DNA of 64,000 nucleotides from an uncultured Bacteroidota bacterium (GTDB lineage Bacteria; Bacteroidota; Bacteroidia; Flavobacteriales; Flavobacteriaceae), in contig CABXGL010000001.1 of the NCBI GenBank assembly GCA_902511755.1, positions 1 through 64,000 of the forward strand. Direction: 5' to 3'. The notes below the pieces were generated by a model. The model did not search any database. It was not told where the DNA came from and saw only the letters and a list, made by a program, of their open reading frames with translations. Position 1 is the first letter of the stretch, and every line of letters begins with the position of its first letter. Below, piece after piece: positions 1-64,000 of the stretch. A program made the translations under genes and the position numbers.

Positions 1-1983
1 ACCTAAAGCAGCATGCTACTAACCCCGTAAATTGGTTTCCTTGGGGAAATGAGGCGTTAAATGAAGCCAAAAACAATGACAAACTTTTATTAATAAGTGT
101 AGGCTATTCATCTTGTCATTGGTGTCATGTTATGGAAGAAGAAAGTTTTGAAAATGATGATGTTGCAAAAGTGATGAATTCAAAATTTATAAATATTAAG
201 GTAGACAGGGAGGAAAGGCCAGATATTGATGAAATATACATGAAAGCCTTGGTATTAATGACAGGAAGTGGAGGTTGGCCAATGAATATTATAGCATTAC
301 CTGATGGAACGCCAATTTGGGGAGGGACATATGTGCCCAAAGATCAGTGGATACAAGTTTTGAATCAAGTGAATGAGTTTTATAAAACCAGAAAGGACGA
401 TGTTTTGGAATATGCAAAAAATGTTAGAGATGGAGTTAAAAAAAGAATCTTTAATTAAGCCAATTACTAAAGAAACCAACTATACATCGGATCTTCAAAA
501 TAATCTTGCCAACAAAGCATTTAATTTTACTGACAAAATAAATGGGGGAATTGGCCTAGGCCAGAAGTTCCCACTACCATCTTTTATCAATTTCTTTTTA
601 AGATATTCCAAATTAACTGAGAATAAGGAAATGAAATCTTTTGTTAAAAATACATTGATGAAAATTTCCCGGGGCGGAATAAATGATAGAGTCGAAGGAG
701 GATTTCACAGATATACAGTTGATAACAAATGGCATATTCCTCATTTTGAGAAGATGTTGTATGATAATTCTCAATTATTAAGTGTTTTCTCAAAAGCTTA
801 TATGGCCTTTAATGAACCGAGATTTAGGGAAGAAATTTATAATATCTATGAGTTTTTAGAATTAAAGATGACAAGCAAGAATAATTTAATTTTTTCCAGT
901 ATTTCGGCAGACACGAATTATCAGGATGGCACTAAAGAAGAAGGAGATTTCTATATATGGAAAAAAGAGGAATTAAAAGAGATTTTAAAAGAAGATTATA
1001 ATTGGGTAAGCAAATATTATAATATAAATGAAACGGGATATTGGGAACGAGAAAGCTATGTTTTTTATCAGACCATTTCTGACAACCAGTTTGCTTCGGA
1101 TATGGGACTGGAAATCAATCAATTTAAGAAGAAATTAGAATCAATTAATAAAAAGCTTTTCAATTATAGAGAAAAAAGAGTGCAACCTATAATTGACACC
1201 AAAATTGTTTTTTCTTGGAATGCATTAGCAATCCGAGGATTCATTGATGCTTATAAAGCAACAGGAGACAATAAGTTTTTAAACAAAGCAATAGCAATCA
1301 ATAAAGGTTTAGAAGAGAAAATGATACAAGGGAATAAGATTGCACATACTAATGGTCAAAGTTTTGACAATCAAGTTTTATTTTTTGAAGATTACAGTTA
1401 TTATATAGATGCATTAATTGGATTATATGAAGCTACATATGAAATAGATTGGATTAAAAAGGCAGTCGCTTTTACAAAATTTAGTAATTTGGAATTTCAA
1501 CAAGACAATTCTTTTTATAAATTTTCTTCAAATCAAGAATTGCTGTATTCAGATATTTTAATCCATCTTGAAGACGGAGTAACACCATCGGCTAATTCTG
1601 TTATGAATTATAATTTATTTAGACTTTCACATTATTTGGGAGATAAAGATTTTTCAATCCATGCAGAAAAAATGATTAATAATATTATTACCAATTTAGA
1701 AAGCAGAGTTACGGATCATATGTTTTGGTTTTGGGCATCACTAAATTATTCTGACAGCTTTTTTGAACTTGCTATTAGTGGTCCAGATGCAAAACGAAAA
1801 GGGAAGGAATTATCATTAGAATATCTTCCTAATGCAATAATAGCCGCATATGATGAACCTTCTGATTTGTATTTGCTTAAAGATAGGTTTGTTAAAGAGG
1901 TAACCTATATATATGTTTGCGTCGATAATACATGCAAATTTCCTGTTACAAACATAAAGGAAGCCCTCAAATTAATGGATTAA
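1..1983 (+). CDS. DUF255 thioredoxin-domain / six-hairpin protein (YyaL/SSP411 family), 5' partial, frameshifted
   Basis: The reading frame is already open at base 3 and encodes the family hallmark [12 protein letters not shown], followed by a thioredoxin-like active site S-S-C-H-W-C-H (CxxC at 114-125) and the stretch [10 protein letters not shown]. That frame stops at 458. The rest of the protein ([20 protein letters not shown], then an alpha/alpha-barrel six-hairpin region typical of the family's C-terminal two thirds) continues in the +1 frame to the stop at 1983. The switch falls in an A7 run at 438-444; removing one A gives VKKESLIKP and restores a normal protein. The family (DUF255 plus an N-acylglucosamine-epimerase-like barrel) is widespread and its biochemical role is unsettled. 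The gene is either broken, rescued by slippage, or a sequencing indel. It lies 20 bp upstream of the sulfatase. Family assignment is confident; functional status is not. Confidence 0.85.
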
Positions 1984-2003
1984 TAATTAAAAAAAATAAG
2001 ACC

Positions 2004-3425
2004 ATGAGAATATTTAATAGTACAATTTTTTTTACAGCATTAGTTTTAATTTTTTTGAATTCATGCGATCAAAAGCCCTCTGTAGAAACACCAAATGTCA
2101 TTTTTGTTTTAACAGATGATCTAGGATTTCAGGATCTAAGCTCTTATGGATCTCCCATGATAAAAACACCAAATCTAGATTTGCTAGCAAAGCAAGGAGC
2201 TTTACTTAATTCATACTATTCGTCTCAAGCCGTATGTTCTGCTTCTAGAGCATCTATATTAACAGGAACTTATCCAAATAGAATTGGGTTTAGCGGAGCT
2301 TTAGGACCAAATTCCAAAAAGGGAATCCATCCCGATGAATTGTTAATCTCGGAAATGTTAAAAGAGCAAGGTTATCAAACAGCTATATATGGAAAGTGGC
2401 ATCTAGGTGACAATGAAAAATTTCTTCCTACCAGACATGGCTTTGATGATTTTTATGGGATACTATATTCTAATGACATGTGGCCATATCATCCTGAACG
2501 ACCCAATAGTTACCCAGATTTAATGTTATATGAAAATGAAACGCCAATTCAAGTTCTGAATGATCAGTCGAATTTAACTAAAGAATTGACTCAAAAGAGC
2601 GTAGATTTTATTAGTAAAAACAAAGACAATCCTTTTTTCCTTTATTTAGCACATCCACAACCACATGTTCCTCTTTTTGCATCTTCGGATTTTAATGGAA
2701 GATCTAAAAATGGGCTATACACAGATGTAATAGAAGAAATAGATAATTCAATCGGATTAATAATAGAGGCATTAAAAGAAAATGGTTTAGAAAAAAACAC
2801 AATAGTAGTTTTTACTTCTGATAATGGACCATGGCTTTCTTATGGTGGACATGCTGGGTCCACAGGAATTTATAGAGAAGGGAAGGGAACTACATGGGAG
2901 GGTGGACAAAGAGTGCCTTGTATTGTTTGGTATCCAAAAGAGATTAAGCCAAACACTGTGATTTCCACTCCTCTTATGGGGATAGATTGGCTTCCAACCT
3001 TTGCAAGTGTTACAAATGCAAGTCTTTCTAAAAATAAAATAGATGGTAAAAACATTTGGAAAACGTTAACTATGGAGGAGGAAAAAGATCCACATGAAGC
3101 CCTATTCTTCTACTATCATGTTAATAGTCTTCATGGAATTAGGTATGGAGATTGGAAAATGTATTTCCCTCATAGATACAGAACATTAAATGGTAGAATG
3201 GGGACAAATGATGGAATCCCTATTAAATATGAATATATTAATTTAGAAGCAAAAGAGCTCTATAATTTAATAGACGATCCCTCAGAAACAAAAAATGTTT
3301 ATGATCAATATCCAGATATTGTAAAAAAAATTGAGATTTTAGCTGAAATTAAAAGAAGTGAAATAGGTGATATTTTAACAAATTCAATAGGATCAGAAAA
3401 TAGACCAGTTGGATTGATTAATTAA
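2004..3425 (+). CDS. Type I sulfatase, lipoprotein (arylsulfatase family)
   Basis: This is a 473-residue sulfatase of the alkaline-phosphatase superfamily. The start at 2004 is chosen because it directly precedes a lipoprotein signal peptide (hydrophobic stretch ending L-N-S-C at about residue 19); the open frame extends upstream but overlaps the previous gene. The metal-binding motif VLTDDLGFQD is near the N-terminus. The active-site motif C-S-A-S-R at residues 78-82 is the cysteine-type sequence converted to formylglycine by a maturase, followed by SILTGTYPNR. KWHLG and TSDNGP motifs complete the fold. No maturase gene is in the window. It should act in the periplasm or at the cell surface, removing sulfate from a glycan or other ester; the substrate cannot be read from sequence. 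It is 3 bp from the downstream asparaginase-type gene, so they are probably co-transcribed. Confidence 0.93.
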   Translation: MRIFNSTIFFTALVLIFLNSCDQKPSVETPNVIFVLTDDLGFQDLSSYGSPMIKTPNLDLLAKQGALLNSYYSSQAVCSASRASILTGTYPNRIGFSGALGPNSKKGIHPDELLISEMLKEQGYQTAIYGKWHLGDNEKFLPTRHGFDDFYGILYSNDMWPYHPERPNSYPDLMLYENETPIQVLNDQSNLTKELTQKSVDFISKNKDNPFFLYLAHPQPHVPLFASSDFNGRSKNGLYTDVIEEIDNSIGLIIEALKENGLEKNTIVVFTSDNGPWLSYGGHAGSTGIYREGKGTTWEGGQRVPCIVWYPKEIKPNTVISTPLMGIDWLPTFASVTNASLSKNKIDGKNIWKTLTMEEEKDPHEALFFYYHVNSLHGIRYGDWKMYFPHRYRTLNGRMGTNDGIPIKYEYINLEAKELYNLIDDPSETKNVYDQYPDIVKKIEILAEIKRSEIGDILTNSIGSENRPVGLIN

Positions 3426-3428
3426 TTT

Positions 3429-4415
3429 ATGAATAAAAGAAGAAATTTTATTAAAAAATCTATTTTAGGATCTGTAGGGGCATCTTCTTTAATAAAATGT
3501 GATGTACCAACAAAATCAAATTCAGATATTCCAGCTACTTATCCACGAATAATCTCCACTTGGAATCATGGCCTTCCGGCAAACAATGAAGCATGGGAAA
3601 ACTTAATGGATGGCAAAAATGGAATTTCTGCGATTGAGGCAGGAGTGAAAATATCAGAAGCGGATCCTAAAATTAGATCTGTTGGGTATGGTGGTTTCCC
3701 AGACAGAGAAGGGATAGTGACCTTAGATGCTTGCATTATGGATAAAAATAGTAATTGTGGCGCTGTTAGTTTTTTGCAAAATATTAAACACCCTATTTCT
3801 GTAGCAAGATTGGTTATGGAAGAAACGCCTCATGTTATGCTTTCAGGAAAAGGAGCTTTAGAGTTTGCAATTTCTAAAGGTTTCAAACAAGAAGATTTAT
3901 TAACTGAAGAATCAAAAAAGGATTGGATAAAATGGAAGAAGGAATCAAAATATAAACCTGTAATCAATATTGAAAATCACGATACTATAAGTATGTTATT
4001 GATTGATAATAATGGAGATTTATTTGGAGCGTGTACTACAAGTGGAGCCGCATGGAAAATGCATGGTAGAGTTGGAGATTCTCCCATTATTGGAGCAGGA
4101 CTGTTTCTGGACAATGAAGTTGGAGCAGCAGCAGCAACTGGACTAGGAGAAGCTGTTATTAGAACTTCTGGAAGCGCTATGGTTGTAGAACTAATGAGGC
4201 AAGGGCATTCACCATTAGATGCTTGTAAATTGGTAGTCGATAGAATTTCTAAGATACATAGATCGGGACCAGATTGGGATTATTTACAAGTGGGATTTAT
4301 AGCAATAAATAAAAAAGGAGAATACGCTGGATATAGTTTGAGAAAAGGCTTTGATTATGCAGTTTGTGATAATGAAAACCAGAACAGATTATTAAAGGCT
4401 AATTATTCTATTTAA
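3429..4415 (+). CDS. N4-(beta-N-acetylglucosaminyl)-L-asparaginase-like Ntn hydrolase
   Basis: This 328-residue protein belongs to the isoaspartyl peptidase / aspartylglucosaminidase family. These enzymes are made as a precursor that self-cleaves before a Thr that becomes the N-terminal nucleophile. Here the cleavage site is N-H-D-T with Thr at about residue 186, followed by GACTTSG, GRVGDSPIIGAG and ATGLGE motifs typical of the family. The N-terminus has a twin-arginine-like signal (KRRNFIKKS) and a Cys in L-I-K-C, suggesting Tat export and possibly lipidation. Known members hydrolyse the GlcNAc-Asn bond of glycoasparagines left by glycoprotein degradation, but related enzymes act on isoaspartyl peptides. 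Its place between a sulfatase and a membrane cytochrome protein, upstream of SusCD, suggests use of glycoprotein- or glycopeptide-derived material. Family is confident, exact substrate inferred. Confidence 0.88.
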   Translation: MNKRRNFIKKSILGSVGASSLIKCDVPTKSNSDIPATYPRIISTWNHGLPANNEAWENLMDGKNGISAIEAGVKISEADPKIRSVGYGGFPDREGIVTLDACIMDKNSNCGAVSFLQNIKHPISVARLVMEETPHVMLSGKGALEFAISKGFKQEDLLTEESKKDWIKWKKESKYKPVINIENHDTISMLLIDNNGDLFGACTTSGAAWKMHGRVGDSPIIGAGLFLDNEVGAAAATGLGEAVIRTSGSAMVVELMRQGHSPLDACKLVVDRISKIHRSGPDWDYLQVGFIAINKKGEYAGYSLRKGFDYAVCDNENQNRLLKANYSI

Positions 4416-4420
4416 AAGAG

Positions 4421-6469
4421 ATGTTAGAGTTTTTACAATATTTAGGAAAATTTCATCCGGTAATTCTTCATTTACCTATAGGAGCTCTATATTTTACATT
4501 TTTCTTATCTATTTCTGAAAAGATTTTTAAAGAAAACTTCTTAAATTCTATAAGAATTGGGCTTGGATTTTCTTTTGTTTTTGCTGTGATTTCTTGTTTC
4601 CTAGGATATTTTCTTTCATTAAGTGGAGATTACGGAGAAGAAACTTTAAATATTCATATGTGGCTTGGGATATCTACAGCAGTTTTTAATGGTGGACTTT
4701 TATGGATACATAAAAAGGAGATTTATAAAAAATACTTTATCACTTTTTTTGGATTTACGATAGTTTTATTAACTGTTACTGGTCATTATGGAGGAAGCAT
4801 GACCCATGGTGAAGGGTTTTTAAAATTACCAGAATTTAAAGACGAAATTGTATTTTATGAAAAAGATAGTTTAGATCTGTATGCAGAGGTAGTTAGACCT
4901 ATATTAGATAATAAATGCATAAAGTGCCACAGTCAATCAAAAAGAAAAGGAGAGTTGTTATTAACTTCACAACAAGACATTTTAAAAGGGGGAAAATCTG
5001 GGAGTATATTACTTGCCAATAACTCACTTAAAAGTCACTTATATAACTATCTTGTTTTACCCTTAGAAGAAGATCTTCATATGCCTCCTAAAGGTAATTC
5101 ACAGTTGAAAGCATATGAAATAGAATTGATTAAGTATTGGATAGATTCTGGAGCCAGTTTCGAAAAATTTGAGCAAACTATAGATGTAGATTTAAATTTA
5201 GCTAGAAATTTAGCTTCATTTTTCCCAAAACCTAAGGCAATAGCTCCTCTTCCAAATAAGAGTGATTTAGAAAAATTACAAAACTTAAATTTTAGATTAG
5301 AAAGAAATAGTAATGAAAATAATTTTATTGAAGCTAAGTTTTTAGGCAAGGAACTTCAATCAAAACATTTAAAAGCTTTATTGAAAATAAAAAATCAATT
5401 GATCAAATTAGATTTAAGCAATACAAATCTGGATGATAAGTTAATGGCTAAATTAAAGAGCTTAGAAAATTTAAAATACTTAAAGTTAAACGATACAGAA
5501 ATCTCTGATAAAGGCCTTGCTTCAATTAATAAATCAGTAGAAAGTTTAAACCTAAATAATTCTTCTGTTACATATGAAGGGTTAGTTTCTTTTTTAGAAA
5601 ATTCAAATTTGAAAAAAGTTTATTTATGGAATACTAATATTAGTCTTGATAAGCAAAAAGAACTCAATGAAAGTTATACAGTGGAGTTTAATTTTGGAGC
5701 TAAGAATTTTGCTAAGGGCATGCCATTATCTTTACCTGTAATAATTTCTGAGCAAACCCTTTTTAAAGACTCTTTATCAATTGAAATTTATAAGTCATTG
5801 GGAAATCCTAAATTTAGATACACTACAAATGGTGAGGAACCGGACTCGCTATCTACACTATATACGGAGCCCATAAAAATTAATAACACATTAACCTTTA
5901 AAGTCAAAGCTTTTAAAAAAGGATGGAAGAATAGTAAAACCCTCAAAGTGGATTATGTAAAAACTGGGGGATTAATAACAGAACATCAATTAAAAACAGC
6001 TCCTGATGTAAGATATAAAAATGTAAATAGATTATTTGACGGAACATTAGGGACCTTAGATTTTAGAAGTGGACATTGGAATGGGTTTCTTAAAAATAAT
6101 GAGGGTTCTGTAGATAAAACTTCAAGTTCAGGAGATTTGATAGTTGAAATCAATATTCCAAAGAAAAATCAGCCTAATTATATAGGAATCCATGCTTTAA
6201 CCTCTATACCAGCCTATATTACTTTTCCTAAAAAAATAGAATTATTTGATATTAGTTCAGGAAAGGAAGTGCTACTTTCATCTAAAGTAATGTCGAAACC
6301 TGTTGCGAATGAAATCCCAGAAATGAAGATGTATAAAATGCCATTAAATAAGAAGAATTTAGATAAAGTTAAACTCGTTATCACTAGTAATAAAAAACTT
6401 CCTAAGGGTCATCCTGCTGAGGGTGAGCCTGCTTGGCTTTTTGTAAGTGAGATAATTTTTCTTTTGTAA
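4421..6469 (+). CDS. DUF2231-like membrane protein fused to cytochrome c, LRR and chitobiase-C-terminal-like domains
   Basis: This 682-residue protein has several modules. Residues 1-125 contain about four membrane helices with HPVILHLPIG, matching DUF2231, and end in VTGHYGGSMTHG. A periplasmic planctomycete-type cytochrome c domain follows with one haem motif C-I-K-C-H at 166-170 and a likely distal ligand Met in M-P-P-K-G at about 221. Residues about 320-420 are leucine-rich repeats (KLDLSNTNLDD, YLKLNDTEISD, SLNLNNSSVTY). Residues about 445-505 resemble the chitobiase/hexosaminidase C-terminal fold (FRYTTNGEEPD), and the last 150 residues resemble a discoidin-like beta sandwich. The family is known from Planctomycetes and Bacteroidota gene clusters next to sulfatases and oxidoreductases, but its function is not established. 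It could pass electrons in the periplasm. It begins 5 bp after the previous stop and is probably in the same transcript. Confidence 0.85.
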   Translation: MLEFLQYLGKFHPVILHLPIGALYFTFFLSISEKIFKENFLNSIRIGLGFSFVFAVISCFLGYFLSLSGDYGEETLNIHMWLGISTAVFNGGLLWIHKKEIYKKYFITFFGFTIVLLTVTGHYGGSMTHGEGFLKLPEFKDEIVFYEKDSLDLYAEVVRPILDNKCIKCHSQSKRKGELLLTSQQDILKGGKSGSILLANNSLKSHLYNYLVLPLEEDLHMPPKGNSQLKAYEIELIKYWIDSGASFEKFEQTIDVDLNLARNLASFFPKPKAIAPLPNKSDLEKLQNLNFRLERNSNENNFIEAKFLGKELQSKHLKALLKIKNQLIKLDLSNTNLDDKLMAKLKSLENLKYLKLNDTEISDKGLASINKSVESLNLNNSSVTYEGLVSFLENSNLKKVYLWNTNISLDKQKELNESYTVEFNFGAKNFAKGMPLSLPVIISEQTLFKDSLSIEIYKSLGNPKFRYTTNGEEPDSLSTLYTEPIKINNTLTFKVKAFKKGWKNSKTLKVDYVKTGGLITEHQLKTAPDVRYKNVNRLFDGTLGTLDFRSGHWNGFLKNNEGSVDKTSSSGDLIVEINIPKKNQPNYIGIHALTSIPAYITFPKKIELFDISSGKEVLLSSKVMSKPVANEIPEMKMYKMPLNKKNLDKVKLVITSNKKLPKGHPAEGEPAWLFVSEIIFLL

Positions 6470-6687
6470 TTGGTTAAAATTTTTTAAAAAATCAGCTTTT
6501 TTTCAATACATCTATATAATTAATTCAAAAACAAGGGATTATATGTCATTTTTGAATTGATTTTTATTAAAAATCATTATAAACAATCACTTTTTTAATA
6601 AAAAATAGACTTAAAATGGTGTTTCTGTTAAAGAAGTGTTAATATATTTAGTAAATTAGCACCAGTTTAAACAAAAAATAATATTCT
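6470..6687. promoter_or_regulatory. Intergenic region upstream of susC with weak promoter-like elements
   Basis: This 218-bp AT-rich gap separates the sulfatase/cytochrome cluster from susC and is the largest non-coding space in the accessory region. Two near matches to the Bacteroidota -7 element TAnnTTTG are present, TATATTTA at 6643-6650 and TAAATTAG at 6652-6659, each one base off, without a convincing TTTG about 19 nt upstream. A susC promoter is expected here on genetic grounds, but no operator or riboswitch could be recognised. Confidence 0.3.
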
Positions 6688-9600
6688 ATGAAAACAAAAT
6701 TCTTAAGAATTCTGACTTCTTTTTTATTGGTTTTTGCATTCGGTTTTAGTGTGCATGCCCAATCAATTAGCGGTACAGTAACTGACGAAAATGGTGTGCC
6801 TCTTCCAGGTGCGACTGTTTTGGTTGAAGGAACTTCAAATGGAGTTTCAACTGATTTTGATGGAAATTATTCGATCGAAGCTTCTAGCGGGGATACCCTT
6901 GTTTTTAGTTTTGTAGGATATGCATCTCAATCAATAGTTGTAGGATCTTCTGCAACTGTGAATGCAGTACTAACACCTGACACTGCTTTAGAGGAAGTAG
7001 TAGTTACTTCTTTAGGTATAAAAAGAAATGTTAAGGCGTTAGGGTACTCACTTACAGTAGTAGATGGTTCAGAACTTAGCGGCAACAAAACTAGTAATGC
7101 GATTAATGCCCTTCAAGGAAAGGTTGCCGGAGTTATGGTAACTGGATCAGCTGCGGGCGCTAAGGGTTCTAGTAGGGTTGTAATTCGTGGTACAAGTTCC
7201 CTAACAGGAAATAACCAACCTTTATATGTTGTAGATGGAATTACTATTAACAATAGTAATTTAGGTTCTGCAGGTGTATGGGGAGGTGCAGACTACGGAG
7301 ATGGTATTTCTAGTATTAACCCTGATGAAATAGCATCAGTAAGTGTTTTGAAAGGTGGAGCTGCTGCTGCACTTTATGGGTCTAGAGCTTCTAATGGTGT
7401 AATTCTTATTACTACTAAAAATGGAGCAGGCCAAGAAGGTATAGGTATAGAATTTAATAGCTCTACTCAGTTTGATATGCTAAATACAGGCCTTAGAGAT
7501 ACTCAGACAATTTATGGTCAAGGGAGAGACTCTTCAAAAATTGTTGATCCTATAGATACTTATCAAGCATGGGGTCCAAAAATGGACGGATCTATGGTTG
7601 CTCAATGGGATGGCGTTGCAAGAAAGTATTCAAATCAAGGTAGTAACCTAGAGAAGTTCTACCGAACAGGAGAAACATATACCAATACTATTGCTGTATC
7701 TTCTTCTAATGAGAGTTCGAATACTAGATTTTCTATGACCAATATGGACAATATAGACATTGTTCCAAACTCATCTCTTAAGAGAAATTCTTTTGGATTG
7801 AACTCCTCCCAAAAATTAGGAGACAAAATTACTGTTGATGTAAACATGAAATATATTCTTGAAGATCAAGTAGGTAATCCACAATTATCTGACTCACCAG
7901 GTAATGGAAACTTTGCGGTTAACCTATTTGCTCCAACAGTAAATGTTAACGACATGTTAGGAGAAGGAGGATTAGGGAGAAATGCTGATCTAACAGAATT
8001 TAGAATTAGTGATAATAGTTATTCTCAAAACCCTTGGTTTGCTGCTTATAACTATATTAACAGCTCTGAAAAAGAAAGGTTTATCGGAGCAATAAATGCA
8101 AGATGGGATATAAAAGATTACCTATATGTTAGAGGACGTGTTGGAGGGGATCGTTATGATCACCACAGAACTAATTCAACTCCATGGGGAACTGCTTATC
8201 AGCCTAATGGATCTATGAATGAAACCAAAAGAGCATTTCAACAGTATGATGCAGATCTCTTTATAGGAACGGATAATTTAAAATTAGATGATGATGTTTC
8301 TTTGACTGCTTTTGTAGGAGTTGGACAAAACTCTCAAGAATATAGTGCTACTGGAGTAAGTGGATCTCACTTTATTGTTCCTGGATTAATAGATGTTAAG
8401 AATACTAAAAATCAAGGAAGTAGTTGGAGTTACTGGAAAAAGCAAATAAACTCTGCTTATGGTTCTGCTGAAATAGGATTTATGGACTATGCTTATCTTA
8501 CTGTAACTGCTAGAAATGACTGGTTTTCAACTTTATCTTTAAAGGATAAAAAGGCTCCTAATAATGATTTATATACTTCTGCGAGTTTATCTTTTGTTGT
8601 TTCAGATGCTTTAGATTTAGGAAGCTCAGTTTCTTTCATGAAATTAAGAGGAGGATATTCTCAGGTAGCTGGTGGAGCGGATAGCCCATACGCTTTAAGT
8701 TTAGCCTATGGTATTTATGGTCAAGGTCACTTAGGTGCTTCATTAGGGGCTATCAGTGGTGGAACTATTCCTAACTCTGAAATTACTCCATTTGAGAAGA
8801 ATGAAACAGAGTTTGGTATTGATTTAAGAATGTTTGATAATAAACTTTCTATTGATGCTACATACTACGACAATGAAACTCTTGGAGACATTGTAGGTGT
8901 AAGTGCTTCTGCAACTTCAGGTTATGGTAGTGCACTTGCAAACCTTGGTAATATTTCTAACAAAGGGATTGAGTTACTTATAAAAGGAACGCTTATGCAA
9001 TCTGATGATTTTGCTTGGAATGCTTCTGTTAACTATACTAACAATACTAGTAAAGTAGTAGCAACTAATGATACAGGCGGAAATATTTCTATGCAGGAAC
9101 CAAGATCTAGAAACTTAAGAGTAACACATATTGTTGGCGAAAAATATGGCGCATTATATGGTTCTTCTTATGTAAGAGACGCTAGTGGTGCAATTGTTCA
9201 CCAAATGGTTAATGGTATTCCTATCCCAAAAATTGGACCAAGAAAAATCTTAGGATTTGGTGTGGCTCCAACACAACTTGGTATAGGGACTTCTATGAGA
9301 TATAAAGACTTCAATGCTTCTGTTTTATTTGAAGGAAAAAGTGGAGGACAAATATACTCAGGATCTAATGCATTCTTAATTAGAAATGGACATCATAAGA
9401 AAACTGTGCCTGCGGGAGGACGTGAAGCCGGTTGGGTTCCAACTGGAGTTATGGAAGATGGAAGTACAGTTACTACTTCAATTCCTGCTAACCAACAAGA
9501 AGACTATTACAGACGAACATATAGTATTGCTGAGGAAGCTATTTTTGACTCAGACTATATGAGACTTCGTTCGTTAAGTATTGGATATAATGTTCCATCT

Positions 9601-9792
9601 GATAAATTAGACGGAACTTTTATTGACAAGGCTACTATAACGCTTATTGGAAGAAACTTATTTTTCTTAAGCAATAGCGTTGACAATATAGACCCAGAGT
9701 CTGCATATAATAATTCAAACTCTGCTGGTTTAGAATGGTTCGGCCTTCCTGTACCAAGAACTATTGGACTTAACGTAAACCTTAAATTTTAA
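6688..9792 (+). CDS. SusC-like TonB-linked outer membrane transporter
   Basis: This is a 1034-residue SusC/RagA-family protein. It has a signal peptide ending in V-H-A-Q, then a carboxypeptidase-D-like regulatory domain (SISGTVTDENGVPLPGATV, residues about 26-105), a TonB box region (EEVVVTSLG), a plug domain (VRIRGTSSL-like motif VVIRGTSSLTGNN, then VLKGGAAAALYGSRASNGVI) and a long outer-membrane beta barrel ending in the aromatic residue F. SusC proteins import oligosaccharides or peptides through the outer membrane using TonB energy, capped by the SusD lipoprotein encoded 12 bp downstream. Codon use looks more biased toward C-ending and G-containing codons than in neighbouring genes, consistent with high expression. 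The substrate cannot be read from sequence; the flanking sulfatase and aspartylglucosaminidase point to sulfated glycan or glycopeptide (inference). Confidence 0.95.
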   Translation: MKTKFLRILTSFLLVFAFGFSVHAQSISGTVTDENGVPLPGATVLVEGTSNGVSTDFDGNYSIEASSGDTLVFSFVGYASQSIVVGSSATVNAVLTPDTALEEVVVTSLGIKRNVKALGYSLTVVDGSELSGNKTSNAINALQGKVAGVMVTGSAAGAKGSSRVVIRGTSSLTGNNQPLYVVDGITINNSNLGSAGVWGGADYGDGISSINPDEIASVSVLKGGAAAALYGSRASNGVILITTKNGAGQEGIGIEFNSSTQFDMLNTGLRDTQTIYGQGRDSSKIVDPIDTYQAWGPKMDGSMVAQWDGVARKYSNQGSNLEKFYRTGETYTNTIAVSSSNESSNTRFSMTNMDNIDIVPNSSLKRNSFGLNSSQKLGDKITVDVNMKYILEDQVGNPQLSDSPGNGNFAVNLFAPTVNVNDMLGEGGLGRNADLTEFRISDNSYSQNPWFAAYNYINSSEKERFIGAINARWDIKDYLYVRGRVGGDRYDHHRTNSTPWGTAYQPNGSMNETKRAFQQYDADLFIGTDNLKLDDDVSLTAFVGVGQNSQEYSATGVSGSHFIVPGLIDVKNTKNQGSSWSYWKKQINSAYGSAEIGFMDYAYLTVTARNDWFSTLSLKDKKAPNNDLYTSASLSFVVSDALDLGSSVSFMKLRGGYSQVAGGADSPYALSLAYGIYGQGHLGASLGAISGGTIPNSEITPFEKNETEFGIDLRMFDNKLSIDATYYDNETLGDIVGVSASATSGYGSALANLGNISNKGIELLIKGTLMQSDDFAWNASVNYTNNTSKVVATNDTGGNISMQEPRSRNLRVTHIVGEKYGALYGSSYVRDASGAIVHQMVNGIPIPKIGPRKILGFGVAPTQLGIGTSMRYKDFNASVLFEGKSGGQIYSGSNAFLIRNGHHKKTVPAGGREAGWVPTGVMEDGSTVTTSIPANQQEDYYRRTYSIAEEAIFDSDYMRLRSLSIGYNVPSDKLDGTFIDKATITLIGRNLFFLSNSVDNIDPESAYNNSNSAGLEWFGLPVPRTIGLNVNLKF

Positions 9793-9804
9793 ACTTATAT
9801 AATT

Positions 9805-11280
9805 ATGAAAAAAATAGTATTAACAATTTTTGCTTTAAGTTTAGTTTTTTCCTCATGTGAGTTTGACAAAGGATTTGAGGAAATGAACGTAAACCCTGGC
9901 AAAGCCGCACAAATCGATGTGGCAAACAAGTTTGCTTCAGTTGTTTTGCGAACTTCAGGTGGTAGATATGAAAACTGGAGAGCCAGTTTGATCTACCAAT
10001 CGGTAATGATTCAACATTTCTCTGCTACTGCTGGATATTGGTCCGGAGATAGATACTTTAGAAATGATGGATATGCTACTTCACTTTGGGACCGTTATTA
10101 CCCATCTGCAGTTAAAGAAATTGAAGACATTAGAGCTCAATTGACTGCTGCTGGTAATACTGGATCTGAAATGGGGATGACACGTATTTTAAGAGTATAT
10201 ATTTATTCAAGAATTACGGATCTTCATGGAGATTGCCCTTATAGTGAAGCAGGTCAAGGATACATAAATGGTATCTTAAAACCTAAGTATGATGCTCAAA
10301 AGGACATCTATGCAGATTTCCTTAAAGAGCTTGAAGAAGCAGTTGCTCAAATTGGTTCTTCTACTACTATGGGGAAATCAGATTTAATTTTCCAAGGGAA
10401 TACTACTAAGTGGAAAGCTTGGGGTAACTCTATGATGCTTAGACTTGCATTGAGAATGAGCAAAGTAGATGCTGCCACTTCTAAAGCTTGGGCAGTAAAA
10501 GCTATTGGAAATGGAACGATGACTTCTAATGCTCATATAGCTATGATTGCTCATACAGATGGTCCTGAAGGAATTAACAAAAACGGACATGGTGAAGTTT
10601 TTGATGCTGATGGAAACCCAAGAATGAGTAAGACTTTTGTAGACTGGTTAAAGGACGATCCAAGATTACCGATTTTGGCGGCTAGAAGATCAGATAAAAG
10701 TACCGCTATCGCAGACCTAATTGGAATGCCAAATGGTAGTACTTCTGCAACAGTTCCTGATACTTCTATTTATGCAGAGCCAAATAGAGCTGTAATTACA
10801 CATAAAGATGTGCCTATGGTTCTTCAAACTTATGCTGAAGTAGAGTTTATGAAAGCTGAAGCTGCTCAAAGAGGTTGGATATCTGGATCTGCTGCTACTC
10901 ACTATAATAATGGAGTGAAGGCGGCTATGCAGATGTTAAGTCAGCTTTATCCAAACGCAGCTGCTATTACAGATGCTGAGGTTACAGCTTATTTAGCTCT
11001 TAAACCTTATGACGCTACTAAAGGTCTTCAAATGATAGGTGAGCAATATTGGGCTGCTACTTTATTAAATGAGTACGAAGCTTTCTCTAATTGGAGAAGA
11101 ACAGGCTTCCCAGTATTAACTCCTACAAATGACCCAGGTAATGTTACAGGCGGAACTATTCCAAGAAGACTAATTTGGCCTATGGGTGAAGAGTCTACAA
11201 ATGCTGATAATTATAAAGCAGCAGTTGCAGCACAAGGTCCTAACGACTTTACAACTAGAGTTTGGTGGGATAAACAATAA
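9805..11280 (+). CDS. SusD/RagB-like nutrient-binding lipoprotein
   Basis: This 491-residue protein is a SusD-family lipoprotein. The N-terminus has a lipoprotein signal (LVFSSCEFDKG, Cys at about residue 18) followed by the family-typical MNVNPG motif. The body is helical with TPR-like segments (LRLALRMSKVD, ITHKDVPMVLQTYAEVEFMKAEAAQRG), as in the SusD-like group 2 architecture. SusD forms a lid over its SusC partner and captures substrate at the cell surface; the pair is encoded with a 12-bp gap, so they are translated from one message. A strong hairpin terminator follows the stop codon at 11308-11334. Confidence in family is high; the ligand is unknown. Confidence 0.93.
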   Translation: MKKIVLTIFALSLVFSSCEFDKGFEEMNVNPGKAAQIDVANKFASVVLRTSGGRYENWRASLIYQSVMIQHFSATAGYWSGDRYFRNDGYATSLWDRYYPSAVKEIEDIRAQLTAAGNTGSEMGMTRILRVYIYSRITDLHGDCPYSEAGQGYINGILKPKYDAQKDIYADFLKELEEAVAQIGSSTTMGKSDLIFQGNTTKWKAWGNSMMLRLALRMSKVDAATSKAWAVKAIGNGTMTSNAHIAMIAHTDGPEGINKNGHGEVFDADGNPRMSKTFVDWLKDDPRLPILAARRSDKSTAIADLIGMPNGSTSATVPDTSIYAEPNRAVITHKDVPMVLQTYAEVEFMKAEAAQRGWISGSAATHYNNGVKAAMQMLSQLYPNAAAITDAEVTAYLALKPYDATKGLQMIGEQYWAATLLNEYEAFSNWRRTGFPVLTPTNDPGNVTGGTIPRRLIWPMGEESTNADNYKAAVAAQGPNDFTTRVWWDKQ

Positions 11281-11307
11281 GAATAGAATTTAGTTTTTAT
11301 TATATTT

Positions 11308-11334
11308 AAGGGGGAATTTAATTCCCCCTTTTTT
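11308..11334 (+). terminator. Intrinsic terminator after susD
   Basis: A perfect inverted repeat (AAGGGGGAATT / AATTCCCCCTT, 11308-11318 with 11320-11330) is followed by a T run, giving a GC-rich stem in an AT-rich background. It ends the susCD message. The next gene starts only 10 bp beyond, leaving no room for a promoter, so some read-through is likely. Confidence 0.88.
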
Positions 11335-11344
11335 ATTTCTATTT

Positions 11345-14300
11345 ATGAAAGAAATATTCTCTATTCTTCTTTTACTTGCTTTTCAATTAAGTGATGCTCA
11401 AGACAAAGTATTTCAATTGATTGATTCTGATTATTCAGGGATTCATTTCAACAATTTTATTGAGGATAAAAAGGAACATAACATTCTTCTCTATGCTAAT
11501 TATTATGGTGGTGCGGGGGTTGGAATAGCAGATTTTAACAATGATGGATTACAGGATGTTTATTTAGCTGGGAATCTTGTTGGAGATAAAATATATCAAA
11601 ATCAAGGAGAACTTAAATTCTTAGATGTTACTGAAAAATCTGGAGTATTGGATGATGGCTCTTGGTCTTCTGGAGTTTCTATAGCTGATATAAACCAGGA
11701 TGGCCTCTTAGATATTTATATTAGTAAAGAACTATATGATGATAATTCTGAATTAAGAAAAAACAAGCTTTATATTAATAAAGGAAATTTTAGATTTCAG
11801 GAAGTGGCAAATGCATGGGGGGTAGATGTTTCCGCTAGAACCCGTCATGCAGTTTTTTTTGATTATAATAATGATGGATTACTAGATTTATACCTTTTAA
11901 ATCAACCTCCTAATCCAGGGAGTTATTCTAAATTTTTTGGAACAGATTTAACATTACCAGAATATTCTCTTCAACTTTTTGAAAATACTGGGGAAAACAA
12001 TTTTATTGATGTTACCAAAAAAGCGGGACTTTATCGATCTGGCTTCCCCAATGCAGTTGTGGCTTCTGATTTAAATAAAGATGGTTTTACAGATTTATAT
12101 GTTGCTAACGATTTTGATGCTCCTGATTTTCTTTATTATAATAATGGAGATGGAACTTTTACATATAACACGGAAAAATCTTTAAAACATATTTCTTTTT
12201 ATAGTATGGGAGTGGATGCATCAGATATTAATAATGATGGATTATTAGATTTAATGGTAGTTGATATGACAGCTGAAGATAATTATAGATTAAAATCTAA
12301 TATGAGTGGTATGAATCCATCTGCTTTTTGGAAGGTTGTTAAACAGGGAGGGTATTTTCAGTATATGTTTAATACATTACAAATAAATAATGGAGACAAA
12401 ACTTTTAGTGATGTTGCGCAGTATACAAATACTTCTTCTACTGATTGGAGTTGGGCAAATTTAATTGCAGATTTTGACAATGATGGCTTAAAGGATATTT
12501 ATGTTACTAATGGTCTTCTAAGAGATATCAGAAATACAGATGCAGACAAAAAAGTCGGAGAGTTTGTATTAAAAATTGCAGATGATTATGTAAAAAAAAA
12601 TAAAACTTTTGAATATAATTTATGGGATATTCTCCCCCTAGAAAAAGCTTTAGAATTATTGCCTAGCGTAAAACTTAAAAATTATTTTTATAAGAATTAT
12701 GGGGATTTAAAACTTGTTAATGAAGCCAAACAATGGGGGCTTGATCAGCCTTCCTTTTCAAACGGAGCTGCCTATGCTGATTTAGATAATGATGGAGACT
12801 TGGAAATACTGGTAAATAATGTTAATGAAAAGGCATTTTTATATAAAAACAATACTAATGAATCAATTAAAAATTCCTTTTTAAGAATTTCTTTAAAAGA
12901 TGAAAACAATCAAAGTCTTTTTGGAACTAAAGCAGATGTCTATAGTAAGGATAGCCATCAGTTCTTTGAAACAACGAACGTAAGAGGTATTTATTCAACA
13001 AGCGAAGATATTATACATTTTGGATTAGGAGATACTAAGAAAATAGATAGCCTAATTATTACTTGGCCAAATGGTTTGAAATCTAAATTTTTTGAATTAG
13101 ACACTAATCAAAGTTTATCATTGTCTTCTTCTTCTGGGGAAGACTATTCTAATTTAATAGATATAAATCAAGAAATGTTTTTTAAGGAGGACCCTACAAA
13201 AATAAATTATATTCATATTGAGAATGTTTTTGATGATTATAATAAACAAATTCTATTGCCTCACAAGCTTTCTCAATTTGGCCCTGCAATTGCAGTTTCT
13301 GATGTGAATGGGGACAATTTAGAGGATGTCTATATTGGAAGTGCTTCAGGAAAATCATCACAGCTATTTTTACAAACATCAGATGGAGAATTTACTTTAT
13401 CTAAAAATCAACCGTGGGTTTTACATAGAGCTTTAGAAGATGTAGATGCTATTTTTTTTGATTCTGATAATGATGGAGATGATGATTTATATGTAGTAAG
13501 TGGGGGAAATGAATTTGCTCCTAATTCTAGCACTTACTTAGACAGATTATATATCAATGATGGAAATGGAGCCTTTGAATTTAAAAGGGAATTATTGCCT
13601 AACATGTACAAATCAGGTTCTGTTGTAAAACCTGAGGATTTTGATAATGATGGAGATCTAGATCTTTTTATAGGATCTAGAATGATTCCATGGAACTATC
13701 CAGAAGCAGCATCAAGCTACTTATTACTGAATCATAATGGAAAATTTTCTCTATATAATGATGTTAATAATAGTTTTGGAGATTTAGGGCTTGTAACTGA
13801 TGGCGTTTGGTCAGATTTCGATAGCGATGGATATAAAGATCTTTTTGTTGTTGGCGAATGGATGCCTTTAACATTAATAAAGAATGAAAAAGGGATATTA
13901 AAAAAACAAAAATTAAATAATGAATGTGATGAGGTTTATGGCTGGTGGTATTCTATTGAAGCGGGAGATTTTAACAATGATGGATTAGAAGATTTAGTAA
14001 TGGGGAATTTGGGTGAAAATTATAAATATAAAGCAAGCAAAGAAGAACCTTTTGAGGTTTTTTATGATGATTTTGATGATAATGGAGTTAAAGATATTGT
14101 ACTTGCTTATTATAATTATGGAATACAATTTCCCCTTAGAGGATTTTCTTGTTCTGCACAACAAGTTCCAGAATTGAAAAATAAATTTGAAAAATATGAT
14201 TTATTTGCTTCTCTTGATGTTAAAAGTGCTTATGGAGAAGAAAATTTAGAAGATGCATTAAGGCTACAAGCAAACTCTTTTAAAAGTAGGGTTCTCTTAA

Positions 14301-14653
14301 ATTCTAATGGAAATTTTACTAATATTGATTTGCCTTATGAAGCACAATTTTCTTCTATTAATGATTTTGTTATTGATGATTATAATGGAGATGGAGTAAA
14401 AGATATTTTAGCTATTGGAAACTTATTTACTTCTGAGATAGAAACACCAAGAAATGATGCTAGTAATGGAATATTATTAATTGGCAAAGGCGATGGAAGT
14501 TTTTACTCTAAATTAAGAAAAGACTCAGGCTTTTATGCTCCGAGTGATGCAAAAAAAATTGTTCCACTAAAAATTAAAAATGAAAACGGAATTTTAGTAG
14601 GCAATAATAATGACTTGCTACAATATTTTAAAGTGATTAAGCCTAAGTCCTAA
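11345..14653 (+). CDS. Secreted FG-GAP/VCBS repeat protein with ASPIC/UnbV domain
   Basis: This 1102-residue protein has a signal peptide (residues 1 to about 18, ending S-D-A-Q). It then has about seven FG-GAP/VCBS calcium-binding blades (DFNNDGLQDVYLAG, DINQDGLLDIYIS, DYNNDGLLDLYLL and others), an ASPIC/UnbV domain at about residues 510-580 (NVRGIYSTSEDIIHFGLGD, ITWPNG), and a second group of blades (DVNGDNLEDVYIG to DYNGDGVKDILAIG). The fold is two beta propellers related to CRTAC1-like proteins. Such genes are very often next to SusCD pairs in marine Bacteroidota, where they are thought to act at the cell surface, but their function is unproven. It starts just after the susD terminator, suggesting lower expression from read-through, and is 10 bp before the FAD oxidoreductase gene. 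Confidence 0.9.
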   Translation: MKEIFSILLLLAFQLSDAQDKVFQLIDSDYSGIHFNNFIEDKKEHNILLYANYYGGAGVGIADFNNDGLQDVYLAGNLVGDKIYQNQGELKFLDVTEKSGVLDDGSWSSGVSIADINQDGLLDIYISKELYDDNSELRKNKLYINKGNFRFQEVANAWGVDVSARTRHAVFFDYNNDGLLDLYLLNQPPNPGSYSKFFGTDLTLPEYSLQLFENTGENNFIDVTKKAGLYRSGFPNAVVASDLNKDGFTDLYVANDFDAPDFLYYNNGDGTFTYNTEKSLKHISFYSMGVDASDINNDGLLDLMVVDMTAEDNYRLKSNMSGMNPSAFWKVVKQGGYFQYMFNTLQINNGDKTFSDVAQYTNTSSTDWSWANLIADFDNDGLKDIYVTNGLLRDIRNTDADKKVGEFVLKIADDYVKKNKTFEYNLWDILPLEKALELLPSVKLKNYFYKNYGDLKLVNEAKQWGLDQPSFSNGAAYADLDNDGDLEILVNNVNEKAFLYKNNTNESIKNSFLRISLKDENNQSLFGTKADVYSKDSHQFFETTNVRGIYSTSEDIIHFGLGDTKKIDSLIITWPNGLKSKFFELDTNQSLSLSSSSGEDYSNLIDINQEMFFKEDPTKINYIHIENVFDDYNKQILLPHKLSQFGPAIAVSDVNGDNLEDVYIGSASGKSSQLFLQTSDGEFTLSKNQPWVLHRALEDVDAIFFDSDNDGDDDLYVVSGGNEFAPNSSTYLDRLYINDGNGAFEFKRELLPNMYKSGSVVKPEDFDNDGDLDLFIGSRMIPWNYPEAASSYLLLNHNGKFSLYNDVNNSFGDLGLVTDGVWSDFDSDGYKDLFVVGEWMPLTLIKNEKGILKKQKLNNECDEVYGWWYSIEAGDFNNDGLEDLVMGNLGENYKYKASKEEPFEVFYDDFDDNGVKDIVLAYYNYGIQFPLRGFSCSAQQVPELKNKFEKYDLFASLDVKSAYGEENLEDALRLQANSFKSRVLLNSNGNFTNIDLPYEAQFSSINDFVIDDYNGDGVKDILAIGNLFTSEIETPRNDASNGILLIGKGDGSFYSKLRKDSGFYAPSDAKKIVPLKIKNENGILVGNNNDLLQYFKVIKPKS

Positions 14654-14663
14654 TTGTTTTTAG

Positions 14664-16514
14664 ATGATGAATTTAAAATATATATATTTTTTTATAACAA
14701 TTTTTCTTTCTAGTTGTACAAAAACTAATTACGATATTGTAGTAGTAGGCGGAGGAGTGAGTGGAATAACAGCAGCTATTCAATCTTCCAGACTTGGATC
14801 AAAAACCCTTTTAATTGAAAAATCGGATTGGTTAGGAGGAATGATGACATCGGCTGGTGTGAGCGCATTAGATGGAAATTACAAAATGCCAAGTGGGTTT
14901 TTAAAAGAATTTCGAGATAGTTTGGTTTCCTATTATGGAAGTCTTGATAGTTTGAAAACAGGCTGGGTTAGTAATGTGATGTTTGAACCATCAGTTGGAA
15001 ATGAAATTTTAAATAAAATAGCTAGCTCAGAAAAAAACTTGAAAATTCTTTTTAATTCAAAAATTGATCAAATAAAAAAAGAAAAAGACAAGTGGCATCT
15101 AAATGTAAAATCTGAAAATAAATTAGATGAAATAGAGACAGCAGTTTTAATTGATGCTACAGAATTGGGAGACCTAATACCAATTTTAAATATTCCTTAT
15201 CATGTTGGAATGGATTCAAGTAGTATGTACAATGAAAAAATAGCCCCTAAAAATTCGAATGATATAATTCAAGATTTAACGCAAGTAATGATTTTAAAAG
15301 ATTATGGAAAGGATGTTACTATTCCTATTCCAATTAATTATAATAGAGATGAATTTATTTGCTCCTACGATTCTAATGAATGCTATGATACAGAATTAAA
15401 ACTATGGCCAAAAGAATCTTTTATCTCTTATGGGAAACTTCCAAATGATAAGTATATGATTAATTGGCCAATTAATGGAAATGATTATTATGTGAATTCA
15501 ATTGAGATGAGTAATGAAGATAGAATGTATCATTATGAAAAAGCAAAGCAGAAATCTATTAGATTTTTATATTTCATCCAAACGGAAATGGGTTATAATA
15601 ATTTATACATAGACAAAGAAGAATTTTTAACAACAGATGGCTTTCCAAAAATACCTTATCATAGAGAATCTAGAAGAATTAAAGGGAAAGTAACGTTAGA
15701 CTTAAATTATATAAAAGCCCCATATTTTCAAAACAATTCTTTATATAGAACAGGAGTAGCAGTTGGTGATTATCCAGTTGATCATCATCATAATGCACAT
15801 CCAAATTATAACGAATTACCCAAACTAGATTTTTATCCTATTCCTTCATATTCCATTCCATTAGGAAGCTTAATACCAGACAACATTAAAAATTTTCTTG
15901 TTATTGAAAAATCAATTTCAGTTTCAAATCTTGTTAATGGGACTACAAGACTTCAACCAGTTGTAATGCAGATTGGTCAGGCAGCTGGAATATTAGCTTC
16001 TTTGGCAGTTTCTCAAAATAAACTAGTTGATAAAGTATCGATTAGAGATGTCCAGTTAGAAATTTTAAATAACAAAGGCTATATTCAGCCATTTATTGAT
16101 GTAAGCCACGAAAATCCAAACTTTATTAGTTATCAAAAAATAGGTGCATGTGGGATTTTAAAGGGCGAGGGAATGAATATTGGTTGGGAAAATAAAACAT
16201 TATTTTATCCTGAAAATGAACTAACTAGAACTGATTTACTGGAAGGGTTAAAAGATTATTATAACCTAAATCATCATCCAATTCCAAATCTATTAACTAT
16301 TAATAATATTAGTAATTGGATTATAAAAGTTGGTGAAAATAGAAAATTAAAACTTAAAGATTTTGAAAAAAACTGGAAGGATTTTGGATTAAAAGAATAT
16401 GATTTAAACAGGATTATTAAAAGAGGGGAGTTCGCTATATTAATAGATAAATATTTAAATCCATTTTCTATGTTTGAAGTTAATTTTAAAGGACAAATTA
16501 TTAAAAATGATTAG
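14664..16514 (+). CDS. FAD-dependent oxidoreductase lipoprotein with SLH-like C-terminus
   Basis: This 616-residue protein has a short lipoprotein signal (I-F-L-S-S-C, Cys about residue 18) directly followed by a Rossmann dinucleotide fold (DIVVVGGGVSGITAA, residues 24-38, and LIEKSDWLGGMMTSAG). It matches the FAD-dependent oxidoreductase family seen in Bacteroidota and Planctomycetes polysaccharide clusters. A late motif GTTRLQPVVMQIGQAAGI closes the FAD-binding part. The last 130 residues contain segments resembling S-layer-homology motifs (GACGILKGEGMNIGWENK with FYPENELTRTDLLEGL, then KRGEFAILIDKYLNPF). Export with a flavin by the Sec route is unusual and means FAD binds in the periplasm. 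The substrate is unknown; oxidation of a sugar or amino acid derived from the SusCD substrate is a guess. It overlaps the next gene by 8 bp. Confidence 0.87.
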   Translation: MMNLKYIYFFITIFLSSCTKTNYDIVVVGGGVSGITAAIQSSRLGSKTLLIEKSDWLGGMMTSAGVSALDGNYKMPSGFLKEFRDSLVSYYGSLDSLKTGWVSNVMFEPSVGNEILNKIASSEKNLKILFNSKIDQIKKEKDKWHLNVKSENKLDEIETAVLIDATELGDLIPILNIPYHVGMDSSSMYNEKIAPKNSNDIIQDLTQVMILKDYGKDVTIPIPINYNRDEFICSYDSNECYDTELKLWPKESFISYGKLPNDKYMINWPINGNDYYVNSIEMSNEDRMYHYEKAKQKSIRFLYFIQTEMGYNNLYIDKEEFLTTDGFPKIPYHRESRRIKGKVTLDLNYIKAPYFQNNSLYRTGVAVGDYPVDHHHNAHPNYNELPKLDFYPIPSYSIPLGSLIPDNIKNFLVIEKSISVSNLVNGTTRLQPVVMQIGQAAGILASLAVSQNKLVDKVSIRDVQLEILNNKGYIQPFIDVSHENPNFISYQKIGACGILKGEGMNIGWENKTLFYPENELTRTDLLEGLKDYYNLNHHPIPNLLTINNISNWIIKVGENRKLKLKDFEKNWKDFGLKEYDLNRIIKRGEFAILIDKYLNPFSMFEVNFKGQIIKND

Positions 16515-17007
16515 AAGGGCAAATTCAAAAGATTTAGAAAGAATAGTTGAGATTACAAAAGCTTGCGCCAAGCATATGATTTCACAAAACATTTTTCAAT
16601 GGAATGAGCATTACCCCAATAAAGAAATATTTCAAGAGGATGTAAAAAATGAAACTCTTTTTGTAATTGAGGTTGGCTCTAAGGTTGTGGGATGTATTTG
16701 TATTTCAACTTTAATAGATGATGTGTATAAAAAAGTTAAATGGCTTACATTAACTAATAAAAATATTTATTTACATAGACTAGCTGTACATCCATATTTT
16801 CAAGGCCAAGGTTTGGCTTTGAAATTAATGGGTTTTGCAGAACAACTAACATTAAAAAAAGGTTATAAATCTATCAGGCTAGATACTTTTAGCGGTAACG
16901 ATAAGAACAATAAATTTTATAAACTACAGGGATATACAAAGCTGGAAAAAATCTTTTATCGTAAACAAAGTGATATACCATTTCATTGTTATGAAAAGAT
17001 TTTATGA
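16507..17007 (+). CDS. GNAT-family N-acetyltransferase
   Basis: This 166-residue protein is a single GNAT domain. The acetyl-CoA binding region is visible as LAVHPYFQGQGLALKLM, followed by YKSIRLDTFSGNDKNNKFYKLQGYTKL, the usual motif A and B arrangement. The start at 16507 is chosen because it overlaps the upstream stop codon by 8 bp and gives the usual N-terminus IRRANSKDLERIVEI; the open frame extends 11 codons further up but inside the previous gene. The enzyme transfers an acetyl group from acetyl-CoA to an amine, but the substrate (amino acid, antibiotic or protein) cannot be predicted. It is likely translationally coupled to the FAD oxidoreductase. Confidence 0.85.
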   Translation: MIRRANSKDLERIVEITKACAKHMISQNIFQWNEHYPNKEIFQEDVKNETLFVIEVGSKVVGCICISTLIDDVYKKVKWLTLTNKNIYLHRLAVHPYFQGQGLALKLMGFAEQLTLKKGYKSIRLDTFSGNDKNNKFYKLQGYTKLEKIFYRKQSDIPFHCYEKIL

Positions 17008-17017
17008 TTTAATCATG

Positions 17018-17025
17018 TATTTTTG
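17018..17025 (+). promoter_or_regulatory. Candidate -7 element (TAnnTTTG) for lpxH-hflX
   Basis: TATTTTTG matches the Bacteroidota -7 consensus 43 bp upstream of the lpxH start. No TTG or TTTG sits at the usual distance upstream, so this is a half-match only. Confidence 0.35.
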
Positions 17026-17068
17026 TATTATATAAAAAATTAGGAAATAGTTTTTTTTAGAATTTTGA

Positions 17069-17860
17069 ATGAAAAAAGTCAGTAGTTTTATAAATATTGA
17101 ATTAGAAGAAAGTAAAAATATATATTTTGCTTCTGACAATCATCTTGGAGCTCCAAATCATAAAGAGAGTTTAAAGAGAGAACAAAGATTCATAAGATGG
17201 TTGGATTCTATAAAGGAAAATGCTTCTGCTATTTTTTTATTAGGAGATTTATTTGATTTTTGGTTTGAATATAAAAAAGTAGTGCCTAAAGGATTTATAA
17301 GAGTATTGGGCAAGTTAGCAGAGATTAGGGATTCGGGAATACCCATATATTTTTTTGTTGGCAATCATGACATGTGGATGAATGGATATTTTGAAGAAGA
17401 ATTAAATATTAACGTATATCATAATCCAAAAAAATTTATAATTAATAATAAAAAGTTTTTTATTGGACATGGGGATGGGTTAGGTCCTGGAGATAAGGGC
17501 TTTAAAAGAATGAAAAAAGTTTTTAGAAGTGCTATTGCAAAATTTTTATTTAGAATAACACATCCAGATATTGGTGTAAGAATAGCGCAATATTTATCAA
17601 CTAACAATAAATTATTATCTGGAATCGAAGATATTCAATACAAAGGAGAAGATAATGAATGGCTAGTTCAATATTGTAAGAAGGTTCTTTTAAAAGAAAA
17701 TTTTGATTATTTTATTTTTGGACATAGACATCTTCCCTTAAATATCAAAATTTCAGAATCTTCTAACTATATTAATTTAGGAGATTGGATTTCATATTTT
17801 TCTTACGCTATCTATGATGGTCAAAATCTAGAGTTAAAATATTATAAGGAGAAGGGATAG
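17069..17860 (+). CDS. lpxH: UDP-2,3-diacylglucosamine hydrolase
   Basis: This 263-residue protein is a calcineurin-like metallophosphoesterase. All signature motifs are present: ASDNHLG (D-x-H), LLGDLFDFWFEY (GDxxD followed by the LpxH-typical FWFEY), FFVGNHDMW (GNHD), FIGHGDGLGPGD and IFGHRHLP. The order and spacing match LpxH and its Bacteroidota homologues, which cleave UDP-2,3-diacylglucosamine to lipid X plus UMP at the inner face of the cytoplasmic membrane during lipid A synthesis. It is followed 6 bp later by hflX, so both are probably in one transcript. A more distant UDP-diacylglucosamine phosphoesterase function is possible but less likely. Confidence 0.88.
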   Translation: MKKVSSFINIELEESKNIYFASDNHLGAPNHKESLKREQRFIRWLDSIKENASAIFLLGDLFDFWFEYKKVVPKGFIRVLGKLAEIRDSGIPIYFFVGNHDMWMNGYFEEELNINVYHNPKKFIINNKKFFIGHGDGLGPGDKGFKRMKKVFRSAIAKFLFRITHPDIGVRIAQYLSTNNKLLSGIEDIQYKGEDNEWLVQYCKKVLLKENFDYFIFGHRHLPLNIKISESSNYINLGDWISYFSYAIYDGQNLELKYYKEKG

Positions 17861-17866
17861 GTCTAT

Positions 17867-19072
17867 ATGATAGAAAAATCAACTTCAGATTTAGAAAGGA
17901 CAGTTCTAGTTGGCATAATTACCTCCGATCAATCAAAAAAAAAGCTAGATGAATATTTAGATGAATTGAGTTTTTTAACATTTACAGCAGGAGGAAATGT
18001 TGTAAAAAGATTTACTCAAAGAATGAATTCGCCTGATCCTAGGTTTTTTTTAGGAAAAGGGAAAATAGAAGATTTAGCTTCATATATTAAAAGACAAGAT
18101 ATAAATTCTGTGATTTTTGATGATGAATTATCTCCAGCTCAACAGCTAAATATTGAAAAATTTTTAAAAAGTAAAATAATAGACAGGACAGGTCTTATAT
18201 TGGATATTTTTGCCCAAAGAGCAAAAACAAGCTATGCTAAAAATCAGGTTGAACTTGCACAATATCAATATATTCTTCCTAGACTTAAAGGACTTTGGAC
18301 TCATTTAGAAAGGCAAAAGGGAGGAATAGGAATGCGTGGTCCTGGTGAAACTGAAATTGAGACAGATAGAAGAATAGTAAGAAATAAAATAAGCTTATTA
18401 AAAAAGAAACTAGTAACTATTGATAAACAAATGGCTACTCAAAGAGGGAATAGAGGATCATTAGTTAGGGTTTCTTTGGTGGGATATACAAATGTTGGGA
18501 AATCTACCCTTATGAATTCAGTGTCTAAGGCAAATGTTTTTGCAGAAGATAAATTATTTGCCACTTTAGATACGACAGTAAGAAAAGTAGTAATTGGAAA
18601 TTTGCCTTTTTTACTTACTGACACAGTTGGATTTATTAGAAAATTGCCAACACAATTAGTAGACTCTTTTAAAAGTACTTTAACAGAAATTACAGAGGCA
18701 GACTTATTAGTTCATGTTATTGACATTTCACATCCAAACTATGATGATCACATAAATTCTGTAAATTTTATTTTAAGTGAAATAGATGCTCATGAGAAGC
18801 CTGTTTTATTGGTATTTAATAAAACGGATAAATATCTAGATAAAAAGGAGGAAATAAATGATGTATTTGATATTGGATATGAAGATAATAGTTTAAAAAA
18901 ATTAAAATCTAATTTAATAAAGAGATATAAAAACAGGATTTATTTTATATCTGCATTAAGCAAATCAGACATTAATAATTGGAAAAAGCAACTATATAAT
19001 AAAGTTCGAGAAATACATATCACAAGGTTTCCCTATAATGCTTTTTTATATCCAGATTTGGATATAAATTGA
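17867..19072 (+). CDS. hflX: GTPase HflX
   Basis: This 401-residue protein has the HflX N-terminal domain (GGNVVKRFTQR, RFFLGKGKIEDL, ERQKGGIGMRGPGETEIETDRR) and a GTPase domain with G1 GYTNVGKST (about residues 205-213), G3 DTVGFIRKLP and G4 NKTD. HflX binds the 50S subunit and splits stalled ribosomes, for example after heat shock. The length is typical for Bacteroidota. The last 40 bp overlap the 3' end of the convergently transcribed DUF3078 gene, so both messages carry complementary ends. Confidence 0.95.
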   Translation: MIEKSTSDLERTVLVGIITSDQSKKKLDEYLDELSFLTFTAGGNVVKRFTQRMNSPDPRFFLGKGKIEDLASYIKRQDINSVIFDDELSPAQQLNIEKFLKSKIIDRTGLILDIFAQRAKTSYAKNQVELAQYQYILPRLKGLWTHLERQKGGIGMRGPGETEIETDRRIVRNKISLLKKKLVTIDKQMATQRGNRGSLVRVSLVGYTNVGKSTLMNSVSKANVFAEDKLFATLDTTVRKVVIGNLPFLLTDTVGFIRKLPTQLVDSFKSTLTEITEADLLVHVIDISHPNYDDHINSVNFILSEIDAHEKPVLLVFNKTDKYLDKKEEINDVFDIGYEDNSLKKLKSNLIKRYKNRIYFISALSKSDINNWKKQLYNKVREIHITRFPYNAFLYPDLDIN

Positions 19073-19977
19073 AGATCAATATTGAGCCCTATCCCTAATA
19101 CTTCTCTAATTTGTATTCTTTGAATTTCATTATCATCATAAACAAATTGAAAGATAAGGTTAGCAGATACAAATTTATTCACTTGCATTGTTACATTTAG
19201 AGTATAATCAAAATCAATGTTTTTAGGTTTGTCCAAGTAATCAGAGTATAGACTTAATCTATTCTCTAAAATTATATTTTCATAAATTTCTGTTTTATAA
19301 AAAGATCTAATAGAAGCTCCAAGCTCAAATCTACTATTGCCATTCTTTTTAACACCAAAAAAGGATTGATTTGGCTTTAAATCTTTTGTAAAAAATCTAT
19401 CAACTAATATTAATTTTCCTGTAATTGGGGCAAAGTTTACCCAAAAATCATCATCTCTTTTCCAATATAAACCAACACCAAGTTGTGTTGTAGCTGGCGA
19501 AAAAAATCGAGATTTTTCTGTACGTGTATTGTTCCCATTTGAGTCTTTGCTAAAACGATAACCTTTGGCAAACTGAGTTTTAAAATTTACAAAACTCGAA
19601 TAGCTCCATTTCCCAATTAGATTATTGCTAAATTTTTTACCTACTACAGAATTAATTTCGATTCTGTCATCTGTTTTTTTTAAAAAATCACTTCCGCTGA
19701 TTTTATTCAAACCAAAAGCACCAATAATTTTCGTGTCCCAGTCCCAGCCATATTCAGAGTAATTTAATGTATAATCAAATTTAATAGTTCCAGATATACT
19801 GCTTTGCCCTCCAGAGGACCAATTACTAAAACTAGATTGGTTAACAAGAAATATTGCTTTCCCATTTTTTTTCCAAGGGTATTCAAAATTTAAACTATCT
19901 GCCATTTCTTGGGAGATTAAAAAAGAAGAAAAGCTTAATAATAATAGGCTATAAAAATGTTTTAATTTAAAAATCAA
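19033..19977 (-). CDS. DUF3078 outer-membrane-like protein
   Basis: This 314-residue protein has a signal peptide (hydrophobic stretch FYSLLLLSFSSFLIS ending S-Q) and the DUF3078 pattern (PWKKNGKAIFLVNQSSFSNWSSGGQSS, then alternating aromatic beta strands such as WSYSSFVNFKTQFAKG and LGASIRSFYKTEIYEN). The family is confined to Bacteroidota and looks like a small outer-membrane beta barrel; its function is unknown. The start is TTG at 19977, because no ATG occurs before residue 25 and the signal peptide needs this start. The TTG overlaps the stop of the DUF2480 gene by four bases (TTGA), indicating translational coupling to the end of the suf operon. Its 3' end overlaps hflX by 40 bp. Confidence 0.85.
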   Translation of the reverse strand: MIFKLKHFYSLLLLSFSSFLISQEMADSLNFEYPWKKNGKAIFLVNQSSFSNWSSGGQSSISGTIKFDYTLNYSEYGWDWDTKIIGAFGLNKISGSDFLKKTDDRIEINSVVGKKFSNNLIGKWSYSSFVNFKTQFAKGYRFSKDSNGNNTRTEKSRFFSPATTQLGVGLYWKRDDDFWVNFAPITGKLILVDRFFTKDLKPNQSFFGVKKNGNSRFELGASIRSFYKTEIYENIILENRLSLYSDYLDKPKNIDFDYTLNVTMQVNKFVSANLIFQFVYDDNEIQRIQIREVLGIGLNIDLQFISKSGYKKAL

Positions 19978-20486
19978 TTCATAGAGGTTTTAAAAATTGG
20001 AACAGAGGAACATGCTTCGCCAAACATTATTTTTTTAGCAATTGGCTGAAGCCTTTCAATTAAAAAAGAGTAAGATGATTTAGGAATAGAGTTTTTAGAA
20101 CAACCTTTAATTATTACTATTTTTTTTTCATATTCTTTTAAGTTTAAACTGTAAATTATATTACGGACAATTATATTTTCCATTAATTCCAAAGGACCAA
20201 TAAAATTTTCAACTTGGTTCTCTTTCAATGAGCTTGAAATCAACATAAATGCCCAATCTGGAACAATAGCATTATTTGAACATTGAATTGAAACAAATTT
20301 ACCTTTATACTGTTGCCAATCATGATTTTTTACAGCATCTCTAAAGTCTTTTTCAATTAGGATCAATTCATCCTTTAACCAGTTTTTTAAATCAAAAACA
20401 ACTCTTTCATTGCCTGGAATTAGACTATCAAGATCAATACTTTTCAAGTTGCTATTAGCTACTTTATTTTTGATTTCTTTATTCAT
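19974..20486 (-). CDS. DUF2480 family protein, suf operon member
   Basis: This 170-residue cytoplasmic protein matches DUF2480 (LDSLIPGNERVVFDLKNWL, WQQYKGKFVSIQCSNNAIVPDWAFM, VIIKGCSKNSIPKSSYSFLIERLQPIAKKIMFGEACSSVPIFK). The family is found almost only in Bacteroidota and is repeatedly encoded in suf operons. It keeps conserved Cys residues (IQCS, KGCS, EACSS), which would suit metal or cluster binding, but no biochemical role is known to me. It follows the DUF59 gene directly with no gap and overlaps the next gene by four bases. Confidence 0.85.
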   Translation of the reverse strand: MNKEIKNKVANSNLKSIDLDSLIPGNERVVFDLKNWLKDELILIEKDFRDAVKNHDWQQYKGKFVSIQCSNNAIVPDWAFMLISSSLKENQVENFIGPLELMENIIVRNIIYSLNLKEYEKKIVIIKGCSKNSIPKSSYSFLIERLQPIAKKIMFGEACSSVPIFKTSMN

Positions 20487-20798
20487 TTATAAAAATCCAA
20501 GTTCTAATTTTGCTTCTTCACTCATTAGGGCTCTGTTCCATGGAGGGTCAAATGTTAGCTCAACCTTAGCATCTGTTACCTCAGGCAGTGTCTTTATTTT
20601 ATTTTCAACTTCAAGAGGAAGAGAATCTGCTACTGGACAATTAGGTGTAGTTAATGTCATAATTACTTTAACATTATTATCTTCATTTACAAACACATCA
20701 TATATTAATCCAAGCTCATATATGTCAACTGGAATTTCTGGATCATAGATGGTTTTGATTACTTTGACGATTTTCTCTCCTAATTCTTCAGGGTTCAT
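20487..20798 (-). CDS. sufT: DUF59 / SufT-like iron-sulfur cluster assembly protein
   Basis: This 103-residue protein is a MIP18/PaaD-like DUF59 domain. The characteristic DPEIPVDIYELGLIYDV near the N-terminus and the TTPNCPVADSLP motif, with the conserved Cys, are both present. DUF59 proteins such as SufT support maturation of Fe-S proteins when demand is high. It lies 14 bp after sufE and abuts the DUF2480 gene. The symbol is by analogy; orthology to Firmicutes SufT was not tested. Confidence 0.87.
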   Translation of the reverse strand: MNPEELGEKIVKVIKTIYDPEIPVDIYELGLIYDVFVNEDNNVKVIMTLTTPNCPVADSLPLEVENKIKTLPEVTDAKVELTFDPPWNRALMSEEAKLELGFL

Positions 20799-20812
20799 GT
20801 CGTTATTTTTTA

Positions 20813-21229
20813 TTAATTAGTGTTTAATGCCAATGCGTAATATTTGATCTGCCTAATCATAGAAACTAGTCCATTCGCTCTAGTTGGAGAAAGGTGTTCT
20901 TTTAGTCCAATCGCCTCAATATATTTAATATCAGAATTTAAAATATCCTTAGCTGTTTGATTAGAAAAAACTCTTAATAATATAGCTGCAATCCCTTTTG
21001 TAATTATAGCTTCACTATCAGCAGTATAAATTATTTTATCATTTTGTAATTCTGCATAAAGCCATAATTTACTTTGACATCCTTTTATTAAATTAGAATC
21101 TATTTTATTTTGTTTATCAATTAATTCAATTGAATTACCAAGCTCAATTAGATATTCATACTTTTCTTTCCAATCTTCAAAATGAGAAAATTCTTCAACA
21201 ATTTCATCTTGAATTTCTTTTATCTTCAT
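20813..21229 (-). CDS. sufE: SufE cysteine desulfurase-associated sulfur acceptor
   Basis: This 138-residue protein is SufE. The persulfide-accepting Cys is at about residue 51 in LIKGCQSKLWL, and the family features EEFSHFEDWKEKYEYLIELG at the N-terminus and HLSPTRANGLVSMI near the C-terminus are present. SufE takes sulfur from SufS and passes it to the SufBCD scaffold. It lies 28 bp downstream of sufS within the operon. Confidence 0.93.
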   Translation of the reverse strand: MKIKEIQDEIVEEFSHFEDWKEKYEYLIELGNSIELIDKQNKIDSNLIKGCQSKLWLYAELQNDKIIYTADSEAIITKGIAAILLRVFSNQTAKDILNSDIKYIEAIGLKEHLSPTRANGLVSMIRQIKYYALALNTN

Positions 21230-21257
21230 AAATCAGAGTATAAGTCAAAGATACAAA

Positions 21258-22475
21258 TTAGCTCAACATAGAAATTGTTTGTTTCAAAGAGTTGTAAAGA
21301 CTATCAATTTCTTTTTTTGTATTATAAAATGATAGCGAAACTCTAACTGTCCCTGAAATTCCAAAATGATCCATAATTGGCTGAGCACAATGTTGACCAG
21401 TTCTTACTGCTATTCCAAATTTGTCTAATAAAGCCCCTATATCATATGCATGTATTCCTTCTATATTAAAAGAAATTACACTTGTTTTGTTTATAGACTC
21501 ACCATATATTTTAAGATTGGGCACTAGTTTTAGTTTTTCTGTAGCATATTTTAGAAGAGAAGATTCATATTCACAAATATTTTCAAAGCCTATACCATTT
21601 AAATAATCTAATGCTACGCCAAAAGCAATTGCACCTGAAACATTAGGAGTGCCTGCTTCAAACTTGTGAGGAAGTTCGGCATACGTAGTTTTTTCAAAAG
21701 TCACATCTGAAATCATTTCTCCACCACCTTGATATGGAGGCAATTTCTTTAGCCATTTTTCTTTTCCATAAAGCATCCCAATACCTGTTGGCCCACACAA
21801 TTTATGTGCAGAAGTTGTATAGAAATCTGCATTAAGTTCTTGTAAATCAGTTTTAAAATGAGCGCAAGCTTGAGCACCATCAATTAACACAGCTGCATTT
21901 ACTTTATGAGCTTTTTCGATAATTGTTTTAATTGGGTTTATTATTCCAAGGGCATTTGAAACATGATTAACAAAAACTAGTTTTGTTCTACTATTTAGAA
22001 TATTATCATAAATTTTCATGTCTAGCTCTCCATTCTCATTAATTGGGATTATCTTAATTTTTGCACCATTTTTTTCTGACATCATTTGCCATGGAACTAT
22101 ATTAGAATGATGTTCTAAACCGGAGATAATAATTTCATCTTTATCACAAAGTAAATCTTGAAATCCATTAGCAACTAAATTAATTGAGTGTGTAGTCCCA
22201 GAAGTAAAAATAATTTCGTGAGAATTCAGGACATTAAAATGTTTTTGAACTTTAGCCCTAGCGTTTTCATATGCATCTGTAGCTTCTTGACTTATAGTAT
22301 GTACGCCTCTATGAATATTAGAGTTATAATTTTTGTAGTAATCAGATATAGAGTCTATTACTATATTTGGTTTTTGTGATGTTGCGGCATTATCAAAATA
22401 AATAAAACTAGAACCATTGATTTTTCTTTTTAAAATTGGGAAATCAGACCTTATTTTGTTTATATCAAAGCTCAT
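21258..22475 (-). CDS. sufS: Cysteine desulfurase SufS
   Basis: This 405-residue enzyme is a PLP-dependent class V aminotransferase-fold desulfurase of the group II (SufS) type. The PLP lysine is in TTSAHKLCGPTGIG, YLDNAATSQ-like FDNAATSQKP is near the N-terminus, and the catalytic Cys is in VRTGQHCAQP. It releases sulfur from cysteine for Fe-S cluster assembly. ATG at 22475 is preferred (MSFDINKIRSDFPIL matches relatives); the frame also has a TTG at 22487 that would overlap sufD. The chosen start sits across the sufD stop region, so the two are translationally coupled. Confidence 0.94.
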   Translation of the reverse strand: MSFDINKIRSDFPILKRKINGSSFIYFDNAATSQKPNIVIDSISDYYKNYNSNIHRGVHTISQEATDAYENARAKVQKHFNVLNSHEIIFTSGTTHSINLVANGFQDLLCDKDEIIISGLEHHSNIVPWQMMSEKNGAKIKIIPINENGELDMKIYDNILNSRTKLVFVNHVSNALGIINPIKTIIEKAHKVNAAVLIDGAQACAHFKTDLQELNADFYTTSAHKLCGPTGIGMLYGKEKWLKKLPPYQGGGEMISDVTFEKTTYAELPHKFEAGTPNVSGAIAFGVALDYLNGIGFENICEYESSLLKYATEKLKLVPNLKIYGESINKTSVISFNIEGIHAYDIGALLDKFGIAVRTGQHCAQPIMDHFGISGTVRVSLSFYNTKKEIDSLYNSLKQTISMLS

Positions 22476-22476
22476 T

Positions 22477-23793
22477 TTATAAATCAAAGCCCAAACTTAC
22501 TCCAAGCTTTTTGGCAATTATTTTTTTTATTTTAATTTTTAGTTCGGGAATTTTAACGCTTTCTAAAATATTATTTGCAAAACCATAAGTAAGTAATGCT
22601 TTGGCTTCTTTTTTAGGAATACCTCTAGCTCTTAAATAAAATAAAGCATCTCGATCCAGCTGTCCTATTGTACAGCCATGTGAACATTTCACATCATCAG
22701 CAAAAATTTCTAACTGAGGCTTAGAATTAATTGTGGACTTATCGTCTAATAGTATATTATTATTTTGTTGAAATGCATTAGTCTTTTGAGCTATTTTATC
22801 TACTATTATCTTACCATTAAATACGCCAGTAGATTTTCCTGAGAAAATACCTTTATAGTCTTGATGACTTTCGCAATTTGGATTAGAATGGTGGACCAAA
22901 GTATGGTGATCTACTAATTGATCATAATCAATTATTGTAAGCCCTTTCATTGTAGAGTTTATAAATGGAGTTTTTTGATAAAAATTCAAGTTATTTCGAG
23001 TTAATCTTCCACCAAAAGAAAAAGTATGTACTTTAACATCGCTATCTCTTTTTTGAGTGATGTACGTATTATCAATTAAACTAGAGCTTATAACGTCATT
23101 TTGAATTTTATAATAATCTACTTTAGAATTTTTCTGAGCAAATATCTCAGTAACGGAATTACTGAAAACTGAATTAACAGTTAAACTTTGATGAGTTTCA
23201 ATTATTTCAACTTCTGAACTTTCTTCTACAATAATTAGGTTTCTAGGCTGCAACATTAATGCAGCTTCATTCCCAGTTGCAAAATGAATTATTTCAATTG
23301 GCTTTTCAAGGACAGTCTTCTTAGGAAGATGAATATATACTCCTTCTTTAGAAAATGCAGTATTTAGTGAAGTTAAAGAATCTTCTGAGGAAGCAGATTT
23401 GTTAAAATATTTATTAATAAGATTGGAATACTTAGGCTTATTTAATGCTGCAGACATTATGCATATATCTAAACCATCATGACTAGTTTGAGATAAAAAA
23501 GGATCATAAAATCCATCAACAAAAACGATTTTATAAGATTCGATATTGTCAATAAAATAGTCTTTAACTCTTTTAAAATCAATTACGTTTTTCTTCTTTG
23601 AAAATACAGTATAGTCTTCTTTAATAATTTGATTCAAAGAAGTGTATTTCCAGTTTTCCATTTTCCTATTAGGGAATCCTAGCTTTTCAAAGTTTTTAAT
23701 TGCATTTGTTCTTAAATTATGTATAGAAGAATTAATGTCAATATCTAATTCAAAAGCCAAAAATGATGATAATAGTTTCTCAGTTAATTGCAT
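22477..23793 (-). CDS. sufD: Fe-S cluster assembly protein SufD
   Basis: This 438-residue protein belongs to the SufB/SufD beta-helix family and, with the neighbouring sufB and sufC, forms the SufBCD scaffold. Visible features are the N-terminal helical region (MENWKYTSLNQI), the parallel beta-helix region (NLIIVEESSEVEIIETH), and the family C-terminal motif DDVKCSHGCTIGQLD followed by ALFYLRARGIPKKEAKALL. The Cys/His positions in that motif are at the scaffold site. It follows sufC by 10 bp. Confidence 0.94.
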   Translation of the reverse strand: MQLTEKLLSSFLAFELDIDINSSIHNLRTNAIKNFEKLGFPNRKMENWKYTSLNQIIKEDYTVFSKKKNVIDFKRVKDYFIDNIESYKIVFVDGFYDPFLSQTSHDGLDICIMSAALNKPKYSNLINKYFNKSASSEDSLTSLNTAFSKEGVYIHLPKKTVLEKPIEIIHFATGNEAALMLQPRNLIIVEESSEVEIIETHQSLTVNSVFSNSVTEIFAQKNSKVDYYKIQNDVISSSLIDNTYITQKRDSDVKVHTFSFGGRLTRNNLNFYQKTPFINSTMKGLTIIDYDQLVDHHTLVHHSNPNCESHQDYKGIFSGKSTGVFNGKIIVDKIAQKTNAFQQNNNILLDDKSTINSKPQLEIFADDVKCSHGCTIGQLDRDALFYLRARGIPKKEAKALLTYGFANNILESVKIPELKIKIKKIIAKKLGVSLGFDL

Positions 23794-23803
23794 TAATTTT
23801 TTT

Positions 23804-24541
23804 TTATTTTATCCAGTCATAACCCCTTTCTTCAAGATGATGAGCAAGGCCTTTGTCTCCAGATTTTGCTATTTTCCCTTTATTTAATACGTGAACATAA
23901 TCAGGGATAATATAATCAAGAAGTCTTTGATAATGAGTTATAATAATCACTGCATTATCTTTATTCTTTAATTTATTTACGCCATTTGCAACAATTTTTA
24001 GAGCATCAATATCTAATCCAGAATCTGTCTCATCTAAGATAGAGATGCTTGGCTCTAGCATTGCCATTTGAAAGATTTCATTCCTTTTTTTCTCTCCACC
24101 CGAAAATCCTTCATTAATTGATCTGGAAAGAAATTTAGAGTCGATTTCAAGAAGCTCAGCTTTTTCTCTAATTTTTTTAAGCATTTTATTGGCAGGCATT
24201 TCGTTTTCACCCCTGGCTTTTAAATTAGAGTTAATAGATGTTTTTATAAAGTTAGTAACAGTAACCCCAGGTATTTCAACAGGATACTGAAATGACATAA
24301 AAATTCCCCTATGCGCTCTTTCTTCAGGAGATAGTTCAATAATGTTCTCCTCTTTAAATAAAATGTCTCCTTTAACTATTTCATAGGACTCGTTTCCGGC
24401 TACAGCTGCAGCTAGAGTGCTTTTGCCTGATCCATTAGGCCCCATAATAGCATGAACTTCACCCGCCTTAACATCCAGGTTTATTCCATTTAAAATTGCC
24501 TTACCTTCAACACTAACATGTAAATTATCTATTGTTAACAT
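23804..24541 (-). CDS. sufC: Fe-S cluster assembly ATPase SufC
   Basis: This 245-residue ABC-type ATPase has Walker A GPNGSGKST, the SufC-type signature SGGEKKRNE, Walker B SISILDETDSGLD and the switch His in IIITHYQRLL. SufC is a soluble ATPase that drives SufBCD conformational change during cluster assembly; it is not a transporter. It is 14 bp downstream of sufB. Confidence 0.96.
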   Translation of the reverse strand: MLTIDNLHVSVEGKAILNGINLDVKAGEVHAIMGPNGSGKSTLAAAVAGNESYEIVKGDILFKEENIIELSPEERAHRGIFMSFQYPVEIPGVTVTNFIKTSINSNLKARGENEMPANKMLKKIREKAELLEIDSKFLSRSINEGFSGGEKKRNEIFQMAMLEPSISILDETDSGLDIDALKIVANGVNKLKNKDNAVIIITHYQRLLDYIIPDYVHVLNKGKIAKSGDKGLAHHLEERGYDWIK

Positions 24542-24555
24542 ATAATATTTTTTAA

Positions 24556-26001
24556 TTATCCTACTGATCCTTCTAATGAGATTTCAAGTAATTTTTGAGC
24601 CTCTACCGCAAATTCCATTGGAAGTTTATTTAATACCTCCTTGCTAAAACCATTAACAATTAATGCAATGGCTTTTTCAGTATCAATACCTCTTTGATTA
24701 CAATAGAAAATTTGATCCTCCCCAATTTTGCTTGTAGAAGCTTCATGCTCAATTTTTGCTGTTTTATTTTTCCCTTCAATATATGGGAAAGTATGAGCCC
24801 CACATTTATTTCCCATTAGCAATGAATCGCATTGAGAAAAATTTCTAGCATTATCTGCATTGCGATTTATTTGAACAAGTCCTCTATAGCTATTTTGAGA
24901 TTTCCCTGCAGAAATCCCTTTTGAGATTATTGTACTCTTACTGTTTTTCCCAATGTGAATCATTTTGGTTCCAGTATCAGCTTGTTGGTAATTATTTGTT
25001 ACAGCAATGGAATAGAATTCTCCAGTACTATTATCGCCCTTTAAAATACATGATGGATATTTCCATGTAACAGCAGAACCTGTTTCAACCTGAGTCCAAG
25101 ATATTTTAGAGTTTTTATGGCAAATTCCTCTTTTTGTAACGAAATTATATACTCCACCTTTCCCCGCTTTATTTCCAGGATACCAGTTCTGAACAGTAGA
25201 GTATTTTATTTCTGCATTGTCTAATGCTATTAGTTCAACTACAGCAGCATGTAATTGGTTCTCATCTCTAGATGGTGCAGTACATCCTTCTAAATAACTC
25301 ACATAACTTCCTTCATCTGCAATCAAAAGCGTTCTTTCAAATTGACCTGTCCCAGCCTGGTTAATTCTAAAGTAAGTAGACAGTTCCATAGGACATTTAA
25401 CTCCTTTGGGAATGTAACAAAAAGATCCGTCTGAAAAAACAGCTGAATTTAAAGCACTATAAAAATTATCTCTTTGAGGCACAACAGTTCCAATATATTT
25501 TTTAACAAGTTCAGGATGTTTTTTAATTGCTTCTGAAATAGAGCAAAAAATTATCCCTTTTTTTGAAAGAGTGTCTCGAAAGGTTGTTGCGACTGAAACA
25601 GAGTCAACAACTACATCAACCGCTACACCAGCTAGTTTTTTTTGCTCACTAACTGAAATTCCAAGTTTATCAAAAGTTTTCAATAACTCTGGGTCTACTT
25701 CATCTAAACTTTCATATTTGTCTTTTGATTTAGGGGCAGAATAATAAGATATTTTTTGAAAATCAGGTTTTTTATATTTTACATTTGACCAATTAGGCTC
25801 TTCCATTTTCTTCCAAGAATCAAATGCTTTGAGTCTCCATTCAGTCATCCAATTAGGCTCTTCTTTTCTTTTTGAAATAGCACGTATAACATTTTCATTT
25901 AATCCTTGTGAAAAGGTGTCTGCATCGATCTTAGTTACAAATCCATACTCATATTCTTGCGTCTCTAGTTCCTTTTTTAATTCTTCTTCAGTATAAGCCA
26001 T
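24556..26001 (-). CDS. sufB: Fe-S cluster assembly protein SufB
   Basis: This 481-residue protein is SufB, the main scaffold on which the nascent cluster is built. Signatures are [30 protein letters not shown] near the N-terminus, [12 protein letters not shown] and [22 protein letters not shown] in the middle, and [23 protein letters not shown] toward the end. The length is typical. It follows the sufA-like gene by 10 bp and is the longest member of this operon. Confidence 0.96.
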
Positions 26002-26011
26002 TTGTTATTTA

Positions 26012-26341
26012 TTAAAGCGAAAAACTTTCACCACATCCACATGTTCTATTTGCGTTAGGATTGTTAAAAACAAATCCTTTACCATTTAAACCTCCTGAAA
26101 ATTCAAGTGTAGTTCCAATGAGGTATAAAAAACTTTTGTTATCAACAATGATTTTTACTCCATTGTCTTGGAAAACCTTGTCATTAGGGCTTGCTATTTT
26201 ATCAAATTTTAAATTATATGAAAGTCCAGAGCATCCGCCACTTTTAACACCAACTCTTATATAATCAGAGAGACTATTATAGCCATCAGCTTTCATCAAT
26301 TTTTGAACTTCAGCTTTTGCTTGTTCTGTAACTTTTATCAT
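26012..26341 (-). CDS. sufA: A-type Fe-S carrier protein (SufA/IscA/HesB family)
   Basis: This 109-residue protein is a HesB/IscA-like carrier. The three conserved cysteines are present in SGGCSGLSYNL and in TCGCGESF at the C-terminus. The start at 26341 (ATG) gives MIKVTEQAKAEVQ; the frame also has a TTG at 26347. It is the first gene of the suf operon. A-type carriers move assembled clusters from SufBCD to apoproteins. The exact subgroup (SufA versus ErpA) is not resolved by eye. Confidence 0.9.
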   Translation of the reverse strand: MIKVTEQAKAEVQKLMKADGYNSLSDYIRVGVKSGGCSGLSYNLKFDKIASPNDKVFQDNGVKIIVDNKSFLYLIGTTLEFSGGLNGKGFVFNNPNANRTCGCGESFSL

Positions 26342-26366
26342 AGTCAAAAAATAATAAAATAATTAA

Positions 26367-26374
26367 CAAATATA
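26367..26374 (-). promoter_or_regulatory. Candidate -7 element (TAnnTTTG) for the suf operon
   Basis: Read on the minus strand, TATATTTG is a perfect -7 match 26 bp upstream of the sufA start. A matching TTTG at the usual spacing was not found, and no Fur or IscR site was recognised. Confidence 0.4.
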
Positions 26375-26467
26375 ACTCATTTGTCAATTTTTACCATATT
26401 GAAGAATTAAATAATTTTATTTGAAAACCATCCTTATTTTTAGTGCTGCTAATAAAATCAATTGATA

Positions 26468-26475
26468 TATATTTG
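26468..26475 (+). promoter_or_regulatory. Candidate -7 element (TAnnTTTG) for thiL
   Basis: TATATTTG is a perfect -7 match ending 13 bp before the thiL TTG start, implying a very short leader. No TTTG lies about 19 nt upstream. Confidence 0.4.
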
Positions 26476-26488
26476 AAAAAAACAATAA

Positions 26489-27532
26489 TTGAAAAAGAAA
26501 GACAATAAATTAAAGCTTACAAAGCTTTCAGAGCTTGGTGAATTTGAAGTTATCAATAGAATTACTAAGAACTTTTCTAATAAAAATAATTCTACAATTA
26601 CTGGAATTGGAGATGATGCAGCTATTTTAAAATATTCTGATAAAAATGTTGTTGTTTCAAGTGATATATTGGTAGAGGGCATTCATTTCAATTTGACTTA
26701 TATGCCATTGAAACATCTAGGATACAAGTCTGTTGTTGCCAATATATCAGATATATATTCAATGAATGCAATTTGTTCTCAAATTACAGTGAATATTGCT
26801 GTTTCTAATAGATTTAAATTAGAATCAATAGAAGAATTGTATTTTGGGATTAATGCAGCTTGTAAAAAATATGGAGTTGATTTGGTTGGCGGGGATACAG
26901 CAAGCTCTAACAAGGGTTTAATAATTAGCATTACTGCTATTGGTGCCCAAGATTCGAATTCTATTGTAAAAAGATCAGGAGCAAAATTAAATGATTTAAT
27001 TGTAGTCTCGGGCGATATAGGCAGTGCTTATATGGGGCTTCAAGTTCTAGAAAGAGAGAATGAAGTTTTTAAGGTAAATCCACAAAATCAACCTGATTTA
27101 TCACAATATGCCTATATAATTCAAAGACAATTAAAGCCAGAAGCTAGAAAAGATGTTATTAATTATTTTGAAGATATAAACTTAATTCCTACATCCATGA
27201 TTGATATTAGTGATGGCCTATCCTCTGAAATAATACACATATGCAGCAATTCAGAAGTGGGATGTGATATATATGAAGATAAAATTCCCGTTAGCGAAGA
27301 GTTGATGTCATCTTGCGAAGAGTTTAAATTAAATTCAACTACAATTGCATTAAGCGGTGGTGAAGATTATGAGTTATTATTTACTATTGATCAAAAAGAT
27401 TATGAAAAGGTTAAAAAAAGTTTAGATTTAACTGTAATTGGTCATATTACTGATTTAAAAAAAGGAATGAATCTAATCACTAAAGCAAATCAAAAAATTC
27501 CAATAACATCACAAGGCTGGAAATCATTTTGA
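26489..27532 (+). CDS. thiL: Thiamine-monophosphate kinase
   Basis: This 347-residue protein is ThiL, which phosphorylates thiamine monophosphate to thiamine diphosphate using ATP. The N-terminal LSELGEFEVINRITKNF, the ATP/Mg-binding GIGDDAAIL, the DLVGGDTASS motif and the late ALSGGEDYELLFT are all as expected. The start is TTG at 26489: the codon two before it is TAA and no in-frame ATG occurs until well inside the conserved region. Its 3' end overlaps the convergent Xaa-Pro aminopeptidase gene by 9 bp. No TPP riboswitch was seen upstream. Confidence 0.94.
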   Translation: MKKKDNKLKLTKLSELGEFEVINRITKNFSNKNNSTITGIGDDAAILKYSDKNVVVSSDILVEGIHFNLTYMPLKHLGYKSVVANISDIYSMNAICSQITVNIAVSNRFKLESIEELYFGINAACKKYGVDLVGGDTASSNKGLIISITAIGAQDSNSIVKRSGAKLNDLIVVSGDIGSAYMGLQVLERENEVFKVNPQNQPDLSQYAYIIQRQLKPEARKDVINYFEDINLIPTSMIDISDGLSSEIIHICSNSEVGCDIYEDKIPVSEELMSSCEEFKLNSTTIALSGGEDYELLFTIDQKDYEKVKKSLDLTVIGHITDLKKGMNLITKANQKIPITSQGWKSF

Positions 27533-28819
27533 GTTCATTAGAGATTCTATTTCTTCAATCTCTATAGGAATATTCTCCATTAGATTTATTGGATTTCCTT
27601 TTTCTTGAACTACCACATCATCTTCAAGTCTAATGCCAAAACCTTCTTTCGGAATATATATGCCAGGCTCAACTGTAAAAACATTGCTAGCTTCAATAGG
27701 CTTATTAATATCTCCATAATCATGTGTGTCTAACCCTAAATGATGTGAAGTTCCATGTGTAAAATATTTTTTAAAAGCAGGATTTTCTTTTGTTTCATTT
27801 TGTATATCAGCTTTATCAAGAAGGCCTAATTTTATAAGCTCAGAAGTCATGATTTTTCCAACTTCTGAATGATGATCTTTCCATAAAATTCCTGGACTTA
27901 ATAACTTGGCTGCTTCATTCTTTACGTATAAAACAGAGTTATATACGTCTCTTTGACGCTTGCTAAATTTTCCAGAAACAGGAATTGTTCTTGTCATATC
28001 ACTAGAATAATTTGCATATTCAGCACCAACATCTAATAATATTACTTCGCCATCCTTACATTGATTATTGTTCTCAATGTAATGAAGGATGTTTGAGTTC
28101 TTTCCTGATGCTATTATTGGAGTATAGGCAAATTTTCTTGACCTGTTTTTTAAGAATTCATGAGAGAATTCTGCCTCAATTTCATATTCCCAAACTCCTG
28201 GTTTAACAAAATTTAATATTCTTCTAAACCCCTTTTCGGTGATATTACATGCCTTTTGAATTAACTCTATTTCAATAGGCTCTTTTACAGCTCTTAGCTG
28301 TTGTAATATAGGATTACTTCTTTTATTGGCTTTTTTAGGATAATTTTTTTTAATCCATTTATTAAAACGAGCTTCTCTAGTCTCAGTTTCAACTTTTGCC
28401 CTGTAATGTTCATTGGTATTTATATAAAGTATATCCACTAAACTCATCAATTCGTCAACAATTTTTTCTAAATCTTCTATCCAGTAAACATTTTTAATTC
28501 CAGAAATTTCATACGCTTTAGTTTTGCTTAATCTTTCACCTTCCCAGTGGGTAAGTGTCTCATTTGGCTTCGTTACAAAAAGAATTTCTTGTTTAGATTT
28601 TTCTAGGTCACTATTAATTATAGCTAAAACACTTTCTTCTTGGTTAATCCCTGATAAATAAAAAATATCCCTATGTTGCTCAAATGGAAGGGTTGTATCA
28701 GCACTAACGGGGTATTGATCATTAGAACTAAAAAAAGCAATGCTTTTTGGACTCATTTTATTTTTAAACTTTTCCCTGTTTTTAATAAATAATGAGTTGT
28801 CAATTGGAAAATATTTCAT
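27524..28819 (-). CDS. pepP: Xaa-Pro aminopeptidase (aminopeptidase P, M24B)
   Basis: This 431-residue protein has the aminopeptidase P N-terminal domain (FFSSNDQYPVSADTTLPFEQHRDIFYLSG) and a C-terminal pita-bread metallopeptidase domain. The five metal ligands are visible: the two Asp in LLDVGAEYANYSSDMTRT, the His in HGTSHHLGLDTHD, and the two Glu in VEPGIYIP and GIRLEDDV. It removes N-terminal residues before proline in the cytoplasm. Length is normal. Confidence 0.93.
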   Translation of the reverse strand: MKYFPIDNSLFIKNREKFKNKMSPKSIAFFSSNDQYPVSADTTLPFEQHRDIFYLSGINQEESVLAIINSDLEKSKQEILFVTKPNETLTHWEGERLSKTKAYEISGIKNVYWIEDLEKIVDELMSLVDILYINTNEHYRAKVETETREARFNKWIKKNYPKKANKRSNPILQQLRAVKEPIEIELIQKACNITEKGFRRILNFVKPGVWEYEIEAEFSHEFLKNRSRKFAYTPIIASGKNSNILHYIENNNQCKDGEVILLDVGAEYANYSSDMTRTIPVSGKFSKRQRDVYNSVLYVKNEAAKLLSPGILWKDHHSEVGKIMTSELIKLGLLDKADIQNETKENPAFKKYFTHGTSHHLGLDTHDYGDINKPIEASNVFTVEPGIYIPKEGFGIRLEDDVVVQEKGNPINLMENIPIEIEEIESLMNSK

Positions 28820-28835
28820 TTTTATAATTAAAATT

Positions 28836-28843
28836 CAAAAATA
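28836..28843 (-). promoter_or_regulatory. Candidate -7 element (TAnnTTTG) for pepP
   Basis: Minus-strand TATTTTTG lies 17 bp upstream of the pepP start, which is compatible with a short leader. The upstream TTTG box is missing. Confidence 0.35.
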
Positions 28844-28901
28844 GTATATTTAATATACCTAAAACTTTTATACTTCATTATCAATGCTAAATATTAAACT
28901 T

Positions 28902-31733
28902 ATGAAAAATTTTTATAGCTTTTTTTTATTAACATTTTCTATTTTGATTTCTGCTCAGGTTAGTACCAATGCAGATCAAGTGATGCAAGGAATAAATTTT
29001 CAAAATCAAGCCATTGAAGAATCTATTGTAAGAAATTTAAGATTTGAAAATATCGGCCCAAGCATTATGAGTGGAAGAGTTTCAGATTTAGAAGTAAATC
29101 CTAAAAACCCTAAGGAATTTTATGTTGCTTATGCTTCGGGAGGATTATGGCATACCAACAATAACGGAAACACATTCGATCCTGTTTTTGATAATGCAAA
29201 TACTCAAAACATAGGTGATTTTGCAGTGGATTGGAAAAATAATATAATTATAGTAGGAACAGGAGAAAATAACTCTTCAAGATCATCTTATGCAGGGATA
29301 GGGATATTAAAATCATCTGATAATGGGGAAAGCTGGGAAAATATTGGATTAAGGGACTCGCACCATATAGGTAAAATAAAAATGAACCCTAAGAATCCAA
29401 ATGAAATTGTAGTAGGAGTGTTAGGGCATTTATATTCTAAAAATTCTGAAAGAGGAGTTTTTAAGACAATAAATGGAGGCAAAACATGGGAGAAAACACT
29501 CTATATTGATGATAATACTGGAATTATTGATCTTGATGTTGACCCAATGAATTTTAATGTTCAATTTGCTAGTTCTTGGGAAAGAGATAGATCACCATGG
29601 AATTTTAAGGGTAATGGAAAAAAATCTGCCATTTATAAATCTATTGATGCAGGAGAAACATGGACATTAATTTCAAATTCAAAAAGTGGATTTCCAAATG
29701 GTGAAGGGACTGGAAGAATAGGAATTTCTGTTTATGATATTAATACGATATATGCAATAGTGGATAATCAATCAAGAAGACCGCATGAAAAAGAAAAGGA
29801 GGAAAAAAAATTAAATAAAAATTCATTTGAAAAAATGTCAGCAGGTGAATTTTTGAAAATAAATGATAAAGAATTAAATGATTTTTTAAAAGCGAATGGA
29901 TTCCCCAAAAAATATGATGCTATTAATGTTAAGGAATTGGTTAAATCAAAGGAAATTTTGCCAATTGATCTTAAACTTTTCTTAGAAGATGCAAATTCTG
30001 TTATGTTTGAAACTCCTATAATAGGAGCTGAAGTTTATAGAAGTGATAACGGAGGAGTTACATGGAAAAAACAAAACTCATATTATTTAGATAATTTATA
30101 TAATACATATGGGTATTATTTTGGAAGGATTCATGTTTCTCCAACCAATAAAAATCAGATATATATTTATGGTGTTCCTTTCTTAAAGTCTAATGATGGA
30201 GGTGTTAATTATGAATCAATCGACTTTGAGAACGTACATGTAGATCATCATGATTTATGGATAAATCCAGAAGACTCAGATCATTTAATAAATGGAAATG
30301 ATGGAGGAGTAAATATGAGTTATGATGGCGGGAAAAATTGGACAAAACTTAATCAGCCTAGTGTTGGACAGTTTTATGCTATTAATGTTGATTATAGTGA
30401 CCCTTATAATGTATATGGTGGGCTTCAAGATAATGGTGTATGGATGGCAAAAAACACTTCAAAAGAAAATTTAAGGTGGCACCAAACAGGACATAATAAT
30501 TGGAAATCTATTATGGGTGGAGATGGAATGCAAATTCAAATTGACCGAAGAGATTCAAATATTATATATACAGGATCTCAATTTGGATTTTATTATAGAA
30601 TTAATAATAATTTAGGAACAAGGCAATTTATTAAACCTAAGCATGATCTGGGAGAAAAAAAATTAAGATTTAATTGGCAAACTCCCATATTACTTTCCCA
30701 TCACAATCAAGATATACTTTATTTGGGGAGTAATAAATTACATATTTCACTTAACAAAGGAGACGAATGGTCTTTTAAATCAAAAGACTTAACTAAGGGT
30801 ATAAAAATTGGAAATGTTCCTTATGGAACATTAACCACTATAGATGAATCCATTTTTAAATTTGGCAAAATTATTGTTGGATCTGATGATGGCTTGGTAA
30901 GCCTTACGACTGATGGAGGAAATACCTGGAAGGTGATTTCAAATAAATTGCCTAAAAATCTTTGGGTCAGCAGAGTTGGGTTTTCAAAACATAATGAAAA
31001 CAAGATTTATGTTTCTCTAAATGGTTATAGGTATGATGATTTTATGGGATATGTTTATGTTAGCGATGATAATGGAGAGAACTGGAAATCACTTACTGAA
31101 AACCTCCCTCTTTCTCCTGTTAACGTGATTAAAGAAGATCCAAATTTTGAAAAAATTTTATATGTGGGCACTGACAATGGTTCCTATATTAGTTTAGATA
31201 ATGGAGATAATTGGTCGCCATTTGTTAATGGCTTAAATAAGGTTGCAGTACATGATATAGTCATTCAAACAAAAGAAAATCATCTTCTTCTGGGGACGCA
31301 TGGTAGATCAATATATAAAACAGACTTGTCAGTTATTTACAATTATCTTGAAAATATTAATAAAAGCAAAAGAGGAATAGTCTTTGAAGTTAAAGATCAA
31401 AAACATTGTGGCTCTTGTGGATCTAAAAGATACAATTGGGGAGATTATTTAGATACTAAAATAAAATTCACTTTATTTTCTAAAAGCCAACAAAGCGTTG
31501 AGCTTAAATTGTATGAGAATGGGATTGTAATCTTAGATAAGGAACTTGATTTAATAAAAGGTTTTCAAAATTTTGAATTAGATTCGTATTATTCAGAGAA
31601 AACCATTAAGTCAGTATATAAGAAAAATAAAAAAAAGGAACTTGAAAAGTCAGATAATGGAAAATATTATTTTAAAAAGGGAAAATTTCTTTTAAAGATT
31701 GGAGATTATTCGGAATCATTTCAAATTAAATAA
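28902..31733 (+). CDS. Secreted BNR / Vps10-sortilin-like beta-propeller protein
   Basis: This 943-residue protein starts with a signal peptide (FYSFFLLTFSILISAQ; ATG at 28902 preferred over an in-frame ATG at 28884). It contains a ten-bladed-type propeller with many Asp-box/BNR motifs (SSDNGESWENIG, SIDAGETWTLI, RSDNGGVTWKKQ, SYDGGKNWTKL, TTDGGNTWKVI, SDDNGENWKSL, SLDNGDNWSPF). This is the Vps10/sortilin-like family seen in many Bacteroidota secreted proteins and also in xyloglucanase-like GH74 enzymes, but no catalytic pair could be confirmed. A charged helical insertion at about residues 295-370 interrupts the propeller, and a C-terminal CGSCG motif is followed by a beta-rich tail. Function is unknown. 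Confidence 0.83.
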   Translation: MKNFYSFFLLTFSILISAQVSTNADQVMQGINFQNQAIEESIVRNLRFENIGPSIMSGRVSDLEVNPKNPKEFYVAYASGGLWHTNNNGNTFDPVFDNANTQNIGDFAVDWKNNIIIVGTGENNSSRSSYAGIGILKSSDNGESWENIGLRDSHHIGKIKMNPKNPNEIVVGVLGHLYSKNSERGVFKTINGGKTWEKTLYIDDNTGIIDLDVDPMNFNVQFASSWERDRSPWNFKGNGKKSAIYKSIDAGETWTLISNSKSGFPNGEGTGRIGISVYDINTIYAIVDNQSRRPHEKEKEEKKLNKNSFEKMSAGEFLKINDKELNDFLKANGFPKKYDAINVKELVKSKEILPIDLKLFLEDANSVMFETPIIGAEVYRSDNGGVTWKKQNSYYLDNLYNTYGYYFGRIHVSPTNKNQIYIYGVPFLKSNDGGVNYESIDFENVHVDHHDLWINPEDSDHLINGNDGGVNMSYDGGKNWTKLNQPSVGQFYAINVDYSDPYNVYGGLQDNGVWMAKNTSKENLRWHQTGHNNWKSIMGGDGMQIQIDRRDSNIIYTGSQFGFYYRINNNLGTRQFIKPKHDLGEKKLRFNWQTPILLSHHNQDILYLGSNKLHISLNKGDEWSFKSKDLTKGIKIGNVPYGTLTTIDESIFKFGKIIVGSDDGLVSLTTDGGNTWKVISNKLPKNLWVSRVGFSKHNENKIYVSLNGYRYDDFMGYVYVSDDNGENWKSLTENLPLSPVNVIKEDPNFEKILYVGTDNGSYISLDNGDNWSPFVNGLNKVAVHDIVIQTKENHLLLGTHGRSIYKTDLSVIYNYLENINKSKRGIVFEVKDQKHCGSCGSKRYNWGDYLDTKIKFTLFSKSQQSVELKLYENGIVILDKELDLIKGFQNFELDSYYSEKTIKSVYKKNKKKELEKSDNGKYYFKKGKFLLKIGDYSESFQIK

Positions 31734-31825
31734 TTTTTTTAACCCAATATTTCGCTATAAGGATTACTTATTTCTTTGATACATTTAACTATAATCATTT
31801 TTTTTCATTTAGTTTGGAATAATTT

Positions 31826-31855
31826 TTTGTATAAGAAATTTGAGATGTATATTTG
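31826..31855 (+). promoter_or_regulatory. Promoter of the sdh operon
   Basis: TTTG at 31826-31829, an 18-nt spacer and TATATTTG at 31848-31855 match both boxes of the Bacteroidota housekeeping promoter. The start of transcription should be near 31861, about 12 nt before the first ATG. Confidence 0.6.
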
Positions 31856-31872
31856 TTTAACAGTTAGTGGAA

Positions 31873-32760
31873 ATGTTAAAAAAGAACTTAATAACAAATG
31901 AATTGGTAGATGATAAATGGTGGATATCTCCTCTTTTAGTGCTTTTTGGATTACTTATTTTTATGGTTTATTCTACATGGGCTGCATGGCAAGGAGAATA
32001 TTTTTGGTGGAGCGGTGGTAATGATGGGTTTGGGGGATATCTTTCTCCATTCTATTCTCCTACCGTCTATATCGATGCTTCAAAGCCTGGAATCCCACCA
32101 ATGGATCATTCCTTATTAGGTTCTTGGCCTGAATGGCTGAGTTGGCTTCCTGGACAATCCCCGGCATGGCTGATTCTTATATTTCCTTTGTCTTTCAGAT
32201 TTACATGCTATTACTATAGAAAGGCATACTATAGAGCATTTTCTTTAAATCCACCAGCTTGTGCTGTTCAGCCTATTAAAGGAATCCCTTCAAAAATTTC
32301 TGCACTTACTAATGGAAATATTAATGCTTTTAGTTCCGGAAAGAGTTATGATGGAGAAAGAGGATTATTACTTTTTCAGAATATTCATAGGTATGCTATG
32401 TATTTTGCTGTAATATTTATCTTTATATTAAGTTATGATGCATTTCTTTCATTCTTTAATGATGGAAAATTTGGGATAGGTGTTGGAACTATAGTATTAA
32501 CTATAAATCCAATTCTTCTAGGTTGTTACACTTTTGGATGTCATTCTCTAAGACATCTCGTGGGAGGAAATCTAGATTGTTACTCTTGCAGTCTATATAA
32601 AGATAAAGTGAATCATAGCAGTTGGAAGATAGTTACAATTTTAAATAGAAGACATCAATTATTTGCTTGGTTAAGTCTAGTATGGGTAGGGCTTTCTGAT
32701 GTATATGTTAGACTTGTGTCAATGGGAGTAATTGATGATATAAATACTTGGGGAATATAA
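31873..32760 (+). CDS. Succinate dehydrogenase membrane anchor, Sdh1 (mycobacterial) type
   Basis: This 295-residue integral membrane protein has about five hydrophobic helices (WWISPLLVLFGLLIFMVYS; AWLILIFPLSFRF; YAMYFAVIFIFILSYDAFL; IVLTINPILLGCYTFG; HQLFAWLSLVWVGLSDVYV) and directly precedes sdhA and sdhB. It is unlike classical SdhC/SdhD pairs and resembles the single large anchor found in Sdh1-type complexes of Actinobacteria and some Bacteroidota. A Cys/His-rich motif is present, C218, C223-H224, H228, C236 and C239 (GCHSLRHLVGGNLDCYSC). In mycobacterial Sdh1 a membrane-embedded Rieske-type cluster has been reported, and these residues are the obvious candidates here (inference). The start is ATG at 31873; a GTG two codons upstream is less likely. 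Confidence 0.82.
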   Translation: MLKKNLITNELVDDKWWISPLLVLFGLLIFMVYSTWAAWQGEYFWWSGGNDGFGGYLSPFYSPTVYIDASKPGIPPMDHSLLGSWPEWLSWLPGQSPAWLILIFPLSFRFTCYYYRKAYYRAFSLNPPACAVQPIKGIPSKISALTNGNINAFSSGKSYDGERGLLLFQNIHRYAMYFAVIFIFILSYDAFLSFFNDGKFGIGVGTIVLTINPILLGCYTFGCHSLRHLVGGNLDCYSCSLYKDKVNHSSWKIVTILNRRHQLFAWLSLVWVGLSDVYVRLVSMGVIDDINTWGI

Positions 32761-32762
32761 TT

Positions 32763-34619
32763 ATGCTTGATATATCAGGAATTAGAAGATTACAATTTGA
32801 TGTGCTAATAATAGGCGCTGGAGGGGCAGGCTTATCTGCTGCAATATCAGCATCTCAAGATAAAAAAATAAGAGTAGGACTTGTTTGTAAATCGCTTTTA
32901 GGAAAAGCACATACTGTAATGGCTGAAGGAGGAATGGCTGCAGCATTAGGAAATGTAGATAATCGAGATGATTGGAAAATACATTTCAGAGATACTATGC
33001 GGGGAGGAAAAATGCTTAATAATTGGAAGATGGCTGAAATACATGCAAAAGATTCTCCTAAGAGAGTAAGGGAATTAGAGCATTGGGGAGCAGTCTTTGA
33101 CAGGACCAGAGATGGTCTTATTAATCAAAGAAATTTTGGAGGACATAGATATCCTAGATTAGCTCACGTAGGAGATAGAACTGGACTAGAGATGATTAGA
33201 ACTCTGCAAGATCATGGAATTCATCAAGGTATAGACATTCATATGGAATGTACTGCATTAGATATTTTAAAAGACAAATCTGGTAAAGTAGCGGGAATTG
33301 TATGTATGTATAGAGAAACAGGTGAATTTATAATATTCGAGACTAAATCTTTAATATTTGCTACTGGTGGTGCTGGAAAATCTTGGGAGGTAACATCTAA
33401 TAGTTGGGAATATACTGGAGATGGTTTTGGAATGGCATTTGAAGCAGGTGCTGAGTTGATAGATATGGAATTTAATCAATTTCATCCAACAGGAATGGTT
33501 TGGCCTCCATCAGTAAAAGGTATTTTGGTTACTGAAGGAGTTCGTGGTGAAGGAGGAATACTTAAAAACAATAAAGGTGAAAGATTCATGTTTGACTATA
33601 TACCAGAAAAATTTGCTAATGAAACTGCTGATTCTGTAGAAGAGGCTGCTAGATGGCTTGCGGGAGATAAAGATGCCAGAAGACCACCTGAATTATTAAC
33701 TAGAGATGTTGTTGCTAGAGCAATCAATGCTGAGGTTAAGGCAGGTAGGGGATCAAAGCATGGAGGTGCTTATTTGGATATAGCCACACAAAGATCATCT
33801 GAAGATATAAAGAAAAAGCTTCCATCTATGTACCATCAATTCAAGATATTGGCTGAACTAGATATTACTAAACAACCTATGGAAGTTGGGCCAACATGTC
33901 ACTACTTTATGGGAGGTATTAAAGTAGATGCTGAGACATCTATGACGACAGTAGATGGACTATTTGCTTGTGGTGAGGCTGCTGGCGGAATGCATGGTGC
34001 TAACAGGCTTGGCGGAAATTCTTTATCAGACCTTCTTGTCTTTGGAAACTTATCTGGAATTCAATCTGCAAAATATTCAAATAAATTAAAATCTATGCCT
34101 AAAGCAGATGATGATGATATTAAAAGAATTATTAAAAATGCAACATCTATTTTAAATAGAGAGAAGGGGAATAATCCTTATTTAATACATGAGGATCTTC
34201 AAAAGAACATGCAAGACAACGTTGGTATTATTAGAACTAAGAAGGACATTCAAGATGGAATTAATAAAATTGAAGAAATGAAATTACAATTTCAAGATGT
34301 TAAAGCTCCAGGATCAAGTCAGTTTAATCCAGGATGGCACGAAGCTCTAGCGCTTAGAAATTTACTTATTTCTTCAGAATCTGTTGCAAGATCTGCTCTA
34401 TTAAGAGAAGAGAGTAGAGGCGCACATACAAGAGAAGATTTTCCTTCTGAGGAGGATGAATGGTTACATTATAATATCATCAGTAAAAAAGGGGTTAATG
34501 GAGAAATGCAAACAATTAAAGTTAAAAGATCTGAGCCGGACAACGAACTAAAAAGAATTGCAAACTCCTCTATAGAGGACTTAGAGAAAGAGGTTAAAAT
34601 TGATCACAATAAAGTATAA
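32763..34619 (+). CDS. sdhA: Succinate dehydrogenase flavoprotein subunit
   Basis: This 618-residue flavoprotein has the N-terminal FAD fold (VLIIGAGGAGLSAA), the His for covalent FAD in GKAHTVMAEGGMAAALG, the conserved HVGDRTG and EFNQFHPTGMVWP, and the catalytic Arg/His motif REESRGAHTREDFP. It oxidises succinate to fumarate, or the reverse, as part of the respiratory complex. The start at 32763 (ATG) comes 2 bp after the anchor's stop; a TTG at 32748 is upstream in frame but unlikely. The sdhB gene follows 8 bp later. Confidence 0.95.
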   Translation: MLDISGIRRLQFDVLIIGAGGAGLSAAISASQDKKIRVGLVCKSLLGKAHTVMAEGGMAAALGNVDNRDDWKIHFRDTMRGGKMLNNWKMAEIHAKDSPKRVRELEHWGAVFDRTRDGLINQRNFGGHRYPRLAHVGDRTGLEMIRTLQDHGIHQGIDIHMECTALDILKDKSGKVAGIVCMYRETGEFIIFETKSLIFATGGAGKSWEVTSNSWEYTGDGFGMAFEAGAELIDMEFNQFHPTGMVWPPSVKGILVTEGVRGEGGILKNNKGERFMFDYIPEKFANETADSVEEAARWLAGDKDARRPPELLTRDVVARAINAEVKAGRGSKHGGAYLDIATQRSSEDIKKKLPSMYHQFKILAELDITKQPMEVGPTCHYFMGGIKVDAETSMTTVDGLFACGEAAGGMHGANRLGGNSLSDLLVFGNLSGIQSAKYSNKLKSMPKADDDDIKRIIKNATSILNREKGNNPYLIHEDLQKNMQDNVGIIRTKKDIQDGINKIEEMKLQFQDVKAPGSSQFNPGWHEALALRNLLISSESVARSALLREESRGAHTREDFPSEEDEWLHYNIISKKGVNGEMQTIKVKRSEPDNELKRIANSSIEDLEKEVKIDHNKV

Positions 34620-34627
34620 TCTACAAT

Positions 34628-35386
34628 ATGAAGGAAAGAGATTTTAAAATATATAGAGGAGATGATGAAAAGGGCGAATTAGTTGGCTATAAGTGTAATG
34701 TCTCAGAGGGAATGGTCGTTTTGGATGTGATTCATAGAATTCAGGCAGATCAAGCCAATGATCTTGCATGCAGATGGAATTGTAAAGCAGGAAAATGTGG
34801 TTCATGCAGTGTTGAAATTAATGGCAAACCAAGACTTGCTTGTATGACAAGAATGAACGAGTTTGAAGAAGACAAAACTATTATAATTACCCCTTTGAAA
34901 TCTTTTCCAGTTATGAGAGATATTGTCACGGATGTCTCATGGAATTATAAACAAAATCAAAAAATATTGCCTTTCTCTCCTTCCAAAAAAGACAAAGAGA
35001 AAGACTTTGTTATGATGCAAAAGGATGTAGACAGAGTTCAGCATTTTAGAAAGTGTATAGAGTGTTACCTGTGTCAAAATATGTGCCATGTAATAAGAGA
35101 TAATGAAGGAAAGGGGAAATTTGCTGGTCCAAGATTTATGGTTAGACTTGCGAGTTTAGAAATGCATCCAATGGATAGAGCCGATAGAATTAAAGAAATA
35201 AAAGAAGAACATGGATCAGGCATGTGCAATATAACTAGATGTTGTACTGAGGTATGTCCTGAAGAAATTCAAATTACTGACGATGCTATAATTCCACTTA
35301 AAGAAAGGGTTGTTGACAGATATTATGACCCTGTTATGATGCTTTTTAATAAGCTTTTTGGCAAGAAAAAAAAAGTTACTGATTAA
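34628..35386 (+). CDS. sdhB: Succinate dehydrogenase iron-sulfur subunit
   Basis: This 252-residue protein has a ferredoxin-like N-terminal domain with CRWNCKAGKCGSC plus a later Cys in RLAC for a [2Fe-2S] cluster. Its C-terminal domain carries CIECYLCQNMC and CNITRCCTEVCPE for further clusters. It passes electrons from the flavin to the quinone or membrane cluster. The length and Cys pattern match the Sdh1-type SdhB. Confidence 0.95.
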   Translation: MKERDFKIYRGDDEKGELVGYKCNVSEGMVVLDVIHRIQADQANDLACRWNCKAGKCGSCSVEINGKPRLACMTRMNEFEEDKTIIITPLKSFPVMRDIVTDVSWNYKQNQKILPFSPSKKDKEKDFVMMQKDVDRVQHFRKCIECYLCQNMCHVIRDNEGKGKFAGPRFMVRLASLEMHPMDRADRIKEIKEEHGSGMCNITRCCTEVCPEEIQITDDAIIPLKERVVDRYYDPVMMLFNKLFGKKKKVTD

Positions 35387-35419
35387 ATTTTATCTCGGGA
35401 TTTTTTGATAAAGTCATCT

Positions 35420-35468
35420 TTACAATAAACATTGTAATTAATGAAAAATTTTAATTAGTTAGCTAATT
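35420..35468. terminator. Weak hairpins between convergent sdhB and the paraoxonase-like gene
   Basis: Two short inverted repeats lie here: TTACAAT/ATTGTAA (35420-35437) and AATTAG/CTAATT (35453-35468), the latter running into the stop of the minus-strand gene. Both are AT-rich and lack a long T run, so termination strength is doubtful. Confidence 0.25.
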
Positions 35469-36515
35469 TTCTGTTTCAAGAATTAAGAAATGTTCATCCA
35501 TTACATTTCCTGTAAAAATAAGATTCCCAAAAGGAGCTGCAACAGTTGATCCTGACATAGTATCCCCCATTTCAATATAAACTTGTTCTATCAAATAATT
35601 TTCTTTTTCTATATAATTGATTTTTATAATTTCTGATGGAGCGATTTTTTGATCACCATTTGCATAAAAATTGAAATGTAATAAACTAGGGTGTGCGCCT
35701 ATCCAAAGGTTATTTTCTGAATCAAATTCAATATTATCCACTCCGGTATTGCAATAAATATTTTCAATAAATGTTAAGGAATGGTCGTCATTTTTTTGAT
35801 ACACTTTGACTAAGAATTCTCTTATTGAGGCTACAAACACTAAATTTCTTTTAGTGTCAAAATTAATCCCATTTGCATAGGCAATTTTATTTGCAACTTC
35901 AATAAAATTTATTCCGTCAAAATAAACAACATTAGACATTGCCAACCCCAAGTAATCTTCAGCTAAACGCTTTATGCCATCTTTATATTTATGGTCATTC
36001 GTAAAATAAAATCGATTGTCATCTAATAAAACAATATCATTTGGGCTATATATAAGCTCATGTTCTAATGTTTTTTTATGAGTTAATTTTGTTCCAAATA
36101 ATTCAAAAAGTTCTATAAACTCTCCTTCTATAGTATGATTTATAGCAGCGATTATACTTATACTATCTTTTTTAAAAATTGAAATTCCGTGGGGTGCAAA
36201 TGGTTTTTTAAAATTTCCTGTAAGATGGATGGGCTCGTAATTTTTGTTTTTCAAATCTAAAAAATATAATCCTCCAGTTTCTTGTTCAGTCTTTGGAAAA
36301 CTTTTTCTAGCTGTAGAAGATATAATGGCAAAACTGTCTATCTTGTTAATAGTAATATCTTCTGCTCCTGTTAAATTTACTTTTTTTAATATTTTCCCTT
36401 CAAACTTATTTTCTATAGCCCTAAAAAACCCGGTACTCCAAAAAATATTAATAATAAATAAAACAAGTAAAACTAAAATTAATAGTAGAATTCTTTTATT
36501 TAAGATTATTTTCAT
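35463..36515 (-). CDS. Paraoxonase/arylesterase-like six-bladed beta-propeller protein
   Basis: This 350-residue protein has one N-terminal membrane anchor (ILLLILVLLVLFIINIFW) and a periplasmic six-bladed propeller. Calcium-ligand motifs typical of the paraoxonase/arylesterase (PON) family can be seen: TGAEDI, PHGISIF, SPNDIV, YANGINFD and VDNIEFD, with GSTVAAPFG near the C-terminus. PON-like enzymes hydrolyse lactones or aryl esters. The substrate in this organism is unknown. An SMP-30/gluconolactonase-like assignment is a looser alternative. It lies 12 bp downstream of the Ig-like lipoprotein gene on the same strand. Confidence 0.8.
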   Translation of the reverse strand: MKIILNKRILLLILVLLVLFIINIFWSTGFFRAIENKFEGKILKKVNLTGAEDITINKIDSFAIISSTARKSFPKTEQETGGLYFLDLKNKNYEPIHLTGNFKKPFAPHGISIFKKDSISIIAAINHTIEGEFIELFELFGTKLTHKKTLEHELIYSPNDIVLLDDNRFYFTNDHKYKDGIKRLAEDYLGLAMSNVVYFDGINFIEVANKIAYANGINFDTKRNLVFVASIREFLVKVYQKNDDHSLTFIENIYCNTGVDNIEFDSENNLWIGAHPSLLHFNFYANGDQKIAPSEIIKINYIEKENYLIEQVYIEMGDTMSGSTVAAPFGNLIFTGNVMDEHFLILETEN

Positions 36516-36527
36516 TCCTAATTAATT

Positions 36528-38129
36528 TTATTTAATAATTAATTTTTCTTCTAAAATCCAATTAGCTCTAACATCAAGTTCTTCATTAAAATGAAAGGTT
36601 TTTTCTGGTTCTATTTTTTTTAGAAAAGATCCGGTGTCCCACTTTTTATTTTTATTTTCATCGATTATTGCCCGAATGAAATATTTTGAAGGCGTTAAAT
36701 TTGTAAAAACACATGGATCACTTATTGAGTATAATATCTTCTCTCTCAAAACTTTTTCTTCTGTGTCAGCTAATTGAACGATTATAGGGTAGCTTTTTTC
36801 ATTTTGAACTTTAAGTTTTATCGTACCATAATCTGATCGACTTTTAGTAGAAAATTCATAGCTAATGGTGTCGTTTGTTGATCCTAGGAAATCATTAATT
36901 GCATTAGGAAGCAAAGATAAAATATAATTGTCATTAGGAAGAATTTCAAAATCAAAAACAACATCTAATTTATTATTGTCAATTTTAGAATCAAATGGAA
37001 TAGAAATAGAATCATTATTCATCAATGAAATAAAATCATTATTGATTTTTACTATAGGGCTATTACTATATAATTTAAATTTGTCATTTAAATTTAATAT
37101 ATCATTTTCTGATGGAATAAGGATCAATGAATCTTTTTCTTTTTCTTTATACTTAACAGTAAAAAAGTCTTTAGTATTATTGTTTTTTACAACAAAATTT
37201 AATGAATCGTATTTAATATTTTTAAACCAGTAGTTTAATGTATCTGTTTCCTTATTTTTTGTAATTGTTGATTTAAAATTATTAGGTAAACTGTCAAGCA
37301 ATTCTATATCTACGTTTTTGTAATTTCCTTTGAAACCAAAACTTATTTTATTATTAGTTTCTATAAAAGGTTTAAAACTTTTAAAAATTACTTCTTCTTT
37401 AAATAGTTTAATATTGATTTCCCCAGATGAAGGGACTTCTATAAAATCTTTTATAAATCCTATTTCTTCAGTATCAGGATCGAATTTATAATTTTTATTA
37501 AAATCATTTAAGGCTATTAAAAGGTATTTCCCTTTTTTTAAATTACTTATTTCAAAATATGTGCTATCAAGAGTGCTTCCAACATAAGTTGGCAGATCAT
37601 TGTATACTATAGAATCGGTATAGCTTTTATTCACAGGGTACAGCAAAGTAGTTATAAAATTGTCAGGCTCTCTTTTAAAAGCATTTTTTATATTTCCAGA
37701 AATTTTTAGTGAATCTATGTAATCTCCTGTAGAGAAAACATATTTAAAATATGGTAAAATATTCCCTTCATTATTGTCAACTACACTTTGTCCAAAGTTA
37801 AATACGTAGGTAGTGTTTTTTGGTAGAGTTTCATTTATGTCTATTTGAATATATTTAGAGGCACCAGATTGGGGAGAAATTGTATATAAACTTTTTTCAA
37901 TAGGAGGAGATACAACTAATTGTTTTCTAAAATCTTTTAAACGAATATATTCATCAAAAAATAAACGAATTCTTTTTTCTTTGAAATTAACAGAATTTTC
38001 TTCTGGAATAGCATTTATAAGAATTGGAGGATCTTCATCTTTAGGACCTCCCTCAGGCATTCCTCTTTTAGCACATTGACTGAAAAAAAGTAAACTAATA
38101 AGAATAAATAAGAATTTAAAGTTCTTCAT
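36528..38129 (-). CDS. Ig-like (SbsA-type) domain lipoprotein
   Basis: This 533-residue protein has a lipoprotein signal (FILISLLFFSQCAKRG, Cys about residue 19) followed by GGPKDEDPPILINAIPEENSVNF, the signature of a Bacteroidota lipoprotein family with an SbsA-like Ig domain. The C-terminal part has NYILSLLPNAINDFLGSTNDTISYEFSTK and a terminal beta domain (IRAIIDENKNKKWDTG) typical of the same family. Its role is unknown. ATG at 38129 is the start; two GTG codons further up are less likely. Confidence 0.82.
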   Translation of the reverse strand: MKNFKFLFILISLLFFSQCAKRGMPEGGPKDEDPPILINAIPEENSVNFKEKRIRLFFDEYIRLKDFRKQLVVSPPIEKSLYTISPQSGASKYIQIDINETLPKNTTYVFNFGQSVVDNNEGNILPYFKYVFSTGDYIDSLKISGNIKNAFKREPDNFITTLLYPVNKSYTDSIVYNDLPTYVGSTLDSTYFEISNLKKGKYLLIALNDFNKNYKFDPDTEEIGFIKDFIEVPSSGEINIKLFKEEVIFKSFKPFIETNNKISFGFKGNYKNVDIELLDSLPNNFKSTITKNKETDTLNYWFKNIKYDSLNFVVKNNNTKDFFTVKYKEKEKDSLILIPSENDILNLNDKFKLYSNSPIVKINNDFISLMNNDSISIPFDSKIDNNKLDVVFDFEILPNDNYILSLLPNAINDFLGSTNDTISYEFSTKSRSDYGTIKLKVQNEKSYPIIVQLADTEEKVLREKILYSISDPCVFTNLTPSKYFIRAIIDENKNKKWDTGSFLKKIEPEKTFHFNEELDVRANWILEEKLIIK

Positions 38130-38218
38130 ATTAAATTTAGACTTCACCACAAATTAACAATTATTTTTTTCGAATTCCATTAAAATAATATAAATAGAAT
38201 TTATTAAAATATATCTAC

Positions 38219-38226
38219 TATTTTTG
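38219..38226 (+). promoter_or_regulatory. Candidate -7 element (TAnnTTTG) for glyS
   Basis: TATTTTTG ends six bases before the glyS ATG. If used, the message would be leaderless or nearly so. No TTTG partner at the usual spacing was found. Confidence 0.3.
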
Positions 38227-38231
38227 TTAAT

Positions 38232-39761
38232 ATGTCATCTGAAGAAAAATTTAAAAAAATAATATCTCATGCCAAGGAATATGGCTTTGTTTTTAAGTCA
38301 AGTGAAATTTATGATGGATTAAGTGCAGTTTATGATTATGGACATAATGGGACTGAACTTAAAAATAATATAAAAGATTATTGGTGGAGATCTATGGTTC
38401 AATTAAATGATAACATTGTCGGAATAGATAGTTCTATTTTGATGCATCCAACAATTTGGAAAGCCTCTGGTCATGTAGATGCATTTAATGACCCGTTAAT
38501 TGATAATAAAGACTCAAAAAAAAGATATAGAGCAGATGTTTTGATAGAAGACTATATTTCTAAACTAGAATCTAAAATTGAAAAAGAAATTTTAAAAGGA
38601 GAAAAAAGATATGGAGACAAATTTAAAAAAGATCAATTCATAAAAACTAATCCTAGGGTTCTTAAAAATTATGAAAAAATAAAAGCTATTAATTCTGAAT
38701 TTTCATCTGCTATTGAAAAAGATGATTTAGTTGCTTTAAAAAAAATCATAGAAGATTTAGAAATTGTTTGCCCAGTTTCTGGTTCTAATAATTGGACGGA
38801 AGTTAAACAGTTTAATTTGATGTTTGGCACAAAGTTAGGAGCATCATCTGATAGTGCTATGGATTTATATTTAAGACCTGAAACAGCGCAAGGGATTTTT
38901 GTAAACTTTTTAAATATTCAAAAAACAAGTAGATTAAAAATTCCATTTGGAATTGCTCAAATAGGAAAAGCGTTTCGTAATGAAATCGTTGCAAGACAAT
39001 TTATTTTCCGTATGAGAGAATTTGAACAAATGGAAATGCAATTTTTTATAAAACCAGGCACACAAAAAAAATGGTATGAAAAATGGAAAGAACAAAGAAT
39101 GAAATGGCATTTGTCTTTAGGTTTAGAGAAAGAAAATTATAGGTTCCATGATCACGATAAATTAGCTCATTATGCTGATGCAGCTTGTGATATTGAATTT
39201 AACTTTCCCTTTGGATTTAAAGAATTAGAGGGAATTCATTCTAGAAATGATTTTGATTTATCAAATCATGAAAAATTTTCTAATAAAAAATTAAAATATT
39301 TTGATTCACAGAGTAATGAGAGTTATGTGCCTTATGTAGTGGAGACTTCTATTGGACTTGATAGAATGTTTCTTGCAATATTTTCTAATTCTTTCTGTGA
39401 AGAAAAAATTGCTGATGGAACATCGAGAATTGTACTTAAATTTCCTGCTGTTTTAGCTCCAACTAAAGTTGCTGTTTTACCATTAATAAAAAAAGATGGC
39501 TTGCCCGAAATTGCAAAAGATATTCTAGAAAAACTAAAAAAGGAATATAGAGTAAACTATGATGAAAAAGACGCTATAGGAAGAAGATACAGAAGACAAG
39601 ATGCCCTTGGCACACCCTATTGTATTACTGTAGACCATCAATCAAAAGAGGATAATACATTTACTTTAAGAGATAGAGATTCTATGATACAAGAGAGATT
39701 AGGCATTGATGAGATATTAGAAAAAATAGAATCTACTTTAAGTATTAGCTCTTGGCTGTAG
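38232..39761 (+). CDS. glyS: Glycyl-tRNA synthetase (alpha2 type)
   Basis: This 509-residue class II synthetase is the single-chain dimeric form. Evidence includes the N-terminal FKSSEIYDGLSAVYDYGHNG, motif 2 AFRNEIVARQFIFRMREFEQ, and motif 3 VVETSIGLDRMFLAIF, followed by an anticodon-binding domain (APTKVAVLPLIKKDG). It charges tRNA-Gly. It is followed 6 bp later by xthA. Confidence 0.95.
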   Translation: MSSEEKFKKIISHAKEYGFVFKSSEIYDGLSAVYDYGHNGTELKNNIKDYWWRSMVQLNDNIVGIDSSILMHPTIWKASGHVDAFNDPLIDNKDSKKRYRADVLIEDYISKLESKIEKEILKGEKRYGDKFKKDQFIKTNPRVLKNYEKIKAINSEFSSAIEKDDLVALKKIIEDLEIVCPVSGSNNWTEVKQFNLMFGTKLGASSDSAMDLYLRPETAQGIFVNFLNIQKTSRLKIPFGIAQIGKAFRNEIVARQFIFRMREFEQMEMQFFIKPGTQKKWYEKWKEQRMKWHLSLGLEKENYRFHDHDKLAHYADAACDIEFNFPFGFKELEGIHSRNDFDLSNHEKFSNKKLKYFDSQSNESYVPYVVETSIGLDRMFLAIFSNSFCEEKIADGTSRIVLKFPAVLAPTKVAVLPLIKKDGLPEIAKDILEKLKKEYRVNYDEKDAIGRRYRRQDALGTPYCITVDHQSKEDNTFTLRDRDSMIQERLGIDEILEKIESTLSISSWL

Positions 39762-39767
39762 ATTATT

Positions 39768-40529
39768 ATGAAAATATTTTCTTACAATGTTAATGGAATA
39801 AGAGCAGCTATTAGAAAAGGTTTTATAGATTGGCTTAAAGAATATAATCCAGATATCATATGCCTTCAAGAAATAAAAGCTAATACAGATCAACTAGATT
39901 TAGAGCTTTTTAATAAGATAGGCTATAACAACTATTGGTTTTCTGCTCAAAAAAAAGGATATAGTGGTGTAGCTATATTATCAAAAGACAAACCTTTGTC
40001 GGTACAATATGGAACGGGAATTGATCATATGGATTTTGAGGGAAGAAACTTAAGGATAGACTTTAATAATTTTTCAGTTATGAGCCTATATTTACCCTCA
40101 GGGACTAATTTGAATAGATTAGAATATAAATTTAAGTATATGAAAGAGTTTTATGATTATATCTTGAATTTAAAAAAAACAATCCCTAATATTATAGTTT
40201 GTGGGGACTATAATATTTGTCATGAAGCAATAGATATTCATGACCCTATTAGAAATGCAAAGGTATCAGGATTCTTGCCTGAAGAAAGGCTTTGGATTAG
40301 TAGTTTTATGAATTTAGGCTTTATAGACTCTTTTAGGCATCTTAATCCCCAGCCCCATTGCTACAGTTGGTGGAGTTATCGAGCAAACTCTAGAGCTAAT
40401 AATAAAGGTTGGAGAATTGACTATAATATGGTTAGTGAAACATTAAAACCACTAATTGAATCTTCATATATTTTAGATCAAATTTATCATTCAGATCATT
40501 GCCCTATTGTAGTAGAATTAAATTTATAA
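39768..40529 (+). CDS. xthA: Exodeoxyribonuclease III
   Basis: This 253-residue member of the endonuclease/exonuclease/phosphatase family matches ExoIII. Motifs are NVNGIRAAIRKGF, ICLQEIK (metal-binding Glu), SGVAILS, CGDYNICHEAIDI and the C-terminal SDHCPIVVEL with the catalytic His. It repairs abasic sites and 3'-blocked ends. Its gap to the aldo/keto reductase gene is 3 bp. Confidence 0.94.
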   Translation: MKIFSYNVNGIRAAIRKGFIDWLKEYNPDIICLQEIKANTDQLDLELFNKIGYNNYWFSAQKKGYSGVAILSKDKPLSVQYGTGIDHMDFEGRNLRIDFNNFSVMSLYLPSGTNLNRLEYKFKYMKEFYDYILNLKKTIPNIIVCGDYNICHEAIDIHDPIRNAKVSGFLPEERLWISSFMNLGFIDSFRHLNPQPHCYSWWSYRANSRANNKGWRIDYNMVSETLKPLIESSYILDQIYHSDHCPIVVELNL

Positions 40530-40532
40530 TTA

Positions 40533-41567
40533 ATGAAATATACATTTCTTCCAAATACTGATATAAAAGTTAGTAAAATCTGTCTTGGGACAATGAATTT
40601 TGGCAATCAAAATACTATAGAGGAATCTGAAGAACAAATGAATTATGCTCTAGACAATGGAGTAAATTTTTTTGATACTGCAGAGCTCTATCCAGTACCA
40701 GCTACAGCTGAAACGTATGCTGCTACAGAAAAGATTATTGGCGGATGGATAAAAAAAAATTCAAATAGAGATAAGATTGTTTTAGCAACTAAAATTGCAG
40801 GCCCTGGAGATTACACTAAACATATTAGAACAAGTGGGTTTAGTGATAAGGCTTTATTTGAGGCTGTTGAAGGAAGTTTAAAAAGGCTTAATACAGAATA
40901 TATTGATTTGTATCAACTTCATTGGCCAGAAAGAACAACCAATACATTTGGACAAAGGGGCTATAAACATATTGAACAAGATAAATGGGAAGATAATTTT
41001 GAAAGAGTTTTACAAACCCTAAAAAAATTAATTGATTCAGGTAAAATTAGACAAATTGGGCTTTCTAATGAAAATCCATGGGGATTTATGAAATTTTTGG
41101 AATTATCAAAAAAAAATTTACCTAAAATGATAACGATTCAGAATCCATATTCACTATTAAATCGTCTTTTTGAAATTGGGAATGCTGAAATATGTATTAG
41201 AGAAAACACAGGATTACTTGCTTATTCACCTTTAGGTTTTGGTGTTTTAAGTGGAAAATATATTAATGGAAATATGCCTGAAGGGAGTAGGCTTAAGCTT
41301 TACCCAAATTTAAATAGGTATGGAAGTAGACAATCAACTAAAGCAACCAAAATGTATATGGAAATAGCTGTAAAATATGGGATTTCGCTTACTCATATTT
41401 CATTGGCTTTTGTTAATAGTCGACCTTTTGTTACAAGTAATATTATAGGCGCCTCAAAATTAAAACAATTAAAGGAGAACATTGACAGCATTAATGTTGA
41501 GTTAAGTCCAGAAATTTTAAAAGAAATTGAAAATATTCAAAGTTTAATCCCTAATCCCGCTCCTTAA
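40533..41567 (+). CDS. Aldo/keto reductase (Tas-like)
   Basis: This 344-residue protein is a TIM-barrel NADP(H)-dependent oxidoreductase. Visible features are the LGTMNFGNQN start, the catalytic Asp/Tyr in FFDTAELYPVP, the Lys in LATKIAG, the His in YQLHWPERTTNTFGQRGY, and ENTGLLAYSPLGFGVLSGKY. The layout matches E. coli Tas and related proteins. The physiological substrate is unknown. Its 3' end overlaps convergent radA by 17 bp. Confidence 0.9.
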   Translation: MKYTFLPNTDIKVSKICLGTMNFGNQNTIEESEEQMNYALDNGVNFFDTAELYPVPATAETYAATEKIIGGWIKKNSNRDKIVLATKIAGPGDYTKHIRTSGFSDKALFEAVEGSLKRLNTEYIDLYQLHWPERTTNTFGQRGYKHIEQDKWEDNFERVLQTLKKLIDSGKIRQIGLSNENPWGFMKFLELSKKNLPKMITIQNPYSLLNRLFEIGNAEICIRENTGLLAYSPLGFGVLSGKYINGNMPEGSRLKLYPNLNRYGSRQSTKATKMYMEIAVKYGISLTHISLAFVNSRPFVTSNIIGASKLKQLKENIDSINVELSPEILKEIENIQSLIPNPAP

Positions 41568-42915
41568 ATAAATTTTTAATTAGGTCTTCAATTCTAGAGT
41601 ACTGTAATATTTTAATTTTTTTAGGAATTTTAGAAATTTTGGCAGCATCAGATAATATCAAAAATTTAAAGCCAAGCTTTTCGGCTTCGTTTATTCTTTG
41701 ATCAATTTTAGAAATATTTCTAAGTTCACCAGAAAGTCCAATTTCTGCAGCGAAACAGATACCATGAGGAATAGGTATATTTATATTGCTAGAAAGTATC
41801 GCAGCAATTACGGCTAAATCAATTGCTGGATCTTCAATTTTTATTCCTCCAGTAATATTTAAAAACACATCTTTTGTTCCAAGATTAAATCCAGCTTTTT
41901 TTTCTAAAACAGCTAATAACATATTTAGCCTTTTTGAATTAAATCCTGTTGTGCTCCTTTGAGGAGTGCCGTAAACCGCAGAACTCACTAGTGCTTGGAT
42001 TTCAATCATGATGGGTCTAATTCCCTCAATTGTTGCAGCTATTGCATTACCGCTTAAAGGAGATTTATTATTTGAAATAAGTAATTCACTAGGGTTGCTG
42101 ACTTGACGTAATCCATCATTAAGCATTTCGTATATTCCTATTTCAGCTGTAGAGCCGTATCTATTCTTTTTAGATCTTAAAATTCTGTATATATGATTTC
42201 TGTCACCTTCAAAATTGAGGACTACATCAACCATATGTTCTAAAATTTTAGGACCTGCAATTCCGCCATCTTTAGTAATATGCCCAACCATTACAACAGG
42301 AAGATTTGTTTTTTTCGAATATTTTAAAAAATGAGATGCAGATTCCTTTATTTGAGATACGCTTCCGGGACTACTTTCAATTGTATCAGTTTGTAAAGTT
42401 TGTATAGAATCAATAATGATAAGTTCTGGCTCAATTGAATTAATTTGTTGGATAATGGTTTCAACATTGGTTTCATTTAATATATAGCATGATTTAGAAT
42501 TAGAATTTATTCTGTTTGCTCTACGCTTTATTTGTTGCTTACTTTCTTCTCCAGAAACATAAAGGACTTTTATATTTAAAAACAAAGAAATTTGAAGGAG
42601 TAAAGTAGATTTTCCAATACCTGGTTCCCCCCCAATTAAAATTAAAGACCCTGGAACAATGCCCCCACCTAATACTCTATTAAGTTCTTCATCTTTTGAA
42701 TTTAATCTAGGATTATCAGAGTTGTCAATATCTTGAATTTTAGTTGGTTTAGATGAAGCTTGTGTTTTTGAAAGCCCAATAGGTGTTTTTTTAGGATTTT
42801 GAATTACTTCCTCTATTAAAGTGTTCCATTCTTTGCATGCACTGCATTGCCCCATCCATTTTGGATAATGATTCCCGCAATTTTGACAAAAAAAGGCAGT
42901 TTTTAATTTAGTCAT
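41551..42915 (-). CDS. radA: DNA repair protein RadA
   Basis: This 454-residue protein has the N-terminal zinc finger CQNCGNHYPKWMGQCSAC, a RecA-like ATPase with Walker A GGEPGIGKST, the RadA-specific KNRYG motif (KNRFG in most relatives) and a Lon-like C-terminal domain (GGIKIEDPAIDLAVIAAILSS). RadA promotes branch migration during recombination. It is the last gene of the panC-panD-flippase-radA operon. Confidence 0.95.
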   Translation of the reverse strand: MTKLKTAFFCQNCGNHYPKWMGQCSACKEWNTLIEEVIQNPKKTPIGLSKTQASSKPTKIQDIDNSDNPRLNSKDEELNRVLGGGIVPGSLILIGGEPGIGKSTLLLQISLFLNIKVLYVSGEESKQQIKRRANRINSNSKSCYILNETNVETIIQQINSIEPELIIIDSIQTLQTDTIESSPGSVSQIKESASHFLKYSKKTNLPVVMVGHITKDGGIAGPKILEHMVDVVLNFEGDRNHIYRILRSKKNRYGSTAEIGIYEMLNDGLRQVSNPSELLISNNKSPLSGNAIAATIEGIRPIMIEIQALVSSAVYGTPQRSTTGFNSKRLNMLLAVLEKKAGFNLGTKDVFLNITGGIKIEDPAIDLAVIAAILSSNINIPIPHGICFAAEIGLSGELRNISKIDQRINEAEKLGFKFLILSDAAKISKIPKKIKILQYSRIEDLIKNLFKERD

Positions 42916-42925
42916 CCCTTAAGGT

Positions 42926-43870
42926 TTATTTTTTGTTTAATATAGGCAAAAAAACAAAAGATAAAGAACCTAAGACTACTATCATTATAGTTTGAGAGGT
43001 CCACACGATCCATCCAAATGCTAAAGCAGTTTCATAAGAAACTTCGAACTGACTTATGATGGAAGCAATTGCTAATGGATATGTCCCAATTCCTCCGTTA
43101 GTAATTATCATAGCAATAGCACCACCAACAAATGCAATAAAAATTGGTTCAAATCCAAGAGAAAAGGTCTCAGGCATACTGAATTTAACTATGTACAACA
43201 TGAAAAAATATGATGACCAAATAAAAATAGTATGAAAAAAAAATGATTTCTTATTTTTCATTTTTACAATAGATAGAAGTCCCTGTTTTAAGCCATCAAA
43301 AAAAATAAAAACCTTAATTCTTAAATTTTTGGTTGAAATTAATATAAAAATTAAGCAGGCAATTGCAACAAATAAAATTAGATAAAGAATAAAATTAGAG
43401 TTTAAAAAAGAATCAGGTAGTTTAATCTGGGATGAAATATTAATCCCAAGAAAAATGCAACTTAATAAAATAAGAAAATCAATAATTCTTTCCGAAACTA
43501 TTGTCCCAAAACTTTTTTCAAATGGAATTTTTTCATAATAATATATTAAGCTTGCTCTCAAAATTTCACCAGATCTTGGTATGCCAAAATTTGACAAGAA
43601 GCCTGCAAAAATTGACATAATAGAATTTAATATATTTAGTTTATAGCCTAAAGGAAGGATTAAATATTTCCAACGTATTGCTCTTGATAGATGACTTAAA
43701 ATTCCAATACAAATTGACAAAAAAACAAATGTATAATTTGCATTTGTAATAGAGTTTAAAATAGTTGTTTTGTCTTCAGCAGAAGTATTTTGAAAAGAAT
43801 AGTAAACAAGAAAAATACCAAAAGAAAGCGGTAAAAAGGTTTTTATTTTAACCAATAAATCTTTATTCAT
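42926..43870 (-). CDS. LPG synthase / flippase-like transmembrane protein (UPF0104)
   Basis: This 314-residue protein is an integral membrane protein with about eight helices and the family motifs LSHLSRAIRWKYLILPLG, FGIPRSGEILRASLIYYYEKIPFEKSFGTIVSERIIDF and IITNGGIGTYPLAIA. It belongs to the lysylphosphatidylglycerol synthetase transmembrane region family, without the soluble transferase domain, so it is likely a lipid or glycolipid flippase. Function is unproven. It is encoded between panD and radA with 3- and 10-bp gaps. Confidence 0.85.
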   Translation of the reverse strand: MNKDLLVKIKTFLPLSFGIFLVYYSFQNTSAEDKTTILNSITNANYTFVFLSICIGILSHLSRAIRWKYLILPLGYKLNILNSIMSIFAGFLSNFGIPRSGEILRASLIYYYEKIPFEKSFGTIVSERIIDFLILLSCIFLGINISSQIKLPDSFLNSNFILYLILFVAIACLIFILISTKNLRIKVFIFFDGLKQGLLSIVKMKNKKSFFFHTIFIWSSYFFMLYIVKFSMPETFSLGFEPIFIAFVGGAIAMIITNGGIGTYPLAIASIISQFEVSYETALAFGWIVWTSQTIMIVVLGSLSFVFLPILNKK

Positions 43871-43873
43871 TTT

Positions 43874-44221
43874 TTATGTAAGATAATTATCTGCATCAGG
43901 AAAAATGATAGTTGGAGTATATTTTTTTGCTTCGTCTATACACATTTTGGCATAACTAATAATAATTATATCATCACCTTTATGAACTTTTCTAGCTGCA
44001 GGGCCATTTAGGCTAACTTCTCCACTATTTTTTCTCCCTTTAATTATATATGTTTCTAGTCTTTCGCCATTATTTATATTAAGAACTTGAACTTTTTCGC
44101 CTACGACCATATTAGCCGCACTAATAAGCGCTTCATCAATAGTAATGCTTCCAATATAATTAAGATTACAGCCGGTAACCTTTACTCTGTGGATCTTTGA
44201 TTTTAAAATATCAATTTGCAT
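43874..44221 (-). CDS. panD: Aspartate 1-decarboxylase
   Basis: This 115-residue protein self-cleaves before Ser24 (NYIGSITID) to make the pyruvoyl group that decarboxylates aspartate to beta-alanine for pantothenate and coenzyme A. SLNGPAARKVHKGDDIIIISY near the C-terminus is also typical. It is 14 bp downstream of panC in the same operon. Confidence 0.95.
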   Translation of the reverse strand: MQIDILKSKIHRVKVTGCNLNYIGSITIDEALISAANMVVGEKVQVLNINNGERLETYIIKGRKNSGEVSLNGPAARKVHKGDDIIIISYAKMCIDEAKKYTPTIIFPDADNYLT

Positions 44222-44235
44222 TGCGCAAATATATA

Positions 44236-45084
44236 CTAATTCAATAAAAGATTATCGATCAATCTTACATCGTTAATATTCACACAAATAAATGCTCTAT
44301 AAGATTTTTTTGAATTAATTTTTTTCTGAATTTGTAAAGTTGTAGAATCAGCAATTTCAAGATATTCCACTTTAAAATTTTTATTTTTTTGAATGGACTT
44401 AATAATAGATTTTTTAATTGATTCTAATTTTAGACTGTTAAAATTTTTCTTTAAATAATTTAAGCTTACAAATATTATAGAAGACTTTTCTCTTTCGGAA
44501 TCAGATAATAAATTATTTCTTGAACTTAATGCCAGTCCGTCTTTTTCTCTTACCGTAGGACAAATAATTATATTAACATTTATTTTTTCTATTCTTACAA
44601 GTTCTCTTATAATTAGAGTTTGCTGATAGTCTTTTTCACCAAAATAAATATTATTTGGTTTAAAAAGATTCAAAAGTTTAGAAACAATTGTGGCAACTCC
44701 ATTAAAATGGTTTTTTCTATATTTCCCCTCTAGCTCAATATCAAGACTCTTAAAATCATAAATTTTTAATTTGGGCATTCCATCATACATTTCTTTTTCA
44801 TTTGGGATAAAAACATTTATTTTATCTGAGATAGATTCAATTAAATCAATATCTTTTTCTAAATTTTTTGGATATTTCTTGAAATCTTTTGGGCTATTAA
44901 ATTGAGTAGGGTTTATAAAAATGCTTACCCAGACGGTGTCATTATTTTTATTCGCTTTTTCTATAAGTGATAAATGCCCTTTATGTAATGAACCCATTGT
45001 AGGAACTAATCCAATGGATTTTTTTGATAAAATAGCTTGATTAATTAGTCCTGTAACTTTTTCTTTTCTATAAACTATTAGCAT
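44236..45084 (-). CDS. panC: Pantothenate synthetase
   Basis: This 282-residue protein joins pantoate and beta-alanine with ATP. The nucleotidyl-transferase signature PTMGSLHKGHLSL (HxGH), IFINPTQFNSPKDF, NIYFGEKDYQQ and GLALSSRNNLLS (KMSKS-like loop) are present. It begins the operon shared with panD, which makes one of its substrates. It is divergent from the GT5-like gene. Confidence 0.95.
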   Translation of the reverse strand: MLIVYRKEKVTGLINQAILSKKSIGLVPTMGSLHKGHLSLIEKANKNNDTVWVSIFINPTQFNSPKDFKKYPKNLEKDIDLIESISDKINVFIPNEKEMYDGMPKLKIYDFKSLDIELEGKYRKNHFNGVATIVSKLLNLFKPNNIYFGEKDYQQTLIIRELVRIEKINVNIIICPTVREKDGLALSSRNNLLSDSEREKSSIIFVSLNYLKKNFNSLKLESIKKSIIKSIQKNKNFKVEYLEIADSTTLQIQKKINSKKSYRAFICVNINDVRLIDNLLLN

Positions 45085-45145
45085 TTAATATAACTTTAAC
45101 ACTGTGTGTAGATATTATTTTAGACTAAATCTAACATAATTTTTG

Positions 45146-45153
45146 TAATTTTG
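45146..45153 (+). promoter_or_regulatory. Candidate -7 element for the GT5-like / DUF4270 operon
   Basis: TAATTTTG matches the -7 consensus about 36 bp upstream of the start. A purine-rich AGAGAGGA ribosome-binding stretch is present at about 45178-45185, which is uncommon in this genome. No clear upstream box was found. Confidence 0.35.
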
Positions 45154-45189
45154 CATTCTCTAATTATATAGAATAAAAGAGAGGATTTT

Positions 45190-46002
45190 ATGAATGGAAA
45201 AAAAGTACTTTATGTATCTTCTGAAGTTATTCCATACCTTCCAAACAATGATATTTCATCTTTATCATATAATTTGCCTAAAATGGTTAATGAAAATGGA
45301 GGACAAACACGAATTTTTATACCTAAATATGGCATAATAAATGAAAGAAGACATCAGTTGCATGAGGTTATAAGACTCTCAGGGATGAATTTAATTATTG
45401 ATGATATAGATATGCCTTTAATTATCAAGGTGGCATCTATTCCAAAGGAAAGAATGCAGGTTTATTTTATTGATAATGATGAGTATTTTAAAAATAGAGG
45501 ATTACATTTTAATAATAAAAACAAAAAACTATATAAGGACAACGATGAAAGAGCAATCTTTTTTGCTAAGGGTGTTGTAGAAACAATAAAGAAATTAAAT
45601 TGGTCTCCTGATATAATTCATGTTCACGGATGGATAGCATCTTTATTACCATTGTATTTAAAAGAATATTATAAAGATGAACCGCTATTTAATAGATCTA
45701 AAGTGGTTGTATCTATATATGCGGACGAAATTAAGGGAAAATTAGATTCAAAAATTGTAAAGAAAATTAAATTTGACGAGATTCAAAGTAAGACATTAGA
45801 TGTTTTAAATGATGCCACATATTTAAATTTGTTTAAAAATGCTGTATTGAATTCTGATGGAATTATTTTGGCAGGGGAAAAGTTAGATGAAACCATTTTA
45901 AAGCTAGTAAATTCTTCTAAAAAACCAGTTTTAAAATATGGTTTTAGTGAAGGTTTTAAGGAAGAATATTTGAATTTTTATAAAACAAAAATTCTTAATT
46001 AA
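45190..46002 (+). CDS. Glycogen/starch synthase-like GT5 N-terminal domain protein
   Basis: This 270-residue protein resembles the N-terminal half of bacterial glycogen synthase (KKVLYVSSEVIPYL, GGQTRIFIPKYG, then ERAIFFAKGVVETIKKLNWSPDIIHVHGWIASLLPLYLKEYY). Unlike a full GT5 enzyme of about 470 residues, it ends before the nucleotide-sugar-binding GT-B C-terminal domain, and the usual KTGGLADV loop is replaced by PNNDISSLSY. Such short relatives next to the DUF4270 gene and panC are a recurring Bacteroidota arrangement. A catalytic role is doubtful; a binding or regulatory role is possible. The ends look natural, so it is not an obvious truncation of this copy. Confidence 0.8.
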   Translation: MNGKKVLYVSSEVIPYLPNNDISSLSYNLPKMVNENGGQTRIFIPKYGIINERRHQLHEVIRLSGMNLIIDDIDMPLIIKVASIPKERMQVYFIDNDEYFKNRGLHFNNKNKKLYKDNDERAIFFAKGVVETIKKLNWSPDIIHVHGWIASLLPLYLKEYYKDEPLFNRSKVVVSIYADEIKGKLDSKIVKKIKFDEIQSKTLDVLNDATYLNLFKNAVLNSDGIILAGEKLDETILKLVNSSKKPVLKYGFSEGFKEEYLNFYKTKILN

Positions 46003-46008
46003 ACTTTG

Positions 46009-47821
46009 ATGAATTATATAAAGTATTTTTTTTTAATTGTAATATTTATAACATCTTGTAATAAAGATTACAATACTATTGGGATAAACTTAATCAACAA
46101 TAAGGCTTTCAATACTAGTGTAGAGGAGGTCCCGGTCTTTGTTAAAATGAAAAAAATTCCTCCATATGTTGTGAACCAGATACAAACGTTTCAATTAGGC
46201 ACATACAAAGACAATGTTTATGGCAAAAGCGAAGTTACATTTATGTCACAATTAACATTGGAGGATGTATCTCCTATCTTTGGAATTTTTAAACAAAATG
46301 ATGAAATAAATGGGATGGAAGACAATATTGCATGTATCCCTGAAGAAGAAACATTAAAGGATGTTTTTTTAGACATACCTTTCTTTACAAATGTTGACGA
46401 TGATGATAATGATGGAGTAATAAACTTATATGATGTTGATAGTACTGATCCTGAAAGTGACAGTGATGGGGATGGTTTATCAGATATAGCTGAAAAACAA
46501 ACAGGACAGAATCCATTAAATCCAGATACGGATGGAGATGGTATTTTAGATGGAGAAGATACAGAATCAAAAAATCCTGATGGTAATGCAACAGTTTATG
46601 AAATAGATTCTTTAATGGGGAATTCTACAGCAAAATTTAAACTTAAGGTAAATGAACTTGATTATTACTTAAGGGCCTATGATCCAGAATCTAATTTTGA
46701 AAGATATCAAAAGTATTATTCAAATAATGAAATCGCTTCAAATTTTACAGGAACTGTTTTGTTTGATGATGAGATAGAAATTAATTCCAAAGAATTAGTA
46801 TTTTGGAATGAAGATGATCCAGAAACTCCTGATGAGGACGAGTCAGAAGCCATAAAGGAGAGGTTAACTCCAAGAATAAGAGTTTCTTTAGATAAAGATT
46901 TCTTTCAAAAAAAAATTATTGATAATGAAGGATCACAAGATTTAGCTAATAATGAAAATTTTAAATTATTTATAAAAGGTTTAGTGATTAAAGCATATGA
47001 TTTTTCAGATCCATTGCTTATGATTTTAAATTTTGATGAAGCTGAAGTAAGACTAGTATATGGGTATCAAAAATATGATAAAAAGGATACTCCTGATGAC
47101 ACCTCAGATGATGTAGTTGAAGAATCTGAAGAGACGTATAAGTTAAACATGTCAGGATATAAAATAAATTCATTTAAAAATGATCCATATCCAGCCTCTA
47201 TATTTACTGAAGTTTACGATACAATTAATAACCCTAAATCTGTATATCTTAAGGGGGGGGGAAGGAGTGATGGCAGAAATAGAATTATTCAAGAATGATG
47301 ACGGAATAGATATTTTGGAAGAAATAAGGGCAAAACAATGGTTAGTTAATGAAGCTAATTTGTCAATGTATATAGATAAGGATATGTTGTCATCAAATGG
47401 AGGTATTATTGAGCCTTCAAGACTATATTTATATGATATAAAAAGTAAAGCACCAGTTATTGACTATTTCATTGATAACACTAGCGGACCAAAAGAATAT
47501 CAGAATAAAGTGATTCATGGAGGATTAATTGAATTGGATGAAGATGATAAAGGCTTAATGTATAAAATAAGGATAAGTGAGCATATAAAAAATGTAATAA
47601 GGAAAGACTCTACAAATGTTAGACTAGGACTAGTAGTGTCTTCTGATATCAGCAGTTCTATGAATATTGAAGTTGATACATCTGATCTTATGACTTTCAT
47701 ACCCTCTTCAACTGCTATAAATCCATTAGGTACTGTTCTTATTGGGCCAAGTCCAAGTGCAGAAAACTATAGTAAAAGAATGAGATTAAATTTATATTAT
47801 ACAGAAGTTAATAATGATTAA
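46009..47821 (+). CDS. DUF4270 surface lipoprotein with TSP3-like calcium repeats, interrupted at a G9 tract
   Basis: The gene encodes a DUF4270-family lipoprotein (signal peptide YFFLIVIFITSC, Cys about residue 15). An acidic insert at about residues 127-190 carries thrombospondin type-3-like calcium motifs (DDDDNDGVINLYDVD, DSDGDGLSDIAEKQTG, DTDGDGILDGED). The frame from 46009 stops at 47298, and the conserved C-terminal part (IRAKQWLVNEANLSMYIDKDM, SRLYLYDIKSKAP, NPLGTVLIGPSP) continues in the next frame to 47821. The frames join at a run of nine G at 47253-47261; eight G would give KGGEGVMAEIELF and a 603-residue protein. The start is ATG 46009, right after an in-frame TTG. The family's function is unknown. 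The break is either phase variation or a sequence error. Confidence 0.84.
47253..47261 (+). repeat. Homopolymeric G9 tract inside the DUF4270 gene
   Basis: Nine consecutive G lie inside coding sequence of an AT-rich genome. The tract length decides which frame is read: nine puts the 3' part out of frame and eight restores it. Such tracts are known as slipped-strand contingency sites in other bacteria; that use here is inference. Confidence 0.85.
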
Positions 47822-47823
47822 GT

Positions 47824-48741
47824 CTAATTTCTTTCACTTTCCCAGATATTTTTAAATATTCCTTTAACCCAAAAATTAATACTCTTTAGAAGTATTTTTC
47901 TTTTAGATTTAGAAAATAACCCTGAAATTAGTAACTCTATAAATTGGAGAGTAATCAATAGTAAATGATTTAAGAATTTTATTGATTTTTTGGAATGTTT
48001 TTCAAGAAAGATATGTGAAGAAACAATTACTTCAGATTTTGTGATAATTTTTATTTCATTATTTTTCCTAGATGAACCTCCATGAAAATGAGTACAGCTC
48101 CAATTATTTAGCAAAGAAACCTTTAAATTAAATTTTTTAGCTCTTTTACATAAATCCATGTCTTCATAATACATCCAGTAATTTTCATCCCATCCATTTA
48201 AGATTTCAAAATCTTTTTTTCTTATCAATACAAATGATCCAGAGATCCAATCAGGATTAGCAATTTCTTTTAAATGCATAGATCTGTAAGATCCTTTTTT
48301 AATTCTAATTAAAAATCTTATTATACCTGATAATGTCCAAAAATTTAAAAAAATTCCAAATGAATTTGTGTGATTCTGTTTTTGATCATATTGTTTTATG
48401 CCAATTATTCTATGATCAGAATGAGTATTACAATATTTGATTAAGGAAGAAATTGAATTAGATTCTAAAATTGTATCCGGATTTAAAAATAAAAACCATT
48501 TAGATGATATTAAAGAGGCCCCAATATTACATGCTTTTGCAAATCCATAATTTTTAGAATTTTCAACCCAATGAACCCAGTTATACTTTTTCCTAAAAAA
48601 TGAAATTTGATTATCCCTAGAATTATTGTCTACAACAATTACTTTAATCTTAATCTCAGATTGTTTTAAAATACTGTCAAGACATAAACTTAAATTATCC
48701 CACGTTTTATAATTAACTATAACTATGGATAGACAGTCCAT
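47824..48741 (-). CDS. Glycosyltransferase family 2
   Basis: This 305-residue protein has a GT2 GT-A domain: LSIVIVNYKTWDNLSLCLDSIL, VIVVDNNSRD, a PDT motif in LFLNPDTILES, and WDENYWMYYEDMDLCKRAKK near the acceptor site, as in rhamnosyltransferase-like WbbL relatives. Two C-terminal hydrophobic segments are weak. It probably adds a sugar to a surface polysaccharide. The start codon shares its A with the rpoN stop (TAATG), so translation is coupled to the sigma factor gene. Confidence 0.87.
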   Translation of the reverse strand: MDCLSIVIVNYKTWDNLSLCLDSILKQSEIKIKVIVVDNNSRDNQISFFRKKYNWVHWVENSKNYGFAKACNIGASLISSKWFLFLNPDTILESNSISSLIKYCNTHSDHRIIGIKQYDQKQNHTNSFGIFLNFWTLSGIIRFLIRIKKGSYRSMHLKEIANPDWISGSFVLIRKKDFEILNGWDENYWMYYEDMDLCKRAKKFNLKVSLLNNWSCTHFHGGSSRKNNEIKIITKSEVIVSSHIFLEKHSKKSIKFLNHLLLITLQFIELLISGLFSKSKRKILLKSINFWVKGIFKNIWESERN

Positions 48742-50189
48742 TATAATTTTTTTCTAAGCCTTGCTACAGGAAACCCTGTCATTTCTCTATATTTTGCGAC
48801 TGTTCTTCTTGCAATAGGATAGCCTTTTTGATTTATTATTTTGGTAAGCTGATCATCAGTTAAAGGTTTAGCCTTGTCTTCTTTTTCAATAATTTCTTTC
48901 AATTCTTTTTTGATTTCTATTGTTGAAACTTCTTTTCCTTGATCATTTGTGATGCCTTCTGAAAAAAATGATTTAATTAATTTTATTCCATATGGAGAGT
49001 CTACATATTTACTGTTAGCTACCCTTGAAACAGTTGAAATATCCATTCCAATCTTTTCAGCGATATCTTTTAAAATCATAGGCTTTAAATTACTTTCATC
49101 ACCTGATAAAAAGTAATTTTTTTGAAAATCCATAATGGCTTTCATTGTTAATAATAGAGTTTGATTTCTTTGATTAATTGCATCTATAAACCATTTAGCA
49201 GCATCCAATTTTTGTTTAATAAAGACTACAGCTTCTTTCTGTGATTTAGATACTTTTTTTGATTCCTGGTATCCTGACAACATGTTTTTATATTCATTGG
49301 AAACATACAAGTCTGGAGCATTTCTTGAATTTAAAGTTAGATTTAATTTATTGTCAATTATTTCAATAGTAAAATCAGGAATTATTGTTGAATTTATCTT
49401 TGTTGATTCTGAAAATGCGGACCCAGGTTTAGGGTTTAGTTTTTCAATTTCTTTAATTGCATTTTTTAATTCATTTTCAGAAATCCCAAGTTTTAGAATA
49501 ATTTTTTTATAATGTTTTTTAGTAAACATATCAAAATTATCCTCAATAATTTTAATAGCAGTATTAATATTAGCTGATGAATTCTTTCTTTTTAGTTGGA
49601 TAGTCAAGCATTCTTTTAGGTTTTTAGACCCTACGCCCGGGGGGTCTAGTAAATGAATAGTTTTAAGTATTTTTTTAACTGAATCAAGATCAGTATAAAT
49701 ACCCATTGTAAAGACCAAATCATCAATAATATCTAGCAAATCTCTTCTTAAATATCCAGTTTGATCAATACTCCCAACTAAAAAATTTGCAATTTCAGAA
49801 TCAGTTTTTTCAAATGAAAAAGTTTGGATTTGATTTTTTAAAAATTGATTAAAGCTAACACCGGAAACAAAAGGCATATTTTTTTCATCATCATCAGCAC
49901 TATGGTTATTGGATTTCAACTTATAATCAGGAATATCATCATCACTTAGATAATCCTCAACATTAATTTCATCATCATTTGAATTCTCATCATTTTCATT
50001 ATAATCGTTAGATTCATCAAATGAATTTTCATCACTTTCTTTGCCTGCTTCTAAGGCAGGATTTTCTTCTATCTCTCTTGATAATCGCTGTTCAAGTTCT
50101 TGCAAAGGCAATTGAATTAATTTCATCAATTGAATTTGCTGAGGAGATAATTTTTGAGATAATTTTAATTGTAAACGTTGATTAAGCAT
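48741..50189 (-). CDS. rpoN: RNA polymerase sigma-54 factor
   Basis: This 482-residue sigma factor has the Gln/Leu-rich region I (QLKLSQKLSPQQIQLMKLIQLPLQELEQRL), a strongly acidic region II (about residues 50-105), the core-binding and helix-turn-helix regions, and the RpoN box ARRTVAKYRE near the C-terminus. It directs transcription that needs AAA+ enhancer-binding proteins. None of those activators are in the window. It lies 52 bp downstream of asnS. Confidence 0.95.
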   Translation of the reverse strand: MLNQRLQLKLSQKLSPQQIQLMKLIQLPLQELEQRLSREIEENPALEAGKESDENSFDESNDYNENDENSNDDEINVEDYLSDDDIPDYKLKSNNHSADDDEKNMPFVSGVSFNQFLKNQIQTFSFEKTDSEIANFLVGSIDQTGYLRRDLLDIIDDLVFTMGIYTDLDSVKKILKTIHLLDPPGVGSKNLKECLTIQLKRKNSSANINTAIKIIEDNFDMFTKKHYKKIILKLGISENELKNAIKEIEKLNPKPGSAFSESTKINSTIIPDFTIEIIDNKLNLTLNSRNAPDLYVSNEYKNMLSGYQESKKVSKSQKEAVVFIKQKLDAAKWFIDAINQRNQTLLLTMKAIMDFQKNYFLSGDESNLKPMILKDIAEKIGMDISTVSRVANSKYVDSPYGIKLIKSFFSEGITNDQGKEVSTIEIKKELKEIIEKEDKAKPLTDDQLTKIINQKGYPIARRTVAKYREMTGFPVARLRKKL

Positions 50190-50241
50190 TGAAATTTAAT
50201 TCAAATAAAAATACGAAAACACTTTGAAAGGAAGAGATATT

Positions 50242-51660
50242 TTAAAACTCAGCACTTTTAGGCGTTCTTGGAAATGGAATTACGTCTCTAATGTTTGACA
50301 TTCCTGTCGCAAATAGGATTAACCTTTCTAAACCAAGACCAAACCCACTATGTTTTACAGTCCCATATTTTCTTAAATCTAGATACCACCATAATTCCTT
50401 CTCTTCAATTTTTAATTCTTTTATACGAGATTTTAAAACATCAAGCCTTTCCTCCCTTTGAGAACCACCAACTATTTCTCCTATCCCTGGGAAAAGTATA
50501 TCCATAGCTTTGACTGTTTTTTTATCTTCATTCATTCTCATATAAAAAGCCTTAATTTTTGCAGGATAATCATATATGATTACAGGTTTTTTAAAGTGCT
50601 TTTCAACTAAGAAGCGTTCATGTTCGCTTTGCAGATCAACTCCCCATTCTAAAATTGGGAATTTAAACTTTTTCTTTTTATTTGGTTTAGAATTTTTTAA
50701 TATTTTAAATGCTTCAGAATAGGTTATCCTTTTAAAATTATTTTTTATAACAATATTTAATCTGTCCAATAAATTAAGTTCATTTCTTTCATTCATTGGC
50801 TTAGTTTTATCTTCATCTATTAGTCTTTGATTTAAAAAATCAAGATCTTTTTTACACTCATTTATTAGATCTTTTATAATAAACTTTATAAAATCCTCTG
50901 CTAGATCCATATTATCTTTAAGATCATAGAATGCCATTTCCGGTTCAATCATCCAAAATTCTGCTAAATGCCTTGAAGTATTGGAATTTTCTGCTCTAAA
51001 CGTTGGGCCAAAAGTATATACTTTACCAAGTCCCATCGCTAAACTTTCTGCTTCAAGTTGGCCTGATACTGTTAAGTTAGTTTCTTTCCCAAAAAAATCT
51101 TCGTTAAAATTAACTTCATTTTTTTTATTTAAATCCAATGTGGTTACTTTAAACATTTCACCAGCGCCTTCTGCATCACTTCCAGTAATAATAGGGGTAT
51201 TAACATAAAAAAACCCTTTTTCTTTAAAATACTTATGAATTGCAAAGGACAAGTTAGAACGTACTCTCATTACAGAACTAAACGTATTAGTTCTTACCCT
51301 AAGGTGAGCATTTTCTCTTAAAAATTCTAACGAATGTTTTTTTGGTTGAATTGGATAAGAATTCATGTCACATTCACCAAGAATAGTAATCTTTTCTACT
51401 TTAATTTCTGATTTTTGACCTTTACCTTTACTTTCAACTAATAAACCTTCAATTTTCATTGAAGTTCCAGTATTTATTTTTGAAAGAGTTTCGGAGCTTG
51501 TATTTTTAAAATCAACTACACATTGAATGTTTTCATAGGAGGATCCGTCATTTAAAGAAATAAACCTATTTGCTCTAAAGGTTTTTACCCATCCTTCTAT
51601 TACAACCTTTTGAGATTTTGGATTTGTTTTTAGTAAGCTGTTAACTGTAAAATTATTCAT
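50242..51660 (-). CDS. asnS: Asparaginyl-tRNA synthetase
   Basis: This 472-residue class IIb synthetase has an N-terminal OB-fold anticodon-binding domain (VVIEGWVKTFRANRFISLNDGS), motif 2 FGPTFRAENSNTSRHLAEF and motif 3 GFGLGLERLILFATG, ending IRDVIPFPRTP. The order and lengths match AsnRS rather than AspRS. It is 14 bp downstream of frr on the same strand. Confidence 0.95.
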   Translation of the reverse strand: MNNFTVNSLLKTNPKSQKVVIEGWVKTFRANRFISLNDGSSYENIQCVVDFKNTSSETLSKINTGTSMKIEGLLVESKGKGQKSEIKVEKITILGECDMNSYPIQPKKHSLEFLRENAHLRVRTNTFSSVMRVRSNLSFAIHKYFKEKGFFYVNTPIITGSDAEGAGEMFKVTTLDLNKKNEVNFNEDFFGKETNLTVSGQLEAESLAMGLGKVYTFGPTFRAENSNTSRHLAEFWMIEPEMAFYDLKDNMDLAEDFIKFIIKDLINECKKDLDFLNQRLIDEDKTKPMNERNELNLLDRLNIVIKNNFKRITYSEAFKILKNSKPNKKKKFKFPILEWGVDLQSEHERFLVEKHFKKPVIIYDYPAKIKAFYMRMNEDKKTVKAMDILFPGIGEIVGGSQREERLDVLKSRIKELKIEEKELWWYLDLRKYGTVKHSGFGLGLERLILFATGMSNIRDVIPFPRTPKSAEF

Positions 51661-51674
51661 TTTATGATCTAAAA

Positions 51675-52226
51675 TTAAACAGAGAGAATTTCCTTTTCTT
51701 TAACAGAATAAATTTTATCTACTTGTTTAATAAATTCATTAGTTAAATTTTGAATGTCATCCTCAGAAATTGCCTTTTGATCAGTAGATATATCAATTTT
51801 CTTTATATCATTATTAGCTTCTTTTCTTGAATTTCTGATACTTATTTTAGCTTTTTCAATTTCTGACTTGGCTATTTTAACCAATTCTTTTCTTCTTTCT
51901 TCAGTTAATGGAGGGATTGTGATTATAACAGATTCTCCATTATTCATAGGATTAAATCCTAAATTTGCGATCATTATTGCTTTTTCTATATCTGGCAATT
52001 TATCTTTTTCCCAAGGCTGTATGGATATGGTTTGAGCATCTGGAGTATTGACATTAGCAATTTGAGATAAAGGAGTCATTGATCCATAGTAATCTAACCT
52101 AATACTTGAGAGCATTGAAGGATTTGCTTTCCCAGCTCTTATATTTATTAACTCTTTTTCTAAATGATTAATAGAATTTAACATCGATTCTTTACAAGCT
52201 TCAATAATGAATTCCATTTCTTCCAC
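51675..52226 (-). CDS. frr: Ribosome recycling factor
   Basis: This 183-residue protein releases ribosomes after termination together with EF-G. Conserved stretches IRAGKANPSML, YYGSMTPLSQIANVNTPDAQTI and PPLTEERRKELVKIAKSEIEKAKISIRN are present. GTG at 52226 is taken as start since relatives begin with a short acidic leader of the same length; ATG at 52217 is an alternative that would shorten it by three residues. It lies 6 bp from pyrH. Confidence 0.94.
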   Translation of the reverse strand: MEEMEFIIEACKESMLNSINHLEKELINIRAGKANPSMLSSIRLDYYGSMTPLSQIANVNTPDAQTISIQPWEKDKLPDIEKAIMIANLGFNPMNNGESVIITIPPLTEERRKELVKIAKSEIEKAKISIRNSRKEANNDIKKIDISTDQKAISEDDIQNLTNEFIKQVDKIYSVKEKEILSV

Positions 52227-52232
52227 GTTTGT

Positions 52233-52943
<711 letters not shown>

Positions 52944-53009
52944 TTATTAAAGTAAATATAATCAATGATTTTATAATAATTATTATGAATAAAATAGTTT
53001 AGTATCGTG

Positions 53010-53834
53010 TTAAACTAAAGCAACTCTTTTAAATCCAGTAATTTTTAAATCTGAATGTATTGACTTAACATATGCAGATACGCTTAGCTTATTATCCTTT
53101 ATAAAATCTTGATTTACTAATGTATTATCTTTAAAAAATCTTTTGAGCTTTCCTTTAGCTATATTATCAAGCATAGCTTCGGGTTTACCTTCTTGCCTTA
53201 GCTGATCTTTAGCAATTTCTATTTCTTTATCAATTGTTTGCTGGTCTATACCGCTTTCATCTAAAGCGATAGGATTCATGGCAGCTGCTTGCATTGCAAT
53301 GTTTTTTGAGATTTCTTCAATTCCATCAATTGATGAGGAAAATCCAGATAGGGTGGCTATTTTATTGCCAGCATGTATGTATTTCCCAACATATGCAGCA
53401 GATAATTTTTCAAAACTTCCTATAATCAATTTTTCTCCTATAACCCCTGTCTGTTCAATAAGTTTTTCACCTATAGTCATTGAATCAATGGGAGATTTTA
53501 AAAATTCTTCTAATGAGTTATAGTTTAAACCTAGCTCAGCTAACTGATTTGCCAATGCAACAAAACTTTCATTTTTGGCAACAAAATCTGTTTCACAATT
53601 CAAAGAAATGATAACTCCATTTAAACAATTAGAATCTACTTTAGCAATCACTGCACCCTCAGAAGAATCTCTGTCCGCTCTTTTAGCTGCTACTTTTTGA
53701 CCTTTTTTTCTTAAAATTTCAATTGCAATATCAAAATCACCATTGGATTCAACTAATGCATTTTTACAATCCATAATGCCTGCTCCAGACATTTTCCTTA
53801 GATTATTTACTTCAGATGCAGTTATTTTTCCCAT
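53010..53834 (-). CDS. tsf: Elongation factor Ts
   Basis: This 274-residue protein exchanges GDP for GTP on EF-Tu. The start at 53834 gives MGKITASEVNNLRKMSGAGIMDCKNAL, which is the family N-terminus; the frame extends 19 codons further into rpsB but that part is not EF-Ts-like. ISLNCETDFVAKNESF is the conserved EF-Tu contact. It begins 4 bp after the rpsB stop. Confidence 0.95.
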   Translation of the reverse strand: MGKITASEVNNLRKMSGAGIMDCKNALVESNGDFDIAIEILRKKGQKVAAKRADRDSSEGAVIAKVDSNCLNGVIISLNCETDFVAKNESFVALANQLAELGLNYNSLEEFLKSPIDSMTIGEKLIEQTGVIGEKLIIGSFEKLSAAYVGKYIHAGNKIATLSGFSSSIDGIEEISKNIAMQAAAMNPIALDESGIDQQTIDKEIEIAKDQLRQEGKPEAMLDNIAKGKLKRFFKDNTLVNQDFIKDNKLSVSAYVKSIHSDLKITGFKRVALV

Positions 53835-53838
53835 CTTT

Positions 53839-54720
53839 TTATTTCTCTTTTTTAGTTGTAGTTTTTTTTCTAACTCTTTTCTTTTTTTCAACAGATTTTT
53901 CTACGGCTACATTGCTAGAGTCATTTTTAGATGCATTATCAGAACTTGAATCTTTATCATCTTTCTTTTCCTTTTCTTCTTTTGTCTTTTTTTCCTCTTT
54001 TTCTTCAATTATTTGCTTTATTTCTTTTTCCTTTTGCCTTTCAGATAAACCATCTTTAATAGCTAGAGTAATATGACTTAAAATTAAATTAATTGATTTA
54101 GATGCATCATCATTTGATGGAATTGCATAATCTACTTCTCTTGGGTCACAATTCGTATCAACCATAGCAAAAATTGGAATGTTTAATTTTTGAGCTTCTC
54201 TTATTGCAATATTTTCTCTTCTTATATCTACTACAAATAATGCTCCTGGAAGACGAGTCATATCAGTAATAGAGCCTAAGTTTTTTTCTAATTTTTCCCT
54301 TAACCTATCTATTTGAAGTTTTTCTTTTTTAGAAAGGGATTCAAATGTACCGTCTTCTTTAGATCTATCTATAGCAGACATTTTTTTAACCGCTTTTCTA
54401 ATAGTAACAAAATTAGTTAACATACCTCCAGGCCATCTTTCAGTAATATATGGCATTTTTACTTCTTTAGCTGAATTGGATACTATTTCTTTGGCTTGTT
54501 TTTTAGTAGCAACAAATAGAATTTTTCTTCCAGAAGAAGCAATCTTATTTAAAGCCTGAGCACATTCTTCAAGCTTAGATACAGTTTTGTAAAGGTTAAT
54601 AATGTGAATTCCATTTTTCTCCAATAATATATAAGGAGCCATATTAGGATTCCACTTTCTAGTAAGATGTCCGAAATGAACACCTGCCTCTAATAGAGGC
54701 TTAATTTCAATTTTTGTCAT
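53839..54720 (-). CDS. rpsB: 30S ribosomal protein S2 with long charged tail
   Basis: This 293-residue protein is S2: LEAGVHFGHLTRKWNPNMAPYI, KKQAKEIVSNSAKEVKMPYITERWPGGMLTNFVTIRKA and FAMVDTNCDPREVDYAIPSNDDASKSI are signatures. The last 70 residues form a low-complexity Glu/Lys/Ser tail, so the protein is longer than the usual 230-260 residues. The gene is 153 bp downstream of rpsI. Confidence 0.95.
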   Translation of the reverse strand: MTKIEIKPLLEAGVHFGHLTRKWNPNMAPYILLEKNGIHIINLYKTVSKLEECAQALNKIASSGRKILFVATKKQAKEIVSNSAKEVKMPYITERWPGGMLTNFVTIRKAVKKMSAIDRSKEDGTFESLSKKEKLQIDRLREKLEKNLGSITDMTRLPGALFVVDIRRENIAIREAQKLNIPIFAMVDTNCDPREVDYAIPSNDDASKSINLILSHITLAIKDGLSERQKEKEIKQIIEEKEEKKTKEEKEKKDDKDSSSDNASKNDSSNVAVEKSVEKKKRVRKKTTTKKEK

Positions 54721-54873
54721 TTTTTTTAGTTTACGTTCCGTACGATTAGCAATAAACTTATGATTGTAAAATCTTATTTATTTAGATGCTAAACTAATTT
54801 TCGCATTGCGAAATACGACAACAGGTTTTCAATATTTATATGAACTTAAATTCCTTCAAAAAGAAAAGTATAA
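54721..54873. promoter_or_regulatory. Spacer between rpsI and rpsB with a small inverted repeat
   Basis: This 153-bp gap between the two ribosomal genes holds a perfect hairpin TTTCGCA-T-TGCGAAA at 54798-54812 with no T run beside it. It may be an untranslated leader of rpsB. No known leader family was recognised. Confidence 0.3.
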
Positions 54874-55260
54874 TTACCTTTTCGAGAATTGGAATTTCTT
54901 TCTTGCTTTCTTTTGCCCAAATTTTTTCCTTTCAACCATCCTTGGGTCACGCGTTAATAATCCTTCTTTTTTTAACACAGGACGATATTCTTCATCAACT
55001 TCACATAGGGCTCTAGAAATAGCCAGTCTTATGGATTCTGCTTGGCCATTTATTCCCCCTCCATAAACATTTACTTTGACATTAAATGTTGATAAATTAT
55101 CTGTTAATTCAAGAGGTTTTTTTATTTTGGATTGTAATATTGCAGTTGGAAAATATTCTTCTAAACTTTTGCCATTTATTGTATGATTTTGATCACCTTT
55201 TGACATGTATATTCTCGCAACTGAAGTTTTTCTTCTTCCTATTTTGTGAATTACTTCCAT
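54874..55260 (-). CDS. rpsI: 30S ribosomal protein S9
   Basis: This 128-residue protein has the S9 features IGRRKTSVARIYM, NVYGGGINGQAESIRLAISRAL and the basic C-terminal QFSKR that contacts the P-site tRNA. It lies 3 bp after rplM, the standard pair. Confidence 0.96.
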   Translation of the reverse strand: MEVIHKIGRRKTSVARIYMSKGDQNHTINGKSLEEYFPTAILQSKIKKPLELTDNLSTFNVKVNVYGGGINGQAESIRLAISRALCEVDEEYRPVLKKEGLLTRDPRMVERKKFGQKKARKKFQFSKR

Positions 55261-55263
55261 AAA

Positions 55264-55719
55264 TTATTTTAATTCTTTTAAATTAATAGATATAGGATTT
55301 TGACCTTCTTGTTTATGATTTTCCCCAACATAAACTTTTAGGTTTCTAAAAAGTTGAGCGCCCAATTTATTCTTTGGCAACATCCCTTTGACAGATTTTT
55401 CAATTAATCTTGTCGGATCTTTATCAAATAATTCCTTAGCAGTTAAAGATTTTTGACCACCGGGATATCCAGTATACCTTATGTATTCCTTGTTTTCCCA
55501 CTTATTTCCAGACAAATTTATTTTTTCAGCATTTATAACTATGACATTGTCACCACAATCAACATGAGGAGTAAAGCTAGGTTTATATTTCCCCCTTAAA
55601 ATTTTAGCAATCTTAGAGGACATTCTCCCTAAAGTTTGTTCAGAGGCATCAACTAGAACCCATTTTTTGTCAACAGTGCCCTGGTTAGCTGATATTGTCT
55701 TGTATGTTAATGAATCCAA
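55264..55719 (-). CDS. rplM: 50S ribosomal protein L13
   Basis: This 151-residue protein is L13: KKWVLVDASEQTLGRMSSKIAKILRGK, HVDCGDNVIVINAEKI and RNLKVYVGENHKQEGQNP. No ATG is available in the 5' part. The TTG at 55719 (giving [M]DSLTYKTISANQ, the same length as relatives) is chosen. An alternative TTG at 55770 overlaps the promoter -7 element described below and is therefore ruled out as the main start. Confidence 0.93.
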   Translation of the reverse strand: MDSLTYKTISANQGTVDKKWVLVDASEQTLGRMSSKIAKILRGKYKPSFTPHVDCGDNVIVINAEKINLSGNKWENKEYIRYTGYPGGQKSLTAKELFDKDPTRLIEKSVKGMLPKNKLGAQLFRNLKVYVGENHKQEGQNPISINLKELK

Positions 55720-55767
55720 AATATTTTTTTCTATTAAGAGAATTTTTCTCCCTCTTTTATTGGCCTG

Positions 55768-55798
55768 CAAATCTACAATAATAAATGAAATCTACAAA
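55768..55798 (-). promoter_or_regulatory. Promoter of rplM-rpsI
   Basis: Read on the minus strand, TTTG (55798-55795), a 19-nt spacer and TAGATTTG (55775-55768) match both boxes of the Bacteroidota promoter. The message would start near 55762, about 43 nt before the rplM TTG start. Confidence 0.6.
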
Positions 55799-55817
55799 TG
55801 CAGAATTAATAAAAAAA

Positions 55818-58547
55818 TCAATGAGCCTCATACCAGTTATTTCCAGTACCAATATCAACAACTAAAGGAACATTTAAACTATAAGCAGATTCCATTTCCA
55901 CTTTAATTAAGTTTTTCATTTCTTGCAATTCTGGTTTAAAAATTTCAAAAATTAATTCATCATGAACCTGAACCAACATCTTAGATTTATAGTTATTATT
56001 TTTCATTCTATTATAGATCTTAACCATTGCAAGTTTTATAATATCTGCAGCACTACCCTGAATTGGGGCATTGATTGCATTTCTTTCAGCCCCTCCTTTA
56101 ACAATGTGATTTCTTGAATTAATATCCATTAAATATCTTTTTCTTCCTAAAATTGTTTCTACATATCCATTTTCTCTTGCAAAATTTATTTGATTTGAAA
56201 TATATTTTTTTAATTTAGGATAAGCAGTAAAATAGGATTCTATCAAATTTTTAGATTCAGATCTACTCAAACTAGTTTGGTTACTTAGTCCAAAAGCAGA
56301 AACTCCATAAATTATTCCAAAATTTACTGTTTTGGCATTACTTCTCTGTTCTTGGGAAACATTTTTTATGTTAATATTAAAGACTTTTGCAGCAGTAGAA
56401 GAGTGAATATCTTCATTGTTATTAAAGGCAGAGATCATATTTGAGTCATTACTTAAGGAGGCAATAACTCTTAATTCAATTTGAGAGTAATCTGCAGATA
56501 GCATTACATAATCATTATTTTCACATATAAATGCTTTTCTTATTTCTCTTCCTTTTTTTGTTCTAATTGGAATGTTTTGAAGATTAGGGTTGTTACTACT
56601 TAATCTTCCAGTTGAGGCTACTGCCTGATTAAAAACCGTATGAATTCTTAAACTATCCTTATTTATTTGTTTTGGAAGTGCATCAACATAAGTATTTATT
56701 AATTTTTGTAATGATCTCCAATTTAAAACTTCTGCAACTATTTTATGATCTTTTGCAAGAACAGAAAGAACCTCTTCAGACGTAGAGTATTGTCCTGTTT
56801 TAGTTTTTTTGGGTTTTTCTATTATTTTAAGTTTTTCAAATAAAACTTTACCTAATTGTTTTGGAGAAGCGAGATTAAAATTTTCTTTTGATTGATTAAA
56901 AATATTTTTCTCAATTTTATTAAGATCTGCATTATATTTTGAAGATAATATGTTTAAAAAATTAGAGTCTATTCTAATCCCATTTGATTCCATTGATGCT
57001 AAGACTTTTAATAATGGCATCTCTAAGTTTTGAAATATATCAACCATTTCCCCTTTTTCCAAGTCTTTTAATAATAAATCCGTTAATTGGAAATTTAAAT
57101 CACTTTTCTCCATAGAAAATTCTATAGGATTGTCTAATTTCTTCTCTTTTGTAAAGGATGTTTTATGGCTTAAATATGTTTCACAAATTATATCAAAATC
57201 ATGGCCTAAATCGGGATTAATTAAATAATGAGCAATTTTTGTATCAAAACATTTGCAATTTATAGCTACCCCAATTTGATCGAGAAGTTTCAAGGATTCT
57301 TTAATGTCATATCCAATTATTGTGACATCCTCCTTTTCAAAAAGTGTTTTTAATGAGTCAATGAAAGTCGAATTTTTATTTAATTCTAGGTAGTAACTTT
57401 TGTTTTTGTCCCAAGTAAATGAAATCCCAAAAATGGGTTCATTAATAGAATTTACAAGACTAATGCCTATTTTTTTTTGTCTGAAAATTTTTTCAAACAG
57501 TAGACTTTTCCCCAGATTAGTATAGATTTTTTGATAAAAGTGTTTATTGTCTATAGAACTAGTAGAATTGCTTTTCAATTGAGAAGACAATAATCCTGGG
57601 CTATTAAATAAATCATATTGAGTTTCTTTTGGAGAATCTGGGAATTCAATTGAATTTTCTTTATGAGAAAAAATCTTCATAAAATTTTCAGTCATTCTTT
57701 TAAACTCAAGATCATTAAATATTTCCTTAATTTTTTTTATATCAGGATCTTTTACTTTAAAATTTTTAAGATTATATTCTATAGGTACATTTAAAATTAT
57801 TGTAGCTAGTTTTTTTGATAGGAGTCCTTTTTCTTTATTCTGTTCAATTTTTTCTTTTAATTTTCCAGTTATTTCATGAGTGTTTGCTAAAAGATTTTCC
57901 ATAGAACCATATTTAGCAAGAAATTTTTTAGCGGTTTTTTCTCCAACTCCAGGCAATCCAGGAATATTATCTACAGAATCTCCCATCATACCTAAAAAAT
58001 CGATTACTTGTAAAGGATCTGATATTTCAAATTTTTTCTGCACCTCTTCAACCCCCCATATTTCTATTCCATTTCCCATTCTAGCTGGTCGATACATAAA
58101 TATGTTTTTTGAAACCAATTGCGCAAAATCTTTATCTGGAGTTACCATAAAAACTTCATAATTGTTTTTTTCAGCATTTTTTGCAACAGTTCCTATGATA
58201 TCATCAGCCTCATAACCGCTTTTTACTAAAACAGGTATCTGCATAGCTTTTAAAATATCTTGTATATATGGAACCGCAATTTGAATTGCATCAGGAGTTT
58301 CACTCCTATTAGCTTTATATTCATTAAATATTTTTAATCTATCACTTGAACCTCCTTTATCAAATGCAACGGCTAAATTATCTGGCGATTCCCTTTTAAT
58401 TAGATCTAAGAGTGAATTCATAAATCCCATTACAGCACTTGTATCCATGCCTTTTGAATTAATCCTGGGATTTTTAATAAATGCATAATATCCTCTGAAA
58501 ATAAGAGCATAGGCATCAATCAAAAATAATTTCTTTCTTGGAGACAT
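55818..58547 (-). CDS. polA: DNA polymerase I, with degenerate proofreading domain
   Basis: This 909-residue protein has a 5'-3' exonuclease domain (residues 1 to about 290; FRGYYAFI, GYEADDIIGTVA, MMGDSVDNIPGLPGVGEKTA), a 3'-5' exonuclease-like domain (about 330-500) and a polymerase domain (motif A ADYSQIELRVIA, motif B SNAKTVNFGIIYG, motif C QVHDELIFE). In the proofreading domain the usual D-x-E of motif I is replaced by S-L-V (ISLVN, about residue 360), and motif II lacks the Asp (GYDIKESLKL). The fold stays but metal binding, hence proofreading, is probably lost. The rplM promoter lies just beyond its 3' end. Confidence 0.95.
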   Translation of the reverse strand: MSPRKKLFLIDAYALIFRGYYAFIKNPRINSKGMDTSAVMGFMNSLLDLIKRESPDNLAVAFDKGGSSDRLKIFNEYKANRSETPDAIQIAVPYIQDILKAMQIPVLVKSGYEADDIIGTVAKNAEKNNYEVFMVTPDKDFAQLVSKNIFMYRPARMGNGIEIWGVEEVQKKFEISDPLQVIDFLGMMGDSVDNIPGLPGVGEKTAKKFLAKYGSMENLLANTHEITGKLKEKIEQNKEKGLLSKKLATIILNVPIEYNLKNFKVKDPDIKKIKEIFNDLEFKRMTENFMKIFSHKENSIEFPDSPKETQYDLFNSPGLLSSQLKSNSTSSIDNKHFYQKIYTNLGKSLLFEKIFRQKKIGISLVNSINEPIFGISFTWDKNKSYYLELNKNSTFIDSLKTLFEKEDVTIIGYDIKESLKLLDQIGVAINCKCFDTKIAHYLINPDLGHDFDIICETYLSHKTSFTKEKKLDNPIEFSMEKSDLNFQLTDLLLKDLEKGEMVDIFQNLEMPLLKVLASMESNGIRIDSNFLNILSSKYNADLNKIEKNIFNQSKENFNLASPKQLGKVLFEKLKIIEKPKKTKTGQYSTSEEVLSVLAKDHKIVAEVLNWRSLQKLINTYVDALPKQINKDSLRIHTVFNQAVASTGRLSSNNPNLQNIPIRTKKGREIRKAFICENNDYVMLSADYSQIELRVIASLSNDSNMISAFNNNEDIHSSTAAKVFNINIKNVSQEQRSNAKTVNFGIIYGVSAFGLSNQTSLSRSESKNLIESYFTAYPKLKKYISNQINFARENGYVETILGRKRYLMDINSRNHIVKGGAERNAINAPIQGSAADIIKLAMVKIYNRMKNNNYKSKMLVQVHDELIFEIFKPELQEMKNLIKVEMESAYSLNVPLVVDIGTGNNWYEAH

Positions 58548-58582
58548 TTTATAATTATCAATAGGTCTCTAAATTTAAAAAA

Positions 58583-58608
58583 TATAGCTATGAGATAGCC
58601 TATTTTTT
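58583..58608 (-). other. Hairpin with T run in the polA leader
   Basis: On the minus strand, ATAG-G-CTAT, loop CTC and ATAGCTAT pair with one bulged G, followed by ATTTTTT. It lies between a candidate polA promoter (58670-58677) and the polA start, so it could act as an attenuator. The stem is AT-rich and its strength is doubtful. Confidence 0.25.
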
Positions 58609-58669
58609 TAAAAAATCAACATATAAACATAAATAAAGGAATTAGCGTTTTTGTATTTACATGAGGTAA

Positions 58670-58677
58670 CAAATGTA
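58670..58677 (-). promoter_or_regulatory. Candidate -7 element (TAnnTTTG) for polA
   Basis: Minus-strand TACATTTG is a perfect -7 match about 120 bp upstream of polA. No upstream TTTG at the usual spacing. Confidence 0.3.
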
Positions 58678-58728
58678 AAGTGAGAATTTATGTAATTATT
58701 TAATAAACTCTAATTTTTTAAAAAATGT

Positions 58729-58736
58729 TACTTTTG
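58729..58736 (+). promoter_or_regulatory. Candidate -7 element (TAnnTTTG) for the thioredoxin-like gene
   Basis: TACTTTTG matches the -7 consensus 21 bp before the start codon, suggesting a leader of about 15 nt. The upstream box is not evident. Confidence 0.4.
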
Positions 58737-58757
58737 TATTAATATAAATCTAGATTT

Positions 58758-59054
58758 ATGTCAAAATTTGGTGAGCTTATTGGTTTAGAGGTTCCAATTT
58801 TATTAGATTTTTATACAGATGATAATGACTCTTCATCTGCTATGCATCCTGTTTTAAGAGATGTAGCTGCAGCCATTGGTGATAAAGGGAAAGTAATTAA
58901 AATTAATGTAGATAAGAATAATGAATTAGCTGAGGCACTTAGGGTAAAATTATTACCAACACTAATGATTTATAAAGGTGGAGAAATGGTATGGAGACAG
59001 AGCGGAGAACAAGATGCCAATACTCTAATCAATTTAATTAAGGATTTTATTTAA
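58758..59054 (+). CDS. Thioredoxin-fold protein lacking the CxxC active site
   Basis: This 98-residue protein has the thioredoxin core (VPILLDFYTDD, KVIKINVDKNNELAEALRVKLLPTLMIYKGGEMVWRQSGEQD) including the cis-Pro in LLPT. The active-site segment that would hold WCGPC reads TDDNDSSSAMHP, and the protein has no Cys at all. It therefore cannot do dithiol chemistry and may act as a binding or chaperone-like protein. It overlaps the 3' end of the DUF2723 gene by 4 bp. Confidence 0.87.
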   Translation: MSKFGELIGLEVPILLDFYTDDNDSSSAMHPVLRDVAAAIGDKGKVIKINVDKNNELAEALRVKLLPTLMIYKGGEMVWRQSGEQDANTLINLIKDFI

Positions 59055-62000
59055 TTAGTTAACTTTTCCTTGATCTTCATAAATGATTTAATCTCAGATG
59101 TTATTAATGATCTATCCTCTTCATAATCTTTAAGTACATTTAAAATTTTACTATACTCAAATAGATTATTAGCAATATTTTCTACATATTCAGATTTGTT
59201 TTCTTGAGGCATTTCAATAAAAAGATTTAATCGATCTTTTAACTGATTAGAAATGTTTAAATAAAGGTCTTTAGATAAATTTATGTTTCCGGATTTATAT
59301 AAATATTCTAAAAATGGAGTTAATAAAGTAAAATATTCATAATCACCATAAATTTCTTTAACAAAGTCAGTGCTTTTGACAAAATTTTCAATTGCTTCAC
59401 CAATAAAATTTATATCGTTTGTATTTAAAACGGATTCAAGCAGACTTCGATATCTTTCAGTGTCAGTTATTATATTTTCAGCATAGCTATAAATAGAAAA
59501 ATTAGAAGCTTTTGATTTAGATAATTTAGAGTAGTAATTTAAATTTTGTTGATATTTATGAGACAGATTTTTAAAAAGCTTATTTCCCTTTTTATATTTA
59601 TTTAGCATGTAATAAGTAGAAATATAAGGCTGTAGTAGACTATAAAATCCAAAATATTTTATAGGCATTTTTTCCAATGATAAATCTAAAATTTCTTCAG
59701 CTTCTTCTTTTTTATTATCCTTGATTAATTCCAGAGCTAACCTATGAAGATTTCCTCTAAATGAAATACTGTTTTTCCTTGTTTCAGGGTCGTGATATAT
59801 TTTTTCACTATTGGAATTTCCCCATTCCCATCCTTTAACTATTTTATACATTAATTCAGAATCTATTCTGCCTAATTCATATGGATTTTTTTTATCAATG
59901 GGAGTTTTAATTGGGACTAGTTTGTAAACTAATCCATCTAGTTGTAAGTAATCTTTCATCCATAAGTATTCAGAATCGTTATAGCTTCCACCAGTAAAAT
60001 ATATTGGCCTTTCCCAATCATTGTTAGCTAAAATATCTAACATTAAAAGTTGATTTTTATATAGGCCACTTGTTGGCAAGTCTATATCAATATAATCTAA
60101 TATTAGTGCAGAATCCTTTACTTTAACTAATCCGCTATTTATCACATTTTTTTTATTTACAGAAATTCTGATTTTGTTTGTTGGATAAAAAATCATGTTT
60201 TGAGTAAATTTTGGAACATTATCTAAATCTGCTCCATATTGTTTTAATAGATTACTGTATTTGGTTCTGGGATGGTCACTACTTATCCAGTTCATGAAAT
60301 CTTTTATATCCCACCTGACAGAATCAATAATAGATTCATGCTTTACATAGTCTCTTATACCATATGCATATTGTTTGTGAATTAATTGAGAGGGAATAGG
60401 GGAGCTATTATAAGTTCTTCTTTTCATTTGATCTATATACCAATCAGTAGCTATCAAACTAGTATTTATTGTTCTAACATCTGTTCTATAGCTTTCTATT
60501 TCTTGAGCATACCATAGAGCAAACGTGTCGTTATCTCCTATTGTAAATATCATAGAATCTACGCCTTCATCAATAGAATCCAAATAGGCCTTAGCTAAAG
60601 ATTGCGCGGTATATCTATTAGATCTGTCATGATCGTCCCAATTTTCAAAGGCCATTAAAAGAGGAACAAACATTAATAATATAGCTGTTAGAGGAATGAA
60701 AATTTTATTTTTTATTAAAGATTTGATTTTAAGTTGAACAGACATTAAACTCAAACCAATGAAAATACAAAACACATAAAAGGAACCAACAAGGGCATAG
60801 TCTCTTTCTCTAGGTTCAAAAATTCTCTCATTTACATATACTTTGAGCGCTAGACCAGTAAACAGGAATAATACTATAACGATCCAAAATAGATTTTTAT
60901 CTTTATTAAAAAGGAATAAAAGTCCAATAATTCCTAGAATTAAGGGTAGAAAATAATATTTATTTCTTCCTTTATTATTTAAAACATCTTCTGAAAGATT
61001 TTCTTGAGGGCCAAGCCTTAATCCATCTAAAAAATTTATCCCACTAATCCAGTTGCCATTTAGAAGGTCATATTTCCATTGATTGTCGTTTTGTTTCCCA
61101 GAAAAATTCCACATAAAATATCTCCAATACATTGATCCCATTTGATATTGGAAAAGGTATTTTATATTTGAAAACAAGGTTGGTTTATTAATATCAAGAT
61201 ATCCTCCATATTGGCTTAAAAATTCGTGATATCCATCTGAATCAATGTCTCCTTTATTAAAGCTTGATTGAAATTGATTTACCAGTTGAGCTAAACTTTC
61301 TTCAGATTTATATTCAGTTTTTATTTCAAATGGAAGATGTCCAAAATATTTCATATAGTTTGATGAATGATCTGAGCTCCACATTCTTGGAAGAAATCCT
61401 ACATGGTTAGTATTAGAATTTATTTTTCCATTCTCCCAATCATTTACAATTATATATTTATTTGATTTTATATCTTTTTCATATTTAGGCTTATCATCTT
61501 TATAGGGCTCTTCAGTATCTTGTCCAGCATATGCATCAGAGTACATGGGACCATAAAAAATATGTGTGTCAGGATATTGTTCCAAGTTATAGTAAGCAAG
61601 TAATGCTCTTGCATCTGAAGGCGCATTTTCATTAATAACGGTATTAGCATTGGATCTTATTGGAATCATTAGCCATGAAGAAAAACCAATGAAAACAAAC
61701 ATTATACATAGTAAAAAAGTGTTTGCTCTAACCCAATTTTTTTTTCTTGAAGTTTTAATCCCAAGATAAAATAAAACTATAATTAACAATCCAGAAAAAA
61801 TAGTTCCTGAATTGAAAGGCAGCCCTAAAGTGTTTACAAAAAAGACTTCTAAGTTTCCAAAAAGGCCTAAAGTTGAGGGTAATAATAATTTAAAAATAAA
61901 TAATAAAATTGCAATGGAAATAATATTTGCAGCTATAAAACTTTGAATTGTTGGAGAAGGATTTTTTTTAAAGAAATAAATCATCCCAATTGCAGGAATT

Positions 62001-62593
62001 GCTAGTAATCCCATAAAATGAACTCCAAAAGATAAACCAACAACAAAAGAAATTAGAATTAGCCATTTATCCCCACCCTCCTTATCCATATTTTCTTCCC
62101 ATTTAAATCCAAGCCAAAAAAGTAATGCCATAATCATTGTAGCCATAGCATAAACTTCGGCTTCTACTGCATTAAACCAAAAACTGTCAGAAAACGTAAA
62201 ACATAACGACCCTAGTAATGAAGAGCCAAGGATTAAAGCCGTATTAGAATTAGTAAATTTAGAATCTTTGATTAATATTTTTTTTCCAATTATTGTGATA
62301 GTTAGAAATAAAAAAAGGATAGTTAAAGCGCTCGCAATAACAGACATCATATTTACTGTTAGAGCTATTTTATCTAAATCAGTAGAAAAAGACGAAAAAA
62401 ATGCCCCTAACATTTGAAATAATGGAGCCCCTGGAGGATGGCCGATTTGAAGTTTTGCAGATGTAGAGATATATTCTGCACAATCCCAATAACTGGCGGT
62501 TGGTTCAACAGTGAGAGAATATGTTGTTAAAGCAATAAGAAATGTAATAGAAGCAATAATTTTATTCCATTTCTTAAACTTATTTGCATTCAT
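59051..62593 (-). CDS. DUF2723 family GT-C-like membrane protein with C-terminal helical repeats
   Basis: This 1180-residue protein has about a dozen membrane helices in residues 1-640. The family motif PTASYWDCAEYI (Asp37 and Glu40, after the first helix) and GHPPGAPLFQMLGAFF resemble the catalytic loop of GT-C glycosyltransferases such as protein O-mannosyltransferases. The C-terminal half is soluble (VNERIFEPRERDYALVGSFYVF, GDNDTFALWYAQE, then helical repeats such as HRLALELIKDNKKEEAEEILDLSLEKMP). DUF2723 is widespread in Bacteroidota and is thought to glycosylate exported material; the exact acceptor is unproven. It is divergent from tRNA-Gln. Confidence 0.87.
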   Translation of the reverse strand: MNANKFKKWNKIIASITFLIALTTYSLTVEPTASYWDCAEYISTSAKLQIGHPPGAPLFQMLGAFFSSFSTDLDKIALTVNMMSVIASALTILFLFLTITIIGKKILIKDSKFTNSNTALILGSSLLGSLCFTFSDSFWFNAVEAEVYAMATMIMALLFWLGFKWEENMDKEGGDKWLILISFVVGLSFGVHFMGLLAIPAIGMIYFFKKNPSPTIQSFIAANIISIAILLFIFKLLLPSTLGLFGNLEVFFVNTLGLPFNSGTIFSGLLIIVLFYLGIKTSRKKNWVRANTFLLCIMFVFIGFSSWLMIPIRSNANTVINENAPSDARALLAYYNLEQYPDTHIFYGPMYSDAYAGQDTEEPYKDDKPKYEKDIKSNKYIIVNDWENGKINSNTNHVGFLPRMWSSDHSSNYMKYFGHLPFEIKTEYKSEESLAQLVNQFQSSFNKGDIDSDGYHEFLSQYGGYLDINKPTLFSNIKYLFQYQMGSMYWRYFMWNFSGKQNDNQWKYDLLNGNWISGINFLDGLRLGPQENLSEDVLNNKGRNKYYFLPLILGIIGLLFLFNKDKNLFWIVIVLFLFTGLALKVYVNERIFEPRERDYALVGSFYVFCIFIGLSLMSVQLKIKSLIKNKIFIPLTAILLMFVPLLMAFENWDDHDRSNRYTAQSLAKAYLDSIDEGVDSMIFTIGDNDTFALWYAQEIESYRTDVRTINTSLIATDWYIDQMKRRTYNSSPIPSQLIHKQYAYGIRDYVKHESIIDSVRWDIKDFMNWISSDHPRTKYSNLLKQYGADLDNVPKFTQNMIFYPTNKIRISVNKKNVINSGLVKVKDSALILDYIDIDLPTSGLYKNQLLMLDILANNDWERPIYFTGGSYNDSEYLWMKDYLQLDGLVYKLVPIKTPIDKKNPYELGRIDSELMYKIVKGWEWGNSNSEKIYHDPETRKNSISFRGNLHRLALELIKDNKKEEAEEILDLSLEKMPIKYFGFYSLLQPYISTYYMLNKYKKGNKLFKNLSHKYQQNLNYYSKLSKSKASNFSIYSYAENIITDTERYRSLLESVLNTNDINFIGEAIENFVKSTDFVKEIYGDYEYFTLLTPFLEYLYKSGNINLSKDLYLNISNQLKDRLNLFIEMPQENKSEYVENIANNLFEYSKILNVLKDYEEDRSLITSEIKSFMKIKEKLTN

Positions 62594-62668
62594 TCTACAT
62601 TTGTTTTGAAAGCGAATTTAAACAATATTAATTATTAAATTTTTAAAGATATTTTTAAATATAATTAA

Positions 62669-62699
62669 TTTGCTCAGCAAAAACTTTATATTAAATTTG
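62669..62699 (+). promoter_or_regulatory. Promoter of tRNA-Gln
   Basis: TTTG (62669-62672), a 19-nt spacer and TAAATTTG (62692-62699) match both Bacteroidota boxes exactly. Transcription should start about 7 nt before the mature tRNA. Confidence 0.65.
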
Positions 62700-62712
62700 C
62701 CGAGCATTGTAT

Positions 62713-62785
62713 TGGCCTATGGTGTAACTGGTAACACGTCTGGTTTTGGTCCAGAAGAGTCTAGGTTCGAGCCCTAGTAGGCCAA
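62713..62785 (+). tRNA. tRNA-Gln (anticodon TTG)
   Basis: The acceptor stem TGGCCTA/TAGGCCA pairs perfectly. The anticodon stem TCTGG/CCAGA encloses loop TTTTGGT with anticodon TTG at 62746-62748, and a T-arm with GTTCGA loop (CTAG-G-TTCGAGC-C-CTAG) is present. The CCA end is not encoded. It is a single tRNA with its own promoter. Confidence 0.95.
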
Positions 62786-62835
62786 CTATTTAATTATTAA
62801 GAATGTTGTAAATTATAATTTATGTAGGAATTTTG

Positions 62836-62843
62836 TATATTCG
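62836..62843 (+). promoter_or_regulatory. Possible -7 element upstream of nusA
   Basis: TATATTCG is one base off the -7 consensus and lies between the tRNA and a hairpin. If real, the hairpin would be in the nusA leader. Confidence 0.2.
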
Positions 62844-62860
62844 CACAGCATTATTGAAAA

Positions 62861-62888
62861 AAAGAAGGGGGACATTGTCCCCCTCTTT
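62861..62888 (+). terminator. Hairpin terminator or leader attenuator between tRNA-Gln and nusA
   Basis: GGGGGAC-ATT-GTCCCCC with flanking AAAGA/TCTTT forms a strong stem in an AT-rich context. The following sequence is only loosely T-rich. It may end the tRNA transcript or act in the nusA leader. Confidence 0.6.
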
Positions 62889-62924
62889 ATTAATTAGAAT
62901 TTAATTATAATAAAATTATAGTAA

Positions 62925-64000
62925 ATGGAAAATTTAGCCTTAATCGAATCATTTTCAGAATTTAAAGATGAAAAGTTTATTGACAGAGTTACTCTTATGT
63001 CAATTCTAGAAGAGGTTTTTAGAAATACCTTAAAAAGAAAATATGGAGATGATGACAATTTCGATATAATTATAAATCCCGATAAAGGAGATTTAGAAAT
63101 TTGGAGAAATAGAATTGTAGTAGAAGATGATTCAGTGGAGGATGAAAATCAAGAAATTTCTCTTTCTGAAGCTAGAAAAATTGAACCAGACTTTGAGGTT
63201 GGTGAAGATGTTTCGGAAGAAGTTAAACTAATTGATTTAGGAAGAAGAACTGTATTGGCTCTCAGACAAAACTTGGTTTCAAGAATAAATGAACATGATA
63301 ATGGGATTATATATAAACAATTTATTGATTTGATTGGAGAAATATATACCGCAGAAGTTCATCATATAAGACATAATGTTGTTATACTTTTAGATGACGA
63401 AGGAAATGAATTAATTATGCCAAAAGACAGACAGATCCCCTCCGATTTTTATAGAAAGGGAGACTCTATAAGGGGAATTATAGAATCTGTAGAATTAAAA
63501 GGGAACAAACCATCTATAGTAATGTCTCGAACTTCTCCAAAGTTTTTAGAGAAGTTGTTTGAACAAGATATTCCAGAAGTTTTTGATGGATTGATTTCAG
63601 TCAAGAAAGTTGTTAGAATCCCTGGCGAGAAAGCAAAAGTAGCAGTAGATTCCTATGATGACAGGATAGATCCTGTAGGAGCTTGTGTAGGAATGAAAGG
63701 GTCTAGAATACACGGTATTGTTAGAGAGTTGGGGAATGAAAATATAGATGTTATTAATTATACAAATAATATCCAATTATTGATTACTAGAGCGTTAAGT
63801 CCTGCTAAAATTTCTTCATTAAAAATTAATGAAGAAAATAAAACAGTTGAAGTTTTTATGGACCCAGAACAGGTTTCAAAAGCAATTGGAAGAGGAGGAT
63901 TTAATATTAGGTTAGCAGGTCAGCTAACAGGATATGAAATTGATGTATATAGAGAGGGCGCTGAAGAAGATGTTGAATTAACAGAGTTCTCAGATGAAAT
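62925..64000 (+). CDS. nusA: Transcription termination/antitermination factor NusA, 3' partial
   Basis: The frame opens at 62925 (ATG) and runs off the window end with 358 codons visible. It starts MENLALIESFSEFKDEKFIDR with the N-terminal RNA-polymerase-binding domain, then an S1 domain (LIGEIYTAEVHHIRHNVVILL), a KH1 domain (VGACVGMKGSRIHGIVREL) and KH2 (VSKAIGRGGFNIRLAGQLTGYEI). NusA controls pausing and termination. In most bacteria rimP precedes nusA; here tRNA-Gln and a hairpin do, and no rimP is in the window. Confidence 0.95.
   Translation, partial: MENLALIESFSEFKDEKFIDRVTLMSILEEVFRNTLKRKYGDDDNFDIIINPDKGDLEIWRNRIVVEDDSVEDENQEISLSEARKIEPDFEVGEDVSEEVKLIDLGRRTVLALRQNLVSRINEHDNGIIYKQFIDLIGEIYTAEVHHIRHNVVILLDDEGNELIMPKDRQIPSDFYRKGDSIRGIIESVELKGNKPSIVMSRTSPKFLEKLFEQDIPEVFDGLISVKKVVRIPGEKAKVAVDSYDDRIDPVGACVGMKGSRIHGIVRELGNENIDVINYTNNIQLLITRALSPAKISSLKINEENKTVEVFMDPEQVSKAIGRGGFNIRLAGQLTGYEIDVYREGAEEDVELTEFSDE

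Follow-up and report, generated by a model that had tools for sequence, protein, structure and literature searches.

Class F complex II is described, in the accessible part of a review (PMC10238741), as having a single six-helix membrane anchor with an integral-membrane Rieske cluster, and is illustrated there with the structure 7D6V; class B complex II is given two b hemes in the same text. Mycobacteria carry class F Sdh1 (7D6V/7D6X, from Mycobacterium smegmatis) and, according to the part of PMC7447783 that is accessible, a second, diheme enzyme, Sdh2. Class F Sdh1 is also described for Rhodococcus equi (PMC13332983, in part). The residues which ligate the cluster are not given in the accessible portions of PMC9461714, PMC12695928 and PMC7447783. 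The mycobacterial anchor was the only solved class F anchor found with a profile search at E up to 0.01. In the PNAS paper on the Sdh1 structure, changing two His ligands to Ala reportedly abolishes quinone reduction. A literature search covering few subscription journals returned no report of class F in Bacteroidota, nor of the exchange of enzyme classes described below.

The stretch analysed here (the window) comes from a marine flavobacterium with a small genome, is 64,000 nucleotides long and carries an operon in the order sdhC-sdhA-sdhB (31867-35386); its features are collected in Table 1. Residues of the anchor are numbered from the ATG at 31873 throughout, the listed open reading frame beginning two codons earlier at an in-frame GTG. 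SdhA contains the motifs HPTG, RGEGG and PTCHYFMGG, and SdhB carries the cysteine motifs for 2Fe-2S, 4Fe-4S and 3Fe-4S clusters. The mycobacterial Sdh1 subunits presumably belong to the same two families, NF005866 and NF009052. Upstream of the operon lies TATATTTG, which we take to be a Bacteroidetes-type -7 element by its consensus, with a TTG at 31827-31829, 18 nt upstream of it; by eye, an element of this type is also seen in the genomes or loci G007, L044, G818, L045 and L046 and is absent in L047.

Table 1. Features of the sdhCAB locus in the window (positions of the 64,000-nucleotide stretch).
Feature	Position	Strand	Remarks
Decayed class B sdhC remnant, about codons 24-54 (5' scar)	31734..31826	+	score 48 vs G016 sdhC
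Imported block	31792..35396	+	92.5% DNA identity to L044 (other genus); matching flanks 70-76%
TATATTTG, -7 element at start of imported block	31848..31855	+	by eye; putative promoter role
sdhC, class F membrane anchor	31867..32760	+	297 aa from GTG 31867; 295 aa from ATG 31873
C112, invariant candidate cluster ligand	32206..32208	+	83/83; within one fetching pattern
C130, invariant candidate ligand	32260..32262	+	83/83
H172, invariant candidate ligand	32386..32388	+	83/83
C223-H224-S-L-R-H228 motif, candidate ligands	32539..32556	+	C, H, R, H in 83/83
C236-x2-C239, lineage-specific C-x2-C, loop after helix IV	32578..32589	+	outside invariant set
H261, invariant candidate ligand	32653..32655	+	83/83
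sdhA, flavoprotein subunit	32763..34619	+	NF005866 935.6 bits, cut-off 819
sdhB, iron-sulfur subunit	34628..35386	+	NF009052 415.3 bits, cut-off 256
3' junction, eroded in window	35387..35462	+	clear in G007, L044, G424

The anchor was compared with solved structures using phmmer, and matched the M. smegmatis Sdh1 anchor (7d6v_C) with an E-value of 7.6e-46; five structures were matched at E up to 10, the other four being antibody chains with E-values of 0.16 or weaker. A profile of 69 sequences (alignment A2: the window protein and 68 of the 81 locus proteins, four of over 312 aa having been removed and nine more to shorten the set) matched the same chain with an E-value of 2e-89. The AlphaFold2 model of the anchor (mean pLDDT 83) has TM-scores of 0.71/0.78 to 7d6v_C, and structure comparison gave a Z-score of 23.9 over 249 residues. 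The remaining structure matches (cytochrome b6f, TRPV and others, Z up to 6.5) were set aside, since middling Z-scores are common among helical bundles. The helices of the model (18-40, 98-110/113-124, 166-192, 204-221/224-231, 244-259 and 261-284) were read as five membrane spans, or as six helices if 244-259 is counted; the review gives six for the class (PMC10238741, in the accessible part). Searches with the anchor gave no family match in Pfam (E up to 1) or in NCBIfam (E up to 0.01).

As the anchor is clearly homologous to 7d6v_C in both sequence and structure, we assign sdhC-sdhA-sdhB to class F complex II. Judged from its sequence, the window operon encodes a further member of an already known class, found in many phyla, and the comparison with mycobacterial Sdh1 drawn in the first-pass annotation of this DNA is borne out by sequence and predicted fold alike. 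The same annotation had noted that a classical SdhC/SdhD pair is lacking; this agrees with the results as far as tested, there being no Pfam match of the anchor and no class B anchor in the 68%-complete assembly. Three other identities of the anchor were considered and rejected: a class B anchor of the b558 type (no match to TIGR02046 in the genome of the window, G000), a class C SdhC/SdhD pair (Sdh_cyt, PF01127; no Pfam match, and one anchor gene in the operon) and a classical Rieske domain with CxH / CxxH loops (no Pfam match, the candidate site lying within a helical membrane protein). For the last of these, PF00355 is taken to represent the classical soluble domain.

Residue conservation was counted over all 83 rows of an anchor alignment made up of 80 named loci, G115, the window and the M. 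smegmatis chain 7d6v_C. The 80 loci are the best 80 of at least 584 related stretches and were fetched with two peptide patterns, one of which contains C112. Seven Cys/His residues are invariant in all 83: C112, C130, H172, C223, H224, H228 and H261. All seven are also kept in six separately compared anchors (G483, G550, G575, G711, G115 and G818), G115 being counted in both sets. They are common to the window anchor and 7d6v_C, and available for a Rieske-type cluster. The first-pass annotation had proposed another set of ligands at 32520-32595, an interval within which the C223-H224-S-L-R-H228 motif falls: C218 (32524-32526), C223-H224 (32539-32544), H228 (32554-32556), C236 (32578-32580) and C239 (32587-32589). 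All six residues are present where it placed them, and C223, H224 and H228 belong to the invariant set, while C218, C236 and C239 are found in just 13, 31 and 23 of the 83 anchors, respectively, and are all absent in the M. smegmatis anchor. The alignment that it had named as the deciding check thus splits the motif in two, one half conserved and the other not, and the six-ligand cluster is rejected in that form, since three of its six residues vary. What survives of the proposal is the idea of a Rieske-type cluster, supported by homology to a structure described as holding one (PMC10238741, in the accessible part). By the positive-inside rule, applied by eye to the helices of the model, the N-terminus and the loops 125-165 and 232-243 would be cytoplasmic; most of the invariant residues would then lie on the side facing SdhB, as is expected for a cluster fed by SdhB. 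We infer a Rieske-type cluster in the window anchor.

The two cysteines C236 and C239 form a C-x2-C in the loop that connects helix IV to helix V, and 63 of the 83 class F anchors have a C-x2-C in this loop. It lies near the start of the loop in 27 of them, including the window and all 11 rows labelled Bacteroidota by NCBI, and near its end in the other 36; G115, which is of the same phylum by its handle, is one of the latter. The remaining 20 anchors, that of M. smegmatis included, have no C-x2-C in this loop. The motif is probably cytoplasmic.

A scan of genome contigs with degenerate patterns gave at least 584 related stretches, the best 80 of which include Acidobacteria, Planctomycetes, Myxococcota, Verrucomicrobia, Gemmatimonadetes and Bacteroidota. 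Five stretches in viral contigs also fit a pattern, none of which encodes a relative, and a viral source was discarded. By the sampling used here, class F is rare in Bacteroidota: a single-protein search detected the anchor in 2 of 395 genomes across the phylum, and a profile search detected it in 7 of 397 at the family level, the window's own genome being included both times and one of the seven being a weak match with stops. This last match, in G781 (L145; E 7.3e-4, two stops), is not counted as a class F carrier; it is either a decayed copy or a chance match, in a genome given as 100% complete. Within the genus of the window, class B (TIGR02046) was found in 17 of 22 genomes, 16 of them over the cut-off; in these 17 the SdhA matches, too, reach only the class B level. 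Three genomes (G000, G007 and G424) have a class F SdhA and no TIGR02046 match, and neither class was found in G006 and G018. Both classes occur together in none of the 22, all of which are incomplete drafts. The genus of L044 (apparently the same record as G563, by the same place of its AsnRS) is likewise mixed: of its 6 genomes, 2 gave class F, 2 gave class B (one of these over the cut-off) and none gave both. Outside the genus, 14 class F genomes were given to the TIGR02046 search: 5 also match and 9 do not, the latter including G427-G430, small genomes which are closest in the operon.

In the four class B genomes first compared (G015, G010, G016 and G008), the class B operon stands between the very genes that flank the class F operon of the window. 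These are a 949-aa sortilin/BNR-repeat protein and a 431-aa M24 peptidase upstream, and a 540-aa Ig-like protein followed by further genes downstream. The neighbours are collinear and 64-97% identical, while class B and class F SdhA are only 26-27% identical; collinearity was read in these four genomes, and a table of neighbours was made for 20. The same is seen in the other genus, where the class B genome G815 and class F L044 have common flanks with a DNA identity of about 82%.

Remnants of the class B operon were found at the ends of the class F one. The significance of their alignment scores was judged against 300 shuffles, which keep base composition only, and against about 4800 other places in the window. 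The 5' scar of the window scores higher against sdhC of G016 than any of the 300 shuffles (best 45) and any of 4796 other window places (best 38); against sdhC of G015 (27, with 247 of 4796 places as high) and of G815 (20) its scores are not significant. The scars of G007 and L044 are clearer, scoring 79 and 70 against G016 (best of 300 shuffles 38 and 42, respectively; best of about 4800 window places 38) and 67 and 101 against G015, with none of the other places as high. L044 scores 114 against G815, of its own genus (best shuffle 35), while G818 matches G815 only in the upstream intergenic sequence. The scars of the window, G007 and L044 align in the same register, at about nt 67-171 of sdhC, and by eye the junction is alike in G000, G007, L044 and G818, with an SHFMGNNF-like class B sequence followed by the GATGTATATTTG block. 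The contig of G424 begins inside sdhA, which is why its 5' junction is absent. No class B sdhC remnant was found upstream of the operon in the presumed donors L045-L047.

At the 3' end, the last codons of class B sdhB are recognised in L044 (73), G007 (57) and G424 (37), scores reached by none of the 300 shuffles and none of the about 4800 places, and the breakpoints of G424 and of G007/L044 are no more than about 8 nt apart. The window scores 26 there, with 5 of 300 shuffles and 86 of 4804 places as high, which is not significant. In L045-L047, the gene next to class F sdhB is convergent with it and encodes a 439-aa sugar transporter (PF00083); beyond it comes a 296/297-aa gene, which is of the ROK family in L046. 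The end of the transporter gene is matched by the tail of G424 with scores of 58, 44 and 56 against L045, L046 and L047 (best shuffles 39, 31 and 33), by that of G007 with 27, 35 and 29 (reached by 21, 0 and 4 of 300 shuffles) and by that of L044 with 31, 44 and 27 (0, 0 and 7 of 300). The window does not match the donor tail, scoring 20-21 with 77-114 of 300 shuffles as high. From these tails we infer that the lineage of L045-L047 represents the type of the donor; any advantage that the exchange may have brought is likewise conjectural.

Several further observations concern these surroundings. In G015 and other class B genomes (L039:11474-13783), the region ahead of sdhA holds an open-frame extension of about 100 codons that has no match in Pfam. 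A similar-looking ORF of 131 aa (L044:5468-5863) lies beside the class B sdhC scar of L044 and matches the integrase arm domain PF17293 weakly, below the cut-off (E 0.0085); from its position, pieces of the old operon seem to have been rearranged there. A 350-aa arylesterase/SMP-30-like gene (35463-36515) stands by the operon in some genomes of the genus and is absent from G015, G010, G008 and G003. The class F contigs L038, L037 and L036 (G007, G424) end inside the operon, as if in DNA common to co-assembled populations.

The identity of the operon exceeds that of its carriers. Its three proteins are 94/94/97% identical to those of L044, with AsnRS at 69%; 89/88/91% to those of MED-G19 (AsnRS 61%); and 83/88/86% to those of AG-343-C10 (AsnRS 63%). 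Class F is also carried in the family by G575, G550 and G483, in which AsnRS is 68-71% identical and SdhA just 73-75%. Between the window and L044 the operon genes have pN of 0.014-0.029 and pS of 0.23-0.32; pN being far below pS, they are under purifying selection. A tree of the flanks (five downstream proteins from 16 genomes of the genus and L044) places G000 and G007 beside the class B genome G016, and G424 beside the class B genomes G010 and G008, and rejects a single class F clade of the three (AU p 5.6e-66). The AsnRS tree differs in grouping G424 with G015, G012, G016, G000 and G007 (86/98), and in it, too, the class F genomes are separated by class B genomes. In the operon tree, G424 falls outside a group of G000, G007, L044, L045, L046 and L047, and the genus as one clade is rejected with p-values of 9.1e-5 (protein) and 9e-49 (DNA). 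Uniting G000, G007, L044 and G424 costs 13 log units with protein (p 0.044) and 25 with DNA (p 0.003); this rejection is weaker and compatible with either one insertion which then spread, or two. In the class B tree, for which some SdhA rows include the upstream open-frame extension, the main groups of the flank tree are recognised by eye and G014 has a long branch, and this fits class B as the resident enzyme.

The homology of the anchor, its predicted fold, the conserved residues, the synteny, the scars and the conflict between trees support one reading: the window very probably holds a class F operon, presumably heme-free and of the Rieske type, that was acquired horizontally and displaced the ancestral class B sdhCAB in place. 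This history, which the first-pass annotation had not seen, appears to be the unexpected part of the locus. The opposite order of events, with class F ancestral in the genus and class B arriving later, would account for class F occurring in two separate branches of the flank tree. We nevertheless hold it to be very improbable, as it is the class B remnants that flank class F operons, while the class B junctions inspected, two upstream and one downstream, showed no remnant of class F; class B is moreover the enzyme of 17 of the 22 genomes, with a tree keeping the main flank groups, and in the class F operon tree the genus does not come together. Hardly any more credible is that a chimeric assembly or faulty binning joined a foreign operon to this genome. 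The genomes are drafts, and in G007 and G424 the operon is cut by contig ends, but the window contig (138 kb) spans the operon and both flanks, the upstream joint is alike by eye in G007, L044 and G818, the downstream scars recur in G007, L044 and G424, and in G818 the anchor and the peptidase gene are on one contig. A more serious variant concerns the number of events: the class F operon could have been inserted once into a class B operon, all hybrid loci descending from that event and moving between lineages by recombination in their flanks, so that repeated insertions need not be assumed. The same-looking 5' junctions of G000, G007, L044 and G818 and the near-coincident sdhB breakpoints of G424 and G007/L044 would be explained by this; against it stand the rejection of the four hybrids as one clade, with both protein and DNA, and the longer donor tail kept in G424, and we regard it as possible, if somewhat doubtful.

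The cofactor invites a different objection, namely that this is an Sdh1-family anchor with, in this lineage, no Rieske cluster, in which the Cys/His residues are structural, line a quinone site or bind zinc, and quinone is reduced directly from the 3Fe-4S cluster of SdhB. What is shown is conservation, and seven invariant residues exceed the four that a Rieske cluster needs, so that some must be otherwise used. All seven are, however, shared with an anchor described as holding such a cluster (PMC10238741, in the accessible part) and do not vary in 83 sequences, and we judge the objection improbable. With the Rieske-type reading retained, electrons from succinate would pass to FAD in SdhA and through the three iron-sulfur clusters of SdhB to a [2Fe-2S] cluster on the cytoplasmic side of the anchor, held by two Cys and two His out of C112, C130, C223, H172, H224, H228 and H261, and from there to quinone, with no heme b. 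The incoming class F operon would have left fragments of sdhC and sdhB of class B on either side of it. As class B is described with two b hemes, the exchange would cost the enzyme two hemes and bring in one [2Fe-2S]. More speculatively, class F sdhCAB could be a recurrent swap cassette of small-genome marine Bacteroidota, using the class B ends as homology arms and repeatedly converting a heme-type enzyme into a heme-free Rieske one, with the C-x2-C as a further metal or redox site near the cluster in most non-mycobacterial class F enzymes; we consider this broader scheme unlikely as a whole.

Close relatives with the same neighbours thus have a complex II that is of the heme type in some and of the predicted Rieske type in others. 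They amount to a natural experiment on what the cofactor of the anchor contributes to the oxidation of succinate by quinone, which also bears on why class F exists. The set of 83 sequences in turn defines an invariant core and a loop motif missing from the mycobacterial enzyme.

Compared with known systems, the locus resembles M. smegmatis Sdh1 in its single anchor, the same predicted fold and the seven invariant Cys/His, and differs from it in having the C-x2-C of the IV-V loop. Whereas mycobacteria have a second, diheme Sdh2 (PMC7447783, in the accessible part), no second complex II was found in the incomplete genome of the window, and the class F operon here, unlike mycobacterial Sdh1, stands in place of class B. 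With the class B operons of its relatives it shares the chromosomal place, the gene order sdhC-sdhA-sdhB and the expected reaction, but those are heme-type, with anchors that remain unmatched at the thresholds used and the distant SdhA noted above. In situ xenologous gene displacement is a known evolutionary process, and the window fits it in having a foreign operon in an orthologous position. It departs from the usual case in that a whole respiratory complex is replaced by one of another mechanistic class, with recognisable pieces of the old operon at the ends, which suggests that distant lineages can exchange a core respiratory complex in its entirety and in place.
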